From assembly GCF_014207965.1 (NCBI RefSeq), contig NZ_JACHLM010000004.1, forward strand, positions 124,001 to 188,000: 64,000 bases of DNA. The letters run 5' to 3'. Positions 1-64,000 of the stretch are shown here, piece after piece (position 1 is the first letter of the stretch; each line of letters opens with the position of its first letter). Below the pieces are notes generated by a model. The model was not told the origin of the DNA. It searched no databases and saw only the letters and a list, made by a program, of their open reading frames with translations. This DNA comes from Brevundimonas bullata (GTDB taxonomy: Bacteria; Pseudomonadota; Alphaproteobacteria; Caulobacterales; Caulobacteraceae). Position numbers and translations under genes: made by a program.

Positions 1-1188
1 CGACTTGACCGGATAGTTCCCCTGCGTGATCGCGCGCAGGCGGCGACCGTCGCGGTTATAGAGGTAGAGGTGGTTCCAGCCGCTCTCTTCCGACGACCAG
101 ATGAAGTTGCCGTCGGCCAGGGCCTTGAAGCTGTGGCTCAGCGGCACCCAGGCGTCCGAGCGCTGGGTGGCGATGACGCGGCTGGCGCCGGTCGCCGGAT
201 CCACGCTCAGCAGCTCCAGAGTCTTCTGGTCGCGCGACAGGCGCTGGACGTAGAGGGTCCGCCCGTCCTTGGCCCAGTTGACGCGGGCCAGATAGATGTC
301 GGCATTGGCGCCCAGGTCGACCTTGACCCGTTTACCGGCCTGCACGTCCTGGACATAGAGCTCGACCACGGCGTTGGGACGCCCGGCGCGGGGATAGCGC
401 TGCTGGATCACCGAAGCGCCGCCGCCGGTGATGTCCAGGCGCGGGATGATGTCGACGGTGCTTTCGTCCGTGCGCTGCAGGGCGATGAAGCGCTCGTCCG
501 GGCTCCACCAGTAGCCCGTGTCGCGATCCAGCTCTTCCTGCGCGATGAACTCGGCCGTGGCCCAGGTGATCAGGCCGTCGCCGTCGTTCGTGATCGCCTG
601 TTCGGCGCCCGACGCCAAGTCCAGCACGACCAGATCCTGATCCCGCACGAAGCTGACGAATGAGCCCTTGGGCGAGACCTTGGCGTCGATCTCATCGGCG
701 GAGGTTTCCGTCAGGCGGCGCACGCTGCCGTCGGCGCGGTTGGCCAGGAAGATGTCGCCTTCCAGCGGCGCCAGGATGTAGCGGCCCTGCTCGTCCCACG
801 AATATTCGACCACGCCGCGCGCCGAGATGCGCATGCGCTCGCGCCGCGCCTTCTCGGCCTCGGACAATTCGCCGGCGTCGGGGACCAGAGCCCGCGCGTC
901 GATCAGCTTGAACGGCTCGCCGCCCTTCACCGGGGCGGCCCACAGGTCCAGCACGTCCACGTCGTCCTCACGCGAGCGCAGGAAGGCCAGCAGCTCGCCG
1001 TCCGGCGACAGGCTGACGCCCTTGGCCACCGGCCCCGACAGGGACGGATTGGCGAAGACCCGCTCGACCGTCAGGATCGAAGAGGCGGGCGCGGTCGCCG
1101 CCGGGGGCGAAGCGGGTTGCGGATTGGTCTGGGCGAAGGCCGAGGTCGCAGCCATCAGGATCGTCGAAGCAAGAAGGAATGTGCGCAT
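1..1188 (-). CDS. S9 family peptidase, DPP-IV type (N-terminal part, runs off window)
   Basis: The reading frame is open from an ATG at 1188 to the window edge (396 codons). It begins with a signal peptide (MRTFLLASTILMAATSAFAQ). What follows is the beta-propeller half of a dipeptidyl-peptidase IV-like serine exopeptidase: repeated propeller blades, a WSPDER motif, a YPRAG segment after a TDEST stretch, and a WSSEESGWNHLYLY segment typical of the DPP-IV propeller. The alpha/beta-hydrolase domain with the catalytic Ser-Asp-His lies beyond position 1. Predicted to be exported to the periplasm, where it would remove N-terminal dipeptides. It is transcribed divergently from the ferredoxin reductase gene. 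This is one of three S9 peptidases in the window. Confidence 0.85.
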   Translation of the reverse strand, partial: MRTFLLASTILMAATSAFAQTNPQPASPPAATAPASSILTVERVFANPSLSGPVAKGVSLSPDGELLAFLRSREDDVDVLDLWAAPVKGGEPFKLIDARALVPDAGELSEAEKARRERMRISARGVVEYSWDEQGRYILAPLEGDIFLANRADGSVRRLTETSADEIDAKVSPKGSFVSFVRDQDLVVLDLASGAEQAITNDGDGLITWATAEFIAQEELDRDTGYWWSPDERFIALQRTDESTVDIIPRLDITGGGASVIQQRYPRAGRPNAVVELYVQDVQAGKRVKVDLGANADIYLARVNWAKDGRTLYVQRLSRDQKTLELLSVDPATGASRVIATQRSDAWVPLSHSFKALADGNFIWSSEESGWNHLYLYNRDGRRLRAITQGNYPVKS

Positions 1189-1293
1189 GGCGGCGAAGCT
1201 AGAGGCGGAATCCGCCGCCGTCATCCGCAAATCTGCACGGCTGCGACGCCCGCGAGCCTTTCGCATTCGCCCTCGACCGCCTAGGTAGTCGCC

Positions 1294-2109
1294 ATGTCCG
1301 ACGCCTCCCTCGCCGCGCCGCCCGTCAAGGCCAGCCCGTTTCACAATCTGGAAGTCCTGTGGGTCCGCCACTGGACCGACCAGTTGTTCAGCTTCGCCCT
1401 GAAGCGGCCCGAGGATTTCCGCTTCCGCTCGGGCGAGTTCGTCATGATCGGCCTGCCGGGCGAAGACGGCGGCAAGCCGGTGCTGCGCGCCTATTCCATC
1501 GCCAGCCCCTTCTGGGCCGAGGAGCTGGAGTTCTTCTCGATCAAGGTGGCCGACGGCCCGCTGACGTCGCGGCTTCAGAAAATCCAGCCGGGCGACAGCG
1601 TCCTGATGGGCAAGAAGCCGACCGGGACCCTGGTGCTGGACGCCGTGACCGGCGGCGAGCGTCTGTGGTTGATCGGCACCGGCACGGGCCTGGCGCCCTG
1701 GCTGTCGGTGGCGCGCGACCCCGAAACCTATTCGCGCTTCAAGCAGGTCATCGTCTGCCACACGGTCCGCAACGTGGCCGACCTGGCCTACCGCGACTTC
1801 TTCACCCACGAGATCCACGACGACCCGCTGATCGGCGACGAGGCCAAGGCCCAGTTGACCTATTACCCGACCGTGACCCGCGAGCGCTTCGAGACGCCGG
1901 GCCGCATCACCGACCGCATCAAATCGGGCGACGTCTTCGCCGACCTGCAACTGCCCATCGGCTTTTCGCCCAACAGCGACCGCGTCATGCTGTGCGGGGC
2001 CATGGCCATGATCAAGGAAACCGGCGAACTGCTGGAAACCTATGGCCTGAAAGAAGGCTCGAACGCCGAACCCGGCGACTATGTTCTGGAGCGCGCCTTT
2101 GTCGGCTGA
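1294..2109 (+). CDS. fpr: Ferredoxin--NADP(+) reductase
   Basis: 271 aa, the usual size for bacterial subclass FPRs. It transfers electrons between NADP(H) and ferredoxin or flavodoxin in the cytosol. The FAD-binding motif RAYSIAS is near residue 68, the NADP-binding glycine-rich motif GTGTGLAP near 128, and a CGAMAM segment near 230. The C-terminus ends in ERAFVG, the short bacterial-type tail. The start ATG is the first in frame after the divergent promoter region. The chorismate mutase gene begins 4 bases after its stop, so the two are probably co-transcribed. Confidence 0.93.
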   Translation: MSDASLAAPPVKASPFHNLEVLWVRHWTDQLFSFALKRPEDFRFRSGEFVMIGLPGEDGGKPVLRAYSIASPFWAEELEFFSIKVADGPLTSRLQKIQPGDSVLMGKKPTGTLVLDAVTGGERLWLIGTGTGLAPWLSVARDPETYSRFKQVIVCHTVRNVADLAYRDFFTHEIHDDPLIGDEAKAQLTYYPTVTRERFETPGRITDRIKSGDVFADLQLPIGFSPNSDRVMLCGAMAMIKETGELLETYGLKEGSNAEPGDYVLERAFVG

Positions 2110-2113
2110 CCTG

Positions 2114-2461
2114 ATGACCTCTCCCGCCGCTGTCGCCGCACGCTCGGTTGATATCGACGACCGCAAGGCCCCGGAAGACTGCGCCACCATGGTCGACGTG
2201 CGTCAGGGCGTGGATGCCCTGGACCGGGCCCTGGTGACCCTGCTGGCCGAGCGCCAGCGCTATATGGACGCCGCCGCCCGCATCAAGCCGAACCGCGACG
2301 CCGTCTTCGACCAGGCCCGCATCGACGACGTGGTGGCCAAGGTCCTGGCGGCCGCTGAACCCGCGGGCCTGTCGCCCGACATCGCCGAGCCGGTCTGGCG
2401 CCTGCTGATCGACCGCTGCATCGCCCACGAGTTCGCCAAGTACGACGCCACGCGGGGCTGA
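2114..2461 (+). CDS. Chorismate mutase (AroQ type)
   Basis: 115 aa, a small all-helical AroQ-class chorismate mutase converting chorismate to prephenate. Visible family features are the VRQGVDALDRALVTLL first helix and RYMDAAARIK, which carries the active-site Arg and Lys. A VFDQARIDDVV segment and a last helix with a WRLLIDRCIAHE pattern follow. The frame is open further upstream, but ATG 2114 lies just after the fpr stop and fits the family length. ATG 2189 is a possible internal alternative. It is a stand-alone domain, not fused to prephenate dehydratase. Confidence 0.88.
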   Translation: MTSPAAVAARSVDIDDRKAPEDCATMVDVRQGVDALDRALVTLLAERQRYMDAAARIKPNRDAVFDQARIDDVVAKVLAAAEPAGLSPDIAEPVWRLLIDRCIAHEFAKYDATRG

Positions 2462-2469
2462 GGCGAACC

Positions 2470-2823
2470 TCAGCCCTTCAGGCTTCTCAACATCAGTTCG
2501 TGGCGATAGGCGGCGATGTCGCTCAGAGCGACGTCCAGCGCCGTCTTGACCCGCTCCAGCCCTGCCGCGGCCAGCCCCTGCTCGCCGTGTTCGACCTCGT
2601 TGCAGACGACCGCCAGATCATTGGCGCCAATGCCGGCGCTCGCTCCGCGAATGGTGTGGACCGCATCGCGCCAGCCCTCGGACGCGGCGTCCAGCAAGGG
2701 CGACCACAGGGCCGCCTGCTGCACGAACAGGCCCAGCACCTCTTCGGTGATGTCGTCCATGCCGCCGGTCATGGTCTCGAGGACGGTGAAATCCACCGCC
2801 CCCGTCAGGTCGCGCGCCGCCAT
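2470..2823 (-). CDS. Hpt domain (histidine phosphotransfer) protein
   Basis: 117 aa. The core is HTIRGASAGIGANDLA, matching the HxxKG-type Hpt phosphorylation motif with the acceptor His near residue 56. It is preceded by a helix of the LFVQQAALWSPLL type. Such proteins relay phosphate between a hybrid kinase and a response regulator. The start ATG overlaps the stop of the upstream permease by one base (TGATG), so it is translationally coupled to that gene. This is an unusual partner. No kinase or regulator is adjacent. The alternative upstream frame opening lies inside the permease and is rejected. Confidence 0.8.
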   Translation of the reverse strand: MAARDLTGAVDFTVLETMTGGMDDITEEVLGLFVQQAALWSPLLDAASEGWRDAVHTIRGASAGIGANDLAVVCNEVEHGEQGLAAAGLERVKTALDVALSDIAAYRHELMLRSLKG

Positions 2824-4232
2824 CAGGCTTCCGGGGTCTTGGCCAGGCGGGCGTTCTTGGACGACCACAGCAGATAGATGGCCAGACCGCCCAGGTTCCA
2901 CAGCAGGAAGTACAGCTGTGTCGAGGCCTTCAGGCTGAAGAAGAAGGTGATGCAGCCGACGATGGCGATGCCGCCGACCAGCCACCACAGCGGGGTCTTG
3001 AACTTGCGCTCGCGGTTGGGCTCACGCACGCGCAGCACGATCAGGCTGACGCCCACGGCCATGAAGGCCATCAGGGTGCCGGCGTTGGCCAGCGACGCCA
3101 GTTCGTCCAGACGCATGATGCCCGCCAGAATGGCGACGACGATAGCGGTGAAAATGGTCACCACGACCGGCACGCCGCGGTTGGAAATCTTGGCCAGGCG
3201 GTTGGGCAGAAGCCCGTCGCGGGCCATGCCCAGGAAGATGCGGCTCTGGCCGAACAGGAAGGCCAGCAGCACGGTCGGCAGGGCGATGACGGCGGCGGCG
3301 GCGATCCACTGTGCCGCCACGCCCTGTCCCAGACCGCGCATGATCAGGGCCAGAGGCTCAGGGCTGTCGGAGAAGGAAGCCACAGGCGCGGCGCCGATCG
3401 CGGCTGCCGCGACGACGATATAGAGGATGGTGCAGACCACCATCGATCCGATGATGCCGATGGCCAGGTCGCGCTCGGGCTTCTTGGTTTCTTCCGCGGC
3501 CGTGGCGATGGCGTCGAAACCATAGAAGGCGAAGAAGATGATGGCCGCCGCCGCCATGACCCCGGTCTGCACAAAGGGCGCGCCAAAGCCGTAGGGCATA
3601 AAGGGCGTGAAGTTGGCCGTGTCGAAGTGCGGCAGGGCGATAGCCACAAAGGCCACCAGGGCGGCGATCTTGATCAGCACCAGCACCGCGTTCAGCGTGG
3701 CGCTCTCCTTGGTGCCCATCAGCAGCAGGCCGGTCACCACGGCGATGATGAAGACGGCGGGCAGATTGATCAGGCCGCCCTCGACGTGCGGCCCGACCGT
3801 CAGGGCCAGCGGCAGGTCGATGCCCAGCCCGGCCAGGAAGGGAATAGCGTAGCCGGACCAGCCCACGGCCACCGCCGAGACGACCAGCGAGTATTCCAGG
3901 ATCAGGCTCCATCCCACGACCCAGGCGAAGATCTCGCCCAGCGAGGCATAGGAATAGGTATAGGCGCTGCCCGAGGCTGGCATGATGGTCGACAGCTCGG
4001 CATAGGCCAGGGCCGCGCAGGCGCAGACCAGACCCGCCAGACCAAAGCTGATCAGCACCGCCGGACCGGCCAGACCGGCGCCGACCCCGATTAGGGTCAG
4101 GATGCCGGTGCCGACGATTGCGCCGACGCCAAGGGCCATCAGGTGCGGCCAACTCAGGGTCTTCTTCAGCGCCGGCCCCTCTTGCGGGGCCAGCATCGCA
4201 TCGATCGACCGCCGACGGTTCCAGAACGCCAT
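2823..4232 (-). CDS. APC-superfamily amino acid permease
   Basis: 469 aa with about 12 hydrophobic segments. The signature GVGAIVGTGILTLIG in the first helix is the unwound substrate-binding helix of the amino acid-polyamine-organocation family. The YAELSTIMPASGSAYTY segment in helix 3 places it with cationic amino acid transporter (CAT/YhdG) types. It likely imports amino acids across the inner membrane; the substrate cannot be read from sequence. It precedes and overlaps the Hpt gene by one base. Confidence 0.9.
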   Translation of the reverse strand: MAFWNRRRSIDAMLAPQEGPALKKTLSWPHLMALGVGAIVGTGILTLIGVGAGLAGPAVLISFGLAGLVCACAALAYAELSTIMPASGSAYTYSYASLGEIFAWVVGWSLILEYSLVVSAVAVGWSGYAIPFLAGLGIDLPLALTVGPHVEGGLINLPAVFIIAVVTGLLLMGTKESATLNAVLVLIKIAALVAFVAIALPHFDTANFTPFMPYGFGAPFVQTGVMAAAAIIFFAFYGFDAIATAAEETKKPERDLAIGIIGSMVVCTILYIVVAAAAIGAAPVASFSDSPEPLALIMRGLGQGVAAQWIAAAAVIALPTVLLAFLFGQSRIFLGMARDGLLPNRLAKISNRGVPVVVTIFTAIVVAILAGIMRLDELASLANAGTLMAFMAVGVSLIVLRVREPNRERKFKTPLWWLVGGIAIVGCITFFFSLKASTQLYFLLWNLGGLAIYLLWSSKNARLAKTPEA

Positions 4233-4428
4233 ATGTGTAGTTTCCTCGTGCCGCGTCTGCCGGCGGCTGATTCCGGCGACTATCTTAACGCGTCCGACAA
4301 ACTTTAGAAAATGCCACGATCAGCCCTTGCGCCCCCCCGGCATCCTGAGTAATAGGACGGCCCTTCGGGCAACCCAGCGGGTCGCAACGAAGAACCGGCG
4401 CCACACCAAATGGCGCAGACGACGGTAC

Positions 4429-4504
<76 letters not shown>

Positions 4505-4565
4505 TCGTCTCTCTCAAACATCCTGAGAACATCCAGCCCCTCGGGGCCGGCGATCGCTTGCGCCT

Positions 4566-5111
4566 TTAGGTGACCTGACGCTTCTCCAGTTTCCGCGCCA
4601 GGGTGCGGCGGTGCATGCCCAGGCGGCGGGCCGTCTCGGAGATGTTGAAGTCGGTCTCGGCCAGGACTTCGTGGATACGCTCCCACTCCAGGGTCTTGAT
4701 CGAGGTGGGACGGGCGCTCAGGGCCGCGTCGGGGTCGCCCTCCTGACGGGCGAAGGCGGCCTCGATCTCGTCCGTGCCGGACGGCTTGGCCAGATAGTGG
4801 CGCGCTCCCAGTTTGATGGCTTCGACCGCCGTGGCGATGCTGGCGAAGCCGGTCAGAACGACGATGTTCAGATCAGGATCAAAGGCGTGCAGGGTCTGCA
4901 CGCAGGTCAGGCCCGAGGCCGCCCCCAGCTTCAGGTCCACCACGGCGTACTGCGGATGATGGACGGCCAGCAGTTCGACCAGCTGTTCGTGGCTGCGCGC
5001 CGACACCACCTCATAGCCGCGCCGTTCGAACGACTTGCGCAGGGTCTTGGCGAAGGCCTCGTCATCCTCGACGATCAATAGCTGGCGTGGGGCGTCGGTC
5101 AGTTCAGTCAT
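4566..5111 (-). CDS. regA: Response regulator transcription factor, RegA/ActR/PrrA family
   Basis: 181 aa. An N-terminal receiver domain carries the acidic pocket (VEDDE), phosphoacceptor Asp in VVDLKLG, a conserved Thr in VLTGFAS and Lys in LAKPSG. The C-terminal Fis-type helix-turn-helix ISETARRLGMHRRTLARKL is the hallmark of RegA/ActR regulators. There is no sigma-54 ATPase domain. The family controls respiration, terminal oxidases and redox-responsive genes. It overlaps the RegB kinase by 4 bases and sits downstream of the cyo oxidase block, a probable target. Alternative names are actR/prrA. Confidence 0.92.
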   Translation of the reverse strand: MTELTDAPRQLLIVEDDEAFAKTLRKSFERRGYEVVSARSHEQLVELLAVHHPQYAVVDLKLGAASGLTCVQTLHAFDPDLNIVVLTGFASIATAVEAIKLGARHYLAKPSGTDEIEAAFARQEGDPDAALSARPTSIKTLEWERIHEVLAETDFNISETARRLGMHRRTLARKLEKRQVT

Positions 5112-6430
5112 TTCGGTGCCAAGGCCTCCAGAGGCAGGGTGAGGCGGACGCTGGCGCCGCCGTCGCGTCGGTTGGCGGCGACGACGCCGCCGCCCAGCTT
5201 GCGCATGACATTGACTAGCAGGAAGAGGCCCAGCCCCGCCCCTGCCCGCCCCTTGGTCGACTTATAGGGCTGGCCAACACGCTCAAGGATATCGGGCGAG
5301 AAGCCCGGCCCGTCGTCGTTAAACTCGACCGACAGCAGGTCCTGGTCCAGCGTCGCGGCGATGACCATGCGCTCCGCCCCCGCCTCATGGGCGTTGTCCA
5401 GCAGGGCGCTGAACACCTGTTTCAAAGCCGGATCGGCGATGATGCGCGGATCGCGCGGCGTCGGCCCCCTCAGGACCACAGCCATGGCGTCGTTGGACTT
5501 CTCGCGCCAGTCGGCCACGATTTCGGACAGGAAGCCGCCCAGGGTGGTGATGGTCGGCGCCTCGCCTCGCGCCTCGCCCGCCGACATCAGGATGCCGGTG
5601 ACGATGGTCTTGCAGCGCTCGACCTCGGCCTGCATCTCGGCGATGTCAGCGGCCAGATCGGCATTGGCCGTCAGTTCCGGCATCCGCTTCCAGTCGCTGA
5701 GGATGACCGACAGCGAAGCCAGCGGCGTGCCCAGCTCATGCGCGGCGCCGGACGCCAGCAGGCCCATGCGGACGATGTGGTCCTGTTCCGCCGCCTGCTG
5801 CCGGGCGTCGGCCAGATAGGCGTCGCGCGCCCGCACGTTCTGGGTCGTGCGCGTGACGAAGGCGACCAGCAGCACAGCGATCAGGATGAAGTTGACCAGG
5901 GCCCCGGCCTGGATCAGCCCCAGGCGCGCGTCTGCGCTGGGCGGCAGCAAGAGGGGCTGATGCCAGACAGCCAGCAGGCCCAGACAGGCGCTGGTCACCA
6001 GAACAAAGCCCCAGGCGTAGGGCGGTCGAAGCAGCACTGCCGCCAGCACGATCTGCATCAGATAGAGGGCTGCGAACGGATTGCTGGCCCCGCCGCTGAA
6101 GAACAGCAGCCAGGTCAGGGCGGCGACATCGGCAAACAGGGCCAACAGCAGCTCGGGATCCGTCACGCTCTGTCGGCGCAGCGCCACCGGGGCGCTGGCC
6201 AGGTTCATCAGCGCCAGCCCTGTCGGAGCCAGCAGCAGCATGCCCAGCGGCAGGGGAATCTTCAGCCCCCAATGAACCACGGCGATGGTCACCACCTGCC
6301 CGACCACCGCCAGCCAGCGCAACTGGATCAGCAGCAACATGTTGCGCCGCCCGGCCGCGCCCGGCGACACCGGCGCCTCGGCCTGGTCGTCCAGACCTAG
6401 GAGGCTGCGCGCGAACCCGATCGCGCTCAT
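5108..6430 (-). CDS. regB: Redox-sensing histidine kinase, RegB/ActS/PrrB family
   Basis: 440 aa with about six N-terminal transmembrane helices. It carries the GGASNPF quinone-site motif known as GGxxNPF in RegB, an H-box AAHELGTPLASLS, and a Cys in VERCK 42 residues after the phosphorylated His. That Cys matches the redox-active cysteine of RegB. N-box DNAHEAG and G-boxes DDGPGFS and GAGLGLF follow. It would autophosphorylate according to quinone/redox state and phosphorylate RegA. It overlaps SURF1 upstream and regA downstream by 4 bases each, so the three are coupled. Confidence 0.92.
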   Translation of the reverse strand: MSAIGFARSLLGLDDQAEAPVSPGAAGRRNMLLLIQLRWLAVVGQVVTIAVVHWGLKIPLPLGMLLLAPTGLALMNLASAPVALRRQSVTDPELLLALFADVAALTWLLFFSGGASNPFAALYLMQIVLAAVLLRPPYAWGFVLVTSACLGLLAVWHQPLLLPPSADARLGLIQAGALVNFILIAVLLVAFVTRTTQNVRARDAYLADARQQAAEQDHIVRMGLLASGAAHELGTPLASLSVILSDWKRMPELTANADLAADIAEMQAEVERCKTIVTGILMSAGEARGEAPTITTLGGFLSEIVADWREKSNDAMAVVLRGPTPRDPRIIADPALKQVFSALLDNAHEAGAERMVIAATLDQDLLSVEFNDDGPGFSPDILERVGQPYKSTKGRAGAGLGLFLLVNVMRKLGGGVVAANRRDGGASVRLTLPLEALAPK

Positions 6431-7107
6431 CGCCTGCGCTTCCTTTCCTCACGCAGGAACAAGACGAAGCCCGCCGCCGACATCAGGGCCAGACCGAACC
6501 AGGTCAGGGCGTAGATCAGATGGCTGTTGGCGAACCGCACCACGGTCAGGCCGCCGCGCGGCCAGCCCCCCGGATTGGGCGTGGCGTCGGCGTCGATGAA
6601 GTAGGAGGCGACCGGCCCGGCAAGCCCCCTCGCCTTGGCGATCCCCGCCACGTCGCGCGAGAACCAGCGGTCGCCCGCCGGATCATTCGCGCGCAGGAAG
6701 CCGCCGTCGGGTTCCGTCAGGCGCAGCAGGCCGACGACCGTCGTCTCGCCTTCCACCTGAGCGGCGGCGCGCTCCGCCGGCTTCTGGCGCTCGGACGGCA
6801 CGAAACCTCGGTTGATCAGGACGGTAAAGCCGCGATCCGTCACCAGCGGCGTCATGACCCAGTAGCCGGGTCCGAGGTCCGTCACCGCCTTCACCAAAGC
6901 CTCGTGCTGATGATCGAAGCGGCCGCTGACGACGACCCGACGATACTGATCAGTCTGCCGCGTGATGGTCTGGTCCGGCGGCGGCGCGGCGACGGGCGCG
7001 GCGTGGATGCGGGCGTCGACCTGCCGGATCAACGCCTGCTTCCAGGCCAGCCGCTGCACCTGCCAGACGCCCAGAGCCGAGAAGCCCGCGAACAGCATGG
7101 CGAACAT
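6427..7107 (-). CDS. SURF1-family oxidase assembly protein
   Basis: 226 aa from the first ATG. SURF1 proteins help insert heme a/o into the oxidase core subunit. An N-terminal membrane helix contains FSALGVWQVQRLAWK (family GxWQ-RRxWK-type motif), a central soluble domain has GYWVMTPL and VLINRGFVP, and a C-terminal helix YALTWFGLALMS is followed by a basic tail. The ATG at 7107 cuts into the first helix. The in-frame upstream sequence encodes a basic, Arg/Pro-rich leader and the rest of the helix, so the real start is probably a non-ATG codon, for example ATA at 7173 (see findings). It lies between cyoD and regB. Confidence 0.88.
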   Translation of the reverse strand: MFAMLFAGFSALGVWQVQRLAWKQALIRQVDARIHAAPVAAPPPDQTITRQTDQYRRVVVSGRFDHQHEALVKAVTDLGPGYWVMTPLVTDRGFTVLINRGFVPSERQKPAERAAAQVEGETTVVGLLRLTEPDGGFLRANDPAGDRWFSRDVAGIAKARGLAGPVASYFIDADATPNPGGWPRGGLTVVRFANSHLIYALTWFGLALMSAAGFVLFLREERKRRR

Positions 7108-7201
7108 GACCGCCCCCAGGATCAGGGCGGTCCTGCTGCGCGGCGGCCGGGCGGGTCGCGACGACGGCTCTATGGCGCTTCTCCCCGGCTAGCCGTCAGG
7201 C

Positions 7202-7606
7202 TCAGCCCATGCTCTGCATCTCATGCGTGGGCATCATGTTGGTGTTCAGGTGATACATCACCCAGACCGAGCCCGCGACGGCGATCACCACGATGACGAT
7301 GGTGAAGATCAGCGCCAGCATGTTCCACCCGCCCTCGGACTTGTGGTTCATGTGCAGGAAGAAGACCATGTGCACCACGATCTGCACCACGGCGAAGGCC
7401 GTGATGATCAGACCCGTGGTCTGCGGCGCCAGGGCCTCGCTCATCACCAGCCAGAATGGGATCGCTGTCAGCACGACCGACAGCAGGAAACCGATCATAT
7501 AGGTCTTGAACGAGCCGTGATCGTGGTCGTCGCCATGATGGTGATCATCGTGGTGATGGTCACTCAGAGTCTTGGCAGCGTGTTCGTTGTGGGCCTCGGC
7601 GCTCAT
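7202..7606 (-). CDS. cyoD: Cytochrome o ubiquinol oxidase subunit IV
   Basis: 134 aa. A His/Asp-rich N-terminus (about residues 15-30) is followed by three transmembrane helices and HMVFFLHMNH, the CyoD family signature. It is an accessory subunit that stabilises the CyoB-CyoA copper/heme core in the inner membrane. The start at 7606 is chosen because it overlaps the cyoC stop by 4 bases (ATGA). The longer open frame upstream lies inside cyoC. Confidence 0.93.
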   Translation of the reverse strand: MSAEAHNEHAAKTLSDHHHDDHHHGDDHDHGSFKTYMIGFLLSVVLTAIPFWLVMSEALAPQTTGLIITAFAVVQIVVHMVFFLHMNHKSEGGWNMLALIFTIVIVVIAVAGSVWVMYHLNTNMMPTHEMQSMG

Positions 7607-8247
7607 CGCAGCATCCCGAACAGATAGACGAAGGTGAAGACGCCGATCCAGATGACGTCCAGGAAGTGCCAGAACAGGCTGAGGCACATCAGCCGGCGCT
7701 TGTTGGCCGGGATCAGGCCCTTCTGCCAGACCTGGATCATCAGCGTGACCAGCCAGATGATGCCGAAGGTGACGTGCAGACCGTGGGTGCCGACCAGAAC
7801 GAAGAAGGCCGACAGGAAGCCGCTGCGCTGGGGCGTGGCGCCCAGGTGGATCATGTGGGCGAACTCATAGAGCTCGATCCCCAGGAAGCAGAGGCCGAAC
7901 AGACCGGTGATCGCCAGCCAGGTCTGCATCTGGGCCGTACGGTTCTTGACCATGGCCAGCATGGCGAAGCCGTAGGTGATCGACGACATCAACAGCATCG
8001 ACGTGTTCAGCGCCACCAGCGGCAGGTCGAACAGGTCCTTGGGCGCCGGGCCGGCGGCGTAGTTGCCGCCGATCACCGCATAGACGGCGAACAGCATCGC
8101 GAAGATGAGGCAGTCGCTCATCAGATACATCCAGAAGCCCAGCATGGTGCTGTGGCCTTCCGGGTGATGCGGCTCCTCGACCGGGTGGTAGATCGGCCGC
8201 CCGGCCTCGTCGACGTAGTCAGGGTTCAGGGAAGCTGCGTGGCTCAT
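7603..8247 (-). CDS. cyoC: Cytochrome o ubiquinol oxidase subunit III
   Basis: 214 aa with five predicted helices. It is a heme-copper oxidase subunit III family member: STMLGFWMYLMSD near the start, the helix Glu in LGIELYEF, GTHGLHVTFGI and the C-terminal WHFLDVIWIGVFTFVYL. It starts 4 bases after the cyoB stop and overlaps cyoD. Quinol-oxidase order A-B-C-D is complete. Confidence 0.94.
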   Translation of the reverse strand: MSHAASLNPDYVDEAGRPIYHPVEEPHHPEGHSTMLGFWMYLMSDCLIFAMLFAVYAVIGGNYAAGPAPKDLFDLPLVALNTSMLLMSSITYGFAMLAMVKNRTAQMQTWLAITGLFGLCFLGIELYEFAHMIHLGATPQRSGFLSAFFVLVGTHGLHVTFGIIWLVTLMIQVWQKGLIPANKRRLMCLSLFWHFLDVIWIGVFTFVYLFGMLR

Positions 8248-8251
8248 CAGA

Positions 8252-10261
8252 TCATCCCTTCGCCGCTGCGGCCGCCAGGGCCTTTGTGTGCGCGTCCTCG
8301 GTCGCCTGCACCGTCTCGGTCGGGATGTAGTAGTCGCGCTTGTAGTTGAAGGTGTGGAAGATGGCGTAGGCGATCAGGGCGAAGAAGCTCAACGCCGCCA
8401 GCCACCACATGTACCAGATCAGGGCGAAGCCCATGACCGTCGACAGGCCGGCCAGGATCACCCCCGCCCCCGTGTTGGCCGGCATGTGGATGGGCCTGTA
8501 ACCGTCGATCGGACGCTCATAGCCGCGCGCCTTCATGTCCCACCAGGCGTCCGAGTCGTGGATGATCGGCGTCTTGGCGAAGTTGTAGTTCGGCGGCGGC
8601 GACGACGTGGACCACTCCAGGGTGCGGCCATGCCAGGGATCGCCCGTCTCGTCGCGCAGCTTGTCGCGGTTGATGATCGAGACGGCGAACTGGATCAGCA
8701 TGGCCAGGATGCCGACGGCGATGATGCCGGCGCCGACCGCCGCGATGATGAACCAGATCTGGTAGGACGGATCGTCGAAGACTCGCATCCGCCGTGTCAC
8801 GCCCATGAAGCCCAGGACATAGAGCGGGGCGAAGGCGACCCAGAAGCCGACCACCCAGCACCAGAAGCTGACCAGCCCCCACTTCTTGTCCAGCTTGAAG
8901 CCGAAGGCCTTGGGCCACCAGAAGTTGATGGCCGCGAACAGGCCGAACAGCACGCCGGCGATGATGACGTTGTGGAAGTGGGCGATCAGGAACAGCGAGT
9001 TGTGCAGCACGAAGTCGGCCGGCGGCACCGCCAGCATGACGCCCGTCATGCCGCCGACCACAAAGGTCAGCATGAAGGCGACGGTCCACATCATCGGCAG
9101 CTCGAAGCGGATACGGCCGCGGTACATGGTGAACAGCCAGTTGAACAACTTGGCCCCGGTCGGGATCGAGATGATCATCGTCGTGATCCCGAAGAAGGAG
9201 TTCACGGACGCGCCCGAGCCCATGGTGAAGAAGTGGTGCAGCCACACCAGGTAGGACAGGATGGTGATGACCACCGTCGCATAGACCATGGACGTATAGC
9301 CAAAGAGCTTCTTGCCCGAGAAGGTCGAGGTGACTTCCGAGAAGACGCCGAACAGAGGCAGGATCAGGATATAGACCTCAGGGTGGCCCCAGATCCAGAT
9401 GAGGTTCACGTACATCATCGGGTTGCCGCCGAAGTCGTTCGTGAAGAAGTTGGTGCCGAGGTAGCGGTCCGCCGTCAGCAAGGCCAGAACGGCGGTCAGC
9501 ACCGGGAAGGACGCCACGATCAGGACGTTCGCGCACAGCGAGGTCCAGGTGAAGATCGGCATCTTCATCAGGCCCATGCCCGGCGCGCGCATCTTCACGA
9601 TGGTCGCGATCAGGTTGATGCCGGACAAGGTGGTCCCCACCCCCGCGATCTGCAGCGCCCAGATGTAGTAGTCGACGCCGACGCCGGGGCTGTAGCCGAT
9701 GCCCGACAGCGGCGGATAGGCCAGCCAGCCGGTGCGGGCGAACTCGCCGATGAACAGCGAGGCCATGACCAGCACCGCGCCCGCCGTCGTCATCCAGAAG
9801 CTGAAATTGTTCAGGAAGGGGAAGGAAACGTCCCGCGCCCCGATCTGCAACGGCACCAGATAGTTCATCAGGCCGGTGATCAGGGGCATGGCCACGAAGA
9901 AGATCATGATCACGCCGTGAGCGGTGAAGATCTGATCATAGTGGTGAGCGTTGAGGTAGCCCTCGGCCCCGCCGAAGGCCATGGCCTGCTGCAGGCGCAT
10001 CATGATGGCGTCGGCGAAGCCGCGCAGGAACATGACCAATCCCAGGATCATGTACATGATGCCGATCTTCTTGTGATCGACCGTGGTGAACCATTCGGTC
10101 CAGAGATAGCCCCACAGCTTGTAGCGGGTGATCAGGGCCAGGGTCGTCAGACCGCCCAGCACGACGACGGCGAAGGTGGCGACCAGGATGGGTTCGTGGA
10201 ACGGCAGGGCGTTCCAGTCCAGCCTTCCGAAGATCAGGGATGCGATGTGATCAATAGACAT
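8252..10261 (-). CDS. cyoB: Cytochrome o ubiquinol oxidase subunit I (catalytic)
   Basis: 669 aa, with 14-15 helices as in CyoB. It reduces O2 to water with ubiquinol electrons and pumps protons. Heme and CuB ligands are visible in [12 protein letters not shown], the WGHPEVY motif (cross-linked His-Tyr and the D-channel Glu), HHFFT and HFHNVI. The N-terminal extension ending in [16 protein letters not shown] and the extra C-terminal helices separate it from cytochrome c oxidase CtaD. The gene starts 13 bases downstream of cyoA. Confidence 0.96.
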
Positions 10262-10274
10262 GTCGGTCAGGCGC

Positions 10275-11546
10275 TCAGGATTGCGACGCAGAGGGGGCGT
10301 CGGCGACGGTCGGCGCAGGAATGCGAGGGGCGAAGGGCCAGCCGGCGGCGGCGACTTCGGTGCGAGAGGCCTGACCCGGCCGGGTCAGGCCCCTGCCCAT
10401 GATCTGTTCGGTGGGGGCCGAGCGGGTGATCTGGGCGGCCAGTTCCTGACGGCGGCGGCCTGCGTCCACGGCGGCCTTCTCGGCCTCCAGCGGGGTGCAG
10501 ATCGCCATAACGTAGGACTCGCCTGAACCCAGGACGGCCTCGCCGCGACGGGCATACTTGTCATAGGCCAGCGGCCAGGTGGCGTGGACGGCGGTCAGAC
10601 CCAGGCCGCCCTTCCTGTCGATGGCCATCATCTCGCCCATGCACATCTTGCCCGGCTCGACGCACATGTTCAGCACCGCGTCGAACAGGCCTTCATCGAC
10701 CGAGGCATAGTGCAGTACCGGCACCTTCTCGCTGGGCTTTTCCAGCTCCAGGTAGGTTTCGCGATCCAGGCTCTTGCTGTCGGCGCGCACGCCCGCGACC
10801 CACTGGTCGAAGCCGGCCTGATCCAGACCGTGGAAGGCGAAGCGCATGTCCGAGAAGCCGTCGCCCGAATAGTTGGCCGAGAAGCCGACGTACTTGCCCG
10901 GACGGTTGATGACGGCGTTCATCTTCGTCTCCATGCCTGGCATGGCGTAGATCTGACCGGCCAGGGCGGGGATGTAGAAGGAGTTCATCACACCGGTCGA
11001 GGTGATGTGGAAGCGGATCGGCCGGTCCACCGGCGCGGCCAGTTCATTGACCGTGGCGATGCCGTACTCGGGGTAGATGAACAGCCACTTCCAATCCATG
11101 GCGACGACATTGACCTGAAGCGGCTCGACCCCGGCGGCGACGGGTTGCCCCTTGTTGATCCGATCCAGCGAACGATACGGATCCAGCAGATGGGTGCCCG
11201 ACCAGGTGATGGCGCCCAGGCAGATGATGATCAGCAGCGGCGCAGCCCAGATCACCAGCTCCAGATGGGTCGAGTGGTCCCAGTCGGGCTCATACCGGGC
11301 TTCCTTGTTCGACTCCCGGTACTTCCAGGCGAAGAAGACGGTCAGCGCCATCACCGGGATGATGATGATCAGCATCAGCACCACCGACCAGACCAGCAGG
11401 TCGCGCTGCTGCGCCGCGATGTCGCCCGCAGGCGACAGGACGACGGCTTCGCACCCCGACATCAGGGCCAAAAGGGGCAGCAGCAATAGGGGTCGCAGGC
11501 GGCGCACGGCGGTTCCTGTTCGGGAAGAGGGCTCTGGCACGGTCAT
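10275..11546 (-). CDS. cyoA: Cytochrome o ubiquinol oxidase subunit II, with long C-terminal extension
   Basis: 423 aa against about 315 in E. coli. A lipoprotein signal with lipobox LMSGC is followed by two transmembrane helices and a periplasmic cupredoxin-fold domain. [17 protein letters not shown] is present, but the CuA ligand set (CxxxC...H...M) is absent, which identifies a quinol rather than cytochrome c oxidase. The last roughly 110 residues extend beyond the E. coli protein. They include a two-Cys [13 protein letters not shown] segment and a low-complexity Ala/Pro tail, part of which is encoded by a perfect DNA palindrome. It is the first gene of the oxidase block. Confidence 0.94.
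10368..10391. repeat. 24-bp perfect palindrome inside cyoA
   Basis: The two 12-base arms, GGCCTGACCCGG and its exact reverse complement, abut with no spacer. On the coding strand the element encodes GLTRPGQA near the CyoA C-terminus, about 100 bases before the stop. In the transcript it can form a very stable hairpin between cyoA and cyoB. Confidence 0.8.
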
Positions 11547-11697
11547 TGTGCGTCGCCCCTACCGCCGCCCGCCGAGGGGGGACATTGGACAATCCGTCCT
11601 ATCCCCCGCGAAGATGATCGGGAGCAAATGACGGCTTTCGCCATTCTTACCATGTCGGCGCGCGTGTCGCGCCCGGGTCCAGGGAACGTCATCGGTC

Positions 11698-13041
11698 ATG
11701 AACGCCACCAGCGGCGCGCCTTCTTCAGAGTCCCTCGAGCGGGACGCCAGCCACATCAACGCGCGACACGGCAAAATCGACGCCGGAGAAATTGCGATCG
11801 GCGTGATCATCGGTCGCACGTCGGAATTCTTCGACTTCTTCGTCTATGCGATCGCCTCGGTCGTGGTCTTCCCGCAGCTGGTCTTCCCCTATGCGGGACC
11901 ACTGGGCGGGACCCTGCTGTCCTTCGCCGTCTTCGCCGTGGCCTTTATCGCCCGGCCGTTCGGCACGGCGCTGTTCATCGCCATCGACCGGCGCTTCGGA
12001 CGCGGGACGAAGCTGACCATCGCCCTCTTCCTGATGGGGATTTCGACCGTCTGCCTCGGCTTCCTCCCCAGCTACGCCCAGGTCGGACACTGGGCGGCCG
12101 TCATGCTGATCGTCTTGCGCATCGGCCAGGGCGTGGCTCTGGGCGGCGCCTGGGACGGCATGGCCTCGCTGCTGGCTGTCAGCGCCCCGGCCAACCGTCG
12201 CGGCTGGTACGCCATGGTGCCGCAACTGGGCGCGCCCTTCGGCCTGATCGTGGCCAGCGCCCTGTTCGCCTACTTCCTCAGCAAGCTGTCGGCCGCCGAC
12301 TTCCTCGACTGGGGCTGGCGCTATCCCTTCTTCGTGGCCTTCGCCATCAACGTGGTGGCCCTGTTCGCCCGCCTGCGCATCGTGGTGACGCCCGCCTTCC
12401 AGGCCGCCTTCGAGACGCTGGAGCTGCAGCCGACGCCGGTGCTTCAGGCCATCCGCGAGGAAGGTCCCAAGATCGTCATCGGGGCCTTCGCTCCGCTGGC
12501 CAGCTTCGCCATGTTCCACATGGTGACGGTCTTCCCCCTGTCCTGGGTCTTCCTCTACACGGAAGAAGCGCCCAGCCGCTTCCTGATCATCGAACTGATC
12601 GGCGCCGTTTTCGGCCTGGTCGCCATCCTGGCCTCGGGCTGGCTGGCCGACCGCTATGGCCGACGCGCCCTGCTGGCCGTCACCGCCGCCGGGATCGCTG
12701 CCTTCTCGGGCTTCGCGCCGCAGATGCTGGACGGCGGCCCGATGGGCGAGCTGGCCTACATGATCCTAGGCTTCGTCCTGCTGGGTCTGTCGTTCGGTCA
12801 GGCCTCGGGCGCCGTGGCTTCCAGCTTCAGCCTGACCAACCGCTACACCGCCTCGGCCCTGACCTCGGACCTGGCCTGGCTGTTCGGCGCCGGCTTTGCG
12901 CCCCTGGCGGCCCTGGCTCTGTCAGGCAAGTTCGGCCTGATAGCGGGCGGCGGCTACCTGCTGTCGGGCGCCGTCTTCACCCTGCTGGCCCTGTGGCTGA
13001 ATCGTGAACTGGGACAGGGCCGGGCCGGCGCCAAGACCTAG
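11698..13041 (+). CDS. MFS transporter, metabolite:H+ symporter (MHS) type
   Basis: 447 aa with about 12 hydrophobic helices. IGRTSEFFDFFVYAIAS in helix 1 and RPFGTALFIAIDRRFGRG in loop 2-3 match the MHS subfamily (ShiA/ProP-like). RIGQGVALGGAWDG in helix 4 and WLADRYGRRALL in loop 8-9 are further MFS signatures. It probably imports a small organic acid or osmolyte by proton symport; the substrate is not evident. The cyoA gene is divergent upstream. A strong terminator follows. Confidence 0.85.
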   Translation: MNATSGAPSSESLERDASHINARHGKIDAGEIAIGVIIGRTSEFFDFFVYAIASVVVFPQLVFPYAGPLGGTLLSFAVFAVAFIARPFGTALFIAIDRRFGRGTKLTIALFLMGISTVCLGFLPSYAQVGHWAAVMLIVLRIGQGVALGGAWDGMASLLAVSAPANRRGWYAMVPQLGAPFGLIVASALFAYFLSKLSAADFLDWGWRYPFFVAFAINVVALFARLRIVVTPAFQAAFETLELQPTPVLQAIREEGPKIVIGAFAPLASFAMFHMVTVFPLSWVFLYTEEAPSRFLIIELIGAVFGLVAILASGWLADRYGRRALLAVTAAGIAAFSGFAPQMLDGGPMGELAYMILGFVLLGLSFGQASGAVASSFSLTNRYTASALTSDLAWLFGAGFAPLAALALSGKFGLIAGGGYLLSGAVFTLLALWLNRELGQGRAGAKT

Positions 13042-13072
13042 GTCTTGAAGACCGACATACCTCATCTTATCT

Positions 13073-13101
13073 GGGGCGCGATCGGATCGCGCCCCATTTT
13101 T
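13073..13101 (+). terminator. Rho-independent terminator after MFS gene
   Basis: A perfect 10-bp stem (GGGGCGCGAT / ATCGCGCCCC) with a 3-base loop is followed by ATTTTT, 31 bases after the MFS stop codon. Confidence 0.92.
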
Positions 13102-13284
13102 GTGCGTTCTGCAAGGGTCCTGACCGCGTAGCTGCGGCCGCGTCAGAACTTGCCAGGCTCCGAACGCCAACAAGGTTAGCGCCGATTAACGACAGGGCTT
13201 AAGCGCACGCTAAGCCTGTCTACTCGCTTGGAGTTAAGAGCCGACAAGTATCGTGTTGTTGAAATCAAGGGTGATGAGGACGTC

Positions 13285-13716
13285 ATGACCAAGAAGATCT
13301 CGGCAAAACGCCGCATGTTTCTAGCTCTGGCCGCCTGTGCGGCCGCCATCCTGGCGCCCCAGGTCGCTGCCGCCGGCCCGACGGCGGGTCATTCCTACCG
13401 ACTGCGCGCCACGGTGCCGGTCGCCTGCTGGGTGCGCCCCACGGGCACGGTCATGGCCGAAAACGGTCGCGCGGGCTCGGTCGTCGAAGCCTGCAACAGC
13501 CCCGGCGGCTTCACCGTCTCGGCCCAGTACCGCCCGCTCGCGGCCAGCGAGAAGGCCAAGATCGTCTATGGCGACCGGTCAATGAACCTGTCCAAGAGCG
13601 GCATGCTGGAACTGCGCCGCTCCAACATGGCGACGATCCGCACCGTCGATTATCGCTTCGACGAGGTCGAACTGGAGCAGCCGCTGATCCTGGCCCTGAC
13701 CATTCAGCCCATCTAG
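13285..13716 (+). CDS. Small secreted pilin-like protein (spore coat U-like)
   Basis: 143 aa. A signal peptide with n-region MTKKISAKRR and cleavage after QVAAA precedes a beta-rich domain. That domain has a Cys pair (VACWV and VEACNSPGGF) and a C-terminal strand LILALTIQPI. The spacing resembles minor fimbrial subunits of the SCPU type, where a C...C disulfide and the CN-PGGY/F motif recur. ATG 13285 is preferred because GAGGA precedes it by a good spacing. The gene faces the pilus operon and shares a two-way terminator with it, so it may be an accessory subunit; this is inference. Confidence 0.6.
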   Translation: MTKKISAKRRMFLALAACAAAILAPQVAAAGPTAGHSYRLRATVPVACWVRPTGTVMAENGRAGSVVEACNSPGGFTVSAQYRPLAASEKAKIVYGDRSMNLSKSGMLELRRSNMATIRTVDYRFDEVELEQPLILALTIQPI

Positions 13717-13739
13717 GCTGAGCACAGGCTGAATACTGA

Positions 13740-13768
13740 AACGCCCCGCAGGATCTGCGGGGCGTTTT
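13740..13768. terminator. Bidirectional terminator between the small pilin-like gene and the pilus operon
   Basis: An 11-bp perfect stem (AACGCCCCGCA / TGCGGGGCGTT) with a 5-base loop has a T-rich flank on each strand. It sits 23 bases after the plus-strand stop and 25 bases beyond the minus-strand stop at 13794. Confidence 0.9.
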
Positions 13769-13793
13769 CGTTTCCGGCGAAATGATCGCGGCG

Positions 13794-14702
13794 TCAGATG
13801 GCCGCGACGGTGAAGGTCAGGGTGTCGCTGTACTCGCCTGCCCTCTTGCCCGACACATCGCCGATCCGCACGGTCAGCGGATAGTCGTCACGACGCGCCG
13901 TCTGGGACACGACATTGATCGTGTCCGTCCGCTGCAGATTGATGTCCTGAGCCCCGACCTTGAGGTTGTAGTCGACATACCAGGCCGTCGCGCCCTGGCG
14001 CAGGCGTCCACGGTTGGCCGAAGTGACGGAGACGCGGTAACCGCCCGTGCTGTGCACATAAAGGGCGGTGTTCAGCGGGCGCGGCCCCTCGGTCAGTTCG
14101 CCCAGGTCGATGACAGGCGTGCCGTTAGGACGCGAAAACTCGCCCTTGAGGCCTATGGCGGCGGCGGCGGCGAGATCAAGCACCAGAGTCACCGGACGCG
14201 TGGCGTGGATCGTCCCGTTGGCCTGCTCTACGAACAGGTTGGCGACCTGAGTATATCGCCCCTGAGCCACGCCCGCCTCAGGGAAGGCGGCGAAGGTGAT
14301 GCGGGCCGGCAGTTGTTCGCCCTGCTTGATCGAGACGCTGGTCCCGTTCCGCCTTGCGCTCTCGCCTGATCGCGGCGTGATATCGACGCCGCCGTAATCG
14401 ACATCGACAAGCGTATAGCGCACGCGGTTGGCGCCGCCCGGGGTCGTCAGACCGAACGCTTCGGCTTGCAGCGAGGCCAGGATATTGCCGTTGCAGGGGG
14501 TCCTCCCGCTGTTCACCAGCAGGACGTCGAAGGTGCGCTGGGCGATTTCGTCTTCCAGGGGGTTGTAGCGGATCACCCACTGATCCAGCGCCGGCTGGAT
14601 CGTCAGATTGCACTTGTCCTGGGCCGAGGCTTGACCGGGGATCAGCGCCAACAGACCAAGGGCCGCAACGGCGGCGAAGGATTTCGAGAGGGTGGAGACC
14701 AT
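13794..14702 (-). CDS. Spore coat U domain fimbrial protein (minor pilin or tip adhesin)
   Basis: 302 aa, about twice the size of a single-domain pilin. A signal peptide ends near QASAQ. The first domain carries Cys residues in KCNLTI and TPCNGN. A second SCPU-like domain follows, with GTPVIDLGELTEGP and the terminal donor-type strand AGEYSDTLTFTVAAI. The double-domain layout and last position in the operon suggest a tip adhesin or stalk-end subunit. ATG 14702 has a GGAAGG Shine-Dalgarno; ATG 14723 would overlap the usher stop and has none. Confidence 0.75.
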   Translation of the reverse strand: MVSTLSKSFAAVAALGLLALIPGQASAQDKCNLTIQPALDQWVIRYNPLEDEIAQRTFDVLLVNSGRTPCNGNILASLQAEAFGLTTPGGANRVRYTLVDVDYGGVDITPRSGESARRNGTSVSIKQGEQLPARITFAAFPEAGVAQGRYTQVANLFVEQANGTIHATRPVTLVLDLAAAAAIGLKGEFSRPNGTPVIDLGELTEGPRPLNTALYVHSTGGYRVSVTSANRGRLRQGATAWYVDYNLKVGAQDINLQRTDTINVVSQTARRDDYPLTVRIGDVSGKRAGEYSDTLTFTVAAI

Positions 14703-14719
14703 GATCGTCTTCCTTCCGT

Positions 14720-17314
14720 TCATTGGTCGGTGATGTCGACCGACACGGCGACAGTCTTGAGATCCAGCAGACCTTCGTTGTCGGCTGGAACCGTGAATTC
14801 GAACCCGGCGGCGGGCGAAGTGAAGAGCTCGACCCGATAGGTCTTGCCCGGGATCAGCTTCTGAATGGCGAACCGCCCGACCGAGTTGGTGAAGAACAGC
14901 TCCGGCTCGGCCGTGGGATCATCAAGCAAACGAACGCGACCCGAGATCAACGCCGCTGGCTTGCCGGCGTTGCCGACCATCCGGCCCAGAGCCGAGACGA
15001 AGGCGTCGCTGCCGACCTGGATGGCGTAGCCGCTCTTGTAGCCGGGCCGAACGCGCCGCACGCCTTCGCCGATGTCGTAGCCCGGCGGCACGCCCAGCAC
15101 GTCATAACGCACCGACTGATCGACATAGGAGGTCAGGGTGTTGGACACCGCCGGCCCCAGGGCGCCGCTGCGCGAGGTGTAGTTTCCGCGCTCGAACGAC
15201 TCGCCGACGATCACCGGCTTATCTTCCAGCGACTGGTGCGGATAAAGAATGGCGAAGCTGTCGTAGATGTTGCGCCCGATGGCGACCTTGCCGCCCGCCG
15301 TCGAGATCGAGGCGCCGACGCGCAGCGAGGTCACCTGCTCGTCGGTGATGTTGCTGAAGCTCTGACCGAACGTCGTATGCGTCAGGCTGGCGTCGAAGCG
15401 GTTGGCGATATAGTCGAGCTGGCCGCTGAGCGTGCCGGGCCCGTCGTCATAGGTCGAAGCCACCGAGTAGCCGAACGATCCCACGCGGTTCTCAGGTGAC
15501 TGCTGGAAGCGCAGGCTGCCGCTATTGCGCGCCGAACTGTATCGAGCCTCGCCACGGCGGTCGTAGCGCGGCTGCCAGACCAGGGCGACGGTCACGCCGA
15601 CGCCGTCGCTGGAGCCCGTGCCGAAGTTACCGCCATAGTCGACCCATTCGGCACCAACCTGAACACTCCACTCCGGAGCGAAGCGATAGGAGCTGACAGC
15701 ACTCAGCGAATAGGAGTCGTTGGTAGTCCCGCGCCCCAGCCGGTAGGAAGCGCTAGCCGTTGCATTCCAGGCATCGGAAAACTGGTGCGAATAAGCGCCG
15801 GTGAGCGCCCAGGACGTCGAGTTATCTCCGAACGCATTGCCCAGGGTGGCGTAGTCCTCAGACGTATAGTCGGCCACGACCGTCCAACTGTCGTAGGTAC
15901 CGCCCAGATCGACGAAGTGGTCATAGCTCAGCGCATAGGCGTAACCTGCCCCCCTGTCAGCGTTGCTGGCAGAGGCGTTCAGTTGCAGACGCGCACCGTT
16001 GCGCAGAATGAACTGGGTCTGGCCGGTGACGTTCTGAACATCTTCGGACGCCTGCAAGCCCAAGCCGACGGCTGGCTTGTTCAAGAAGGCCTTACGCCAG
16101 AATCCGCTGAAGGCCAGCGAGCCGTCGGAATAGTCGGGCGAACCGAACGTCCCGGAATTGGTCACGCCCAGATAGGCGCCGTACTCGTAATCCCCCGGCT
16201 CCAGTTCGATCGAGTCCAGATAGGCGCTGTAGGACACCATCTCGCGGCGACCTGACTCGTTCTGGATTTCCAACTGGACGTCGTTCGAGCCTGTTTGGAG
16301 CGGCAGATTGGACAGGTCGTACTGGCCTGGGTCCAGCTTGAACTCACGCACGAAGACGCCGTTGCGCAACACGCGCACGGTTGAGGATTCCTGCAGCACG
16401 AGCTGGCGACCGCCAGACAAGCCGTTGTTGCGGAAGCTATTGAAGCGTTGCGTCTGGCGCGTCACGCCAACGCCGCCCATTTCGGCGAAGCCCTGACGAC
16501 CGCGTGTCTCGACGTTCAGATCGCCCAGAAACCAGCGACGGTACTCAGCGGGTTGATCGAAAACGAAGCGAGCGTAGCGGCGCTCGATCTCGTAATCGCC
16601 CGAAGATTGATCTTCGCGTCCTTGAACATCGGCCTCCAGCACCACGCCCTTGTAGCGGACGGCGCCGTTCAAGAAGACGCTGGGCGAGGTCACGTCGCCC
16701 GTCGACTGGCGTCGCGACACGGCCAGGTTGGTGTTCAGATAGGCGCTGAAGTTTTCGGGCGCCTCTCCCGGCTCCTCGGGCCGACCGCCCTGGAACAGGG
16801 ATTCGACCGAGCGTTTGGTCGGATCGATGCGCAGCACCAGAACCGCCAGCTGATCCGGGTCATAGTCCAGCGAAATGCCGGTGGCGTTGATCTCCTCCGG
16901 GGCGAAGGACTCCACGCCTTCCAGTTGCGTCTTCAGCTCGGCTTGCGCCTCGGGCGTCAGCAGGGGATCGATCAGCGCCCGGAACCCGGCGCTCTCGACG
17001 ATGAAGCGGTCGTCGCGCGTCAGCAGCACCGGCATTTCGCCCAGCACGCGACGGTTGAAGTTCAGCGGCACCGTCATGGCGATGTCGCGGTCGTAGGGAT
17101 TGATGTTGGGGCGCGTCTGCGGCGCAGCAGCAGAAGCGGGCGCGCTCGGCGCCGGGGCCACGGCCTCCGACGCCTGCTCTGCCGCCTGAGAGGCAGCCTG
17201 CATCAAGCCCACGACATGGGCGTGCGCCCAACCACTGGGCGTCGCCATGACCGCGGTCGCCAGCACGAGCTTTGAGGCTGCGCCCCGCAGCGTCTTTCTT
17301 CCGGCCGTCGTCAT
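14720..17314 (-). CDS. Outer membrane usher protein (FimD/PapC family)
   Basis: 864 aa, the usual usher size. A signal peptide leads into the N-terminal chaperone-binding domain. The usher pore region contains FNSFRNNGLSGGRQLVLQESSTVRVLRNGVFV and QYDLSNLPLQTGSNDVQLEI, hallmarks of the 24-strand barrel before the plug. C-terminal beta-sandwich domains follow, with LLDLKTVAV-like carboxypeptidase regulatory repeats. It secretes and assembles pilin-chaperone complexes. It overlaps the chaperone gene by 4 bases. Confidence 0.93.
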   Translation of the reverse strand: MTTAGRKTLRGAASKLVLATAVMATPSGWAHAHVVGLMQAASQAAEQASEAVAPAPSAPASAAAPQTRPNINPYDRDIAMTVPLNFNRRVLGEMPVLLTRDDRFIVESAGFRALIDPLLTPEAQAELKTQLEGVESFAPEEINATGISLDYDPDQLAVLVLRIDPTKRSVESLFQGGRPEEPGEAPENFSAYLNTNLAVSRRQSTGDVTSPSVFLNGAVRYKGVVLEADVQGREDQSSGDYEIERRYARFVFDQPAEYRRWFLGDLNVETRGRQGFAEMGGVGVTRQTQRFNSFRNNGLSGGRQLVLQESSTVRVLRNGVFVREFKLDPGQYDLSNLPLQTGSNDVQLEIQNESGRREMVSYSAYLDSIELEPGDYEYGAYLGVTNSGTFGSPDYSDGSLAFSGFWRKAFLNKPAVGLGLQASEDVQNVTGQTQFILRNGARLQLNASASNADRGAGYAYALSYDHFVDLGGTYDSWTVVADYTSEDYATLGNAFGDNSTSWALTGAYSHQFSDAWNATASASYRLGRGTTNDSYSLSAVSSYRFAPEWSVQVGAEWVDYGGNFGTGSSDGVGVTVALVWQPRYDRRGEARYSSARNSGSLRFQQSPENRVGSFGYSVASTYDDGPGTLSGQLDYIANRFDASLTHTTFGQSFSNITDEQVTSLRVGASISTAGGKVAIGRNIYDSFAILYPHQSLEDKPVIVGESFERGNYTSRSGALGPAVSNTLTSYVDQSVRYDVLGVPPGYDIGEGVRRVRPGYKSGYAIQVGSDAFVSALGRMVGNAGKPAALISGRVRLLDDPTAEPELFFTNSVGRFAIQKLIPGKTYRVELFTSPAAGFEFTVPADNEGLLDLKTVAVSVDITDQ

Positions 17315-18159
17315 CGTGCGAATCGCACGCTCACCGGCTTGGCCGGATCCAGCTCGACACCGGTCGGCACCTTGAACGTCCGCTTGCCGCCTAGGGGAGC
17401 CAGGTAGCCGACGCCGACTATCTGCGAGATTTCATCGCCAGTGAATTCACGATGGAAGGGCTGCCCAGCCTTGTCCGTCCCCTCCATGATCCAGGTCGCG
17501 CCGCTCATCAGCGCGTAGCGCTTGCCGGTATTGGCGACCACGATCTCGACGCCGGGCTGCGCAGGGGGCGGCGGCGAGGCTTCACCGCCGCTGAGGCTGG
17601 GATCGACCTCGGGCTCCGGCGGGGTGACCATGGCCGGCACAGCAGACAAAACTTCGACCTTGGGCTGAGCACCAGGCGGGGCCACGACGATCAGCGCTTT
17701 CATCGTATAGAGAACCTGAACCGAGAGCGAACCGCCGCTGTCGGGCGTGGTCGGATCGACCTGCACAGGCAGCTGCTTCACCCACAGGTAGTAGGCGCTC
17801 GAGGATTCGATGGTTGGTTCGCCGACCCACTGCACACGCACGACCTGACGGCCGCCGACCGGCACCAAGCCCTGCGGCGGGAAGACCAGGAAATCCTCGT
17901 CAGCCGGCGTCTCGACGATATTGCCGTCGGCGTCTATATCCATCCGCGTAATCAGGGTTTCGAACGGCAGAGCCGCCGAGCCGACATTGCCGACCTCGAT
18001 CCGGGCCGCCGAACCGGCGCCCGTCGTGGTCAGTTCCGACACCATGGGCGAGACGCGCATGGCCCAGGCGGCTGACATGACCAGCAGACCCGCAACAAGC
18101 CCGCCGGCCAGGGCGGCCAGGCGGCTGCCGCGCATGAAGCGAAAATCAGATCGCAGCAT
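17311..18159 (-). CDS. Fimbrial assembly chaperone (PapD-like)
   Basis: 282 aa. A signal peptide precedes the PapD-type immunoglobulin domains: MRVSPMVSELTTTGAG (G1-type edge), ARIEVGNVG, a FLVFPPQGLVPVGGRQVVRVQWVG motif that is the conserved chaperone core, and a C-terminal domain ending in SVRFAR. It binds unfolded pilins in the periplasm by donor-strand complementation and passes them to the usher. ATG 18159 is chosen because GGGGGAG lies upstream; an adjacent TTG would add one residue. It starts after an intergenic terminator hairpin. Confidence 0.9.
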   Translation of the reverse strand: MLRSDFRFMRGSRLAALAGGLVAGLLVMSAAWAMRVSPMVSELTTTGAGSAARIEVGNVGSAALPFETLITRMDIDADGNIVETPADEDFLVFPPQGLVPVGGRQVVRVQWVGEPTIESSSAYYLWVKQLPVQVDPTTPDSGGSLSVQVLYTMKALIVVAPPGAQPKVEVLSAVPAMVTPPEPEVDPSLSGGEASPPPPAQPGVEIVVANTGKRYALMSGATWIMEGTDKAGQPFHREFTGDEISQIVGVGYLAPLGGKRTFKVPTGVELDPAKPVSVRFAR

Positions 18160-18288
18160 CAATCATTACTCCCCCGAGGCCGTCCGCGGACCGCCGTCTC
18201 AAGAACTCAGTGCAGGCCAGGCCCGCCGCCGCAACGCCCATTGCGCGCGGCGAACAGCCTAACGAGCAATGGTCACTGAAACGAAAAC

Positions 18289-18311
18289 GGGGAGGGCGAA
18301 ACGCCCTCCCC
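18289..18311 (-). terminator. Terminator or attenuator between major pilin and chaperone genes
   Basis: A 10-bp perfect GC-rich stem (GGGGAGGGCG / CGCCCTCCCC) with a 3-base loop is followed on the minus strand by GTTTTCGTTT. It is 24 bases downstream of the pilin stop. It could stop most transcripts and keep pilin mRNA in excess over chaperone and usher. Confidence 0.88.
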
Positions 18312-18334
18312 GACGTCTTGCGTCTTAAGGCTGC

Positions 18335-19138
18335 TTACTGAGCAGCGATGAGCACCTGGAAGGAGCTCGTGTAGTTGCCGGCCAGCAGGGCTTGGGTCGG
18401 CTGCGGCACCAGAACCGTCAGGTTCATCGGCGACTTCCAAGCGCCGTTGGCTTGGTCCTCGGTCAGATCGCCTTCAACCATGGTCAGGGTGCGGCCGATG
18501 GCGGCGCCGCCGCCAGCAACCTGCGAAGCGCCCTGATACGAAGCCGTCACGCGGTACGGCAGCTTGTTGGTGAAGACGGCGTTGTCGAAGCCCGAGTTCG
18601 AGTTGTTGGTCATGTCAGCCACGGCGCGGCTCAGCGTGACCGTGTTGTTGGTGTTGCAGCCGGCCAGGTTGGTCTGGATCGTCAGGACGGCCGGAGCGAC
18701 CATGGTGAAGGCGGCGTTCGGGCCGGTGTTGTCGCCAGCGTAGATGCCCAGGGTGCCGAAGTCGAAGTCCTCGGTGCTGTTGTCGCCCGAGTAATAGACG
18801 CAGTCCTTCGAAACAGCGTCCTTCAGCGAGAAGGTAGCGCTGTCATTGCCGACGGCGCCCACGTCACCGGCCGACAAGCCGACAGCGTGCCAAGCCGACT
18901 GCTGAGCACCGCCATTGGCGGCGCGCAGGCCGTTAGCCAAGGTTTCAGCAAACGCCTGGCCGGGGCCAGCATTGGCCGACGGAACGTTGACGGTCGAACC
19001 CGGCGTGATCACGCCGAAGAAGTTGGTGCTGTTGTTGGTGTACTGGCCCTTGTTGATGACCTGCACGGCTTGAGCCGAAGCGGCCGAGGCGGTCAGGGCG
19101 GCGACGGCGACGCCGGCCAGAATCGAAGCGATTTTCAT
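18335..19138 (-). CDS. Putative major fimbrial subunit
   Basis: 267 aa. A clear signal peptide with cleavage after ASAQA is followed by a Thr/Asn/Ala-rich beta protein. Two Cys residues sit in KDCVYY and AGCNTN. The C-terminal strand is LAGNYTSSFQVLIAAQ, the alternating hydrophobic pattern of pilins. ATG 19138 is chosen for its Shine-Dalgarno (TGGAG) and the signal peptide; the longer frame adds an unlikely N-terminus. Position between the first pilin and the chaperone, with a terminator after it, suggests the abundant subunit. I do not recognise an exact named homologue. Confidence 0.7.
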   Translation of the reverse strand: MKIASILAGVAVAALTASAASAQAVQVINKGQYTNNSTNFFGVITPGSTVNVPSANAGPGQAFAETLANGLRAANGGAQQSAWHAVGLSAGDVGAVGNDSATFSLKDAVSKDCVYYSGDNSTEDFDFGTLGIYAGDNTGPNAAFTMVAPAVLTIQTNLAGCNTNNTVTLSRAVADMTNNSNSGFDNAVFTNKLPYRVTASYQGASQVAGGGAAIGRTLTMVEGDLTEDQANGAWKSPMNLTVLVPQPTQALLAGNYTSSFQVLIAAQ

Positions 19139-19395
19139 AGGAATTCTCCAGGTGAGGTTCTGACGAAACTTGTCGACCGAGATGAACAAGCTCCCCCGAT
19201 CTGCAAACAACATAACAAAACGTAAAAATACAAGTCAACGGAAAATACCGTCGTTAGGCATGATTGTGTCGATTCAACTCGTAGGCGAGAAATATATTTT
19301 CCACCTTATACGCAGAAGGCGATCGCCCAACACATGAGCGATCGCTTGATTTACATAAGATTTGATCTTTATAGTTAAGCTTATTGCTTTAACTA

Positions 19396-19986
19396 CTACA
19401 CGCGCGGCGCCAACGTGATGTTGAGAACCTCCGAATACTCGCCCGCAAGCAAACCCGCTTCAGTCGGTCGGTTCGTGAGAATCCGGATGCGGCCGCCGCC
19501 CTGGGCGATGCCCTCGCCGCTGCTCAGCGTCTTCTTGGCGACCAGGTTTTCGCTGGCGAAGGTCCCGCTCAAGACCGCCGGGATCGGGTTGATCGTCGGA
19601 ATGGCGACGTTCAGCGTGTAACCCAGCCGTCCCGCGAACGGCCCTTCGCCGCGCGGCTTGTTGACGTGCGCCAGGCCGCCGCCTTGCGACTGGAAGCTGA
19701 TGTCGAACGGGACATTGCAGGCCAGACCGAAATCGGCCTCGACCTGCTGGCCGCCCGTCAGTTCGCCGAAGTCGATGTCGCCGCCGCCCGACAGACGGCA
19801 GCTGGCGGTGATCTTGCCCTTGACGATGACGTCCAGGCTGCTCGCCGAGCCGCTGTCGCTAACGGTTTCGGCAGAAGCCGCCGTGACGGTGGTCGCCGCC
19901 AGCACCAGAGCCATCAGGCCGGCCGCTTGCGCCATCGAACGCACCGTCGCGCGCTTCCCCTCGGAAGTGGTCAGAAACAAGCCCAC
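19396..19986 (-). CDS. Fimbrial protein, spore coat U/pilin type
   Basis: 196 aa from a GTG at 19986 with AGGGGAGG seven bases upstream. The signal peptide ends near ASAE. The mature part has ITASCRLSGGGDIDFGELTGGQ and a second Cys in LACNVPF, the disulfide arrangement of SCPU pilins. The C-terminal strand GEYSEVLNITLAPRV is a donor-strand motif. It is the promoter-proximal gene of the pilus locus and has a CtrA-type box upstream. Confidence 0.8.
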   Translation of the reverse strand: MGLFLTTSEGKRATVRSMAQAAGLMALVLAATTVTAASAETVSDSGSASSLDVIVKGKITASCRLSGGGDIDFGELTGGQQVEADFGLACNVPFDISFQSQGGGLAHVNKPRGEGPFAGRLGYTLNVAIPTINPIPAVLSGTFASENLVAKKTLSSGEGIAQGGGRIRILTNRPTEAGLLAGEYSEVLNITLAPRV

Positions 19987-20123
19987 TATTCGCCTCCCCT
20001 AGCCGCAACTCGCGGCTCCCCCGCCACCAGGAGGGGGTTCGTAGGTCAGCGTTCCAAGAGCCATGCCATCCCGAAATGGCACACCCCCTCAGCGGGCGCA
20101 GCGTCAGCCCCTCGCCGCAAGGG

Positions 20124-20139
20124 TTAATGAAACGTTAAC
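20124..20139. promoter_or_regulatory. CtrA-type binding box upstream of pilus operon
   Basis: TTAATGAAACGTTAAC is an exact match to TTAA-N7-TTAAC, the binding motif of the cell-cycle regulator CtrA. It lies 138 bases upstream of the first pilin start codon and downstream of the convergently placed glcB stop. The pilin operon is therefore the only reasonable target. Confidence 0.65.
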
Positions 20140-20220
20140 GGACGCGGTTCTACGAGCGCCGTTAAGGTTTGACAAGCTTTCGCTTCATTTTGGGACAACG
20201 TCGAAATTTGCGTTGAGAAA

Positions 20221-22374
20221 TCAACCCGCCTTGGCGCGACGCCGCCAGGCGGTCAGCAGGTGTTCGGTATAGCCGTTGGGCTGCTCGCGCCCCTTGAACA
20301 CCAAATCGCAGGCGGCATTCCACGCGGGGCCGTCAAAGGCCGGCGCCAGCGGGCGATAGACGGGATCGCCCGCGTTCTGACGATCCACCACGACGGCCAT
20401 CCGCTCCAGCGCCGCCCTCACCTCGCCTTCCGTGACCACGCCGTGGCGTAGCCAGTTGGCCAGATGCTGGCTGGAAATGCGCAGCGTGGCCCGGTCCTCC
20501 ATCAGGCCGACGTCGTGGATGTCCGGCACCTTGGAGCAGCCGACGCCCTGATCGATCCAGCGCACGACATAGCCAAGGATGCCCTGGGCGTTGTTGTCCA
20601 GCTCCTGACAGATCTCCGCCGCGCTCGGGGCCTCCGTCGCGAACGGGGGAGTCAGCAGAGCCGTCAGTCCCGTGGCGGGGCGCGCGGCGATCTCGGCCTG
20701 ACGCGCCCAGACGTCGACCTCATGATAATGCAGGGCGTGCAGGGCCGCCGCCGTCGGCGACGGGACCCAGGCGGTCGAGGCCCCGGCGCGCGGATGCCCC
20801 GCCTTGGTCGCCAGCATCTCACCCATGCGGTCGGGCGCGGCCCACATGCCCTTGCCGATCTGGGCGCGTCCAGTCAGACCCGCTTTCAGGCCGATATCGA
20901 CGTTGCGGTCCTCGTAGGCCTTGATCCAGCCGGTGTTGCGGATGGCCTCTTTACGAACGACCGGCCCGCCTTCCATCACCGAATGGATCTCGTCGCCGGT
21001 GCGATCGAGGAAGCCGGTGTTGATGAAGGCGACCCTGCCCTTCGCCGCCGCGATGCAGTTGGCCAGGTTGACGCTGGTGCGCCGCTCCTCGTCCATGATG
21101 CCCATCTTCAGCGTCAACGGCGGCAGCCCCACCATCTTCTCGACGGCGCCGAAGACGGCGTCGGCGAAGGCGACCTCCGCCGAGCCGTGCATCTTGGGCC
21201 GCACCACATAGATGGAGCCGGCGGAGCTGTTGCGCTGATCCGCCGGACGCTTCAGGTCGTGCAGGCCGATCAGGCCGGTCATGGCGATGTCGATCAGGCT
21301 CTCGGGGACCTCGCGCCCCTCCCCGTCCAGCACCGCATCGGTGGTCAGATGCAGGCCGACGTTGCGCACCATCAGCAGGCTGCGCCCCCTCAGAGCGAAG
21401 GCCGATCCGTCCGGCGCCGTGTAGGAACGGTCGCCGTTCATGCGCCGCTGCATCGTCTGGCCGTCCTTGACGAAGCCCGCCGACAGGTCGCCGCGCATCA
21501 GGCCCAGCCAGTTGGCATAGACCAGCCGCTTGTCCTCGGCGTCCACCGCCGCGACGCTGTCCTCGGCGTCGGCGATCACCGACAGCGCCGCCTCGACGAC
21601 GACGTCGGCCACGCCCGCCGGATCGGTGCGCCCGATGGCATGGGCGCGGTCGATGACGATCTCCAGATGCAGGCCGTTGTGGCGCAGCAGGACGCCCGAG
21701 GGCGCCGCCGCCTCGCCCGCATGGCCGGCGAAGGCCGCCGCGCTCGCCAGGCCCGTTTCAATTCCGCCTTCCAGAGTGACGATCAGCCGCCCATGCTCGA
21801 CCCTGTATCCCGTCGCCTGGGCGTGCGAGCCCGCCCCCAGAGGCGCCGCCTGATCCAGCAGGGCGCGGGCGCGGGCGATGACCTTGGCGCCACGCTCGGG
21901 ATCATAGCCGCCGCCCTTTGGCGCCTCGCCCAGCGCGTCCGTGCCGTACAGGGCGTCATACAGACTGCCCCAGCGCGCATTGGCGGCGTTCAGGAGATAG
22001 CGGGCGTTGGTCAGGGGCACGACCAACTGCGGCCCGGCCATGGTGGCGATCTCGGGATCGACATTGGCGGTTTCGGCGCGAACATCGGCCCGTTCTCGCT
22101 CGATGTAACCGATCTCGCGCAGGAAGGCCTGATAGGCCTCGGGGTCCGGCTGACCCGGATGGGCGCGGTGCCAGTCGTCCAGTTGGGCCTGAAGCTCGTC
22201 GCGGCGCGCCAATAGCGCCGGGTTCTTCGGCGCATGCTCCGCCAGCAGCCCCTCCACCCCGGCCCAGAAGGCGTCGGGCGCGACGCCCGTGCCCGGCGCG
22301 GCTTCGTCGCGGACGAAGGCGTCCAGCTCGGCGGCGACGCTCAGGCTTCCGTGACGGACATAGGTGGTGGACAT
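20221..22374 (-). CDS. glcB: Malate synthase G
   Basis: 717 aa, the normal size of the G isoform (about 720). It condenses glyoxylate with acetyl-CoA to malate in the glyoxylate bypass. The catalytic Arg is in [11 protein letters not shown], the general-base Asp in [13 protein letters not shown], and a conserved Cys in [23 protein letters not shown] 22374 is chosen because the frame upstream lacks family sequence and runs into the divergent LysR gene. A LysR regulator starts 103 bases away on the other strand. Confidence 0.95.
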
Positions 22375-22447
22375 GGCGACTCTCCCTTGAGCCTCAACCC
22401 TAGCGGGGCGCCCGCAACCTAGCCACGGCGAAGATCGACGGCTATCT

Positions 22448-22462
22448 TTGCCGAAAATGCAA
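22448..22462. promoter_or_regulatory. Candidate LysR-type regulator box
   Basis: TTGCCGAAAATGCAA has TTGC/GCAA dyad symmetry and fits T-N11-A, the LTTR box pattern. It lies 15 bases before the LysR start and 73 bases before the glcB start in the divergent promoter region. Confidence 0.45.
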
Positions 22463-22477
22463 TGACGAGACCGCGCC

Positions 22478-23368
22478 ATGCTGGCCGAGTATGAGATCTT
22501 CGTCCGGGCGCTGGAGGAAGGCAGCCTGTCCGCCGCCGCCCGCCGTCTGGACCTGTCGCCCGCCGTGGCCTCGCGCCGGCTGGCGCGACTGGAGGACCGG
22601 CTGGGGGTAAGGCTGATCGAGCGCACCTCGCGGCGGCTGGCCCCGACCGAGGCCGGGCGGCTGGTCTATGACCGCGCCATGCAGTTGCTGGACGGGGTCG
22701 AGGATCTGGAGGCCTTGGTGTCGCGCCGCACCACCCAGGCGCGCGGCTTGCTGCGGGTCTCGGCCCCGACCTCGTTCGGGCGGCGACGGCTGGCCCCGCT
22801 GCTGACGCCCTTCCTCGACGCCCATCCCCGGCTGACGCTGGAACTGAACCTCAGCGACGCCTTCGTCGACCTGATGGCCGAGGACGTGGACGTGGCTGTG
22901 CGCATCGGCAGCTATGAGGCGGGCGATCCCGCCATGCACCGCCTGGCCCCAAACCGCCGCGTCCTATGCGCTGCACCGTCCTATCTGGCCGAGCACGGCG
23001 CGCCGCAGACGCTGGACGACCTCCGCCATCACGCCCAGCTCGCGGCCGAGAACCAGTCGGCCTGGCGCCTGGAAGGCCCCGACGGCCCCGTCACCTTCCG
23101 CGCCCGCAGCCGGGTGCGGACCAATTCGTCAGAGGTGGCGCGTGAATTGGTTCTGGCCGGAGCCGGCGTCGCTCTGCGCTCGACCTGGGACGTGGGCGAG
23201 GAACTGCGCGACGGGCGCCTGCTGCGGGTCTTGCCGCAGTATGCGGGGGCCTCCGACGTAGCCGTCTTCGCCCTGACAGCCGGGCGGGCCCGCGCCGAAA
23301 ACCGGGTCCGGGCCTTTATCGACTTCCTGGCCGGCCTCTATGGCGATGTGCCAGAATGGGACAAATGA
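22478..23368 (+). CDS. LysR family transcriptional regulator
   Basis: 296 aa. An N-terminal winged helix-turn-helix ([36 protein letters not shown]) is followed by a substrate-binding domain with [14 protein letters not shown] and [15 protein letters not shown]. These are typical of the CrgA-like group. It is divergent from malate synthase G, and such arrangements usually mean autoregulation and control of the neighbour. The effector is not evident. Confidence 0.9.
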
Positions 23369-23374
23369 CCCCTT

Positions 23375-23519
23375 CCTTCTCCCCTTGAGGGAGAAGGTGG
23401 ATTGCGAAGCAAGACGGATGAGGGGTGCGAAGAAGCTTGGTTGGCGAAACCCGATCAACCTCGCGCCGACACCCCTCATCCGGCCCTGACGGGCCACCTT
23501 CTCCCTCAAGGGGAGAAGG
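23375..23519. repeat. REP-like interrupted palindrome
   Basis: Perfect 26-bp inverted arms (23375-23400 and 23494-23519, core CTCCCCTTGAGGGAGAAGG) flank inner arms GGATGAGGGGTG and its near-exact complement CACCCCTCATCC. It fills the space between convergent LysR and S9 peptidase genes. A relative of the same family is at 29099. Confidence 0.85.
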
Positions 23520-23529
23520 TGCGCAGATA

Positions 23530-25992
23530 TTACTGCGCCGCCGTCGTCGCCTTCGGCTTCAGATAGCGGTCCAGCCAGGCGGCCATTTCCCACTGGGTGT
23601 GGCCGACCGATTCCCGCGCCCGATAGCCATGGTCCTCCAGCGGCAGGACGACATAGCGCGCTGTCGCGCCATTGCCTTTCAGCGCCGCATAGAAACGCTC
23701 CGACTGGATCGGGAAGGTGCCCGAGTTGGCGTCGGCCTCGCCGTGGATCAGCAGGATCGGCTCATTGACCTTGTCGGCATAGGCGAAGGGCGACATGGCG
23801 TTATAGGTCTCGGTCGCCTCCCAGTAGGAGCGCTGCTCGGCCTGGAAGCCGAACGGCGTCAGGGTGCGGTTATAGGCGCCCGAACGCGCGATGCCGGTCT
23901 TGAACAGATCGGTGTGGGCCAGCAGGTTGGCCGTCATGAAGGCGCCGTAGGAGTGGCCGCCCACCGCGATCCGGTCGCGGTCGGCGACGCCCAGGGCCAC
24001 CACCGCATCGACCGCCGCCTTGGCGCTGGCCGACAACTGCTCGATGTAGGTGTCGTTAGGCTCGGCCCCGTCGCGACCGATGATCGGCATCGTCGGGTTG
24101 TCGAGGATGGCGTAGCCCTGGGTCAGCAGGAACAGGTGGCTGATGCCTGCCGGACGCACGAAGCGGTTCTCGGTGTCCACGACCTGACCGGCCACGGCGG
24201 CGTCGGTGAACTCGGCCGGATAGGCCCACATCAGCAGCGGCAGCGGACCGTCGCGATCCTTATCGTAGCCGGCCGGCAGATAGAGGGTGCCCGACAGTTG
24301 GACCCCGTCGTCGCGGGTATAGGTGATCAGCTCGCGCTTCACGTCGGCCAGTTGCGGCGCCGGATCGGGGAACTGGGTCAGCTGGGTCACGCCGCCGTCC
24401 AGGTCGCGCAGACGCAGGTTGGCCGGATCGGTGCGGCTTTCGCGATAGGTGACCAGCTTGCGGCCCGCGTCGTCCAGGATGCCGACGACGGTTTCGTATT
24501 CGCCCTGGGCTGCACGCCACAGACGCTCCGTCTCGCCGGTCTTCAGGTCCAGGGTGTCAAGGAAGGGATAAGCGCCCTGACGCGTGGCGCCGTCGCCCTC
24601 GACGAAGACCTTGGAGCCGTCGGCGGTGAAGCGAATGGTCGAACGACCGCGCGCATTGGGCTCGACGACCACCGAGCCCGGATCATTGTAGCGGTCCTGA
24701 TAGTTGCGATCGACCAGGACGCGGCCAGCACCGGGGTTGGACGGATCGACCAGGGTGCGGGTCTCGTGGCGGGTGTTGAACCAGCGGCTGTTGACGATGG
24801 CCACGTCGTCGCGGCCCCACTGCACGCCGGAATAACGCTCCTTCAGGTCCACCAGGGTGCGCGGGCGATCATTGAACGGCGCTTGCAGCATCAGGACCCG
24901 GTCGCGCACCTCGGCGGCGTTGCGCGGATCGCCGCCGTCCTGGGCCTCGACCCAGACCAGGGTGGCGTCGGCGTCGGCGCGCCACTGGGCCGCGCGCGGG
25001 CCAGGGGCCACGGCGTCGAACGGCGTCGGCACATTGTCGCGCAGCGGCAGGTCGGCGACGCGGTGCGCCTCACGCCCGTTCAGGTCGGTGATGATCACCT
25101 CCGCCGGGAACAGGCTGGCGGGCACAACGTAGGAATAGGGTTTCTTGACCCGCGTCTGCAGGATGTAGCGGCCGTCCGGCGACACGGAGGCGCCCAGGAA
25201 GACGCCCGGCTGGCCGATGGTGCGGGCGCGGCCGTTGAGCGGCACGATGGTCAGCTGGCTGGTGAAGTAGTGGTCGAACAGGGCCTCGTCGCCGGCGTCA
25301 GCCAGCAGGTCCTGATAGGTGCGCACCGGGGCCGCACGGCCGCCGGTCTCGGCCACGGTCGGGCCCGAGGGCGGGCGCGTCACGTCGGGCGCGGCGCGGC
25401 GACCGGCGGGCACGGCCTGAACCAGCAGACCTGAGGCGTCGGGCAGCCAGCTGAAGCCCGCGCCATTCGCGGCGTTGACCGTCGGTCCCGTCAGGCGGCG
25501 CGCCTGGGCCGAGGCCACGTCGGCGGTCCACAGTTCCAGCCCGTTCGGGGTGTTCAGCAGGAAGGCCACGGCCTTGCCGTTCGGGGCCCAGCTGACATTG
25601 GTCAGGCGCGCATTGGCGGGCAGACCCGAGACGACGCGCGCCGCGCCACCCTCGACGGCCTGGAAGCTGAGGCCCGTCAGCCAGGTGACGCGGCTGTTGG
25701 CCGGGCCGTTGTTCTGCGGATTGATGCGGTATCCCGCCAGGCGCAGCATGGGCTCGGCCAGTTCGGCGATGCTCGGCAGGTTCGAGCGATCTTGCAGCAG
25801 AAGGGTCTGGCGATCCGGGCTGAGGCTGGCCGTCGGGTTGGGCTTGGAATCGAGGATCTGCGCGATCGGCTGCGGCGGCTGCTGATAGGTCGGCGCGGCA
25901 GGGGCCTGAGCGGCCGCGGGCATGGCCAGCGCAGGCACGGCCGCCAGAATGACCAGCGCAGGCAGGGCCTGCTTCAACAGTTGACGACGCAT
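23530..25992 (-). CDS. S9 family peptidase (prolyl oligopeptidase/glutamyl endopeptidase-like)
   Basis: 820 codons including stop. An Ala-rich signal peptide ends near MPAAAQA. The N-terminal propeller contains SPDRQTLLLQ and FSWLPDASGLLVQ. The C-terminal alpha/beta hydrolase has the nucleophile in GGHSYGAFM, Asp in LIHGEADANSG and His in LEDHGYR. It is a predicted periplasmic serine peptidase. ATG 25992 follows a GGGGAAAA-type Shine-Dalgarno; the upstream in-frame start is less likely because it lengthens the signal n-region. It is likely a single-gene unit. Confidence 0.9.
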   Translation of the reverse strand: MRRQLLKQALPALVILAAVPALAMPAAAQAPAAPTYQQPPQPIAQILDSKPNPTASLSPDRQTLLLQDRSNLPSIAELAEPMLRLAGYRINPQNNGPANSRVTWLTGLSFQAVEGGAARVVSGLPANARLTNVSWAPNGKAVAFLLNTPNGLELWTADVASAQARRLTGPTVNAANGAGFSWLPDASGLLVQAVPAGRRAAPDVTRPPSGPTVAETGGRAAPVRTYQDLLADAGDEALFDHYFTSQLTIVPLNGRARTIGQPGVFLGASVSPDGRYILQTRVKKPYSYVVPASLFPAEVIITDLNGREAHRVADLPLRDNVPTPFDAVAPGPRAAQWRADADATLVWVEAQDGGDPRNAAEVRDRVLMLQAPFNDRPRTLVDLKERYSGVQWGRDDVAIVNSRWFNTRHETRTLVDPSNPGAGRVLVDRNYQDRYNDPGSVVVEPNARGRSTIRFTADGSKVFVEGDGATRQGAYPFLDTLDLKTGETERLWRAAQGEYETVVGILDDAGRKLVTYRESRTDPANLRLRDLDGGVTQLTQFPDPAPQLADVKRELITYTRDDGVQLSGTLYLPAGYDKDRDGPLPLLMWAYPAEFTDAAVAGQVVDTENRFVRPAGISHLFLLTQGYAILDNPTMPIIGRDGAEPNDTYIEQLSASAKAAVDAVVALGVADRDRIAVGGHSYGAFMTANLLAHTDLFKTGIARSGAYNRTLTPFGFQAEQRSYWEATETYNAMSPFAYADKVNEPILLIHGEADANSGTFPIQSERFYAALKGNGATARYVVLPLEDHGYRARESVGHTQWEMAAWLDRYLKPKATTAAQ

Positions 25993-26077
25993 GATGTTTT
26001 TTCCCCGACTTCGCGCCCGCAAACGCCGGGCGCAAAAGGTCTAGGGGCGCTCTTGCCCGAGGGTCAACCCTTACGGC

Positions 26078-26491
26078 TCAGCCAAAGCGCCCTTCGGTCC
26101 ATCGTGCGACGAAATAGCCGCCCACGGACGCCACCGCAGTCAGGGTCGTCCCCCAGCACAGGTCAATGATCGTCAACCGCGTGGACCAGACGCTCAGCGT
26201 CGCCTGATTGGTCAGGTCGTAGGTGGCGTAGGCGACGAAGCCGAGCACGGCCCCGTTCAGCAAGGCCCGCGTCCAGGCCGCCTCCTTCAACGCCGGCGTG
26301 ATGGCGAAAAATACGATGCCGCCGATGGAGATCAGATAGAAGATCACCGCCGCCGTCATGTTCGGCTTGTCGGCCATCAGAGGGCCGATCACGGGACGAT
26401 AGAGCCGATCCGCCATGGTGGTCAGCCAAACCGCGTCGATGGCGGCGAAGGTCAGGCCCGCGCCCAGATAGGCCGCGACATATTTCAACAT
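26078..26491 (-). CDS. DUF2177 family membrane protein
   Basis: 137 aa, four hydrophobic helices. FAAIDAVWLTTMADRLYRPVIG near the start and YATYDLTNQATLSVW in the third helix match the DUF2177 family of unknown function. Its start codon overlaps the stop of the upstream cyclopropane-synthase-like gene by one base. Co-occurrence with lipid-modifying methyltransferases suggests a membrane-lipid role; that is inference. Confidence 0.8.
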   Translation of the reverse strand: MLKYVAAYLGAGLTFAAIDAVWLTTMADRLYRPVIGPLMADKPNMTAAVIFYLISIGGIVFFAITPALKEAAWTRALLNGAVLGFVAYATYDLTNQATLSVWSTRLTIIDLCWGTTLTAVASVGGYFVARWTEGRFG

Positions 26492-27534
26492 CAGGACAGG
26501 CCCTCTCCGGCCGGCTTCAACAGATAGTGGCTGACCGCCCAGGTGCGGCCCTCGTCGTTTCCGAACAGACCCGCCGTCGCCAGGTAGAAGCGACGCCAGC
26601 GTCGGGTCCACAGCGCCGCGTCCCGGCCATAGGTTTCGCGCATCAGCACGGCCACCCGCTCGGCGTTGCGATCCATGTTGGCCAGCCAGTCATTCGCCGT
26701 CCGCGCATAATGCCTCCCGTTCCAGGTCCATTCCTGCGCCACCTCGAACAGGTCGGGGAACTGTCGGATCAGGCCGCGGCTGGGCATGATCCCGCCGGTG
26801 AAGAAATGCTGGGCGATGAAGTCGCCGCTGTCGGTGTGGTCGAATCGATAGGGCGCGTCGCGGTGGGTGAAGACGTGGATGAACATCCGCCCGTCGGGCT
26901 TCAGCCAGCCTTTCGCCCGCGTCAGCAGCGCCCGCCAGTTGGCCATGTGCTCGAACATCTCGACCGAGACGATGCGGTCAAAGCCGCCGCTCTCGGCCTG
27001 AAAATCATTCATGTCGCAGGTCACGACCGTCAGATTGGTCAGACCCCGCGCCCGCGCCTGGGCCTCGATATGGCCGCGCTGGCCGTGACTGTTTGAAACG
27101 GCGGTGATCCGGGCGGCCGGATAGCGCTCCGCCATCCACAGGCTCAGCGAGCCCCAGCCGCAGCCCAGTTCCAGAATGGTCTGCCCGTCGGCCAGTTCGG
27201 CGTGGGCGCAGGTTTCGGCCAGCGCCTTCTCCTCGGCCTGATCCAGGGTCTCGGCCCCGTCGCCATACAGGCAGCAGGAGTATTTCAGCCGCGCGCCCAG
27301 GCAGATCTGAAAGAACTCGGGCGGCAATTCGTAGTGTTGGTCGTTGGCCGCATCCGTGTGCTCGGCCACCGCCCGGCGCGCCATTTCCCGCGCAAAGGCG
27401 GCCTGATCGTGCGGCCCGTCGCGATCCAGCCGCCGCCGCGCCTCGCTCACCAGGCTGTCGATCGCCGGACGGGCGATGAAGTCGGGAAAGGGCGCATCCT
27501 GCAACTGACGGATGGCGACGTTGACCAGGCTCAT
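26491..27534 (-). CDS. Cyclopropane-fatty-acyl-phospholipid synthase-like methyltransferase
   Basis: 347 aa. The SAM-binding motif is ILELGCGWGSLSLWMAE. It is preceded by YELPPEFFQICLGARLKYSCCLYG and the EKALAETCAHA helix, as in Cfa enzymes, and VEMFEHMANW and MFIHVFTHRDAPY follow. It is probably a membrane-lipid methyltransferase, either cyclopropane ring or C-methyl transfer to unsaturated acyl chains. It is shorter than E. coli Cfa at the N-terminus. ATG 27534 aligns with the family start; ATG 27570 is possible. Confidence 0.82.
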   Translation of the reverse strand: MSLVNVAIRQLQDAPFPDFIARPAIDSLVSEARRRLDRDGPHDQAAFAREMARRAVAEHTDAANDQHYELPPEFFQICLGARLKYSCCLYGDGAETLDQAEEKALAETCAHAELADGQTILELGCGWGSLSLWMAERYPAARITAVSNSHGQRGHIEAQARARGLTNLTVVTCDMNDFQAESGGFDRIVSVEMFEHMANWRALLTRAKGWLKPDGRMFIHVFTHRDAPYRFDHTDSGDFIAQHFFTGGIMPSRGLIRQFPDLFEVAQEWTWNGRHYARTANDWLANMDRNAERVAVLMRETYGRDAALWTRRWRRFYLATAGLFGNDEGRTWAVSHYLLKPAGEGLS

Positions 27535-27675
27535 GCGGATTCCATTGTCGATAGGGACGGCTCCTTGCATACGCAGCAGCCGCGCCTTTGGATGCGCACG
27601 CTTGCTCCGTCCCCTCGCCCGCTTTAAGGACGGAGAAGACCGCAATATTCATCAGACGGTGAAAAAGGGAGAGCG

Positions 27676-28377
27676 ATGCGCAAGATCTACGCTGACGTCA
27701 CGTCCGCGCTGGAGGGCCTGACCTTTGACGGGATGACCGTCATGTCCGGCGGCTTCGGCCTGTGCGGCATTCCCGAGAACCTGATCGCGGGCTTGAAGGC
27801 CTCGGGCGTCAAGGGACTGACCGTCATCTCCAACAACGCAGGCGTGGACGGCTTCGGCCTGGGCCAGCTGCTGGAGACCAGGCAGATCGCCAAGATGATC
27901 TCGTCCTACGTCGGCGAGAACAAGGAGTTCGAGCGGCAATACCTCGCTGGCGAGTTGCAGCTGGAGTTCAACCCGCAAGGAACACTCGCCGAGCGCATCC
28001 GCGCGGGCGGCGCGGGCATCCCGGCCTTCTTCACCGCCACCGGCGTCGGCACCCTGGTCGCCGAGGGGAAGGAAGTGCGCAATTTCGACGGGAGGGACTA
28101 CGTTATGGAAACCGGCCTGATCGCTGACCTCGCCATCATCAAGGCCTGGAAAGCCGACGAGCGCGGCAACCTCGTCTTCCGCAAGACGGCCCGCAACTTC
28201 AACCCGATGATGGCCACCGCCGGCAAGGTCACGGTCGTCGAGGTCGAAGAGATCGTGCCCACCGGCTCGCTGGACCCCGACCACATCCATACGCCGGGCG
28301 TCTATGTCGACCGCCTGATCCAGACCGTGTCCGAGAAGCGCATCGAACAGCGCACCGTCCGCCAGAAGGAGGCCTGA
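27676..28377 (+). CDS. scoA: 3-oxoacid CoA-transferase subunit A
   Basis: 233 aa. [13 protein letters not shown] near residue 30 and [15 protein letters not shown] are the SCOT/AtoD-type alpha-subunit signatures, and [16 protein letters not shown] is a third conserved block. It transfers CoA between succinyl-CoA and acetoacetate (or related 3-oxoacids). The B subunit starts 4 bases after the stop, so they form one operon. Confidence 0.93.
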
Positions 28378-28380
28378 TCC

Positions 28381-29031
28381 ATGGCTCGTACTCGCGAACA
28401 ACTGGCCGAACGCGCCGCCAAGGAGCTGCAGGACGGCTTCTACGTCAACCTCGGCATCGGCATCCCGACCCTGGTGGCCAACTATATCCCGGAGGGCATG
28501 GAGGTCACTCTCCAGTCGGAAAACGGCATGCTGGGCATGGGCCCCTTCCCCTATGAGGGCGAGGAAGACCCCGACCTGATCAACGCCGGCAAGCAGACGA
28601 TCACCGAAATCCCCGAGAGCAGCTACTTCTCCTCGGCCGACAGCTTCGCCATGATCCGCGGCGGCCACATCAACCTGTCGATCCTCGGCGCCATGGAAGT
28701 GGCCCAGAACGGCGACATCGCCAACTGGATGATCCCGGGCAAGCTGGTGAAGGGCATGGGCGGCGCCATGGATCTGGTCGCGGGCGTCAAGCGCGTGGTC
28801 GTGGTCATGGATCACGCCAACAAGCACGGCCAGTCCAAGGTCCTGAAATCCTGCACCCTGCCGCTGACCGGCACGGGCGTGGTCAGCCGCATCATCACCG
28901 ACCTCGCCGTCTTTGACGTCAAGCCGGACGGTTCGGGTCTGGAGCTGATCGAACTGGCCGAGGGCGTGACCCTGGACGAGGTCGCGACCAAGACCGAGGC
29001 GACCTATACGGTGGCGGCGGGTCTGGGCTGA
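28381..29031 (+). CDS. scoB: 3-oxoacid CoA-transferase subunit B
   Basis: 216 aa. [18 protein letters not shown] is the subunit B start motif, and the catalytic Glu is in [24 protein letters not shown] and [17 protein letters not shown] follow. It works with subunit A in ketone-body or branched-acid CoA transfer. A strong terminator follows. Confidence 0.94.
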
Positions 29032-29057
29032 ACCGCGCCCTCCCCGCCTGAAGACAG

Positions 29058-29096
29058 AAACCCCGGCGACCGCGAGGCCGCCGGGGTTTACTTTTA
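29058..29096 (+). terminator. Rho-independent terminator after scoAB
   Basis: An 11-bp stem (AAACCCCGGCG / CGCCGGGGTTT) with a 10-base loop is followed by a T-rich stretch, 27 bases after the scoB stop. Confidence 0.88.
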
Positions 29097-29098
29097 TT

Positions 29099-29273
29099 CC
29101 CTTCTCCCAGTGGGAGAAGGTGGCCCGCAGGGCCGGATGAGGGTTCCCGATATCTGTCGGCGCAAGTCGTAGAACCGCAGCGGCTTACGCCGATTGAACC
29201 CTCAGCCCCTCACCCTTTCGCCTTGCGGATCGCTTCGCTCTCCGAGGCTCAAGCCCTCTCCCGCCGGGAGAGG
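29099..29273. repeat. REP-like element related to the one at 23375
   Basis: It starts with CCTTCTCCCAGTGGGAGAAG, continues with GTGGCCCGCAGGGCC and GGATGAGGG, and ends with CCCTCTCCCGCCGGGAGAGGG. Core words (GGGAGAAGGTGG, CCGGATGAGGG) are shared with the 23375 element, so these are two copies of one dispersed family. Confidence 0.75.
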
Positions 29274-29274
29274 G

Positions 29275-29895
29275 TTACTTCGTCGTCGCCTGGAAGCCCT
29301 GCTGGTCCGTCCAGAGAACGATCTGGCGGCTGGCCTCGGCGGTGGCGCGGTCGAAGGCGGCGACGATGCCCGACTGGCGGTTCTCACCCGCGCTTTCGCT
29401 GACGGTGATGCGGTCCTCGGCCACGATCGAGCGGTCGCCAGGGCGCACCAGACGCAGCAGGACCACGATACTGGCGTTCGGCACGGCGCCGGGCGCGGCG
29501 TAATCCGCCTCGAAGCGGCGCACGTCCACGCTCAGCAGCAGCCCGTCGCGCGTCAGGGGACCGTTGCTCAACACCGTGCAGGTTCCACCGTCGAGGAAGG
29601 CGTTGCGCAGAGCTTCCTCGAACAGGGTCTCGGCGGGCGACACCCAGCGCGCGCCCTTGATGTAGGCCGCCTCGGCCCCGGTGACGGCCAGGATGCGATC
29701 GCCGCGCGCAGCCTCGGGGAAGTCGATCCGGCGCATCGACACATGGACGTCCGGGCAAGCCGAGGTCGCCCCCGTCCCTGCAAAGGCCGAAGCCCCCCCG
29801 AACCGATAGAGCTGAACCGGATCGGGCGACGACAACAGGGCGCAACCGGACAGGGCGACCGACGCAGCCGCGATCACAAGAGCGGAACGGATCAT
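29275..29895 (-). CDS. ABC-type transport auxiliary lipoprotein (PqiC/DUF330-like)
   Basis: 206 aa. A lipoprotein signal has lipobox VALSGC. The domain shows the PQLYRFG-like strand (DPVQLYRFGG), an ILAVTGAEAAYIKGARWVSPAETLFEEAL core and a SVDVRRFEADY strand, the pattern of PqiC/MCE-associated lipoproteins. It is probably an outer-membrane-anchored partner of the MCE protein encoded upstream, with which it overlaps by 4 bases. Confidence 0.82.
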   Translation of the reverse strand: MIRSALVIAAASVALSGCALLSSPDPVQLYRFGGASAFAGTGATSACPDVHVSMRRIDFPEAARGDRILAVTGAEAAYIKGARWVSPAETLFEEALRNAFLDGGTCTVLSNGPLTRDGLLLSVDVRRFEADYAAPGAVPNASIVVLLRLVRPGDRSIVAEDRITVSESAGENRQSGIVAAFDRATAEASRQIVLWTDQQGFQATTK

Positions 29896-30851
29896 GGCTG
29901 CACCTCGATTTCCTTGGACGGCGCCTTCGAGATGAAGTCGCGTGGGCTCTCACGGACATTGTCGATCAGCGACTGCAGCGAGCGCGTCGCCTGATCCAGT
30001 TGGCGGATAGTGTCGTTCAACTGCGGCACGGTCTGCGTGCCGAAGTCGCCCAGCGGCCCCTCCAGCCCCGTCGCCGTTCGGTTGATCGAGGCGATGGTCT
30101 GCTGGGCTTCGCGCGTGGCGGCGTTGATGTTGGCGATGGCCTGCTTGCCGTCCGTGTCGATCATCTGACGCGCGCTGGCGCCCAGGGCCTGGTATTCGCC
30201 GACGGCGGCGTTGGCCTTGGTGATCGTCTCTTCAAGCTGCTGGAACATGCCCTTGCGGGCTTCCAGTTCGGCGGTCAGGGCCTCGACGTTCTTCACACTG
30301 GACGAGAAGCTGCGGATGTTGTCGTCCGACATGACGCGGTTGATGCGGTTCAGCGCGTCCACCGTCTGGGCCAGAACCGTGCCGGACCCGCTCAGCAGTT
30401 CCGCAATGGGGCTGGGCTGACTCTGGATCACCGGCACGACGTTCGGCGGATACTGGTCCTTCAGCAGGGCGCTGCTGGCTTCGCCCGCCGTGATCTGAAT
30501 GTAATTCAGGCCGGTGATGCCTTGCGGCTCCAACTGGGCGCGCGAGGTGACGCGCACGGGGGTCGTGCCGTTCAGGCGCACCCGGGCGATGACCTGATCT
30601 CCCTTCTGGGGGTCCAGGTTCAGGGCCGTGACCTCGCCGACGCGGATGCCGTTGAAATGCACCTCCCCGCCTTCGGACAGACCGCGCACGGGACCATAGA
30701 AGACGATGTCATAGACGTCGTAGTCGTTGTTGAACTGCAGGCGGGCCAGCCAGATCGTGAACACGGCCAGCGCCAGCAACAGGGCGACAGTGGCGATGCC
30801 GACAGCGGCGTAGTGGGCGTCTCTTTCCATCTTTCGTCCCGCTCTCCTCAA
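29892..30851 (-). CDS. MCE (MlaD-like) lipid transport protein
   Basis: 319 aa. One N-terminal transmembrane helix (about residues 18-36) is followed by the MCE domain (VFYGPVRGLSEGGEVHFNGIRVGEVTAL) and then a long helical region with Asn/Gln-rich heptads that forms the needle. It is a periplasmic subunit of a retrograde or anterograde phospholipid ABC system. Its stop and start overlap both neighbours by 4 bases. Confidence 0.9.
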   Translation of the reverse strand: MRRAGRKMERDAHYAAVGIATVALLLALAVFTIWLARLQFNNDYDVYDIVFYGPVRGLSEGGEVHFNGIRVGEVTALNLDPQKGDQVIARVRLNGTTPVRVTSRAQLEPQGITGLNYIQITAGEASSALLKDQYPPNVVPVIQSQPSPIAELLSGSGTVLAQTVDALNRINRVMSDDNIRSFSSSVKNVEALTAELEARKGMFQQLEETITKANAAVGEYQALGASARQMIDTDGKQAIANINAATREAQQTIASINRTATGLEGPLGDFGTQTVPQLNDTIRQLDQATRSLQSLIDNVRESPRDFISKAPSKEIEVQP

Positions 30852-31636
30852 GCGGCCTTATGGGCGGCGCGACCGCGCGGCCCCAGGAAGTATTCCTTGA
30901 TCCAAGGGTGGTCGGAACGTTCCAGTTCCTGAACCGTGGCCTTGGCTACAACGTGCTTGTCAGCCAGCACCGCCACCTTGTCGCAGATGGCGTAGAGGCT
31001 ATCGAGGTCGTGGGTGATCATGAAAACCGTCAGGTCCAGGTCGTCGGACAGGTCGCGGATCAGCTGATCGAAGGCGGCGGCGCCGATGGGGTCCAGCCCC
31101 GCGGTCGGTTCATCCAGAAAGATCAGTTCGGGGTCCAGGGCCAGGGCGCGGGCCAGGCCGACGCGCTTGCGCATCCCGCCCGACAGCTCGGCCGGTTTGA
31201 GATAGTGGGACTCCGGCTTCAACCCGACCATGGCGATCTTCATCTCGGCCAGTTCGCGGATGGTGTTGGCTGGCAGGGTGGTGTGCTCAACCAGGGGCGA
31301 GGCGACATTGTCGAGAACCGTCAAGGCAGAGAACAGCGCGCCCTGCTGGAAGAGGACGCCCGTGCGGCGCTCGACCTCGGCGGCCTCGTCCTTGGTCATG
31401 GTTTCGCGATCGACCCCAAACAGCTTGACCGAGCCGCCCTCGGGCTGTTTCAGGCCAATGATGGAGTTCAGCAGCACCGTTTTGCCGGTGCCCGAGCCGC
31501 CGACCACGCCCAGAACCTCGCCGCGTTGCACGTCCAGATCGAGGTCGTGATGGATCACCCGGTCGCCAAACTGACTCAGCAGGCCGCGCACCTCGATGAC
31601 GTTCTCACGTATCGGTTTTTCTTTTGGAGCCGTCAC
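30848..31636 (-). CDS. MlaF-like ABC transporter ATP-binding protein
   Basis: 262 aa. Walker A GGSGTGKTVL, signature LSGGMRKRVGLARA, Walker B LIFLDEPTAGLDP and the switch His in ITHDLDS are all present. The Met-Arg-Lys variant of the signature motif is typical of MlaF/Ttg2A ATPases. It energises lipid transport with the MlaE permease and MCE protein of the same operon. Confidence 0.92.
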   Translation of the reverse strand: MTAPKEKPIRENVIEVRGLLSQFGDRVIHHDLDLDVQRGEVLGVVGGSGTGKTVLLNSIIGLKQPEGGSVKLFGVDRETMTKDEAAEVERRTGVLFQQGALFSALTVLDNVASPLVEHTTLPANTIRELAEMKIAMVGLKPESHYLKPAELSGGMRKRVGLARALALDPELIFLDEPTAGLDPIGAAAFDQLIRDLSDDLDLTVFMITHDLDSLYAICDKVAVLADKHVVAKATVQELERSDHPWIKEYFLGPRGRAAHKAA

Positions 31637-32757
31637 AGGTTCAGCTCCAGGAAAATCATGGCGAAGACCGCGTCGAGGAAGATGATGGCGAAGATGGCCT
31701 GAACCACCGCCGCCGTCACGCGGCGCCCCAGGCTCTCGACGTCGCCGGCCACAGACATGCCCTGACGGCAGCCGATGGCGGCCACCACCACGGCGAAGAC
31801 CGGCGCCTTGATCAGACCGACCATCAGGTGCTGGTCCATCATCGGATCTTCGGTGATGCGCTGGATGAAGAAGGACGGACCATAGGCCAGCTCGCTCCAG
31901 GTCACCAACATGCCGCCGAACAGGCCCGACACCATGCCGACGAAGGTCAGCAGCGGCAGCATCAGCAGCATGGCCGCCAGCCGCGGGATCACCAGGGCCT
32001 GGAACGGATTGACGCCCATGACCTGCATGGCGTCGACTTCCTGGTTCATCCGCATCGACCCGATCTCCGCGGCGAAGGACGAGGCCGACCGGCCCGCCAG
32101 CAGCACCGAGGTGATGACCACAGCGAACTCGCGCAGCACCGAGACAGCGACCAGTTGCACAGTGAATACGCCCGCGCCGAACTGGGTCAGCAGATTGGCC
32201 CCCAGGAAGGCGATGACGGCGCCGATGAAGAAGTTGGTCACGGCGATGATCGGGATGGCGTCCAGCCCAGACCGCTCCGCCTGACTGAACCAGGCGGGCC
32301 AGCGGATGGCGCCGGGATGCTTCAATGCCGAACCCACGGCGACGATCAGCCGCCCCAGGAAGGCCAGCGACAGCACAGCCTCGGCGGCGAAGTCGTAAAC
32401 GCCCAGGCCGATCTTGGCGAAGGTCCGGGTGAAGGCGCCGGCGCGTTTCGGCGGCGCGCTGGACTCGCGGTCCAGCTTCTCGACCATGGCGTAGATGCGT
32501 CCTGCCTCGGGGCGTTCACGCCATACGGTCTTGGGCAAGGGCTGCGACAGGTTCTGCACGATCGCCAGGGCGCCGGCGGTGTCGAACCGCCCCAACTGGT
32601 CCAGCGCCAGCTCTGCGACTGGCCGGTCGCCCAGGTCGTCAGACAGGCGACGCGCCGTGCGGGCCAGACCCATGGTGGTCCAGTCGCCCGTCAGCCGCAG
32701 TCGCGCACCGCCGTCCGGCCCGTCCTCGATCTGAAAATCAGCTACGTCCATGCCCAC
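31633..32757 (-). CDS. MlaE family ABC permease with N-terminal STAS domain
   Basis: 374 aa. An N-terminal STAS-like region (about residues 1-100, QIEDGPDGGARLRLTG and FDTAGALAIVQ) is fused to the MlaE membrane domain. The latter contains IPIIAVTNFFIGAVIAFLGANLLTQFGA and LAGRSASSFAAEIGSMRMNQEVDAM, the coupling-helix motif of MlaE. In E. coli the STAS partner MlaB is separate, so this is the fused form. It is the first gene of the four-gene mla operon, 62 bases upstream of 32871 on the same strand as flgKL. Confidence 0.9.
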   Translation of the reverse strand: MGMDVADFQIEDGPDGGARLRLTGDWTTMGLARTARRLSDDLGDRPVAELALDQLGRFDTAGALAIVQNLSQPLPKTVWRERPEAGRIYAMVEKLDRESSAPPKRAGAFTRTFAKIGLGVYDFAAEAVLSLAFLGRLIVAVGSALKHPGAIRWPAWFSQAERSGLDAIPIIAVTNFFIGAVIAFLGANLLTQFGAGVFTVQLVAVSVLREFAVVITSVLLAGRSASSFAAEIGSMRMNQEVDAMQVMGVNPFQALVIPRLAAMLLMLPLLTFVGMVSGLFGGMLVTWSELAYGPSFFIQRITEDPMMDQHLMVGLIKAPVFAVVVAAIGCRQGMSVAGDVESLGRRVTAAVVQAIFAIIFLDAVFAMIFLELNL

Positions 32758-32870
32758 CCTTTACCCGAGCTTGGCCTGATCGCCCATGGCGAAGCTCGTG
32801 GAAGAGGCAAACGCGCTGAAACCCGGATCGTTCAATGCACTGCGAACAGAGTTCCCGCTTCGCCCGACGA

Positions 32871-33809
32871 TCAGCGCAGATAGTTGAGCAGCGACACATC
32901 CCGCAGTTGGCTGATCACCTGAGCCGAGGCCTGAATGGCGATCTGGGCCATCTCCAGCTCCGTCACGGCCTGCGCCATGTTGGCGTCGGTCTTGCCCGAC
33001 AGGATGGTGTCGACTGAAATCTTGCGGGCTTCCTGCGACTCCAGCAGCGTATCGACCCGGGCCTGCATCGAACCGTTCTTGGCCTGGATGTTGACCACGT
33101 CCTTGGCCGCAGTTTCGAAACGCCCCATCAGCGCGGTCAGCGCGGTCTTCTGGGCGTCGTCCATTTGACCGTTCAGCGGCGTGCCCTGATGCAGGATCTG
33201 CAGGTCGCGGAAGACGTCGAAGAGAGCCTGACCGATATCGCTGGCCAGGAAGCCCGTGTCCATGGTGACGGTCTCGTCCAGCCGGGACGTCTGTTTCAGC
33301 TGGTCGTTCTTGAAGACCCCCGCCACGCCGGGCATGGCCGCCAGCTTCTCAAGGTCAGTCCCAGCGGGTGCGGTCGGCAGCACCACAGCCTGCTGATCCA
33401 CTGCCCCGCCCGAGAACAGGGACTTGCCCTGGTGCTTCATGTTCAGCCCGTCCTGGGCCATCTTGAAGATGGTCTCCATCTCGGACATCAGCCCCTCCAT
33501 CCGCCCGGCGGCGATGGCGTTGGCGATGGCCTGGCGACCGGCTGTGGCGGCGTCGGCGACCCGATCCAGCCCCATGTCCTGCATCGTCAGGCGGTCGGCC
33601 ACGGTCTTGTTGGTGTCGATGAAGCCCTGGATTCGCGTCTGGCTGGACTTCAGAGCGATGACGGTCTCGGACTGTCGGCCGAAACCGACCAGATCGGTGG
33701 CGTTCTTCTTGGTGTTGACCTTGTTCTGCGCTTCCTCGCCGCGCGCTTGCGCGTTCATCAGGTGCAGCAGGGCCGACTGATAGTTTCCAAACGTCGCAAC
33801 GCGGGTCAT
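32871..33809 (-). CDS. flgL: Flagellar hook-filament junction protein FlgL
   Basis: 312 aa. The N-terminal helix has NYQSALLHLMNAQARGEEAQNKVNTKKNATDLVGFGRQ and the C-terminal helix ISVDTILSGKTDANMAQAVTELEMAQIAIQASAQVI, the paired D0/D1 helices of flagellin-like junction proteins. The length suits FlgL rather than flagellin. It overlaps flgK by 4 bases. Confidence 0.9.
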   Translation of the reverse strand: MTRVATFGNYQSALLHLMNAQARGEEAQNKVNTKKNATDLVGFGRQSETVIALKSSQTRIQGFIDTNKTVADRLTMQDMGLDRVADAATAGRQAIANAIAAGRMEGLMSEMETIFKMAQDGLNMKHQGKSLFSGGAVDQQAVVLPTAPAGTDLEKLAAMPGVAGVFKNDQLKQTSRLDETVTMDTGFLASDIGQALFDVFRDLQILHQGTPLNGQMDDAQKTALTALMGRFETAAKDVVNIQAKNGSMQARVDTLLESQEARKISVDTILSGKTDANMAQAVTELEMAQIAIQASAQVISQLRDVSLLNYLR

Positions 33810-35920
33810 CGCATCATTCCGATCAGGGTGTCGTACATTTCCGACGCAGCCTGGATAAGGCGCGCCGAAGCGTTAAAGGCTTGCTGATAGGTGGTCATCA
33901 GCACCAGTTCTTCGTCCATGTTGACGCCCTCTGCCGAGCTGCGTCGCGCCGACGCCTCTTGATAGAGCGCCCCAGCATTCGTCGCCCGGGTCTTGGCGAT
34001 CGTCGCCTTGCCGCCAAGATCGCCCGAGAATTCCGCGGCATAGCGCGCCAGGGACATGCTGACCGCGCCCGCGCCGCCCGCCGCCGAAAACGAGGCCGCG
34101 TTCTGGTCGGCCTTGGCCAGTAGACGCCCGCCGCTGCCGTCGTTCTTGCTGAGCGCCGGCGTGCCCGCCGCCACGCCCAGGTTCAGTTGGGCCAGGGCCA
34201 GCTTGGACGGGTCCTTGACGATATCGCTGCGCACCGAGAAGCCCCCGCTGCGCGAAGCCCGTGCGCCGCTCAGGCCGAACAGCTCGCTCATCGACACGCC
34301 GGACGGAACCTGGCGGGTGCCGTCCTCGATCACCGACATGGTCGACGGCGGCGCGCCGTGGCCGGTGAAGATCAGTTCGCCGGCGCTGTTCATGCTGAAA
34401 CTGCCGTGGACGCCGACGCCCGTCGTGGGGTCGTTCAGCGCCGTCAGCATCTCGGTCATCGTCCCCGCGCCAGCAGGGACCGCGACCGCCAGATCGCGGA
34501 TGCGCGAACCCGAAGCGTCGGTGAAGCGGAACTTGATCGTCTCGCCCGGCGTGAAACCGTGCTGCGAGGTGGGCGTCAGGCCGGTGTCATAAAGCGCCGG
34601 ACGCTCGGTCGAGACCAGGTCGTTCAAGCCGAAATAGTGCGAGAAACCGCGTCCGGCCTTGTTGCTGGGCGTGGCGGCGTCGTCGGCGATGGCGATGCCG
34701 CTGCCGACCGGCGCCTCAATGCTCAAACGTCCGTTGACGAAGCTGGCGGTCGCTCCGCCCAGTTGTCCGTTCAGGGTGGTCAGGAAGGTGGCGGGCGTGG
34801 CCGCCACGCCGTTGATCGTCATTGTCCCGCCCGAGAAGACAATCTCGGCCGAGTTCTGGATCACGCCCTGGGCGTCGACCGTAGTGATGGTGGTCTTGCC
34901 GGTGAAGCCCGCCAGGGCCGTCTCCAGCGACTGTCCGACGTTGCGGCCGTTCAGCACCGACGGCGCGGGGACCGAAGACGAGGCGTTGTGCGCCCGGTTC
35001 AGCTCGTCAGCCAGCCGCGTCATCAGCTCGCCCAGACGCTCAGCCGCCTCGGGAGCGTCCACGTCGCGAAGCTCCAGCAGGCCCTTGATCTCGCCGGAGG
35101 CCAGACCCTCGGTCAGCGGTCGCCGCTGGCCGTTCGGCTCGGTGACCATGATCTGGTTGAAGACGGTCTCGGACGACACCGCGCCCGCCCGTTGATACTC
35201 CAGCTTGGCCGCGCCCTGCCCGGCCAGCAGAATCCCGGCGCCGGTCCGCACCTCGACCCCGCCGATGGAACGGGTGGTGATCCGTACGTCCATCAACTCG
35301 GACAGTTCGTTGATCAGGCTGGCCTGAATGGTCTGTGCGCCAGTGGAGTCCGTGCCGACGACATTGGCCTTGGCGATGTCGACGTTCAGCTTCTCGATCT
35401 GATCGACCAGGCCGTTCACCTTGTCCACGGCGCTGCGCAGACGCCCGTCGGCCTCCTCGCGCGTGGCCTGGATCTCCTTGGCGACGCGCGCGGCCTCATC
35501 GAACATGGCCTGGGTCTTCCAGATCGCGTCCTGACGCAGCGGCCCCGAGGTGGCGTTCTCCGCCGAGGTCGAGAAGGCCGAAAAGATCTTGTCGATCTGG
35601 GCGAAGAAGCCGCTGTCCGCGCCCGGGTCGCCGAACTGCGACTGGATGCTGTTGAACAACTCATAGCGCACGGACTGACGCCCGGCGTCAGCCCCGGCCG
35701 ACAGGCTGGCGGCCTGAAGGAAGCGATCGGTGGCCAGGCGGATGCGCACGACCTCGACACCCGCGCCCGCGCCCTGGCTGGCCCAGGACTGCTGGTCGGC
35801 GACCTTGCGGATATAGCCGGGCGTGTTGACGTTCGAGACGTTGTCGGAAACCACCCGCAGCTGCGTCTGAGCCGTGTTCATGCCCGAGGTGGCGATGTTC
35901 ATGATCGAGTTCAGGGACAT
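33806..35920 (-). CDS. flgK: Flagellar hook-associated protein FlgK
   Basis: 704 aa. The N-terminus MSLNSIMNIATSGMNTAQTQLRVVSDNVSNVNTPGYIRK is the rod/hook-type helix, and the C-terminus ends with EELVLMTTYQQAFNASARLIQAASEMYDTL. It is the first junction protein between hook and filament. The central variable region is long, as in Caulobacter relatives. A sigma-54-type promoter lies 150 bases upstream. Confidence 0.94.
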   Translation of the reverse strand: MSLNSIMNIATSGMNTAQTQLRVVSDNVSNVNTPGYIRKVADQQSWASQGAGAGVEVVRIRLATDRFLQAASLSAGADAGRQSVRYELFNSIQSQFGDPGADSGFFAQIDKIFSAFSTSAENATSGPLRQDAIWKTQAMFDEAARVAKEIQATREEADGRLRSAVDKVNGLVDQIEKLNVDIAKANVVGTDSTGAQTIQASLINELSELMDVRITTRSIGGVEVRTGAGILLAGQGAAKLEYQRAGAVSSETVFNQIMVTEPNGQRRPLTEGLASGEIKGLLELRDVDAPEAAERLGELMTRLADELNRAHNASSSVPAPSVLNGRNVGQSLETALAGFTGKTTITTVDAQGVIQNSAEIVFSGGTMTINGVAATPATFLTTLNGQLGGATASFVNGRLSIEAPVGSGIAIADDAATPSNKAGRGFSHYFGLNDLVSTERPALYDTGLTPTSQHGFTPGETIKFRFTDASGSRIRDLAVAVPAGAGTMTEMLTALNDPTTGVGVHGSFSMNSAGELIFTGHGAPPSTMSVIEDGTRQVPSGVSMSELFGLSGARASRSGGFSVRSDIVKDPSKLALAQLNLGVAAGTPALSKNDGSGGRLLAKADQNAASFSAAGGAGAVSMSLARYAAEFSGDLGGKATIAKTRATNAGALYQEASARRSSAEGVNMDEELVLMTTYQQAFNASARLIQAASEMYDTLIGMMR

Positions 35921-36069
35921 CAGGCACGACCTCCATGCAGGGCCGCGCCCGGCAAGCCTTGCTGGCCTGCGCGCAAATCTTGCCCGGCTTTATGGTTAGC
36001 CATTCTAGCCAACTCCTTGAATTTGTTAGACATCGGCTTTTCAGCACCTGTGCGTTCACACAACGAGGC

Positions 36070-36084
36070 GCAAATCGCGGGCCA
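36070..36084 (-). promoter_or_regulatory. Sigma-54-type promoter for flgKL
   Basis: Read on the minus strand: TGGCCCGCGATTTGC. The GG and GC dinucleotides are 10 bases apart, and the match to TGGCAC-N5-TTGC differs only at the fifth base of the -24 element. It lies about 150 bases upstream of flgK. Confidence 0.7.
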
Positions 36085-36229
36085 AGCCGCCTCAAGGCCG
36101 GGATCGTCCGTTCCCGCCCGGCAAAAAGCGTCAGGAGCGGCAAGAACCGCCGGGCGTCAGGCCTCCCCGGGTGCCGGGTAATTCCGAAAATTATGTTCAT
36201 ATTCAACTCACTAATAAGATACTCAGGCT

Positions 36230-36244
36230 TGGCCCGGCGCTTGC
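36230..36244 (+). promoter_or_regulatory. Sigma-54-type promoter for fliK-flgD-flgE
   Basis: TGGCCCGGCGCTTGC, with exact GG-N10-GC spacing and the same TGGCCC -24 element as the opposite-strand promoter. It lies 67 bases upstream of the fliK start. Confidence 0.72.
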
Positions 36245-36310
36245 GACAGCGCCTCCCGAACACTTGGGTGCAGTAGGCGCCGATACCCCAACGAAAGCCT
36301 ATCGCCCTTC

Positions 36311-38236
36311 ATGTCCGCGCTGAGCGTCATGTCCATGATCGTCCCGACCGCCACCGGCGCGACGGCTGCCGCCTCGATCGAGACGGCGGCGGACGACGGC
36401 CTGTTCGCGGGCCTGATCGCCGCTGTGACGCCGTCATTGAAGACCCAGGGCGAAGAGGGTGATGCCGAGGCGATCTCTGTGGACCCCGCCGCCGAGGCCC
36501 TGGCGCTGGAGACTTCCGCACCGGCTTGGGCCCCCATTCCTCTGATCGCCCCCGCCGCTTTGCCGGTCACGCCGCCGAACGCGCCTGCCGCGCCCTCCGA
36601 AAACGCCGAAGCCCCCATGGCCGCGGCGCCGGCGCCGACCGCGCCCGTCTCGCCGCCTTTGTCGCTGGATGGTGAAGCCGCGCCGTCGGTCGACCCGATA
36701 CCCGCTGATAACGTCTCGACCTCCGCCAACCCCTCTGCGCCCGTCTCGGCGCAACCGCCTGTCGCACCCGCCGCGCCGTCACTCCCCGGCGCAGCGCCGG
36801 TGGAACCTCGCCCCGCTCAGGCTCAGGCTCAGGCCCAGGCTCAGGCTCAGACGCAAGTGCAGGCTCAGACCCTTGCCGCTGAAGCCCCCGAACAGCCAGC
36901 CCGCGTCGCCGCTGAGATCACGCCGCCCGCAGAAGCGGCTCAGACACCAACCGCGTCCATTCCATCAGACACGCGCCAGGTCGCCGCGCCTACTCCAGTC
37001 GCCCCTGTCACCACGCCAATCGCGACCGCCGCACCGGCCTCGGTTGAAACGCGCGCAGAGCCTGTCGTCGCCACCGCGCCCGCTATCCCGCAAAGCGCGG
37101 CCTCGGCCACAGCGGCTGCTCCCGCCCCTGCTGCGCCCATAGCCGTAGCCGTAGCCGTAGCCGCCTCATCCCAGCCCGTGCCCGAAGCCGCGCCGGCCCG
37201 AGCCGCCGCACCGACCGCCGAGCCGATCGCCCCGACTCCCGTAGCGATTGCGGCTGCCGTCGCCACGCCCGCGCCGCGCGTCACCTTGACGCCGCAGCAA
37301 CCCGCCTCGCCCGTGGCGGCGCCCGCGCCTGCCGCTGACGCCTCAGAACCCGTCGTCGCCGCTCCGGTCGTCATCGCCGCGTCGGACGCGGATGCTGACG
37401 CGCCGCCTGCCCAACCCGCACAGACCGCTCAGGCCGCACAGGCCCCAAGCCCGGCCCCGCCGACCGCCGCACCGGCTCCCACGCCGGTCCGCAACGGTTC
37501 AGCCCGTCTGGACGAGCGTCAGTCCAACGCCGCAACCTCGAACGCTTCTGAGGCCAAGGCCGACGCCCCCGCCAGCGCCCAGGCCCGCGCAAACCTGACC
37601 ACAGCCACGCCCGCCGCAACCACACCGGCGACGACGGCTGCGCTGAACGACAAGGCCGCGCCCGCGCCGATCCTGCCCGCCGACGTCGCGCCGCTCGACG
37701 CCCAGGCCGACCTGGCGCCGTCGCAACAGATCCTGGACGCCCAGGCCGCCGCCTCGACCGCCCAGCGCGATCTGGGCCAGTCGCAGCTGTCGCGCGCCAC
37801 GGTCGAGACCACGGCCCAACTGGCCGCCCAGATCCTCAAGAAGCTGGAAGGCCGCTCGACCCGCTTCGACATGGCTCTGACGCCCGAGGGCCTTGGCCGC
37901 GTCGATGTCAGCCTGGAAATCGATTCCGACGGTCGCCTGGCCGCCCGCCTGGCCTTCGACAACCCTGCGGCGGCGACCGACATGCGCGCCCGCGCCGACG
38001 AACTGCGTCGTCAGCTTCAAGACGCCGGCTTCCAGCTGACCCAGGACTCGCTCGAGTTCTCGGAGCGCAACCCCTCCTCGGGCTTTGGCGGCGGCGGCGC
38101 CTTTGACCGCGCCCCTGACCGCCGCGCCTTCGCCGGCGCCGCCCGCCTGGCCGCCCAGGCCGACGCCGTCCTGCCGCCTCCCGGCGCCTGGACATCCCTC
38201 TCGATGACGCCCGACCGCGTCGATATGAAGGTCTGA
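36311..38236 (+). CDS. fliK: Flagellar hook-length control protein FliK
   Basis: 641 aa. A long low-complexity Ala/Pro-rich N-terminal part (about residues 80-440) has Gln-Ala repeats. It is followed by a conserved C-terminal domain with RFDMALTPEGLGRVDVSLEIDSDGRLAARLAFDN, the FliK substrate-specificity switch domain. It measures hook length and triggers the export switch. The gene lies 3 bases before flgD. A rigid Pro/Ala ruler is expected to vary in length. Confidence 0.88.
   Translation: MSALSVMSMIVPTATGATAAASIETAADDGLFAGLIAAVTPSLKTQGEEGDAEAISVDPAAEALALETSAPAWAPIPLIAPAALPVTPPNAPAAPSENAEAPMAAAPAPTAPVSPPLSLDGEAAPSVDPIPADNVSTSANPSAPVSAQPPVAPAAPSLPGAAPVEPRPAQAQAQAQAQAQTQVQAQTLAAEAPEQPARVAAEITPPAEAAQTPTASIPSDTRQVAAPTPVAPVTTPIATAAPASVETRAEPVVATAPAIPQSAASATAAAPAPAAPIAVAVAVAASSQPVPEAAPARAAAPTAEPIAPTPVAIAAAVATPAPRVTLTPQQPASPVAAPAPAADASEPVVAAPVVIAASDADADAPPAQPAQTAQAAQAPSPAPPTAAPAPTPVRNGSARLDERQSNAATSNASEAKADAPASAQARANLTTATPAATTPATTAALNDKAAPAPILPADVAPLDAQADLAPSQQILDAQAAASTAQRDLGQSQLSRATVETTAQLAAQILKKLEGRSTRFDMALTPEGLGRVDVSLEIDSDGRLAARLAFDNPAAATDMRARADELRRQLQDAGFQLTQDSLEFSERNPSSGFGGGGAFDRAPDRRAFAGAARLAAQADAVLPPPGAWTSLSMTPDRVDMKV
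36815..36869. repeat. Hexanucleotide tandem repeat in fliK
   Basis: About nine imperfect copies of GCTCAG (with CAG-Ala variants) encode an (Ala-Gln)n stretch in the FliK ruler region. A second short repeat, TAGCCG, is at about 37140-37163. Such tracts are prone to slippage in 6-base steps, which would keep the frame. Confidence 0.85.
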
Positions 38237-38239
38237 TCG

Positions 38240-38953
38240 ATGGTCACCGCCGTCAATGGAAACACTGCCCAGGGCAAGATCAACACCGGCTCGAGCATGC
38301 TGGCGTCGAACTTCGAGACCTTCCTCTCGTTGCTGACGGCCCAGCTGAAGAATCAGGACCCGCTGTCGCCGATGGACTCCAATGAGTTCACCGGCCAGCT
38401 GACCCAGATGGCCGGCGTCGAACAACAGCTGCTGTCCAACCAGTTGCTGACCGCCCTGTTGAACGGCCAGAAGGGCGACGGCCTGGCCAACGCCTCGAAC
38501 TACATCGGCAAGGACGCCACCGCCGTCTGGGATGCGACCAAGGCCGCCGACGGCAAGGCGACGTGGAGCTATGAGCTGGGCAAGAACGCCACCGAGGTCG
38601 AGCTTCAGGTCCTCAACTCGACCGGTCAGGTCGTCTGGAAGGGCCCGCCGCCAGAAGGCGGCACGACGTCCGGGGTGCACGACTTCAACTGGACCGAGGG
38701 TCAGGACGGCAGCGTCTATACGCTGAAGGTCGTGGCCAAGGACGGCACCGGCAAGGTCGACGCCCAGGTCCTGATGCGTGGTCGGATCACCGGCGTCGAG
38801 ATGTACGCCGACGAGCCCTACGTCACCATCGGCAACTCGGTCATGCCGCTGTCCAGCATCATCGCGCTCGACGAGAAGAACGCCAGCGTGACACCGCCGA
38901 AGCCGGATCCGACGCCGGAGCAGCTTCCCGTCATTCCCGAGACCGACGCCTGA
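38240..38953 (+). CDS. flgD: Flagellar hook assembly scaffold FlgD
   Basis: 237 aa. The N-terminal motif NFETFLSLLTAQLKNQDPLSPMDSNEFTGQLTQMAGVEQQL is the FlgD signature. A C-terminal FlgD Ig-like part follows (WTEGQDGSVYTLKVVAKD), then a short Pro-rich tail. It caps the growing hook. It starts 3 bases after fliK and precedes flgE by 47 bases, with no promoter seen between. Confidence 0.93.
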   Translation: MVTAVNGNTAQGKINTGSSMLASNFETFLSLLTAQLKNQDPLSPMDSNEFTGQLTQMAGVEQQLLSNQLLTALLNGQKGDGLANASNYIGKDATAVWDATKAADGKATWSYELGKNATEVELQVLNSTGQVVWKGPPPEGGTTSGVHDFNWTEGQDGSVYTLKVVAKDGTGKVDAQVLMRGRITGVEMYADEPYVTIGNSVMPLSSIIALDEKNASVTPPKPDPTPEQLPVIPETDA

Positions 38954-39000
38954 ACGGCGGCCCTCTCGATCCCCAGATTTCCGCTTAAGGAGCCGACACA

Positions 39001-40758
39001 ATGAGCATCAACAGCGCCATGCAGGCCGGGGTTTCCGGTCTTTCCGCCAACTCCGCCGCCCTGGCCGCGATCTCGCAGAACATCGCGAACGTGAACACCA
39101 TCGGCTACAAGCGCACCCAGGGCGAGTTCCAGACCATCGTGAACAGCCAGAGCAAGGGCGCGGGCGGCTATGCGGCCGGCGGCGTCATGACCACGGCCCG
39201 GCACTTCATCAGCCAGGAAGGCCAGTTGCAGCGCACGACCGAAAGCACCGACCTGGCCGTCGACGGTCAGGGCTTCTTCGTCACGACCGAGAAGGCCGAG
39301 GGCGTCGGCGCCACCGACAGCCGCCTGTTCACCCGCGCGGGCGCCTTCCGCATCGACAACCTGGGCTATCTGAAGAACAGCTCGGGCCTGTATCTGCAGG
39401 GCTGGCCCGTCGATTCCAACGGCGACATCGCCACGGACCCGTCGGACCTGACCCGTCTGCGCTCGATCAACATCGGCACGGTCGGCGGCACCGCCGAGCC
39501 CACCACCCGCGCCCAGATCAACGCCAACCTCTATTCCGGCCAGGCCATCTCGAGCGCCTCCGCCCCGCAGAAATATACGGGCGTCGCCATGGTCCCCGCC
39601 GCGTCGGGTCCCAAGGACTTCACCGTCCGCTACTCGCCGACCGGCGTCGCCAACCAATACAACGTCACGGTCAAGACCGGGATCGAGACCATCAACGCCG
39701 TCGCCACCTATGACGCCGCCGGCAACCTGGCCACCCTGACCGGCCTGACCCCCGCCGGCGCGTCCGTCGACGGCACCCTGGACAACCTGACCCTGCCTTC
39801 GGGCGGTGCGGTCTCGCTGAGCAGCCCCGGTCTGGGCATCAAGACCAACAACATCGCCAAGACCAAGTACGACCCGTCGATCAACTCGATGGCCATGTAC
39901 AATGGCGAGGACGACAACCCGCTGGGCGTGAAGCCGGACTTCAAGATCAACATCCCGGTCTCGGACTCCAAGGGCGGCCAGCGCAACATCGAGATCCGTC
40001 TGCTGAAGAGCGACGTGGCCAACGAATGGTACGCCGAAATCGTCGCCGTCCCGGCTGAGGACGTGGTCACCGGCGGGGCCTATTCGAACGGTCAGATCAA
40101 GAAGGGCGTCATCGCCTTCACCCCGGCGGGCCGCCTCGACATCTCGACCATGCAGGGCTGGCCCGCGGGCAAGGGCCTGTTCGACGACCCGGCCAACGCC
40201 GTCCTGGACTTCGGCAAGTCCGACCCCAACATGGTCATCGACCCCGCCGACCCGAACGACGACCTGAAGGTGAAGTGGGCCGACGGCCTGGGCATCTCGT
40301 CCCAGACCCTGACCCTGGATCTCGCCACCTCGGCCGGCGGCCTCAGCCAGCTGAACACGGCCTCCATCGTCCAGTCCACGGTCACCAACGGCACCGCCTT
40401 CGGCAACCTGTCGGACATCAAGATCGACGAGAACGGCTTCGTCACCGCCATCTTCGACAACGGCGTCATGCGCCGGATCGCCCAGGTCGCCATCGCCACC
40501 TTCCCCAGCCCCGACAGCCTGCGTCAGGTCACCGGCAACGCCTTCCGCGTCAGCCTGGACAGCGGCACCTTCAACCTGAAGGCGGCCGGCACGGGCGGCG
40601 CGGGCATGATCGCGGCCCAGCAACTGGAATCCTCGACCGTCGACCTCTCGGCCGAGTTCACCAGCCTGATCACCACCCAACGCGCCTACTCGGCCTCGTC
40701 CAAGATCATCACGACGGCGGACGAGATGCTGGCCGAACTGCTCAGCATCAAGCGCTGA
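39001..40758 (+). CDS. flgE: Flagellar hook protein FlgE
   Basis: 585 aa. The N-terminal helix is MSINSAMQAGVSGLSANSAALAAISQNIANVNTIGYKRT, and the C-terminal helix is VDLSAEFTSLITTQRAYSASSKIITTADEMLAELL. The long D1-D3 insertion matches Caulobacter-type hooks. AAGGAG precedes the start by a good spacing. It is followed by the sciP regulatory region. Confidence 0.95.
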   Translation: MSINSAMQAGVSGLSANSAALAAISQNIANVNTIGYKRTQGEFQTIVNSQSKGAGGYAAGGVMTTARHFISQEGQLQRTTESTDLAVDGQGFFVTTEKAEGVGATDSRLFTRAGAFRIDNLGYLKNSSGLYLQGWPVDSNGDIATDPSDLTRLRSINIGTVGGTAEPTTRAQINANLYSGQAISSASAPQKYTGVAMVPAASGPKDFTVRYSPTGVANQYNVTVKTGIETINAVATYDAAGNLATLTGLTPAGASVDGTLDNLTLPSGGAVSLSSPGLGIKTNNIAKTKYDPSINSMAMYNGEDDNPLGVKPDFKINIPVSDSKGGQRNIEIRLLKSDVANEWYAEIVAVPAEDVVTGGAYSNGQIKKGVIAFTPAGRLDISTMQGWPAGKGLFDDPANAVLDFGKSDPNMVIDPADPNDDLKVKWADGLGISSQTLTLDLATSAGGLSQLNTASIVQSTVTNGTAFGNLSDIKIDENGFVTAIFDNGVMRRIAQVAIATFPSPDSLRQVTGNAFRVSLDSGTFNLKAAGTGGAGMIAAQQLESSTVDLSAEFTSLITTQRAYSASSKIITTADEMLAELLSIKR

Positions 40759-40873
40759 TCGCTTAACCGGACTCCGTGAGTAAGCCTTTGTTAGACTCGA
40801 TGAATCCTTCGTTTCCGGCGCCTCGCATGCGCCGGGGACGGAGGATGCGTCTTAGCCATTCCTTCACCACGAC

Positions 40874-40889
40874 GCTTAAACGCCCCTTA
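40874..40889. promoter_or_regulatory. CtrA-type box upstream of sciP
   Basis: TTAAACGCCCCTTAGC fits TTAA-N7-TTAAC with one mismatch. It ends 55 bases before the sciP start. Three GANTC sites (GACTC at 40770 and 40794, GAATC at 40802) lie just upstream. SciP is a known CtrA-activated gene in Caulobacter, so the site is plausible. Confidence 0.65.
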
Positions 40890-40944
40890 GCGGGGGGGCT
40901 CCTAGGGTACGCGTCGATGGTGGTGGTGAAAGAGGCTTAAGCCC

Positions 40945-41229
40945 ATGCTGCAAGAGCGACGCCTGAATAGTAGAGGCGAACAATATGTGGTCGGCCCGAC
41001 GGGCACGCCGCTGACCCTGCGGGATCTCCCGCCGGCGGAAACGAACCGCTGGGTGATCCGCCGCAAGGCCGAAGTGGTCGCCGCCGTTCGCGGCGGTCTG
41101 ATCAGCCTGGAAGACGCCCTGACGAAGTATCGTCTGACGGCCGAGGAATTCATCGCTTGGCAACAGGCGATCGACAAATGGGGCATGCAAGGCCTGCGCA
41201 CCACGCGCATCCAGAGCTACCGGGATTGA
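40945..41229 (+). CDS. sciP: CtrA inhibitor SciP
   Basis: 94 aa. YVVGPTGTPLTLRDLPPAETNRWVIRRKAEVVAAVRGGLISLEDALTKYRLTAEEFIAWQ is the DUF1153/SciP helix-turn-helix domain. SciP binds CtrA and blocks its promoter activation in G1 cells. Its place right after flgE matches Caulobacter (CC0902-CC0903) as I recall. ATG 40945 has an AGAGG Shine-Dalgarno. Confidence 0.92.
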   Translation: MLQERRLNSRGEQYVVGPTGTPLTLRDLPPAETNRWVIRRKAEVVAAVRGGLISLEDALTKYRLTAEEFIAWQQAIDKWGMQGLRTTRIQSYRD

Positions 41230-41284
41230 TGACATCCCTTTGGGGGCCTACCGCGCTTCGCGCTACTTGAGGCCCCGAGATCAC

Positions 41285-41323
41285 AAGGCCGCTTCTGGAA
41301 ACAGAGGCGGCCTTTGTCGTTTT
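41285..41323 (+). terminator. Rho-independent terminator after sciP
   Basis: A long stem (AAGGCCGCTTCTG paired with CAGAGGCGGCCTT, one G-T wobble) is capped by a GAAA tetraloop and followed by TGTCGTTTT, 55 bases after the sciP stop. Confidence 0.92.
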
Positions 41324-41360
41324 AACGCTCCGCCTCGAAATCGAACGCGAGGCCCTCTAT

Positions 41361-42584
41361 ATGGCGGCGATGACCCTGGTTGACGACACCTGCCCCATCC
41401 CGACCATCGCCCCCATGTCCGGCGCCGCCGACATGGACGCCGCGATCGAGAGCGCGCGACAGGCCGTCGGCCTGCCGGTCGGCGCGCGCGTGGTCGCAGC
41501 CATGTCGGGCGGGGTGGACTCCACCGTCGTCGCCGCCCTGCTGGCCAAGGCGGGCTATGACGTGGTCGGCGTCACGCTCCAGCTCTACGACCACGGCGCC
41601 GCCCTGAAGAAGAAGGGCGCCTGCTGCGCCGGTCAGGACATCCACGACGCCCGTCTGGCCGCCGAACTGATCGGCATCCCCCACTACGTCCTGGACTACG
41701 AAAGCCGCTTCAAGGACGCCGTGATCGACCAGTTCGCGGACTCCTATCTGAAAGGTCAGACCCCGGTCCCCTGCATTCGCTGCAACCAGACGGTCAAGTT
41801 CCGCGACCTGCTGGACGTGGCCCGCGACCTGGGCGCCGAGGCCATGGCCACCGGCCACTACGTCCGCCGCGCCGCCGTCGGCAATCGCTCGCAGATGAGG
41901 AAGGCCGTCGATCATTCGCGCGACCAGTCCTACTTCCTGTTCGCCACGACCCAAGATCAGCTCGACTATCTGCGCTTCCCCCTGGCCGATCTGGAAAAGC
42001 CCCAGGTGCGCGGCGTCGCCGCCGCTCTGGGCCTGCGCATCGCCGCCAAGCCGGACAGTCAGGACATCTGCTTCGTGCCGTCGGGCGACTATCGCACCCT
42101 GATCGACCGCCTGCGTCCGCAAGGCCGCGAAGCCGGTCAGATCGTCCACATGGACGGTCGCATCCTCGGTAAGCACGGCGGCATCACCGACTACACCATC
42201 GGCCAGCGCCGGGGTCTGAACGTCGCCGTGGGCGAGCCCCTGTTCGTGACCAAACTCGACCCCGACAACCGCCGCGTCATCGTCGGCCCGCGCGAGGCCC
42301 TGCTGACCGCCAGCCTGATCCTGGAAGAAACCAACTGGCTGGGCGATCAGGCCACGATCGAGGAAGCCGCCCGCGACGGCGCCCCCGTCCTTGCCCGCGT
42401 CCGCTCGACCCGCCAGCCCTCGCCGGCTCGCCTCAGCATGGACGATGGCGACCGCATTTCCGTCGTCTTCGATCAAGGCGAGGAAGGCGTCGCCCCCGGC
42501 CAAGCCTGCGCCCTCTACGATCCGGCCGATCCCGACCGCGTTCTGGGCGGCGGCTTCATTCAGAGCACCACCGCTGTCGTCTGA
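41361..42584 (+). CDS. mnmA: tRNA 2-thiouridylase MnmA
   Basis: 407 aa. The PP-loop is [14 protein letters not shown]. Active-site Cys residues lie in [13 protein letters not shown] and DSQDICFVP, and HYVRR and [11 protein letters not shown] blocks complete the MnmA pattern. It adds sulfur to U34 of Lys, Glu and Gln tRNAs. A GAGG sequence lies eight bases before ATG 41361; starts at 41370 and 41415 are possible alternatives. Confidence 0.93.
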
Positions 42585-42636
42585 TCAGCCTATCGACGGG
42601 CTCGCGCTGGGCCTTCGCCTTGGCCTGCCCGCCGAC

Positions 42637-43155
42637 ATGCTCTATCTGCGCGACGCCTTCCCGCGAGAGCGCTGGACCGGGGCCTTGCCCGAAACCGCCG
42701 CCTTCTGGCTCCAGATGCACGCCGGCTTCCGCGCCCAGCAGGTTCAGATGGCCGACGCCGCGACGCGCTGGCGCTCCGGCCAACTGGACCCGCGCGGCCT
42801 TCACGCCGCCCTGATCCCGACGCTGCAGGCCTTCCTCCAGCATCTGGACGGCCACCACCGCGTCGAGAGCGGGCACTATTTCCCGCAGTTCCGCCTGATC
42901 GAGCCGCGCATCCAGACCGGCCTCGACCTGCTCGACCGCGACCACGACGCCATCCACGCCCATCTGGACGCCCTCTACCATTCCGCCGTCGCCTTTCATC
43001 GGGGGGTCGCCGGTCAATCCTCCGACGCCCCCGACCACGCTCACCGCCTGGCCGACACGCTGGACCGCGCCGCCCCCAGCCTGACCCGCCACCTCGACGA
43101 CGAGGAAGACATCGTCATCCCCCTGTTGGCGTTAAAGGGAGCGTCCGCAGCCTGA
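42637..43155 (+). CDS. Hemerythrin HHE domain protein
   Basis: 172 aa from the first ATG, but family homology appears to begin upstream at PIDGLALGLRLGLP, near 42590, without an ATG/GTG/TTG close by. Metal-binding helix pairs are visible in HLDGHHRVESGHYFPQ, LLDRDHDAIHAHL and LTRHLDDEEDIVIPLL. The Glu/His pattern fits a hemerythrin di-iron site. The function (O2/NO binding or iron storage) is not resolved. It follows mnmA closely and may be co-translated. Confidence 0.75.
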   Translation: MLYLRDAFPRERWTGALPETAAFWLQMHAGFRAQQVQMADAATRWRSGQLDPRGLHAALIPTLQAFLQHLDGHHRVESGHYFPQFRLIEPRIQTGLDLLDRDHDAIHAHLDALYHSAVAFHRGVAGQSSDAPDHAHRLADTLDRAAPSLTRHLDDEEDIVIPLLALKGASAA

Positions 43156-43252
43156 CCTCGCAGAACGTCGCTCATTAAAAATTTCGACAGACCGCATCCA
43201 GCAGCCCATGGTGAAGCCTCACAAGGTCATCACCCGCTCCACGAGGCTCAGA

Positions 43253-45184
43253 ATGCGCTCCTTCGCCTGCATGGTTTCCGCCCTGACGCTCGTCGCCGCC
43301 GTCCCTGCCCTCGCCGTCGCTGAACCGGCAGCGCCCGCGCCGGCGTCTTCGACCGCCGCCACGCCCTACACCGCCGCCCAGTTCTTCGAGACGACCAGCT
43401 TCGCGATGGCCAACCCGGACGGTCTGGCCTTTTCCGAAGGGCGCAGCCACGTCCTGATCTCGTCGGACAAGACCGGCGTGTTCAACGCCTACGCCCTGCC
43501 CGTCGCGGGCGGCGATCCCGTGCCGCTGACCGCCTCGACCGCCAACGCCACCTTTGCCCAGAGTTACTTCCCCGACGGCCGCCGCGTCCTGGTGGCGGCA
43601 GACCAGGGCGGCAACGAGCTGACCCACATCTATGTGCGCGAGACCGATGGGACGCTGCGCGACCTGACGCCGGGCGATAAGCTCAAGGCGGGCTTCGTCG
43701 GCTTCAGCGACGACGGCCAGACCTTCTGGCTGACCAGCAACGAGCGCGACGCCGAGGTCTTCGACCTCTACGCCTATGACGCCGGCACCTATGAGCGGAA
43801 GCTGATCTTCCAGAACCCCGGCATGGATCTGGCGGCGGTGTCCGGCGACGGGCGGCTGGTCGCCTTGACCAAGTCCCACACCAGCGCCAACTCCGACATC
43901 TATCTGGCCGACCTTCAGGCGGGCGGCGAACCCTATCTGATCTCGCAACACACCGGCGACGTCGCCTATGAAGTCAACGATTTCGGCCCCTTCAACGCGA
44001 CCCTGATCTACACCAGCAATCAGGACGGCGAGTTCAGTCAGGCCTACGCCTATGACATCGCCAACAAGGCCCACAACCGCACCACCCAGGCCGACTGGGA
44101 CGTCATGTATGTCGCCTTCTCGCCCAACGGCCGATACCGCGTCACAGCGGTCAACGCCGACGCCTCGACCGCGCTGACCATCGAGGATTCTCAGACCCGC
44201 GCGCCCGTGCGCCTGACCGGCCTGCCCGAGGGCGACATCACCGGCGTTCGCTTCGATCCCGGCGCCGGTCTGGCCGCCTTCACCGTGGTGTCCGACACCT
44301 CGCCCGCCGACGTCTTCGTCGCCGACCTGTCGACCGGACAGGCGCGCCGCCTGACCTCGGCCTTGAACCCGGCGATCCGGGAAAGCGATCTGGTCGAGGC
44401 GACCATCGTCCGCTATCCGGGCGAAGGCGGGGTCATGGTCCCGGCGGTTCTCTATCGGCCCAAGGGCGCCTCGGCGGCCAACCCGGCCCCAGCGGTCGTC
44501 CTGGTCCACGGCGGACCGGGCGGTCAGACGCGGCGCGGCTATTCGGCCATGGTCCAGCACCTGGTCAATCACGGCTATGCGGTGCTGGGGGCCAACAACC
44601 GGGGCTCGTCCGGCTACGGCAAGACCTTCTTCCACATGGACGACAAGAGGCACGGCGAGGCCGACCTGCGCGACATCGTCGCCGGCGGCGACTGGCTGCG
44701 GGCCCAGGACTGGGTGGCCGATGATCAGGTCGCGGTCATGGGCGGCTCCTACGGCGGCTACATCACCGCCGCGGCTCTGGCCTTCCACCCCGAGAAGTTC
44801 GAGGCCGGCATCGACATCTTCGGCGTGACCAACTGGGTGCGGACCCTGCAATCCATCCCCGCCTGGTGGGGGGCGCAGCGCGTGGCCTTGTATGACGAGA
44901 TGGGCGACCCGGCGGTCGACGCCGAGCGCCACCGCGCCATCTCGCCTCTGTTCCACGCCGACAAGATCCGCCGCCCCCTGCTGGTGGTGCAAGGCGCCAA
45001 CGACCCGCGCGTGCTTCAGGTCGAGAGTGACGAACTGGTCGAGAAGGTCCGCGCCAACAATGTGCCGGTCGAATACGTCGTCTTCCCCGACGAAGGCCAC
45101 GGCTTCCAGCGCCGCGCCAACCGCATCACCGCCCAGGAAGCCTATCTGACCTTCCTGAACCGCTACGTGCGCAAGGCGGAGTGA
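43253..45184 (+). CDS. S9 family peptidase (acylaminoacyl-peptidase-like)
   Basis: 643 aa. The signal peptide is MRSFACMVSALTLVAAVPALAVAEP. Propeller blades contain QSYFPDGRRVLVAADQGGNE. The hydrolase domain has GGPGGQTRRGYS, GGSYGGYIT (nucleophile Ser), VVQGANDPRV (Asp) and DEGHGFQRRAN (His). It is a predicted secreted peptidase. ATG 43253 follows a GAGGC sequence; the ATG at 43208 would give an unusual n-region. Confidence 0.9.
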   Translation: MRSFACMVSALTLVAAVPALAVAEPAAPAPASSTAATPYTAAQFFETTSFAMANPDGLAFSEGRSHVLISSDKTGVFNAYALPVAGGDPVPLTASTANATFAQSYFPDGRRVLVAADQGGNELTHIYVRETDGTLRDLTPGDKLKAGFVGFSDDGQTFWLTSNERDAEVFDLYAYDAGTYERKLIFQNPGMDLAAVSGDGRLVALTKSHTSANSDIYLADLQAGGEPYLISQHTGDVAYEVNDFGPFNATLIYTSNQDGEFSQAYAYDIANKAHNRTTQADWDVMYVAFSPNGRYRVTAVNADASTALTIEDSQTRAPVRLTGLPEGDITGVRFDPGAGLAAFTVVSDTSPADVFVADLSTGQARRLTSALNPAIRESDLVEATIVRYPGEGGVMVPAVLYRPKGASAANPAPAVVLVHGGPGGQTRRGYSAMVQHLVNHGYAVLGANNRGSSGYGKTFFHMDDKRHGEADLRDIVAGGDWLRAQDWVADDQVAVMGGSYGGYITAAALAFHPEKFEAGIDIFGVTNWVRTLQSIPAWWGAQRVALYDEMGDPAVDAERHRAISPLFHADKIRRPLLVVQGANDPRVLQVESDELVEKVRANNVPVEYVVFPDEGHGFQRRANRITAQEAYLTFLNRYVRKAE

Positions 45185-45191
45185 CCGGGTC

Positions 45192-45219
45192 GGCGGTTCC
45201 GCGGCGAGGCGGAACCGCC
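45192..45219. terminator. Bidirectional terminator between S9 peptidase and marR genes
   Basis: An 11-bp perfect stem (GGCGGTTCCGC / GCGGAACCGCC) with a 6-base loop lies between the convergent stops at 45184 and 45230. The T-rich flank is short. Confidence 0.75.
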
Positions 45220-45229
45220 TTCTCCCGGC

Positions 45230-45706
45230 TCACGGCCTCTTGCCGTCCTTCAGATCGGGCATGCGGTCGACCAGGGGCCGCGCCTGAAGGGACTGGATGG
45301 CCCGTTTGATCCCGTCGAACACCGGGCCGGCGTCCTGCTCCATTTCGGCGTAGGCCCGCTCGAACGCGCCATCCAGGCTGTCGAGCAGGGCCAGTTGTTC
45401 GCGCCCCCTGTCCGTAATCGCGATCAGGACCGCGCGCTGATCCTCGGGATTCGGCTGGCGCGTCACCAGCTCCAGCTTCACCAGCCTGGGAATCTTCTGC
45501 TGGATCAACTGGTGCGAACGGTCCAGCGCCCGCCCGAGGTCGGCGACCGAAACCGGACCCAGCGCCGAGATCGCAACCATCAGGGACGACGACTTGACCG
45601 GAATGATCAGACCGGCCCGCGCGAACACCTCGGCCGACTGCTGCTCGATCAGGTCGCTCAACTGCTCGCTGAGACGCCCCAGGAACGTGCGGTTCAACTC
45701 GATCAT
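45230..45706 (-). CDS. MarR family transcriptional regulator
   Basis: 158 aa. A winged helix contains SVADLGRALDRSHQLIQQKIPRLVKLELVTRQPNPEDQRAVLIAITDRG, the MarR wing with the DxR motif. It starts 16 bases after the S41 peptidase stop on the same strand, so it is probably the second gene of that operon and represses it through the palindrome at 47039. The ligand is unknown. Confidence 0.88.
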   Translation of the reverse strand: MIELNRTFLGRLSEQLSDLIEQQSAEVFARAGLIIPVKSSSLMVAISALGPVSVADLGRALDRSHQLIQQKIPRLVKLELVTRQPNPEDQRAVLIAITDRGREQLALLDSLDGAFERAYAEMEQDAGPVFDGIKRAIQSLQARPLVDRMPDLKDGKRP

Positions 45707-45721
45707 TCGCCCGACAGCTCC

Positions 45722-47029
45722 TCAATCCAGTCGACGATAGACGCTCGTCTCGCCAGACTTCTCAACACGCTCCAGCCCCGTCACGGCGCCGTTCGCGCGC
45801 ACCAGCCGGAAGCGGTAGTCATCGGACCCCTGAACTGCAAACAGATCCTTGCCGATCGGGTCCAGCGCCAGAACGAAGCGACCGCGCCAGTGATAGGCCA
45901 GGCCGGTCGGGGTGCGGACCAGGGTTCGCCCCTCATAGGCGCCGGACGCCTCGTCCAGGTCCTTGGCGCTCGGGGTCTGGCCGGCGATGGCGAACTCTAC
46001 CGGAGCCAGGGCCCATGCGGCGTCCGCGTCGCCGGCGGTCGCCCGGCTCTGCAACAGGAACTTCTGCGCCGCCAGTAGCGCGCCCGAGGCCGGCACGACC
46101 AGATCAGGCGTCACGCCGACGCCCTCGAAATCCTGTCCCTTGATCGGATCGCGGATCTGGCCGATCGGGACCTGCAGCATGAAGCGATCATCGACCGGCA
46201 CCCGCGTGACCGGATGAGCGCCGCCGGCGGTCTGCTCGCCGATCACGGTCGCCCGACCCAGCCGCTGCAGCGAGAAGGCCATCCACTCGGCCGCCGAGAA
46301 GGACGTCGATCCGGTCAGAACCACGACGGGCACATCGCCCGACCGCTGACCCGGCACGGCGGCCAGGCTCCATTGCCCCCGCGCCACCCGCTTGCCGTCC
46401 TCGTTGTAGTTGTAGTCGAAGAACTCCTGTTCCTTGCCGGCCGGGTAGAGGTAGCTCATCAGCAGTTGCGCCATCTCCAGCACGCCGCCGTTGTTGTAGC
46501 GAAGGTCGAAGATGATCCCCTTGGCGCCTTCAGTGAACCGCATGGCCCCCACCGCCGTGTCCTGGGCGTACTGCGGGTCGGCGAAGAAGTCGAAACGGAT
46601 GTAAGCCAGCCCCCCCTCCAGCCGCCGCGCGTCACGAAAGCCGAAGTTGGCCGCCCGTTCGACGTCGCGTCGCGCCTGGGTCGTCGCGTCGCCGCTGGCC
46701 TTGGCCTGACGGTTGGCGACGACCTCATCCGGGTCGAAGACCACCGTGAAATGCAGGTCATCGCTCGCCTTGACCAGACCCTGGGACAGGCTGCCCGCGA
46801 ACTGGTCGGCGTCGATCGGCGTAGCCTGAACCCGCCGATCCAGCTCGGCCGAGATGGCGGGGATCCGATCCTGGAAGACGTAGTTTCTTTGCAGCGCCGC
46901 CTCCAGGCGAGCAACGACCTCTCGCTGCGTCCGCTGATCCAGACTCTTGGCGTCCGCCCCCTGGGCGAGAGCCGATCCCGGCGCCAGAACGGCGACCGCC
47001 ACCAGGGAGATGAAGGTCCGAGAAAACAT
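45722..47029 (-). CDS. S41 family peptidase
   Basis: 435 aa. A signal peptide ends near GSALA. The S41 core has GLAYIRFDFF, GIIFDLRYNNGG, TGSTSFSAAEWMAF (nucleophile Ser) and GEQTAGGAHPVTRVPVDDRFMLQVPIG. The C-terminal third is a less conserved domain with a RWRGRFVLALDPIG-like segment. It is a predicted periplasmic serine peptidase of the IRBP-like group, without a recognisable PDZ domain. It precedes marR and follows a long palindromic operator. Confidence 0.88.
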   Translation of the reverse strand: MFSRTFISLVAVAVLAPGSALAQGADAKSLDQRTQREVVARLEAALQRNYVFQDRIPAISAELDRRVQATPIDADQFAGSLSQGLVKASDDLHFTVVFDPDEVVANRQAKASGDATTQARRDVERAANFGFRDARRLEGGLAYIRFDFFADPQYAQDTAVGAMRFTEGAKGIIFDLRYNNGGVLEMAQLLMSYLYPAGKEQEFFDYNYNEDGKRVARGQWSLAAVPGQRSGDVPVVVLTGSTSFSAAEWMAFSLQRLGRATVIGEQTAGGAHPVTRVPVDDRFMLQVPIGQIRDPIKGQDFEGVGVTPDLVVPASGALLAAQKFLLQSRATAGDADAAWALAPVEFAIAGQTPSAKDLDEASGAYEGRTLVRTPTGLAYHWRGRFVLALDPIGKDLFAVQGSDDYRFRLVRANGAVTGLERVEKSGETSVYRRLD

Positions 47030-47038
47030 CGCCGCTCC

Positions 47039-47076
47039 TATTTATACAAGATATTGCGCAATATGTTGTATAAATA
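47039..47076. promoter_or_regulatory. 38-bp palindrome upstream of S41-marR operon
   Basis: The arms TATTTATACAAGATATTGC and GCAATATGTTGTATAAATA mirror each other with one mismatched pair. The site lies 9 bases upstream of the S41 start codon. It contains the TATACAA and TTGTATA half-sites and a central TTGCGCAA, a pattern common in MarR operators. It is AT-rich against a GC-rich background. Confidence 0.8.
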
Positions 47077-47166
47077 GGCGTGTCAAATTCCGCTTGCGGA
47101 CCAGACGCCAACCTCGCGAAACGACTTGCGGACCTGGACGTTAGCTACGCTCCCAGGCAGAGGCCG

Positions 47167-48420
47167 TCAGCCGAAGATCAATCTCCCTGCGAGAGCGCCA
47201 GACGCAATAAGTAGCGGCGCCGCCCACTTCCCTTTCGCCAGCCACACCGCTGCTAGTGCTGTTAGGAAAATGAGGGCAGCGCCCCAGAGGATCGGCGCAC
47301 GTTCAGCCGTTGACCACGTCAGCTGGAGACAGGTCGCCCCAATGACTCCAACGACGGCCGCTGCGACCCCAGCCAACACGCGGTGCAGCGCCGGGTTGTC
47401 CACCACAGCTTCCAACCTTTCGAACAGTATCAGGGAGAAGGCGAAGGCCGGCAGGAAGATGCCCGCTGTCACCGCCAAGGCTCCGGTCCAACCGCCTGCG
47501 ACATAGCCGGCGAAAGTACCGAAAATCACCAGTGGCGCGGGCAGCACTCCAGCCAAGGCGACACCGTCGAGAAAGGCGCCGTCGGACAGCCATCCCCGTC
47601 CCACGGTATCGGCACGAACGTAGGGAATGGCTGTGTAGGCCCCGCCAAAGGTCAGGAGCCCGCCCTTGAGGCCTGCAACAAACAGATCAAGCGTTCCCGC
47701 TTCAGTGATAGGGCCGTTGACCTTGATGGCCGCAGTCATCCCGACTGAGTGCAGGATGACAGATAGCGCAACGGCGACCATACCCACGCCCAAAGCGATC
47801 CAGGGTCGTCCGCTGAACCCGTAGATCAGGCCTCCAGCGACGAGCGGTATCCAGAACGGCGCGCCGATAAGGCTGGACGCAAAGCCGAGGCCTGCCAGCA
47901 ACCACAGCATTCGGTCTTCAAGGACGTGCCGCCCGATCCGCGGCACCGCCCTGATGATGAGCGCCACCACGACGATCTGAACCCCGAGCAGCGCACCGGT
48001 CCAGATAGCGCGACCGGCGACCAAGACGTCATAGGCCCATGCCGCCAGCATCATCAGGATAAAGCCGGGCAACATGAACCCGAGGCCCGCTAAAACGCCG
48101 CCTATGCGGCCACGCGCCAACATCCCCATGTGTACGCAAAGCTCATGCGCTTCTGGACCGGGAAGCGCCTGCATTACCGCCAGCAAGCGGTTAAACCGTG
48201 CGCTGGAAATCCATCGCTCACGCTCAACGAGCTGGTGTCGGATCATGGCGATCTGCGCGACAGGCCCGCCGAATGCCAGGACGCCGAAGTGCAGAAATTT
48301 CAGGAACAGGGCGATGAGCGTAAGGCGAGGAGCAATCGCTTCTTCCCGGGCAGCGGCCATCACCTTGCTTCTATCTCCAAGCACGCGCGGCGCTACAGCG
48401 GACCGCTCGCCATGTGTCAT
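47167..48420 (-). CDS. chrA: Chromate transporter (ChrA, long two-domain type)
   Basis: 417 aa, the size of long ChrA proteins with two CHR domains. FGGPVAQIAMIRHQLVERERWIS begins the first domain, and LLTFGGAYTAIPYVRADTVGRGWLSDGAF the second. About 10-12 helices. It expels chromate from the cytosol. ATG 48420 is the longest start; ATG 48360 is possible. No chrB regulator is next to it. Confidence 0.92.
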   Translation of the reverse strand: MTHGERSAVAPRVLGDRSKVMAAAREEAIAPRLTLIALFLKFLHFGVLAFGGPVAQIAMIRHQLVERERWISSARFNRLLAVMQALPGPEAHELCVHMGMLARGRIGGVLAGLGFMLPGFILMMLAAWAYDVLVAGRAIWTGALLGVQIVVVALIIRAVPRIGRHVLEDRMLWLLAGLGFASSLIGAPFWIPLVAGGLIYGFSGRPWIALGVGMVAVALSVILHSVGMTAAIKVNGPITEAGTLDLFVAGLKGGLLTFGGAYTAIPYVRADTVGRGWLSDGAFLDGVALAGVLPAPLVIFGTFAGYVAGGWTGALAVTAGIFLPAFAFSLILFERLEAVVDNPALHRVLAGVAAAVVGVIGATCLQLTWSTAERAPILWGAALIFLTALAAVWLAKGKWAAPLLIASGALAGRLIFG

Positions 48421-48688
48421 GGCAGACCATGTGTCAGGCAGACCCTAGAAGGAAGGCCCAAGGTCGTCGTGGGGCGATGTCCGCCAACCCCCCCTTAGCT
48501 GACGAAAGCGACGTCCGCTCTTGGGTCAGGATGCGAACCTCCGCTTTCGGCGCCGCAGGCTAGGATCGAATCGACTTTTTGCGGTCATTTGGATGATCAT
48601 CGTTACGGCTCCCCCCAACGACCTAGTGGTATGCAAGGATAATCCGGGATTGTCCGTCGGCCGCCCTCTGCTCGATACGGGGAAGAAG

Positions 48689-49051
48689 ATGATCATTGCT
48701 GCATTTTTGAGTGTCGGCCTCATGGGGCAGGAGGCAGGACCTCCGATCATCACGCCGGTGAACCCTGAGGCCGCCGAAGCCGTCGCCGCATTCGTGGGCT
48801 TGGGAAGATACGCCGGCACGTGCGCCGCTCATCTCCCCGCCGGTGCTAAGGCGCGGCTGGACGGCCTCACCTCCGATCAGGCGCCTCCGGGTGTGCCGAC
48901 TTGGCTCGTTTCGGGTTTTAGGCAGGGGTATGAGCAAGGTCTCGCGGACTCCAGCCGCCCCGATAAAACTGCCGCTGAATGTCGAGACATGGAGCGGGCA
49001 GCAAACGCTCGGATGCAGGCCGCCGCAGAACGGCTAAAAGGCCGCCTCTAA
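48689..49051 (+). CDS. Small secreted protein of unknown function
   Basis: 120 aa. GGGGAAG precedes ATG 48689 by a good distance. The first 20 residues are hydrophobic and may be a signal peptide. The rest is alpha-helical with two Cys (GTCAAHL and AECRDM) and a RQGYEQGLADS segment. No family recognised. It is flanked by direct repeats of CCCCCCCTTAGCTGACG type (48488 and 49072). Confidence 0.55.
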   Translation: MIIAAFLSVGLMGQEAGPPIITPVNPEAAEAVAAFVGLGRYAGTCAAHLPAGAKARLDGLTSDQAPPGVPTWLVSGFRQGYEQGLADSSRPDKTAAECRDMERAANARMQAAAERLKGRL

Positions 49052-49111
49052 GGGGTTGCGGCTCAGTTCCGCCCCCCCTTTAGCTGACGTCCAGATAGTC
49101 CGCCTTCAACG

Positions 49112-49603
49112 CTAGGCCGCCTCGTCCTTCGGCAGGACGTCGCCCACCGTCGGGCGGTTCTCGGCCCAGGTCAGTTCGATGTCGCGGGGTTTGACGATCT
49201 CATTGCAGTGGCCGCAGGCGATGCGGGGTTTCAGGTCGTGCCCACAGGTCTTGTGGATCATGGCGATGCCGCTGTCGGCCTCGCCATAGACGTGCTTCTC
49301 GCCCCAGGCGTGCAGCGTCACCAGCACCCCGTACAGGTCCTTGCCCTTGGCGGTCAGGACATATTCGTTGCGCGGCGGGCGTTCGGAATAGAGCTGCGGC
49401 TCCAGCACGCCATGCTGAACCAGCGACTTCAGCCGCGCCGCCAGGACGTTGCGCGCCACGCCCAGACGCTCCTGCCACTGTTCGAACCGGCGCACGCCGT
49501 TGAAGGCGTCGCGGATGACCAGCAGGGTCCACGGGTCGCCGATCACCTCCAGCGTGGCGGCGATCGAGCAGCTCTGGCGGCTATAGTCGGCGGTGCGTCC
49601 CAT
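49112..49603 (-). CDS. HxlR family transcriptional regulator
   Basis: 163 aa. CSIAATLEVIGDPWTLLVIRDAFNGVRRFEQWQERLGVARNVLAARLKSLVQHGVLEP is the HxlR winged helix with its DPW signature. After the domain a Cys-rich segment (KTCGHDLKPRIACGHC) may bind a metal. It is divergent from a thioesterase and may regulate it. The upstream region contains a TGACAA/TTGTCA inverted pair. Confidence 0.88.
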   Translation of the reverse strand: MGRTADYSRQSCSIAATLEVIGDPWTLLVIRDAFNGVRRFEQWQERLGVARNVLAARLKSLVQHGVLEPQLYSERPPRNEYVLTAKGKDLYGVLVTLHAWGEKHVYGEADSGIAMIHKTCGHDLKPRIACGHCNEIVKPRDIELTWAENRPTVGDVLPKDEAA

Positions 49604-49785
49604 GCAGCGGAAAGTGACCCCGCGTCAGGCTTTTGACAAGTGGGTTGCCAATCGGGACGCAGTTTGTCAGTTTCTTTTAGCAACGAACCGACGACTCCCC
49701 GGTCGGGTTCCTGCATTCCTCGACTTGCGGGCGGCGACGCTTCAGTCTCCGCCCGCGCCTCTTTCGCCTGCTGTTGCGTGGACCG

Positions 49786-50613
49786 ATGACCGAAGCCGAC
49801 CTGCTGCACGACGCCCTGACCCTGACCCCCGATGAGCAAGGGCTCGCCGCCCACCTGTCCGGCGAATTCTCCAACGGTCCCATCGCCGCCCCGCCCGAGG
49901 CCGGCTTCCCCTTCGGCGGCCTGCTGGCGGCCCTGTGCGCCGGGGCCATGCGTCAGGGGTTGGAGATCAAGGCCCCCTTACGCAGCCTCACCGTCCAGTA
50001 TCTGGCCGCCGCCAAATACGGCCAGCCGCTCCATTTCCGCCCCCGCCTGCTGCGCGGCGGCCGCAACGTCGCCTACGCCGTGGTCGAGGGCGGGCAAGGC
50101 TCGCGCCTGACCCACCACGCCAGCGCCACCTATGGCGCCGACGGCGACAGCGCCGAGACCCTCAGCCCGCTTTCGGCCCCGCCGCCTTTGCTGGACAGCG
50201 ACGCCCCCGGCCTCAGCGGCCCCATGGCCCCGCGCTTTTCACAGCACGTCGACTATCGCTTCGACGGCGGCCCCAACATCCTCGGCGGCAACGAGGGCAA
50301 GCCCGTGATCGAGCGCGTCTGGATGCGGACCCGCGACGGCGCCCCACTGGACGAACTGCGGCTCTGCTACCTGCTGGACGCCCTCTATCCGCCCGCCTGG
50401 ACCGCCTTCAAGGCGCCGCCGATGATGACCAGCGTCGATCTGCGCTACGACTTCATCAACGACCCGACGCCCGAGACCGCGCCCGATGGCTGGGCCTTCT
50501 TTGAATACCGGCTGCTGGATCACGGCCTGGGCTGGTCGCTGGACGAAGCCGTCGCCTGGGGAGCGGACGGCCGCCCCCTGGCGCTGGCCCGTCAGCGTCG
50601 CAAGCTGCTCTAG
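49786..50613 (+). CDS. Acyl-CoA thioesterase (double hot-dog type)
   Basis: 275 aa. Two hot-dog halves: FPFGGLLAALCAGAMRQGLEIKAPLRSLTVQYLAAA in the first, and WAFFEYRLLDHGLGWSLDEAVAWGADGRPLALARQ in the second, which matches the TesB-like thioesterase C-terminus. It hydrolyses acyl-CoA esters; specificity is unknown. ATG 49786 is preferred over a TTG 12 bases upstream. Confidence 0.82.
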   Translation: MTEADLLHDALTLTPDEQGLAAHLSGEFSNGPIAAPPEAGFPFGGLLAALCAGAMRQGLEIKAPLRSLTVQYLAAAKYGQPLHFRPRLLRGGRNVAYAVVEGGQGSRLTHHASATYGADGDSAETLSPLSAPPPLLDSDAPGLSGPMAPRFSQHVDYRFDGGPNILGGNEGKPVIERVWMRTRDGAPLDELRLCYLLDALYPPAWTAFKAPPMMTSVDLRYDFINDPTPETAPDGWAFFEYRLLDHGLGWSLDEAVAWGADGRPLALARQRRKLL

Positions 50614-50687
50614 GGCGGCTGAGCTTGCCAGCAGGCCTCCGGCTCCCCTAATCCCCCGCGAAACGCTTCATACTGGAAACGCCCCCC

Positions 50688-51878
50688 ATGACCGCCGCAT
50701 CCGATCCCGTCGTCATCGTCTCCTTCGCCCGCACGCCGATGGGCGGCTTCCAGGGCGCGCTGTCCACGGTCAAGGCCACCGACCTGGGCGCCGCCGCGGT
50801 CAAGGCCGCCGTCGAGCGCGCCGGCGTCGCCCCTGAAAAGGTCGAGCAAATCTACATGGGCTGCGTCCTGCCCGCCGGTCTGGGCCAGGCCCCGGCGCGT
50901 CAGGCCGCCATCGGCGCCGGCCTCGGCAAGCACGTCGAGGCGACGACGGTGAACAAGATGTGCGGCTCGGGGCTTCAGGCCGCCATGATGGCGCACGACG
51001 CCCTTCTGGCCGGCACCGCCGAGGTCATCGTCGCCGGCGGCATGGAGTCGATGAGCGGCGCCCCCTATCTGATGAACAAGCACCGCGGCGGCGCCCGCAT
51101 CGGCCACGACGTCATCGTCGACAGCATGATGATGGACGGTCTGGAAGACGCCTATTCCCCCGGCAAGGCCATGGGCGTCTTCGCCGAGGACTCCGCCGCC
51201 CAGTATCAGTTCACGCGTGAACAGATGGACGAATACGCCATCGAAAGCCTCACCCGCGCCAAGGCCGCCATCGCCTCGGGCGCCTTCAAGGCCGAGATCG
51301 TTCCGGTCGAGGTCGCCACCCGCAAAGGCCCCGTCACCGTCAGCGAGGACGAGCAGCCCGGCAAGGCCGATCCGGCCAAGATCCCCACCCTGCGCCCCGC
51401 CTTCACCAAGGACGGCGGCATCACCGCCGCCAACGCCTCCTCGATCTCGGACGGCGCCGCAGCCCTGGTCATGACGCGCGAAAGCACGGCCAAGGCGCTC
51501 GGCCTGCCCATCGTCGCCCGCGTCGTCGCCCACGCCGCCCACGCCCATGAGCCCAGCCTCTTCACCACCGCCCCCGTGCCTGCCATGCAGAAAGCCCTGA
51601 AAAAGGCCGGCTGGTCGGTCGAGGACGTGGACCTGTGGGAGGTCAACGAGGCCTTCGCCGTCGTCGCCATGATCGCCCAGCAGGAACTGGGCATCGACCG
51701 CGCCAAACTGAACGTCAACGGCGGCGCCACGGCGCTCGGCCACCCCATCGGCGCCTCGGGCGCGCGCATCCTGTCCACCCTGCTGGCGGCGCTTCAGGCG
51801 CGCGGCGGCAAGAAGGGCATGGCGTCGCTGTGCATCGGCGGCGGCGAAGCCGTGGCCATGGCCGTGGAACTGCCCTGA
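50688..51878 (+). CDS. Acetyl-CoA C-acetyltransferase (thiolase)
   Basis: 396 aa. Active-site Cys is in NKMCGSGLQAAMMAHDAL, His in NGGATALGHPIGASG, and the second Cys in SLCIGGGEAVAMAVE. It catalyses reversible condensation of two acetyl-CoA to acetoacetyl-CoA; it may work with the CoA-transferase at 27.7 kb in ketone-body metabolism. The preceding thioesterase ends 74 bases upstream. Confidence 0.94.
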   Translation: MTAASDPVVIVSFARTPMGGFQGALSTVKATDLGAAAVKAAVERAGVAPEKVEQIYMGCVLPAGLGQAPARQAAIGAGLGKHVEATTVNKMCGSGLQAAMMAHDALLAGTAEVIVAGGMESMSGAPYLMNKHRGGARIGHDVIVDSMMMDGLEDAYSPGKAMGVFAEDSAAQYQFTREQMDEYAIESLTRAKAAIASGAFKAEIVPVEVATRKGPVTVSEDEQPGKADPAKIPTLRPAFTKDGGITAANASSISDGAAALVMTRESTAKALGLPIVARVVAHAAHAHEPSLFTTAPVPAMQKALKKAGWSVEDVDLWEVNEAFAVVAMIAQQELGIDRAKLNVNGGATALGHPIGASGARILSTLLAALQARGGKKGMASLCIGGGEAVAMAVELP

Positions 51879-51924
51879 AGCTGTGGCGTTCTCCACGGTC
51901 ACGCTAATCTTGGCCGTGGAGACT

Positions 51925-52437
51925 ATGCCTTTGAAAATCCTCCCCTCCCTCTTCGCCGGCGTCGCCGCACTGACCTTGGCGGCCTGCGCCACCGCTCAGG
52001 CGGGAAGCCCGATGACCGACAGCACGCCCAGCGCCCAGACCGCCGACGCCCTGAAGGCCTTCCCCGCCGCCAGCGCGGGTCAGACGCGCCACGTCATCAC
52101 CCTGCCGGCCCAGGCCGACGAAAGCGCGCTTAAGGTCGAGCTGATCCTGGGCAAGACCCAGACGGTGGACTGCAACCGCCAGTTCTTCGGCGGCCGACTG
52201 GAGACCCGCACGGCCGAGGGTTGGGGCTACGACTACTACGTCCTGCCGGCCCTGGGGAACGCCGCGAGCACGATGATGGGCTGCCCCCCCGGCTCGGAAC
52301 GACAGGCCTTCGTCACCACGCAGGAACAGCCGCTGATCCGCTACAACTCGCGCCTGCCGGTGGTGGTCTACGCCCCGTCGGACGTCGAGGTGCGCTATCG
52401 TGTGTGGCGCGCGGGCGAGACCCAGACGGCGCGCTGA
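51925..52437 (+). CDS. Ecotin-family serine protease inhibitor (lipoprotein form)
   Basis: 170 aa. The ecotin pattern is clear: TRHVITLPAQADESALKVELILGKTQTVDCNRQFFGGRLE, ASTMMGCPPGSERQAFVT (reactive-site Met-Met and disulfide Cys), and IRYNSRLPVVVYAPSDVEVRYRVWRA. The signal has lipobox LTLAACAT, so it is likely lipid-anchored, unlike soluble E. coli ecotin. GGAG precedes ATG 51925. It may guard against the cell's own or foreign trypsin-like proteases. Confidence 0.9.
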   Translation: MPLKILPSLFAGVAALTLAACATAQAGSPMTDSTPSAQTADALKAFPAASAGQTRHVITLPAQADESALKVELILGKTQTVDCNRQFFGGRLETRTAEGWGYDYYVLPALGNAASTMMGCPPGSERQAFVTTQEQPLIRYNSRLPVVVYAPSDVEVRYRVWRAGETQTAR

Positions 52438-52664
52438 TCGCCGTCATTGATGGACACCAGACGCGGGCGTCGGTCGTTTTCGACCGGCGCCCGTTTCGTT
52501 TCCCGCCCCGCGCATCGCTCCGCCTCGCGCATGAGCGAAGCCAGCGAGGCGCATCCGGCGCTCAGGACGATCATGGGCCGACTCCTGCATTTGCGAACCA
52601 TTTGCAGGTTTGCGCAGAGTCGGCTGCCGTGCAAGCGTCCGCCGTCATTTTTTGGAGACTCGCC

Positions 52665-52997
52665 ATGCGCGAAGACGGCAAGCTGGACTACCTCGAACTG
52701 CCCGCCACCGACATGACGGCGCACAAGGCCTTCTATGCCTCGGCCTTCGGCTGGGTGTTTCAGGACTACGGCCCCGACTACGCGGCCTTTGGCGAGGGCC
52801 TGGACGGCGGCTTCACCACCGAGGCCATGACGCCAAAGCCCCTGCCCATCCTCTACGCCCAGGACCTTGAAGCCATGCTGGCGAAGGTGCAGGCGGCAGG
52901 TGGCGAAATCACCCACCCGATCTTCGCCTTCCCCGGCGGTCGCCGCTTCCACTTCCGCGACCCGTCCGGCAACGACATGGCCGTCTGGTCGGAATAG
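52665..52997 (+). CDS. VOC (glyoxalase/bleomycin resistance) family protein
   Basis: 110 aa. LDYLELPATDMTAHKAFYASAFGWVFQDYGPDYAAF is the VOC start, and FPGGRRFHFRDPSGNDMAVWSE the end with the metal Glu. A small metalloprotein of unknown substrate. GGAG lies 8 bases before ATG 52665. Confidence 0.88.
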   Translation: MREDGKLDYLELPATDMTAHKAFYASAFGWVFQDYGPDYAAFGEGLDGGFTTEAMTPKPLPILYAQDLEAMLAKVQAAGGEITHPIFAFPGGRRFHFRDPSGNDMAVWSE

Positions 52998-53006
52998 ACT
53001 CGAAGC

Positions 53007-53789
53007 CTATTTAGGGTCCACCGACTGAGCGATCCGCTCGGCGGCGTCGCGGTCGGCGCCGTCGAGGCTCATCAGCCAGACGTGGATTTCCCGCGGAGCG
53101 TCGGGCCGCTGGAACAAATGTTCCATGGCGATCCGGCGCGTCCCCTCCGGCACGATGACCGAGACGCGGCCCGCCGCCGTCACCTGCTCGCCGTCATAGA
53201 TGGGAAACTGCGACGATGGTCCGGCATAGATCATGGCCAGGGTCTTGGCGCCCTTGCGGACAGACCAGACCTTGGAGTCCGGCGCAGCCCGCCCCTCAAA
53301 CAGTTGAACCCCGCTGGGCAGCTCGATGCGGAACGGCAGGGCGGCGACTGAGGCGGCGCTAAGCGCGCCCGGCGCCGGCGCCGTCGCTCTGACCGGGGCC
53401 GAAACCGCCGAAGGCGCCGGAGCGGGCCGGGCTGGAATAACTGGCGTCGCGGCTACAGGGGCGCGCGCTGGCTCAACTGGAACCGGAGCAGGCGTCGGCG
53501 CAGGGCGTGGAACAGGCGCAGACGTCACTCGCGCGGGGGCGGGGACCGCCTGAGCAGGCGCAGGCCTCGGCGTCGGCGCCGCCGTCGGTCGAACAGGCGC
53601 AGCAGTCATCGGCGCAGGGCTCAGCATCGGAGCCGGAGCGGCCGGACGCGCGGCAGGCGGCGCTCCGTTCAGCAGCCGGGTCAGTTCCTCGGCGCTCTGC
53701 GCGGGGGCCCGAGATTGCGCCTGGGATTGCGCCTGGGCCGCCACGGGCGCCAGGCTCAACAAGACGGAAGCGAGAAGCAGGGTTTTCAT
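53007..53789 (-). CDS. Pro/Ala-rich secreted protein
   Basis: 260 aa. A signal peptide ends near APVAAQAQ. A Pro/Ala/Val-rich spacer from about residue 40 to 145 leads to a C-terminal globular part with LPSGVQLFEGRAAPDSKVWSVRKGAKTLAMIYAG. No family recognised. It starts 33 bases after a histidine kinase gene on the same strand and is probably co-transcribed with it. Confidence 0.6.
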   Translation of the reverse strand: MKTLLLASVLLSLAPVAAQAQSQAQSRAPAQSAEELTRLLNGAPPAARPAAPAPMLSPAPMTAAPVRPTAAPTPRPAPAQAVPAPARVTSAPVPRPAPTPAPVPVEPARAPVAATPVIPARPAPAPSAVSAPVRATAPAPGALSAASVAALPFRIELPSGVQLFEGRAAPDSKVWSVRKGAKTLAMIYAGPSSQFPIYDGEQVTAAGRVSVIVPEGTRRIAMEHLFQRPDAPREIHVWLMSLDGADRDAAERIAQSVDPK

Positions 53790-53821
53790 GGCGCGACCTT
53801 GGCCCCCGCCCCGCCCGGCGG

Positions 53822-55498
53822 TCAAGCCGCCGGCAGTTCGACCCAGAAGGTCGCGCCCTCGCCCGGCGTCGAAATCACGCCGATCTCGCCGCCCTGCAGC
53901 TCGGTCAGGCGCTTGGCCAGGGCCAGGCCGATGCCATGGCCCTCGATGGCCGAGCGCTCCAGCCCCAGACGGTTGAACGGCTCGAACAGTTGCGCCTGCT
54001 TGTCCAGGCTCAGCCCCGGCCCGAAATCGGTCACCTCGATCCGCACGCGATCATCGGCCCAGGCCGTGCGCATCAGCACCCGCCCTCCCGATGCGCCGTA
54101 CTTGACCGCGTTGCCGGCCAGATTGCCGATGACCTGGGCCAGACGCTGGGAATCCGCCTGGGCGATCAGGGCGTCGCCCTCGACCTGCACTTCGACCGAC
54201 AGGCCCTTGGTCTCTGGCTTGAGGATCAGGCCGCGCCGCACGTCTTCCAGCAGACCGGCCACGTCGGTGGGCCGCAGCTCGACCTTCACCGCCCCGGATT
54301 CGGCCCGGGCCACGTCCAGCAGGTCATGAGCCAGAGCCTCGACCTGCCGCGCCGTCTTGACCAGCATCTGCGCCATTTCGACCTGATCGGCCGAGGTCGC
54401 GCCCAATTGGCCGCCGGCCCACAGCTCGCCGATACCGATGATGCCGCCGACGGGGCTCTTGATCTCGTGGGCGACGTTGGCCAGCAGCCGCGACTTGGCC
54501 GCCGAGGCCCGCTCGGCTCGCTCGCGTCCCGCCCGCGCCCGCTCCGCCAGCCGGTCGCGTTCCTCCAGCAAGGCCGCCACCATCAGGATCGGCATGTAGC
54601 CCAGCAGCACCAGAAGCTGCGCCAGCACGGCGCGATTCTCGGCTGCGAACGAATGATAGGGACCGTGGCCCGCCATGGTCCCGCCGATGGCCATGACCGT
54701 CACCACGACCAGGGCGGCCGCGATGCCGGACACCCGGAACCGCACAGCCATCAGCAGCAGCAGCGGCATCAACAGGAATCCGTAAGGCAGACTCAGATGC
54801 GAAAAGATGGCGTAGCAGGCGCCGCCGATGAGCCCCAGCAGGGCCACGCCCTCCGCCAGCCGCCCCGGCTGACGCACGATCGCCAGATGTCTCCGCTGCA
54901 GGGCCAGCCCGAAGGCGCCGATCACCGCAAAGCCCAGCGCGTGGCCGAACCACCAGATCCGCGCCCCGTCGATGACATCCAGGTCCAGCATGGCGTTCAA
55001 AGCCAGGGCGCTGATGACGGCGGACGGCAGGGGCGCCACGGCGCAGACGCCCAGGAACTTGCCCAGGCCCTCGACCGAGTTGATGCTCAACCCGGGAACG
55101 AAGCGGCGCACCAGCACGACGGCCAGGACGATCTCCATCAGGTTCATCAGCATGAACATGACGGACAGGACTGGACCATTGCCGACCAGGAACTCGCCCG
55201 CCAGCACGCCTGTCACCACCAGAACGCCGAACCCCAGGTCATAGGTGAGGCCTCGACCGCCCCGCAGCCAGACCGCCATCGCCAAGGCGCCCGCGCCCCA
55301 CAGAGCGGCGACCAGACCGTTGGTCCGCGCGAAACTGATCGCCAGCACGACCAGAATGGTCACGCCGACCGCGGTCAGAATTGGCGCAAGAGGCTGACGA
55401 AAGAAGGCGGTGTTGGGCGCGGATAAAAGGGCGCCGCCGTCCGCAGTGTCTGCGTCGAGAACGGTTTCAGCCCTGTCGAGCGCTCGGCTCATCGTCAT
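53822..55498 (-). CDS. Membrane histidine kinase with MASE1-like sensor
   Basis: 558 aa. About eight N-terminal helices of MASE1 type, a short coiled linker, an H-box in ANVAHEIKSPVGGIIGI, and N- and G-boxes (GNLAGNAVKYG, DFGPGLS, GHGIGLALAKRL). There is no receiver domain and no response regulator next to it, so it is an orphan kinase. The downstream gene encodes a secreted Pro/Ala-rich protein. Confidence 0.87.
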   Translation of the reverse strand: MTMSRALDRAETVLDADTADGGALLSAPNTAFFRQPLAPILTAVGVTILVVLAISFARTNGLVAALWGAGALAMAVWLRGGRGLTYDLGFGVLVVTGVLAGEFLVGNGPVLSVMFMLMNLMEIVLAVVLVRRFVPGLSINSVEGLGKFLGVCAVAPLPSAVISALALNAMLDLDVIDGARIWWFGHALGFAVIGAFGLALQRRHLAIVRQPGRLAEGVALLGLIGGACYAIFSHLSLPYGFLLMPLLLLMAVRFRVSGIAAALVVVTVMAIGGTMAGHGPYHSFAAENRAVLAQLLVLLGYMPILMVAALLEERDRLAERARAGRERAERASAAKSRLLANVAHEIKSPVGGIIGIGELWAGGQLGATSADQVEMAQMLVKTARQVEALAHDLLDVARAESGAVKVELRPTDVAGLLEDVRRGLILKPETKGLSVEVQVEGDALIAQADSQRLAQVIGNLAGNAVKYGASGGRVLMRTAWADDRVRIEVTDFGPGLSLDKQAQLFEPFNRLGLERSAIEGHGIGLALAKRLTELQGGEIGVISTPGEGATFWVELPAA

Positions 55499-55563
55499 GA
55501 TCGGGTCCGGTGTACGCGACTAACGCTCCCATCCTGCCGGACCTTCCTAAACATCCTCTGAAG

Positions 55564-56223
55564 TCAGAAGGCGCTTTCGAGCACGGCGTTGAACGCGCGA
55601 ACCGCCGCCGCCGGTCCGTCGGCATGCTTCCAGACGCCCGCGCTGACGGCCACGAAGTCGGCGCCCGCAGCGGCCACCTGAGCCGCATTCTCGACCGTGA
55701 TGCCGCCGATAGCCACGCACGGCGTCTCCATCGTCTCCTGCCAGATGGTCAGTTCAGCCAGTTCGGGCCGATGCGTCGTTTGCTTGGTGTCGGTCGGGAA
55801 GAAGGCCCCGAAGGCGACGTAGTCTGCGCCTGCCTCAGCCGCCTCCATGCCCAGATGGCGGCTGTCGTGGCAGGTGGCGCCGATCATGGCGTCGGGCCCC
55901 ATGATGCGCCGGGCTTCAGCCACCGGCGTGTCGTCCTGGCCGACATGCACGCCGTCGCAGCCTGTCACCTTCGCCAGATCGGGTCTGTCGTTCAGGATCA
56001 CCGCCACGCCATGAGCCTGGGCGATCGGGGCCAGCCGCGCCGCGGCGGTCTTGATCTGATCATCCGACGCGTCTTTCAGCCGGATCTGCAGGGCCGCGAC
56101 CGGCCCCGCCGACAGGGCCTGCTCCAACAGACCGGCGAAGGCCTCCAGATCGGCGATGGCCGGCGGCGTGATCAGATACAGCTGACAGGGCGGGCGGGGC
56201 GGAAGAGCGGGTTGACGAGCCAT
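55564..56223 (-). CDS. thiE: Thiamine phosphate synthase
   Basis: 219 aa. Pyrophosphate/Mg-site motifs are [40 protein letters not shown] and CVAIGGIT. It joins HMP-PP and thiazole phosphate to thiamine phosphate. ATG 56223 is preferred to a TTG 36 bases upstream. No TPP riboswitch is visible in the leader. Confidence 0.88.
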
Positions 56224-56272
56224 GCCCCCCGCCCTGCCCGTCCCCGCGCCGGGCGTCAATGTCGCAACCCTA

Positions 56273-56287
56273 TGCGAACGATTTGCA
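56273..56287. promoter_or_regulatory. Fur/Mur-like box upstream of bfd-bfr
   Basis: TGCGAACGATTTGCA resembles the alphaproteobacterial Fur/Mur consensus TGCAAAT-N-ATTTGCA, with a perfect right half and two mismatches on the left. It is 60 bases upstream of the bfd start. Confidence 0.5.
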
Positions 56288-56346
56288 CTCGCCTTAAGAC
56301 CTGCTATAGCGAGCCATTCTCAGTAACTGCCTCGGGGCTTGCCGCC

Positions 56347-56532
56347 TTGTACGTCTGCAACTGTAACGGCCTTCGCCAGCGTGACGTCGCCCAAGCCATC
56401 GAGGCGGGCGCCACTCGCCCGCGTGAGATTTTCGCATCCAATCAATGCACTGCCCAGTGCGCGAAATGCGTGTGCGAAATGCGCCAGATGATTCAGGACA
56501 CCCAGCAGGCCTTCGCCCTCGCCGCTGAGTAG
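56347..56532 (+). CDS. bfd: Bacterioferritin-associated ferredoxin
   Basis: 61 aa. A [2Fe-2S] site with VCNCNG near the start and CTAQCAKC in the second half, the Bfd cysteine spacing. It delivers electrons to bacterioferritin to release iron. The TTG at 56347 is the likely start, since no ATG or GTG is available and the domain begins at once. The bacterioferritin gene follows after 166 bases. Confidence 0.83.
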   Translation: MYVCNCNGLRQRDVAQAIEAGATRPREIFASNQCTAQCAKCVCEMRQMIQDTQQAFALAAE

Positions 56533-56698
56533 TCGACGCATCTGACAGCGAAATTCACTCGCACTATCAATGCAGTGATAAATATTCGCAAATGAACCAC
56601 GTCGCCTTTGCCGTGGTAAAAGCCTTCCTGACAGGCTGCGTTGAGTCTGGAGCGCCGTTCCGGCCTCCCTTCGCCGCCCACGACGAAAGGCGACGACC

Positions 56699-57199
56699 AT
56701 GAAGGGCGATCCGGCGATCATCCGCACCCTCAACGCGGTGCTGACCAACGAGCTCACGGCGGTCAACCAGTACTTCCTGCACGCGCGCATGTTCGAAAGC
56801 TGGGGCCTCAGCCACCTCGGCAACGTGATCTATCAGGAATCGATCGGCGAGATGAAACACGCCGACATGCTGATCAAGCGGATCCTCTTCCTCGACGGCC
56901 TGCCTAACCTGCAGGACCTGCACAAGCTCAAGGTCGGCGAAGAGCCGATCGAATGCCTGGGCGCCGACCTTCAGCTGGAAATCGACAGCCGCGCCACGAC
57001 CCGCGACGCCGTCACTCAATGCGAAGCCGCCCACGACTACGTCAGCCGCGACCTGCTGATGAAGATCCTGGCTGACACCGAGGAGCACGTCGACTTCCTC
57101 GAGAACCAGCACAAGCTGATCGAACTGCTGGGCGCCCAGAACTACCTCCAGTCCGCCATGAGCGAGATCAAGACCGACGGCGCCGCCACCGGCAACTGA
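56699..57199 (+). CDS. bfr: Bacterioferritin
   Basis: 166 aa. The ferroxidase ligands Glu18, Glu51, His54 and the heme-ligand Met52 are present ([10 protein letters not shown] and [23 protein letters not shown]), along with EHVDFLENQ near residue 127. It stores iron in a 24-subunit shell. ATG 56699 starts the family. Its terminator follows. Confidence 0.95.
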
Positions 57200-57225
57200 T
57201 CGCCTTCAGCGCCATCATCAAGGAA

Positions 57226-57256
57226 GGGGGCGGTCGAGGTTCGGCCGCCCCCTTTT
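57226..57256 (+). terminator. Rho-independent terminator after bfr
   Basis: GGGGGCGG and CCGCCCCC pair around an 11-base loop and are followed by TTTT, 26 bases after the bfr stop. Confidence 0.85.
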
Positions 57257-57262
57257 CTTGAC

Positions 57263-57991
57263 CTAGAGCACCTCGCGCCGCGCCAGGTGCGCCACGGCCA
57301 GGATCAGCACCACCAGGCCCAGGCCCCCGCCCAGCCCCAGCGCGGTCTGCATCCGCCAGGCCTCGCCCGCCAGGATATTGACCGGCATCTGCCACGGCAT
57401 GAAGACGCCCTGCCTGGCGGCTGTCGCCACGACCGCGAAGAAGGTCCCGCCTATGCCCACGATCAGGGCCGGCACGAAGCTGGCGAAGCGCATCGCGACC
57501 CAGAACTGAATGGCGATCATCAGCGTGCCCGCCACGACCATCAGTCCCAGAGACCGGGCATAGGCCGCCAGTTCGAACACGCCGGTCGGCGCCACAACCG
57601 GCTTGATCTGGGCGGCGAGGAAGGCCGCGGCTCCAGACAGCCCCAGCACCGCCACGCTCATCAGCGCCACCAGACCGATGACGCAGATCGCCTTGGCCGC
57701 GTACAGGCTCCAGCGCGGAATGGGCAGGGCGCGCAAATGGTCCCAGGACCTCGGCCCATGCTCCATGTGGGCGACGAGGGCGGTCAGGGCCGTGACGCTC
57801 ATCGGCATCATGAAATAGGCCCATATGGCGACCGCCGAACCCATGACCATGTCCCAGGTCACGGCCTCCTTGGCGCGCAGCATCATCAGGAAGCCGAACA
57901 GGGCGATCAGCCCGGGCGCCGCCAGGGCCAGCAGCAGGGCCAGCGAACGGTTCAGCTTGCGAACCTCGACAGACAGAACGGTCAGCATCAC
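57263..57991 (-). CDS. ABC-2 type transporter permease
   Basis: 242 aa, six hydrophobic helices in the ABC-2 pattern, including LLLALAAPGLIALFGFLMML and GPRSWDHLRALPIPRWSLYAAKAI. It pairs with the ATPase gene that overlaps it by 4 bases. Substrate unknown; exporters of this size with a YadH-like layout handle lipids, drugs or antimicrobial peptides. Confidence 0.83.
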   Translation of the reverse strand: MMLTVLSVEVRKLNRSLALLLALAAPGLIALFGFLMMLRAKEAVTWDMVMGSAVAIWAYFMMPMSVTALTALVAHMEHGPRSWDHLRALPIPRWSLYAAKAICVIGLVALMSVAVLGLSGAAAFLAAQIKPVVAPTGVFELAAYARSLGLMVVAGTLMIAIQFWVAMRFASFVPALIVGIGGTFFAVVATAARQGVFMPWQMPVNILAGEAWRMQTALGLGGGLGLVVLILAVAHLARREVL

Positions 57992-58923
57992 GCGGCCTCC
58001 GGCAGGGGTTGAGTGTTTTCGGTCACCTGGCGATAGAGCCCCTCCAGCGAGCGTTCGCGGGCGCCAAAGGCGAAAACCCCGACCCCCTGCTCCACCAACG
58101 CCCGATTCAGCCCCGCGGCGACCTGGTCGTGATCCTGACCGGGCCGCAGGCGCGCGATCATGCCGTCAGCGCCTTCCACCAGGGTAAGGTCCCATCGCCG
58201 CAGCACCGCCGCCGCGCGCTGGGGGTCGTCGACCCGCAGGGTGATCTCCGGCGCCTCCGCCGCCTTCAGCGCGGCCAGTTCGCCTTCCAGCACCAGCCGT
58301 CCCTGATGGATCACCCCGACATGGGTGGCGATCTGCTCGATCTCGCCCAGCAAATGACTGGACAGCAGGACCGTCGCCCCGGTCCGGGCGGGCAGGTCGC
58401 GCAGAAAGCCGCGCATCTCGGCGATGCCGTCCGGGTCCAGACCATTGGTCGGCTCATCCAGCACCAGCACCGGCGGCGCGCCCAGCATGGCCCGGGCCAG
58501 CCCCAGCCTCTGCCGCATCCCCAGGGAATAGCCCGCGACCCGGCGCCCCGCGTCCGCCCGCATCTCCACCACGCTCAGCACCCGGTCGATCTCGCTGGGC
58601 GGAAGGCCCAGAAGCCGGCGGCTCAGATCCAGGTTCTCGCGCCCGGTCAGATTGCCGTAGAAGCCGTGCGCCTCCAGCAGGGCGCCGATCTTGCGCGCCG
58701 CGCCGGTGCGGTCGCGGGCCACGTCCACGCCACCGACCCGCGCCGTCCCCGCCGTCGGTCGGATCAGACCCAGCAACATCTTCAGCGTCGTCGTCTTGCC
58801 CGCGCCGTTGCGGCCCAGAAAGCCATAGACCGCCTGATCCGGCACGGTCATCGACACCGCCTCCACCGCCGTCCGCGCGCCAAAGCGCCGCGTCAGCCTT
58901 TCCGTCTCGATCATGCCGACCAC
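57988..58923 (-). CDS. ABC transporter ATP-binding protein (CcmA/NatA-like)
   Basis: 311 aa. Walker A GRNGAGKTTTLKMLLGL, signature YSLGMRQRLGLARAML, Walker B VLVLDEPTNGLDP and the H-loop SSHLLGEIEQ. GTG 58923 is chosen because GGAGGG precedes it at the right distance; ATG 58914 would be too far. A C-terminal extension of about 90 residues is typical of ABC-2 drug-export ATPases. Confidence 0.9.
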   Translation of the reverse strand: MVGMIETERLTRRFGARTAVEAVSMTVPDQAVYGFLGRNGAGKTTTLKMLLGLIRPTAGTARVGGVDVARDRTGAARKIGALLEAHGFYGNLTGRENLDLSRRLLGLPPSEIDRVLSVVEMRADAGRRVAGYSLGMRQRLGLARAMLGAPPVLVLDEPTNGLDPDGIAEMRGFLRDLPARTGATVLLSSHLLGEIEQIATHVGVIHQGRLVLEGELAALKAAEAPEITLRVDDPQRAAAVLRRWDLTLVEGADGMIARLRPGQDHDQVAAGLNRALVEQGVGVFAFGARERSLEGLYRQVTENTQPLPEAA

Positions 58924-58969
58924 GATCGCCCTCCATTCGTTTAACTCTTAGATAAAGTTGCGAAGCGCC

Positions 58970-58994
58970 GATCTTTAAGTCAAGATTAAAGATC
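58970..58994. promoter_or_regulatory. Perfect inverted repeat in the divergent ABC/DUF2975-XRE promoter
   Basis: GATCTTTAA and TTAAAGATC, 9-bp perfect arms with a 7-base spacer. It lies 46 bases before the ABC start and 21 bases before the DUF2975 start, the position of an operator shared by both. Confidence 0.7.
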
Positions 58995-59015
58995 AGTCAG
59001 ATTCGGAACCGCCAG

Positions 59016-59513
59016 ATGACCCACGATCTCGACCGCTTTCGGCGCCTGTGCGGCCAGTACCGCTGGCTGGCCGTCTTCATGGTGGCCAGCGTGGGCCTGC
59101 TGCTGATCCTCGCCCACCTGGTCGCTCCGCTGGTCCAGTGGGGGCGCACGCCGACCCTGACAGGCGGGCGCGATGTCGCCGCCTCTCTGATCTGGATCGC
59201 CCCCGCCGTCTGCTATCTGTTCGGCGTCTGGTCGATCGGCGCCGGCATGGGGCAGTTGGCCAAGGGGCGGCTGATCCAGCCCACCCTGGCCTCGACCCTG
59301 CGCCGGGTCGGGCTGGCGCTCGGCTTCGGCGGAGTGATCAGCGTCTTCGTCGTCACCAACCTGCTGCGCCTGATCGGCTCCAGCCAGGGCGGCTATCTGC
59401 ATTTCGACGTGGCCGGGATGACCCTGGGCATGATCGGCGGCGCCCTGTTTCTGCTGGGGCGGGTGGTGGATCAGGCCGGCGCCGTCCAGGCCGAGCTGGA
59501 CGAGATGATCTGA
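59016..59513 (+). CDS. DUF2975 membrane protein
   Basis: 165 aa with four helices, matching the DUF2975 layout (VASVGLLLILAHLVAPLVQW, AVCYLFGVWSIGAG, VISVFVVTNLLRLIG). Function unknown. It commonly occurs next to an XRE regulator, as here, where the stop and start codons overlap by one base. Confidence 0.85.
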   Translation: MTHDLDRFRRLCGQYRWLAVFMVASVGLLLILAHLVAPLVQWGRTPTLTGGRDVAASLIWIAPAVCYLFGVWSIGAGMGQLAKGRLIQPTLASTLRRVGLALGFGGVISVFVVTNLLRLIGSSQGGYLHFDVAGMTLGMIGGALFLLGRVVDQAGAVQAELDEMI

Positions 59514-59758
59514 TGGCCGTTCGCGTCACCCTGGACGCCCTGATCGTCGCCAGGGGCATCAAAGCCAGAGACCTGGCCGCCCAGGTCGGGCTCAGCGAAA
59601 CACAGCTCTCCCTGTTTCGCTCCGGCAAGGTCAAGGGCATCCGCTTTCGCACCCTGGCCCGGCTGTGCGCGGCCCTGGGCTGCCGGCCGGGCGACCTGCT
59701 GGACTATGATCTGGACCCGGCCGACCTCGAGCCGCCGGACACGACCGAGCCGGACTGA
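59513..59758 (+). CDS. XRE-family helix-turn-helix regulator (YozG-like)
   Basis: 81 aa. A Cro/CI-type helix-turn-helix (LAAQVGLSETQLSLFRSGKVKGIRFRTLARLCAALGCRPGDLLDY) with an acidic tail. It overlaps DUF2975 by one base (TGATG) and probably binds the inverted repeat at 58970. Confidence 0.85.
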   Translation: MAVRVTLDALIVARGIKARDLAAQVGLSETQLSLFRSGKVKGIRFRTLARLCAALGCRPGDLLDYDLDPADLEPPDTTEPD

Positions 59759-59812
59759 CGGAACCGCCCCGGCGGCGCGTCATTTGATGTCCTGAACTGT
59801 TCAGGAGCCGCC

Positions 59813-60364
59813 ATGCCCATCGAAGACGCCCTCGACACCGCCCGCGATCAGGCCGCCGACTTCCTCAACGCCGAGGGACGCGACTGGACCCATGTGGCGC
59901 TGGGCCTGGCCTTGACGGCGGGTTTCGCCCTGGCGGCGACCACGGCGGCCTCAAGACTGATCCGCCCGCAGCCGCGCCGCGCGCTTCAGCCGCTGGGCGG
60001 CGACGCCCCGATCACCGAGCGCCCCCGCGGCCCGATCAGCTTGATCCTTCCCGCCATGTTCTCGGCCACCACCCTGTCCGCCGTGCGCGTCTGGAACGCC
60101 CCGGCCCGCCCCGAGCGCCGCACCGCCATGGCCCTGTGGATCGCCGCCCAGGCCGTCAGCGCCGTCTGGCTGGCCGTGCGCCCGACGCGACTGACGACAC
60201 AAATCGCGGCCGCCATGTCTTCCGCCGGCCTGGCGGCCGCCTTCGCCCACGAAGCGCGCAAGCTGGACCCCGCCGCCGGCAAGCTGGCCTCGCCCACTGG
60301 CATGGGCGTCCGACTGGCCAACCGGGCCGAAGCCCGGCTGCGCGGCGACCCGATCGCCTCCTAG
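59813..60364 (+). CDS. TspO/MBR-like membrane protein (tentative)
   Basis: 183 aa with about four or five hydrophobic helices. An ARVWNAP-type segment and [16 protein letters not shown] recall divergent TspO relatives in Caulobacterales, but I am not certain. Start ATG 59813 follows an AGGAG sequence. Confidence 0.45.
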
Positions 60365-60491
60365 ATCCGCCGACCGCCGATCAGCGCCCCCATTGCCCTT
60401 TTTCCGCTGTTCCTCTACGGCTCGCCGCGATTTCGCGTGCCCGCCCACGAGCGGCCGGGCCGCCCCCAGCCCTCAGACCCCAGCGGTTTTT

Positions 60492-61058
60492 ATGAAAATC
60501 AACGGCAACACCATCAAGCCCGGCATGGTCCTGCAACACAACGGCGGCCTCTGGGTCGTCACCAAGGCCAGCCACGTCAAGCCCGGCAAGGGCGGCGCCT
60601 TCGCCAACGTCGAGGCCAAGAACCTCGAAACCGGCAACAAGCTGAACGAACGCTTCCGCTCGGAAGACAAGGTCGAGCGCGTCACGCTGGAACAGAAGGA
60701 CTTCTCCTACCTGTTCGACAACGGCGACAGCCTGGTCTTCATGGACGACGCCACCTACGAGCAGATCGAGCTGCAAAAAGGCTGGGTCGGCGACGAACGC
60801 ATCCCCTATCTGCAAGAGGGCATGAAGGTCATCATCGAGATGCATGAAGACCGTCCGATCGGCCTGGAACTGCCGGAACAGGTGACGCTGGAAGTCGCCG
60901 AGACCGAGCCTACCGTGAAGGGCCAGACCGCCTCGTCCTCCTACAAGCCGGCCAAGGCCAACAACGGCGTCCGCATCATGATCCCGCCCTACATGGGCGT
61001 GGGCGAGCGCATCGTCGTCGACACCTCGACCGGCGAATACGTCCGCCGCGCGGACTAA
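60492..61058 (+). CDS. efp: Elongation factor P
   Basis: 188 aa. The N-terminal KOW-like domain has the modifiable Lys33 in [17 protein letters not shown], and the C-terminal OB domains end in [19 protein letters not shown]. It relieves ribosome stalling at polyproline runs, which fits the Pro-rich proteins in this window. ATG 60492 is the family start. A terminator follows. Confidence 0.96.
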
Positions 61059-61107
61059 CAAACACCGTCTTTTCCGGCCAAGGTCGGGCGCTTAAGACGT
61101 ATCTACA

Positions 61108-61134
61108 GGGGCGCGGATGGTCCGCGCCCCTTTT
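61108..61134 (+). terminator. Rho-independent terminator after efp
   Basis: A 10-bp perfect stem (GGGGCGCGGA / TCCGCGCCCC), 3-base loop and TTTT tail, 50 bases after the efp stop. Confidence 0.92.
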
Positions 61135-61193
61135 GCTTCTCCGTCTCTCCGGGCCGACAGGGCCTTCAAGGACAGCCGGACCAGGAGAACCCC

Positions 61194-62000
61194 ATGGCCC
61201 TCGCCTCTGCTCTCGTTCAGGTCATCATCGGCGCCGTGCGCAAGACCGCACGCCCCATGCTTCGCGATTTCGGCGAAGTCGCCCAGCTTCAGGTTTCGCG
61301 CAAAGGGCCCGGCGATTTCGTCACGGCCGCCGACCTGAAGGCCGAAGACACCCTCTTCGAACTGCTGATGAAGGCCCGCCCCGGCTACAGCTTCCTCGGC
61401 GAGGAACGCGGTCTGGTCGAAGGCACCGACAAGTCGCACACCTGGATCGTCGACCCGATCGACGGCACCACCAACTTCATGCACGCCATGCCCCACTTCG
61501 CCATCACGGTGGGCCTGGAGCGCAAGCACCCGGACGGCTCGTCCGAGATCGTCGCCGGCGTCACCTACAACCCGGTGATGAACGAGCTGTTCTGGGCCGA
61601 AAAGGGCAAGGGCTGCTACCTGAACGACCAGCGCATCCGCGTGTCGGGTCGTCGCGACCTGTCGGAAAGCCTGATCTCGACCGGCCTGCCCTTCATCGGC
61701 AAGACCGGCCACGCCCAGTCGATCAAGGACATCCACGCCGTCGGCCAGCGCGTCGCCGGCATCCGTCGTCTGGGCGCCGCCTCCCTGGACTTCGCCTGGG
61801 TCGCCGCGGGCCGCTACGACGCCTTCTTCGAGCGCAACCTGCAACCGTGGGACGTGGCGGCGGGCATCCTGTTCGTCACCGAAGCAGGCGGCACCGTCAC
61901 CACTATCGACATCGACGGCGATCCCAAGAACGGCAAGCAGATCGTGGCCTCCAACCCTGAACTGCACCCGCAGCTGCGCAAGCTCCTGCAAGCGGCGTAA
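61194..62000 (+). CDS. suhB: Inositol monophosphatase family protein
   Basis: 268 aa. Metal motifs are FLGEERG, the WIVDPIDGTTNFMHAMPHF signature and LGAASLDFAWVAAGRYDAFFERNLQPWDVAAG. It dephosphorylates inositol monophosphate or a related sugar phosphate. The symbol reflects the family (SuhB/IMPase). Confidence 0.92.
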   Translation: MALASALVQVIIGAVRKTARPMLRDFGEVAQLQVSRKGPGDFVTAADLKAEDTLFELLMKARPGYSFLGEERGLVEGTDKSHTWIVDPIDGTTNFMHAMPHFAITVGLERKHPDGSSEIVAGVTYNPVMNELFWAEKGKGCYLNDQRIRVSGRRDLSESLISTGLPFIGKTGHAQSIKDIHAVGQRVAGIRRLGAASLDFAWVAAGRYDAFFERNLQPWDVAAGILFVTEAGGTVTTIDIDGDPKNGKQIVASNPELHPQLRKLLQAA

Positions 62001-62010
62001 GGCCTCTGAT

Positions 62011-62181
62011 CCTCCCCCGTTTCACGGGGGAGGGGGACCGCCGCAGGCGGTGGAGGGGGCGGCCACGGCCGCCACCCTCAAACATTTCGCAGGGCTGCTC
62101 TCCAATATATCCGGGACGACCTCGATCCCGCCCCCTCCACCATGCTGCGCATGGTCCCCCTCCCCCGCTACGCAGGGGAGG
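62011..62181. repeat. REP-like element (CCTCCCCC family)
   Basis: It begins CCTCCCCCGTTTCACGGGGG and ends with TCCCCCTCCCCCGC...GCAGGGGAGG, an interrupted palindrome with inner GGCGGTGGAGGGGGC and GCCCCCTCCACC arms. It fills the space between suhB and the glycerophosphodiesterase. Different from the 23375 family. Confidence 0.8.
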
Positions 62182-62228
62182 ATCGCTCTAATCACACGCG
62201 CGTCACGTCCTGCCCCTACCCTCGGCGC

Positions 62229-63260
62229 ATGATCCGTCTCATCCTGACCGCCGCCCTTCTCCTCAGCGGAACCCCGGCCATGTCTGCGTCTCCTCAGGTC
62301 ATCGCCCATCGCGGCGCCTCCGGCGAACGCCCCGAGCACACGGCCTCGGCCTATCGGCTAGCCGTGGAACAGGGCGCCGACGTCATCGAGCCCGATCTGG
62401 TCATGACCCGCGACGGCCAGTTTGTGGTCCGCCACGAGAACGAGATCGGCGGCACGACCGACGTGGCCGACCGCCCCGAATTCGCCGCCCGTAAAACCAC
62501 CAGGACCATCGACGGCGTCCCGACCGCCGGCTGGTTCACCGAAGACTTCACCCTGGCCGAGCTCAAGATCCTGCGCGCCCGCGAACGCCTGCCCCTGCTC
62601 CGCCCCGCCAACACCGCCTGGGACGGCCAGGAGACGATCCTGACCTTCGACGAGGTCGTCGCCATCGCCCGCGAGGCGACCGCCCGCACCGGCCGCGTCA
62701 TCGGCGTCGCCCCCGAGCTCAAGCACCCGTCCTATTTCGCCGGCATCGGCCTGCCGATGGAGGAAGCCTTCGTCGCCGCCCTCGACCGCCACGGCCTGAC
62801 GGACGCCGACGCCCCCATCCTCATCCAGTGTTTCGAGGTCGGCCCGCTGCAAAGGCTGAAGGCCCGCATCGACGCCCCCCTTTTGCAGTTGATGAGCCTC
62901 TCCGGCGGCCCCGCCGACCGTCCCGACCTGATCTACGCCGCCATGAGCACGGCTGAGGGCCTGAGCGCCATCGCCGCCTACGCCGATGCGATCGGGGTCG
63001 AGACTGGCCTGATCCTGCCGGGCGACGCCACAGGCCGCAGCATGCCCGCCACCTCGTTGGTCAGCGATGCCCACACCGCCGGGCTCAAGGTCGTGGCTTG
63101 GACCTTCCGCGCCGAGAACTTCTTCCTGCCGCTGGAACACCGCCACGGCGACGCTCCCGCCGACCACGGGGACCTGAGCGGCTATCTGAAGGCTTTCTAC
63201 GCGCTCGGCGTCGACGCCGTGTTCAGCGACTTTCCGGGTGCGGCGGTGGCGACGCGCTAG
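62229..63260 (+). CDS. Glycerophosphodiester phosphodiesterase
   Basis: 343 aa. A signal peptide ends near AMSAS. HRGASGERPEHTASAYRLAVEQGADVIEPDLVMTRDGQFVVRHENE carries the catalytic His and metal Glu/Asp, and the barrel ends with DAVFSDFPGA. Predicted periplasmic GlpQ-like enzyme releasing glycerol-3-phosphate. ATG 62229 starts the signal peptide. Confidence 0.93.
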   Translation: MIRLILTAALLLSGTPAMSASPQVIAHRGASGERPEHTASAYRLAVEQGADVIEPDLVMTRDGQFVVRHENEIGGTTDVADRPEFAARKTTRTIDGVPTAGWFTEDFTLAELKILRARERLPLLRPANTAWDGQETILTFDEVVAIAREATARTGRVIGVAPELKHPSYFAGIGLPMEEAFVAALDRHGLTDADAPILIQCFEVGPLQRLKARIDAPLLQLMSLSGGPADRPDLIYAAMSTAEGLSAIAAYADAIGVETGLILPGDATGRSMPATSLVSDAHTAGLKVVAWTFRAENFFLPLEHRHGDAPADHGDLSGYLKAFYALGVDAVFSDFPGAAVATR

Positions 63261-63270
63261 CCACCGTCAA

Positions 63271-63374
63271 CGTCATCCCGGAAGCGGCGCAGCCGCTATC
63301 CGGGACCGCAGGAAGCGCCCACCGTCGAGCCTTGGACGGTCCCGGCTCTCCGCTTCGCTTTGGCCGGGATGACG
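63271..63374. repeat. REP-like element (CGTCATCCCGG family)
   Basis: The outer arms CGTCATCCCGG and CCGGGATGACG are perfect, with inner TATCCGGGA and TCCCGGCTC halves. It lies between the convergent phosphodiesterase and ABC exporter genes. A third distinct repeat family in this window. Confidence 0.8.
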
Positions 63375-63379
63375 GAAAA

Positions 63380-64000
63380 TCAGGTTCCCTGGAACTGCAG
63401 GGCCGCCAGTCGCGCATAAAGCCCGCCCAGAGCCGTCAGCTCCACGTGGGTGCCCTCCTCGACCACCTTGCCGCCGTCCATGACGACGATGCGGTCGGCC
63501 CGCAGGACAGTGGCCAGACGGTGGGCGATGACCAGGGTGGTGCGCTCGGACATGGCCTGATCCAGCGCCGCCTGCACCATACGCTCGTTCTCGGCGTCCA
63601 GAGCGCTGGTGGCCTCGTCCAGCAGCAGGATCGGGGCCTCGCGCACCAGGGCGCGGGCGATGGCCAAGCGCTGGCGTTGGCCGCCCGACAGGCTCTTGCC
63701 GCGCTCGCCCAGCGGCGTGTCGAAGCCCTGCGGCAGGGCCTCGATGAAGCCCAGCGCCTGCGCCTCATCGGCCACGGCGCGAGCCTCGGCCAGGGTCGCG
63801 GCCTCGCGCCCGAAGCGGATATTCTCCAGCGCCGAGCCCGAGAACAGGGGCGCCTCCTGCGACACCCAGGCGAAGCGCTCGCGCACCGCGATCGGATCGG
63901 CGGCGCGCACGTCCACCCCGTCCACCGAGACCAGACCCGATTGCGGATCATAGAAACGCAGCAGCAGGCGGAAGACGGTCGACTTGCCCGCCCCCGACGG
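63380..64000 (-). CDS. ABC exporter ATPase domain (C-terminal part, runs off window)
   Basis: 207 codons of the C-terminal nucleotide-binding domain. Walker A GAGKST is at the window edge, then Q-loop [17 protein letters not shown], signature [16 protein letters not shown], Walker [13 protein letters not shown] and H-loop [10 protein letters not shown]. The permease half lies beyond 64000, so it is a half-transporter of the ABCB/MsbA type; the substrate is unknown. Confidence 0.9.

Follow-up and report, generated by a model that had tools for sequence, protein, structure and literature searches.

The CtrA-type box located just upstream of a chaperone-usher (CU) pilus operon in Brevundimonas bullata can, in all, rather probably be explained as a CtrA operator placed within an RpoD-type promoter, where CtrA probably acts as a repressor. 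Control of this operon by CtrA is supported by comparison with related loci. The box lies at 20123-20139 of the window, i.e., of the whole stretch of 64,000 nucleotides that was analyzed, and the operon is read from the reverse strand.

The pilus operon and its CtrA-type box

The sequence GTTAATGAAACGTTAAC at 20123-20139 contains a perfect TTAA-N7-TTAA, and TTAA-N7-TTAAC is readable in it from either strand. The exact TTAA-N7-TTAAC box that had been described at 20124-20139 on the forward strand was confirmed, and a second match was found at 20123-20138 on the reverse strand because a G precedes the first. In the operon sense (reverse strand), the box reads GTTAACGTTTCATTAAC with a predicted position of +2 to +18, and its start is separated from the start of the first pilin gene by 153 bp. 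The two matches to TTAA-N7-TTAAC in the window compare with 0.01 expected from shuffles. The 3.69 Mb genome harbors seven such matches at six places, the pilus box being counted twice (reversed control, 1). The shorter TTAA-N7-TTAA is present at eight places (reversed control, 4), another of which is located upstream of a second CU operon (usher 28% identical). The genome also contains ctrA (412.2 bits, cut-off 350), with TTAA-N6-TTAA in its own upstream region. In the 3,015 bp surrounding the box, CcrM sites (GANTC) showed no enrichment (4 vs. 13.5 expected).

Other copies of the motif were observed as well. The exact 15-mer TTAACGTTTCATTAA occurs again at G000:C6:123266-123280 (L015, L051:3267-3281) between the ends of convergent ORFs, with no obvious downstream gene, and could be associated with a small RNA or be an orphan site. 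The other TTAA-N7-TTAA of the window, TTAAGTCAAGATTAA at 58975-58989, lies within a longer dyad before a DUF2975-like gene; its 15-mer was also present in several genus genomes among the matches listed, and it is possibly the operator of a different regulator. A perfect box, TTAAGGTCGTATTAA, by an SH3-domain gene (L009, C1:588215) likewise recurs in several genus genomes among the matches listed, and one more perfect box (L008, C1:110467) is positioned between cheA-like and single-domain response-regulator genes.

The operon extends from 19986 to 13794 in the order pilin, pilin-like protein, PapD-like chaperone, usher and SCPU-like tip protein. The first pilin gene (19396-19986) codes for 196 aa with a GTG start and a signal-peptide-like N-terminus, and the second, pilin-like gene (18335-19138) for 267 aa. 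The PapD-like chaperone (17311-18162) scored 20.3 bits against PF00345 (PapD_N), below the cut-off of 23; the outer-membrane usher (14720-17314) scored 27.1 bits against PF00577, exactly at the cut-off of 27.1; and the SCPU-like tip pilin (13794-14723) scored 20.2 bits against PF05229, below the cut-off of 22.4, reaching 22.8 bits once scored together with in-frame neighbors in the genome. The chaperone of the second operon, which is 33% identical to that of the window over 147 aa, passed PF00345 at 44.5 bits. Among named relatives, the usher is closest to one from Brevundimonas bullata (97% identical). With domain scores that are low, the assignment as a putative CU system is based on gene order and relatives. 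The same set of pilin, pilin-like protein, chaperone, usher and SCPU-like tip in one operon is found in SCPU-domain (Csu-like) CU pili, from which the window differs in that neither of its pilin-like proteins, scored individually, gave a Pfam or NCBIfam match.

The gene upstream of the operon and outside it, which marks the locus, codes for malate synthase G (20221-22626, reverse strand; NF002825, 1141.5 bits). It ends at 20221 and the pilin gene starts at 19986; since both flanking genes are on the reverse strand, the first pilin gene is indeed the only gene on the correct side of the box, as had been claimed. Directly 3' of this gene, an inverted repeat GTTAAGC/GCTTTAAC was noticed by eye at 19374-19393; it could act as a terminator or be a site of processing between the pilin genes. 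Before the second, pilin-like gene, the window contains TTGACT-N18-TATGTT with only a degenerate box (19209-19238); at L057, L059, L061 and L062, second boxes were seen by eye in the spacer/-10 of a TTGAC promoter before the corresponding gene.

Recurrence of the box upstream of usher genes

Of the 131 genomes of the genus, 49 contain matches to the usher, 70 in total. For the 68 located in other genomes, upstream DNA was taken for all but two that adjoin contig starts (G092, G067), and the resulting 66 stretches were combined with those of the two ushers of this genome, giving 68 stretches with a total of 412 kb. In these stretches, a spacing of k = 7 accounted for 34 occurrences of TTAA-Nk-TTAA, as compared with 0-3 for each of the remaining values of k between 1 and 24. 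The preliminary description would have been contradicted, by its own criterion, if related loci had lacked the box; the box was found to recur. The genus-wide rate of 734 boxes in 401 Mb (about 1.8 per Mb; reversed control, 313) predicts 0.75 boxes at k = 7 in the 68 stretches as against the 34 observed, with a Poisson P of about 1e-43 that overstates independence because the loci are related. The 34 boxes represent 25 distinct 15-mers. Two of these boxes, both in L109, correspond to a repeated element of the TTAAGCC type and probably do not mark promoters; they are included in the 34.

Six of the 68 stretches (L056, L058, L066, L068, L095 and L097) were too short to reach the promoter. Among the 62 evaluable ones, conservation of the motif at Brevundimonas pilus promoters amounted to a perfect box in 29 and none in 33. 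The perfect box was present in 13/21 stretches with usher identity of at least 46%, 11/16 at 30-45% and 5/25 below 30%, and was absent from 8/21, 5/16 and 20/25, respectively. All eight boxless stretches with usher identity of at least 46% carried near-boxes, namely, TTTA-N7-TTAA in L067, TTAA-N7-CTAA in L069-L073, and a 6-base spacing in L063 and L064. Comparison of these sequences indicates that the box upstream of ushers is not due to chance and that it recurs as a component of CU pilus promoters.

Within the same family, six further genera contributed 26 ushers from 24 genomes. Their 26 stretches contained TTAA-Nk-TTAA 17 times at k = 7 and no more than twice at each of the other spacings between 1 and 20. 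The 17 stretches with a box were distributed over only three of the six genera (15/19 in one, 1/3 and 1/1 in two more), the remaining three, with one stretch each, having none. These boxes represent only three distinct 15-mers, and therefore few independent events.

The exact 15-mer of the window was found at nine places in 8 of the 131 genus genomes, eight of the nine being at the malate-synthase/pilus junction. L085 of genome G032 (C1:2049208-2055808) has malate synthase (91%) and the promoter as in the window with a different CU operon behind them (usher 31% identical), an apparent cassette swap behind a retained promoter. L057 and L059-L062 have the same promoter with no match to malate synthase in the stretch examined.

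Promoter geometry and the sign of the proposed CtrA control

A -35 hexamer, TTGTCA (20170-20175, reverse strand), and a -10 hexamer, TAGAAC (20147-20152, reverse strand), with a spacer of 17 bases were predicted on the malate-synthase side of the box. TTGTCA-N17-TAGAAC (20175-20170, 20152-20147) is a predicted RpoD-type (housekeeping) promoter. In Caulobacter, 93% of RpoD motifs are reported to begin 34-37 bp before the start (PMC4287350); this distance, together with the -10/-35 elements, gives a predicted transcription start at 20140 on the reverse strand (plausible range, 20138-20141) and places the box at about +3 to +17. A promoter scan with an E. coli-like consensus did not list the promoter at 20170-20147, because the scan demands T at the last -10 position. 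TAGAAC was also considered as the -10 of a divergent promoter on the opposite strand, and this was dropped as TTG-N20-TA is fixed in the operon sense.

Of the 34 box sites, 12 have TTG-N20-TA precisely at -37 relative to the box, and 22 lack it at that position. Only two other offsets were seen, with 5 and 1 sites; the single match at -38 was L086, a locus of the window's class with a perfect box and the promoter one base off. Given a TA at -14, no TTG-to-TA distance in the range 14-26 other than this one was seen, and in 12/34 sites, including that of the window, the distance from the first base of the -10 to the beginning of the box is 14 bp. An ungapped comparison anchored on the box was made for ten loci of the window's class, from which L052 and L085 had been dropped for being nearly identical to the window, L067 for a mismatch in its box, L063 and L064 for their 6-base spacing, and L086 for its shifted promoter. 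The order in these loci was TTG, N20, TA, 12 bases and the box. The TTG of the -35, the TA of the -10 (10/10 loci compared), TTAA, one spacer T and TTAAC were invariant, and identity was at background in the upstream flank, the promoter spacer and the downstream flank (means of 5.1, 5.3 and 5.2 of 10, respectively). The eight bases between the -10 and the box had a mean of 6.4 of 10, slightly above background. Comparison of the loci shows conservation of the box, of its 7-base spacing and, in the window's class, of its fixed distance from the -35/-10 elements. Just upstream of the -35, alignment of eight loci of the window's sub-class revealed a further conserved element, TGTCCCAAAATG (20186-20197, reverse strand), a possible operator of a further regulator.

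Control of the pilus by CtrA, as put forward in the preliminary description, gained support from the recurrence of the box (34 vs. 0-3 in the genus, 17 vs. 0-2 in other genera), from the presence of ctrA in the genome and from Brevundimonas subvibrioides, in which mutation of the sciP box to GGCC-N7-GGCC is reported to abolish transcription (PMC7987155). The parallel with activation of pilA that it implied was not supported, as the box of the window lies just downstream of the conserved -35/-10, at the predicted start. The activating CtrA box of Caulobacter crescentus has the same half-sites and 7-base spacing, and ctrA is likewise present in the window's genome; the 5' base of the Caulobacter box, however, is near -35, whereas that of the window's box is predicted at about +3. 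The position of about -35 from an RpoD-type start, expected at an activated promoter, was thus not occupied by the box relative to the start predicted here. In Caulobacter pilA, which codes for a Tad/type IV pilin, a pilin gene is under CtrA-type boxes as in the window, although the pilus is unrelated; site 1 at -35 is described as activating and the upstream sites as repressing (PMC11264516), whereas the window has a single box at the predicted start.

The arrangement can also be compared with that of the CtrA-repressed Caulobacter promoters ctrA P1, ctrA P3 and mipZ P2, in which a box or half-box lies over the start region, as is predicted here, and probably obstructs the polymerase instead of recruiting it (PMC4287350). 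According to the same source, repressing half-boxes overlie the -10, and the full box at -14 of ctrA P3 is considered likely to repress by its authors (PMC4287350). The window differs in that its target is a CU pilus operon and in that a full box is located just downstream of the predicted start, its own start at about +3 being further downstream than the repressing positions published for Caulobacter, with sites at -10 to -14 in those three promoters (PMC4287350). A box at the predicted start should occlude the polymerase, and therefore repression is favored over activation: CtrA probably represses the pilus operon of the window, opposite to its action on pilA.

Activation by CtrA, with the box acting as the -35 as at pilA and flagellar promoters, is the alternative that survives best and is in our view rather unlikely. 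It agrees with the report that most full CtrA boxes of Caulobacter are near -35 and activating (PMC4287350), and by eye some of the loci L074-L076 and L081, which belong to another class, have a -10-like sequence about 17-18 bp after the box. The window's class, however, shows no conservation at the would-be -10, the 29 bases after the box having a mean of 5.2 of 10, and its invariant TTG and TA are upstream of the box. In L074-L076 and L081, inspection by eye suggests that the second half-box might function as a -35, so that activation is possible there, and the sign of CtrA control may differ between pilus classes.

In the repression mechanism proposed for the window, the RpoD-type TTGTCA-N17-TAGAAC would start the pilus operon at about 20140 and the CtrA box would cover about +3 to +17, where phosphorylated CtrA would most likely block RNA polymerase. 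The pilus genes would be silent in CtrA-rich swarmer and late predivisional cells and would open once CtrA is cleared, in stalked and S-phase cells. In this scheme, we infer where transcription starts, that CtrA occupies the box, in which direction it regulates and in which phase of the cell cycle.

It is improbable that a different dimeric regulator owns the TTAA-N7-TTAA site or that several regulators share it. Within the closest sub-class, the spacer CGTTTCA is the same in seven of eight loci, beyond what TTAA-N7-TTAA itself requires, and MucR and SciP are described as acting at CtrA promoters of Caulobacter (PMC4287350). Against this stand the 25 different spacers among the 34 boxes, so that what the boxes share is precisely the CtrA consensus. 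We know of no other regulator for a TTAA-N7-TTAA site.

Leader RNA, neighboring elements and possible cell-cycle control of CU pili

The leader between the box and the pilin gene was found to be conserved in eight loci, with three well-supported hairpins before the ribosome-binding site. Alignment and folding showed a conserved block, TGTGCCATTTCGGGATGGCATGGCTCTTGGAACGCTGACC (20044-20083, reverse strand), comprising the first hairpin and a conserved unpaired stretch, followed by hairpin 2 (CCCCCTCCTGGTGGCGGGGG, 20018-20037, reverse strand), whose stem is changed on both sides between loci. Hairpin 3 (GCCGC..GCGGC, 20002-20016, reverse strand) was obtained by folding and directly precedes the ribosome-binding site; hairpins 1 and 3 showed one-sided changes or none between loci. 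RNAalifold gave -36.2 for the leader against a shuffled mean of -16.5 (sd 4.1), the lowest of 100 column shuffles being -32.1. The pilin leader (19984-20123, reverse strand), which contains the conserved unpaired CUCUUGGAACGCUGACC, is a possible cis-regulatory RNA. A comparison with Rfam gave no credible match, the one hit being a nematode snoRNA with 16.2 bits vs. a threshold of 52.

The conserved block also bears on a very improbable explanation, namely, that its GGCA(C/T)-N4-CTTGG is a sigma-54 promoter and that the box is the upstream site of the corresponding activator and not of CtrA. The spacing equals that of the Caulobacter RpoN motif GGCNC-N4-CTTGC (PMC4287350), and the block begins 48-68 bp after the box start. 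The window, however, reads GGCAT-N4-CTTGG; the base after TTG is G in 16/16 aligned class-A loci, and the C of the RpoN motif was never found there in 16 class-A and four class-C loci. Moreover, the block, scored as present at a match of at least 13 of 19, is behind the box in 17 of the 29 genus loci that have one and in none of the 17 from other genera; boxes present without it indicate that the box does not depend on the block, which is better explained as a transcribed hairpin with a conserved unpaired leader. The sigma-54 reading was rejected because the -12 C is absent, the block folds in the leader and boxes occur without it. TGGCAC-N5-TTGG as a -24/-12 promoter with the box as enhancer was rejected likewise, the -12 C being absent in 16/16 class-A loci. 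The RpoN pattern gave 16 matches in the genome vs. 13 in the reversed control. A chance match without function is scarcely credible: perfect boxes do occur at about 1.8 per Mb genus-wide, and the same 15 bases stand between convergent ORF ends at C6:123266, but the spacing control, the positional fixation and the retention across genomic contexts speak against it.

A palindrome resembling TACCC(C)AAATTGGGGA accompanies the box in the second operon of this genome and in pilus classes other than that of the window, its start preceding that of the box by 16-18, 26 or 44-52 bp. The sites are L050:2156-2173 (second CU operon), L069-L073, L078, L080, L098 and L103, as well as L116, L168-L180, L183 and L189. 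Among 37 loci with this TACCC-type element, a box with no more than one mismatch follows within 130 bp in 27 (L065, a member of the window's class, being one of them), compared with 86 of 4,000 random positions, for an element defined by eye after examples. Its best match in this genome is at the second pilus operon (one mismatch); three others have three mismatches, and the reversed control gave five in all.

To our knowledge, no cell-cycle control is known for SCPU-domain (Csu-like) CU pili. A literature search covering little of the subscription literature returned no report of CtrA control of chaperone-usher, spore coat protein U or Csu pili; nothing related was found for Brevundimonas with chaperone-usher, as judged from the listing, and no CtrA ChIP-seq in Brevundimonas by title among the matches listed. 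In the available portion of one paper, the usher and CtrA are mentioned in separate places (PMC4018554). The reported targets of CtrA control include flagella, chemotaxis and Tad pili (PMC7987155, PMC7200025), and the promoter of the holdfast inhibitor hfiA is reported to be bound by CtrA (PMC9980756). For the type IV pilus of B. subvibrioides, one CtrA site is described before one of the two pilA copies (PMC11264516).

It is tentatively suggested that many CU pili of the Caulobacteraceae may be coupled to the cell cycle by a CtrA box located at, or adjacent to, the transcription start, often beside a second palindromic operator specific to the pilus, TACCCNAAWTTGGGGA. CtrA would then be an off-switch in swarmers, and Tad and CU pili would be made in opposite phases. 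CU fibers under CtrA, probably with a sign opposite to that at pilA, would add a class of adhesins to the cell-cycle programme and would predict a pilus made by the sessile cell type.
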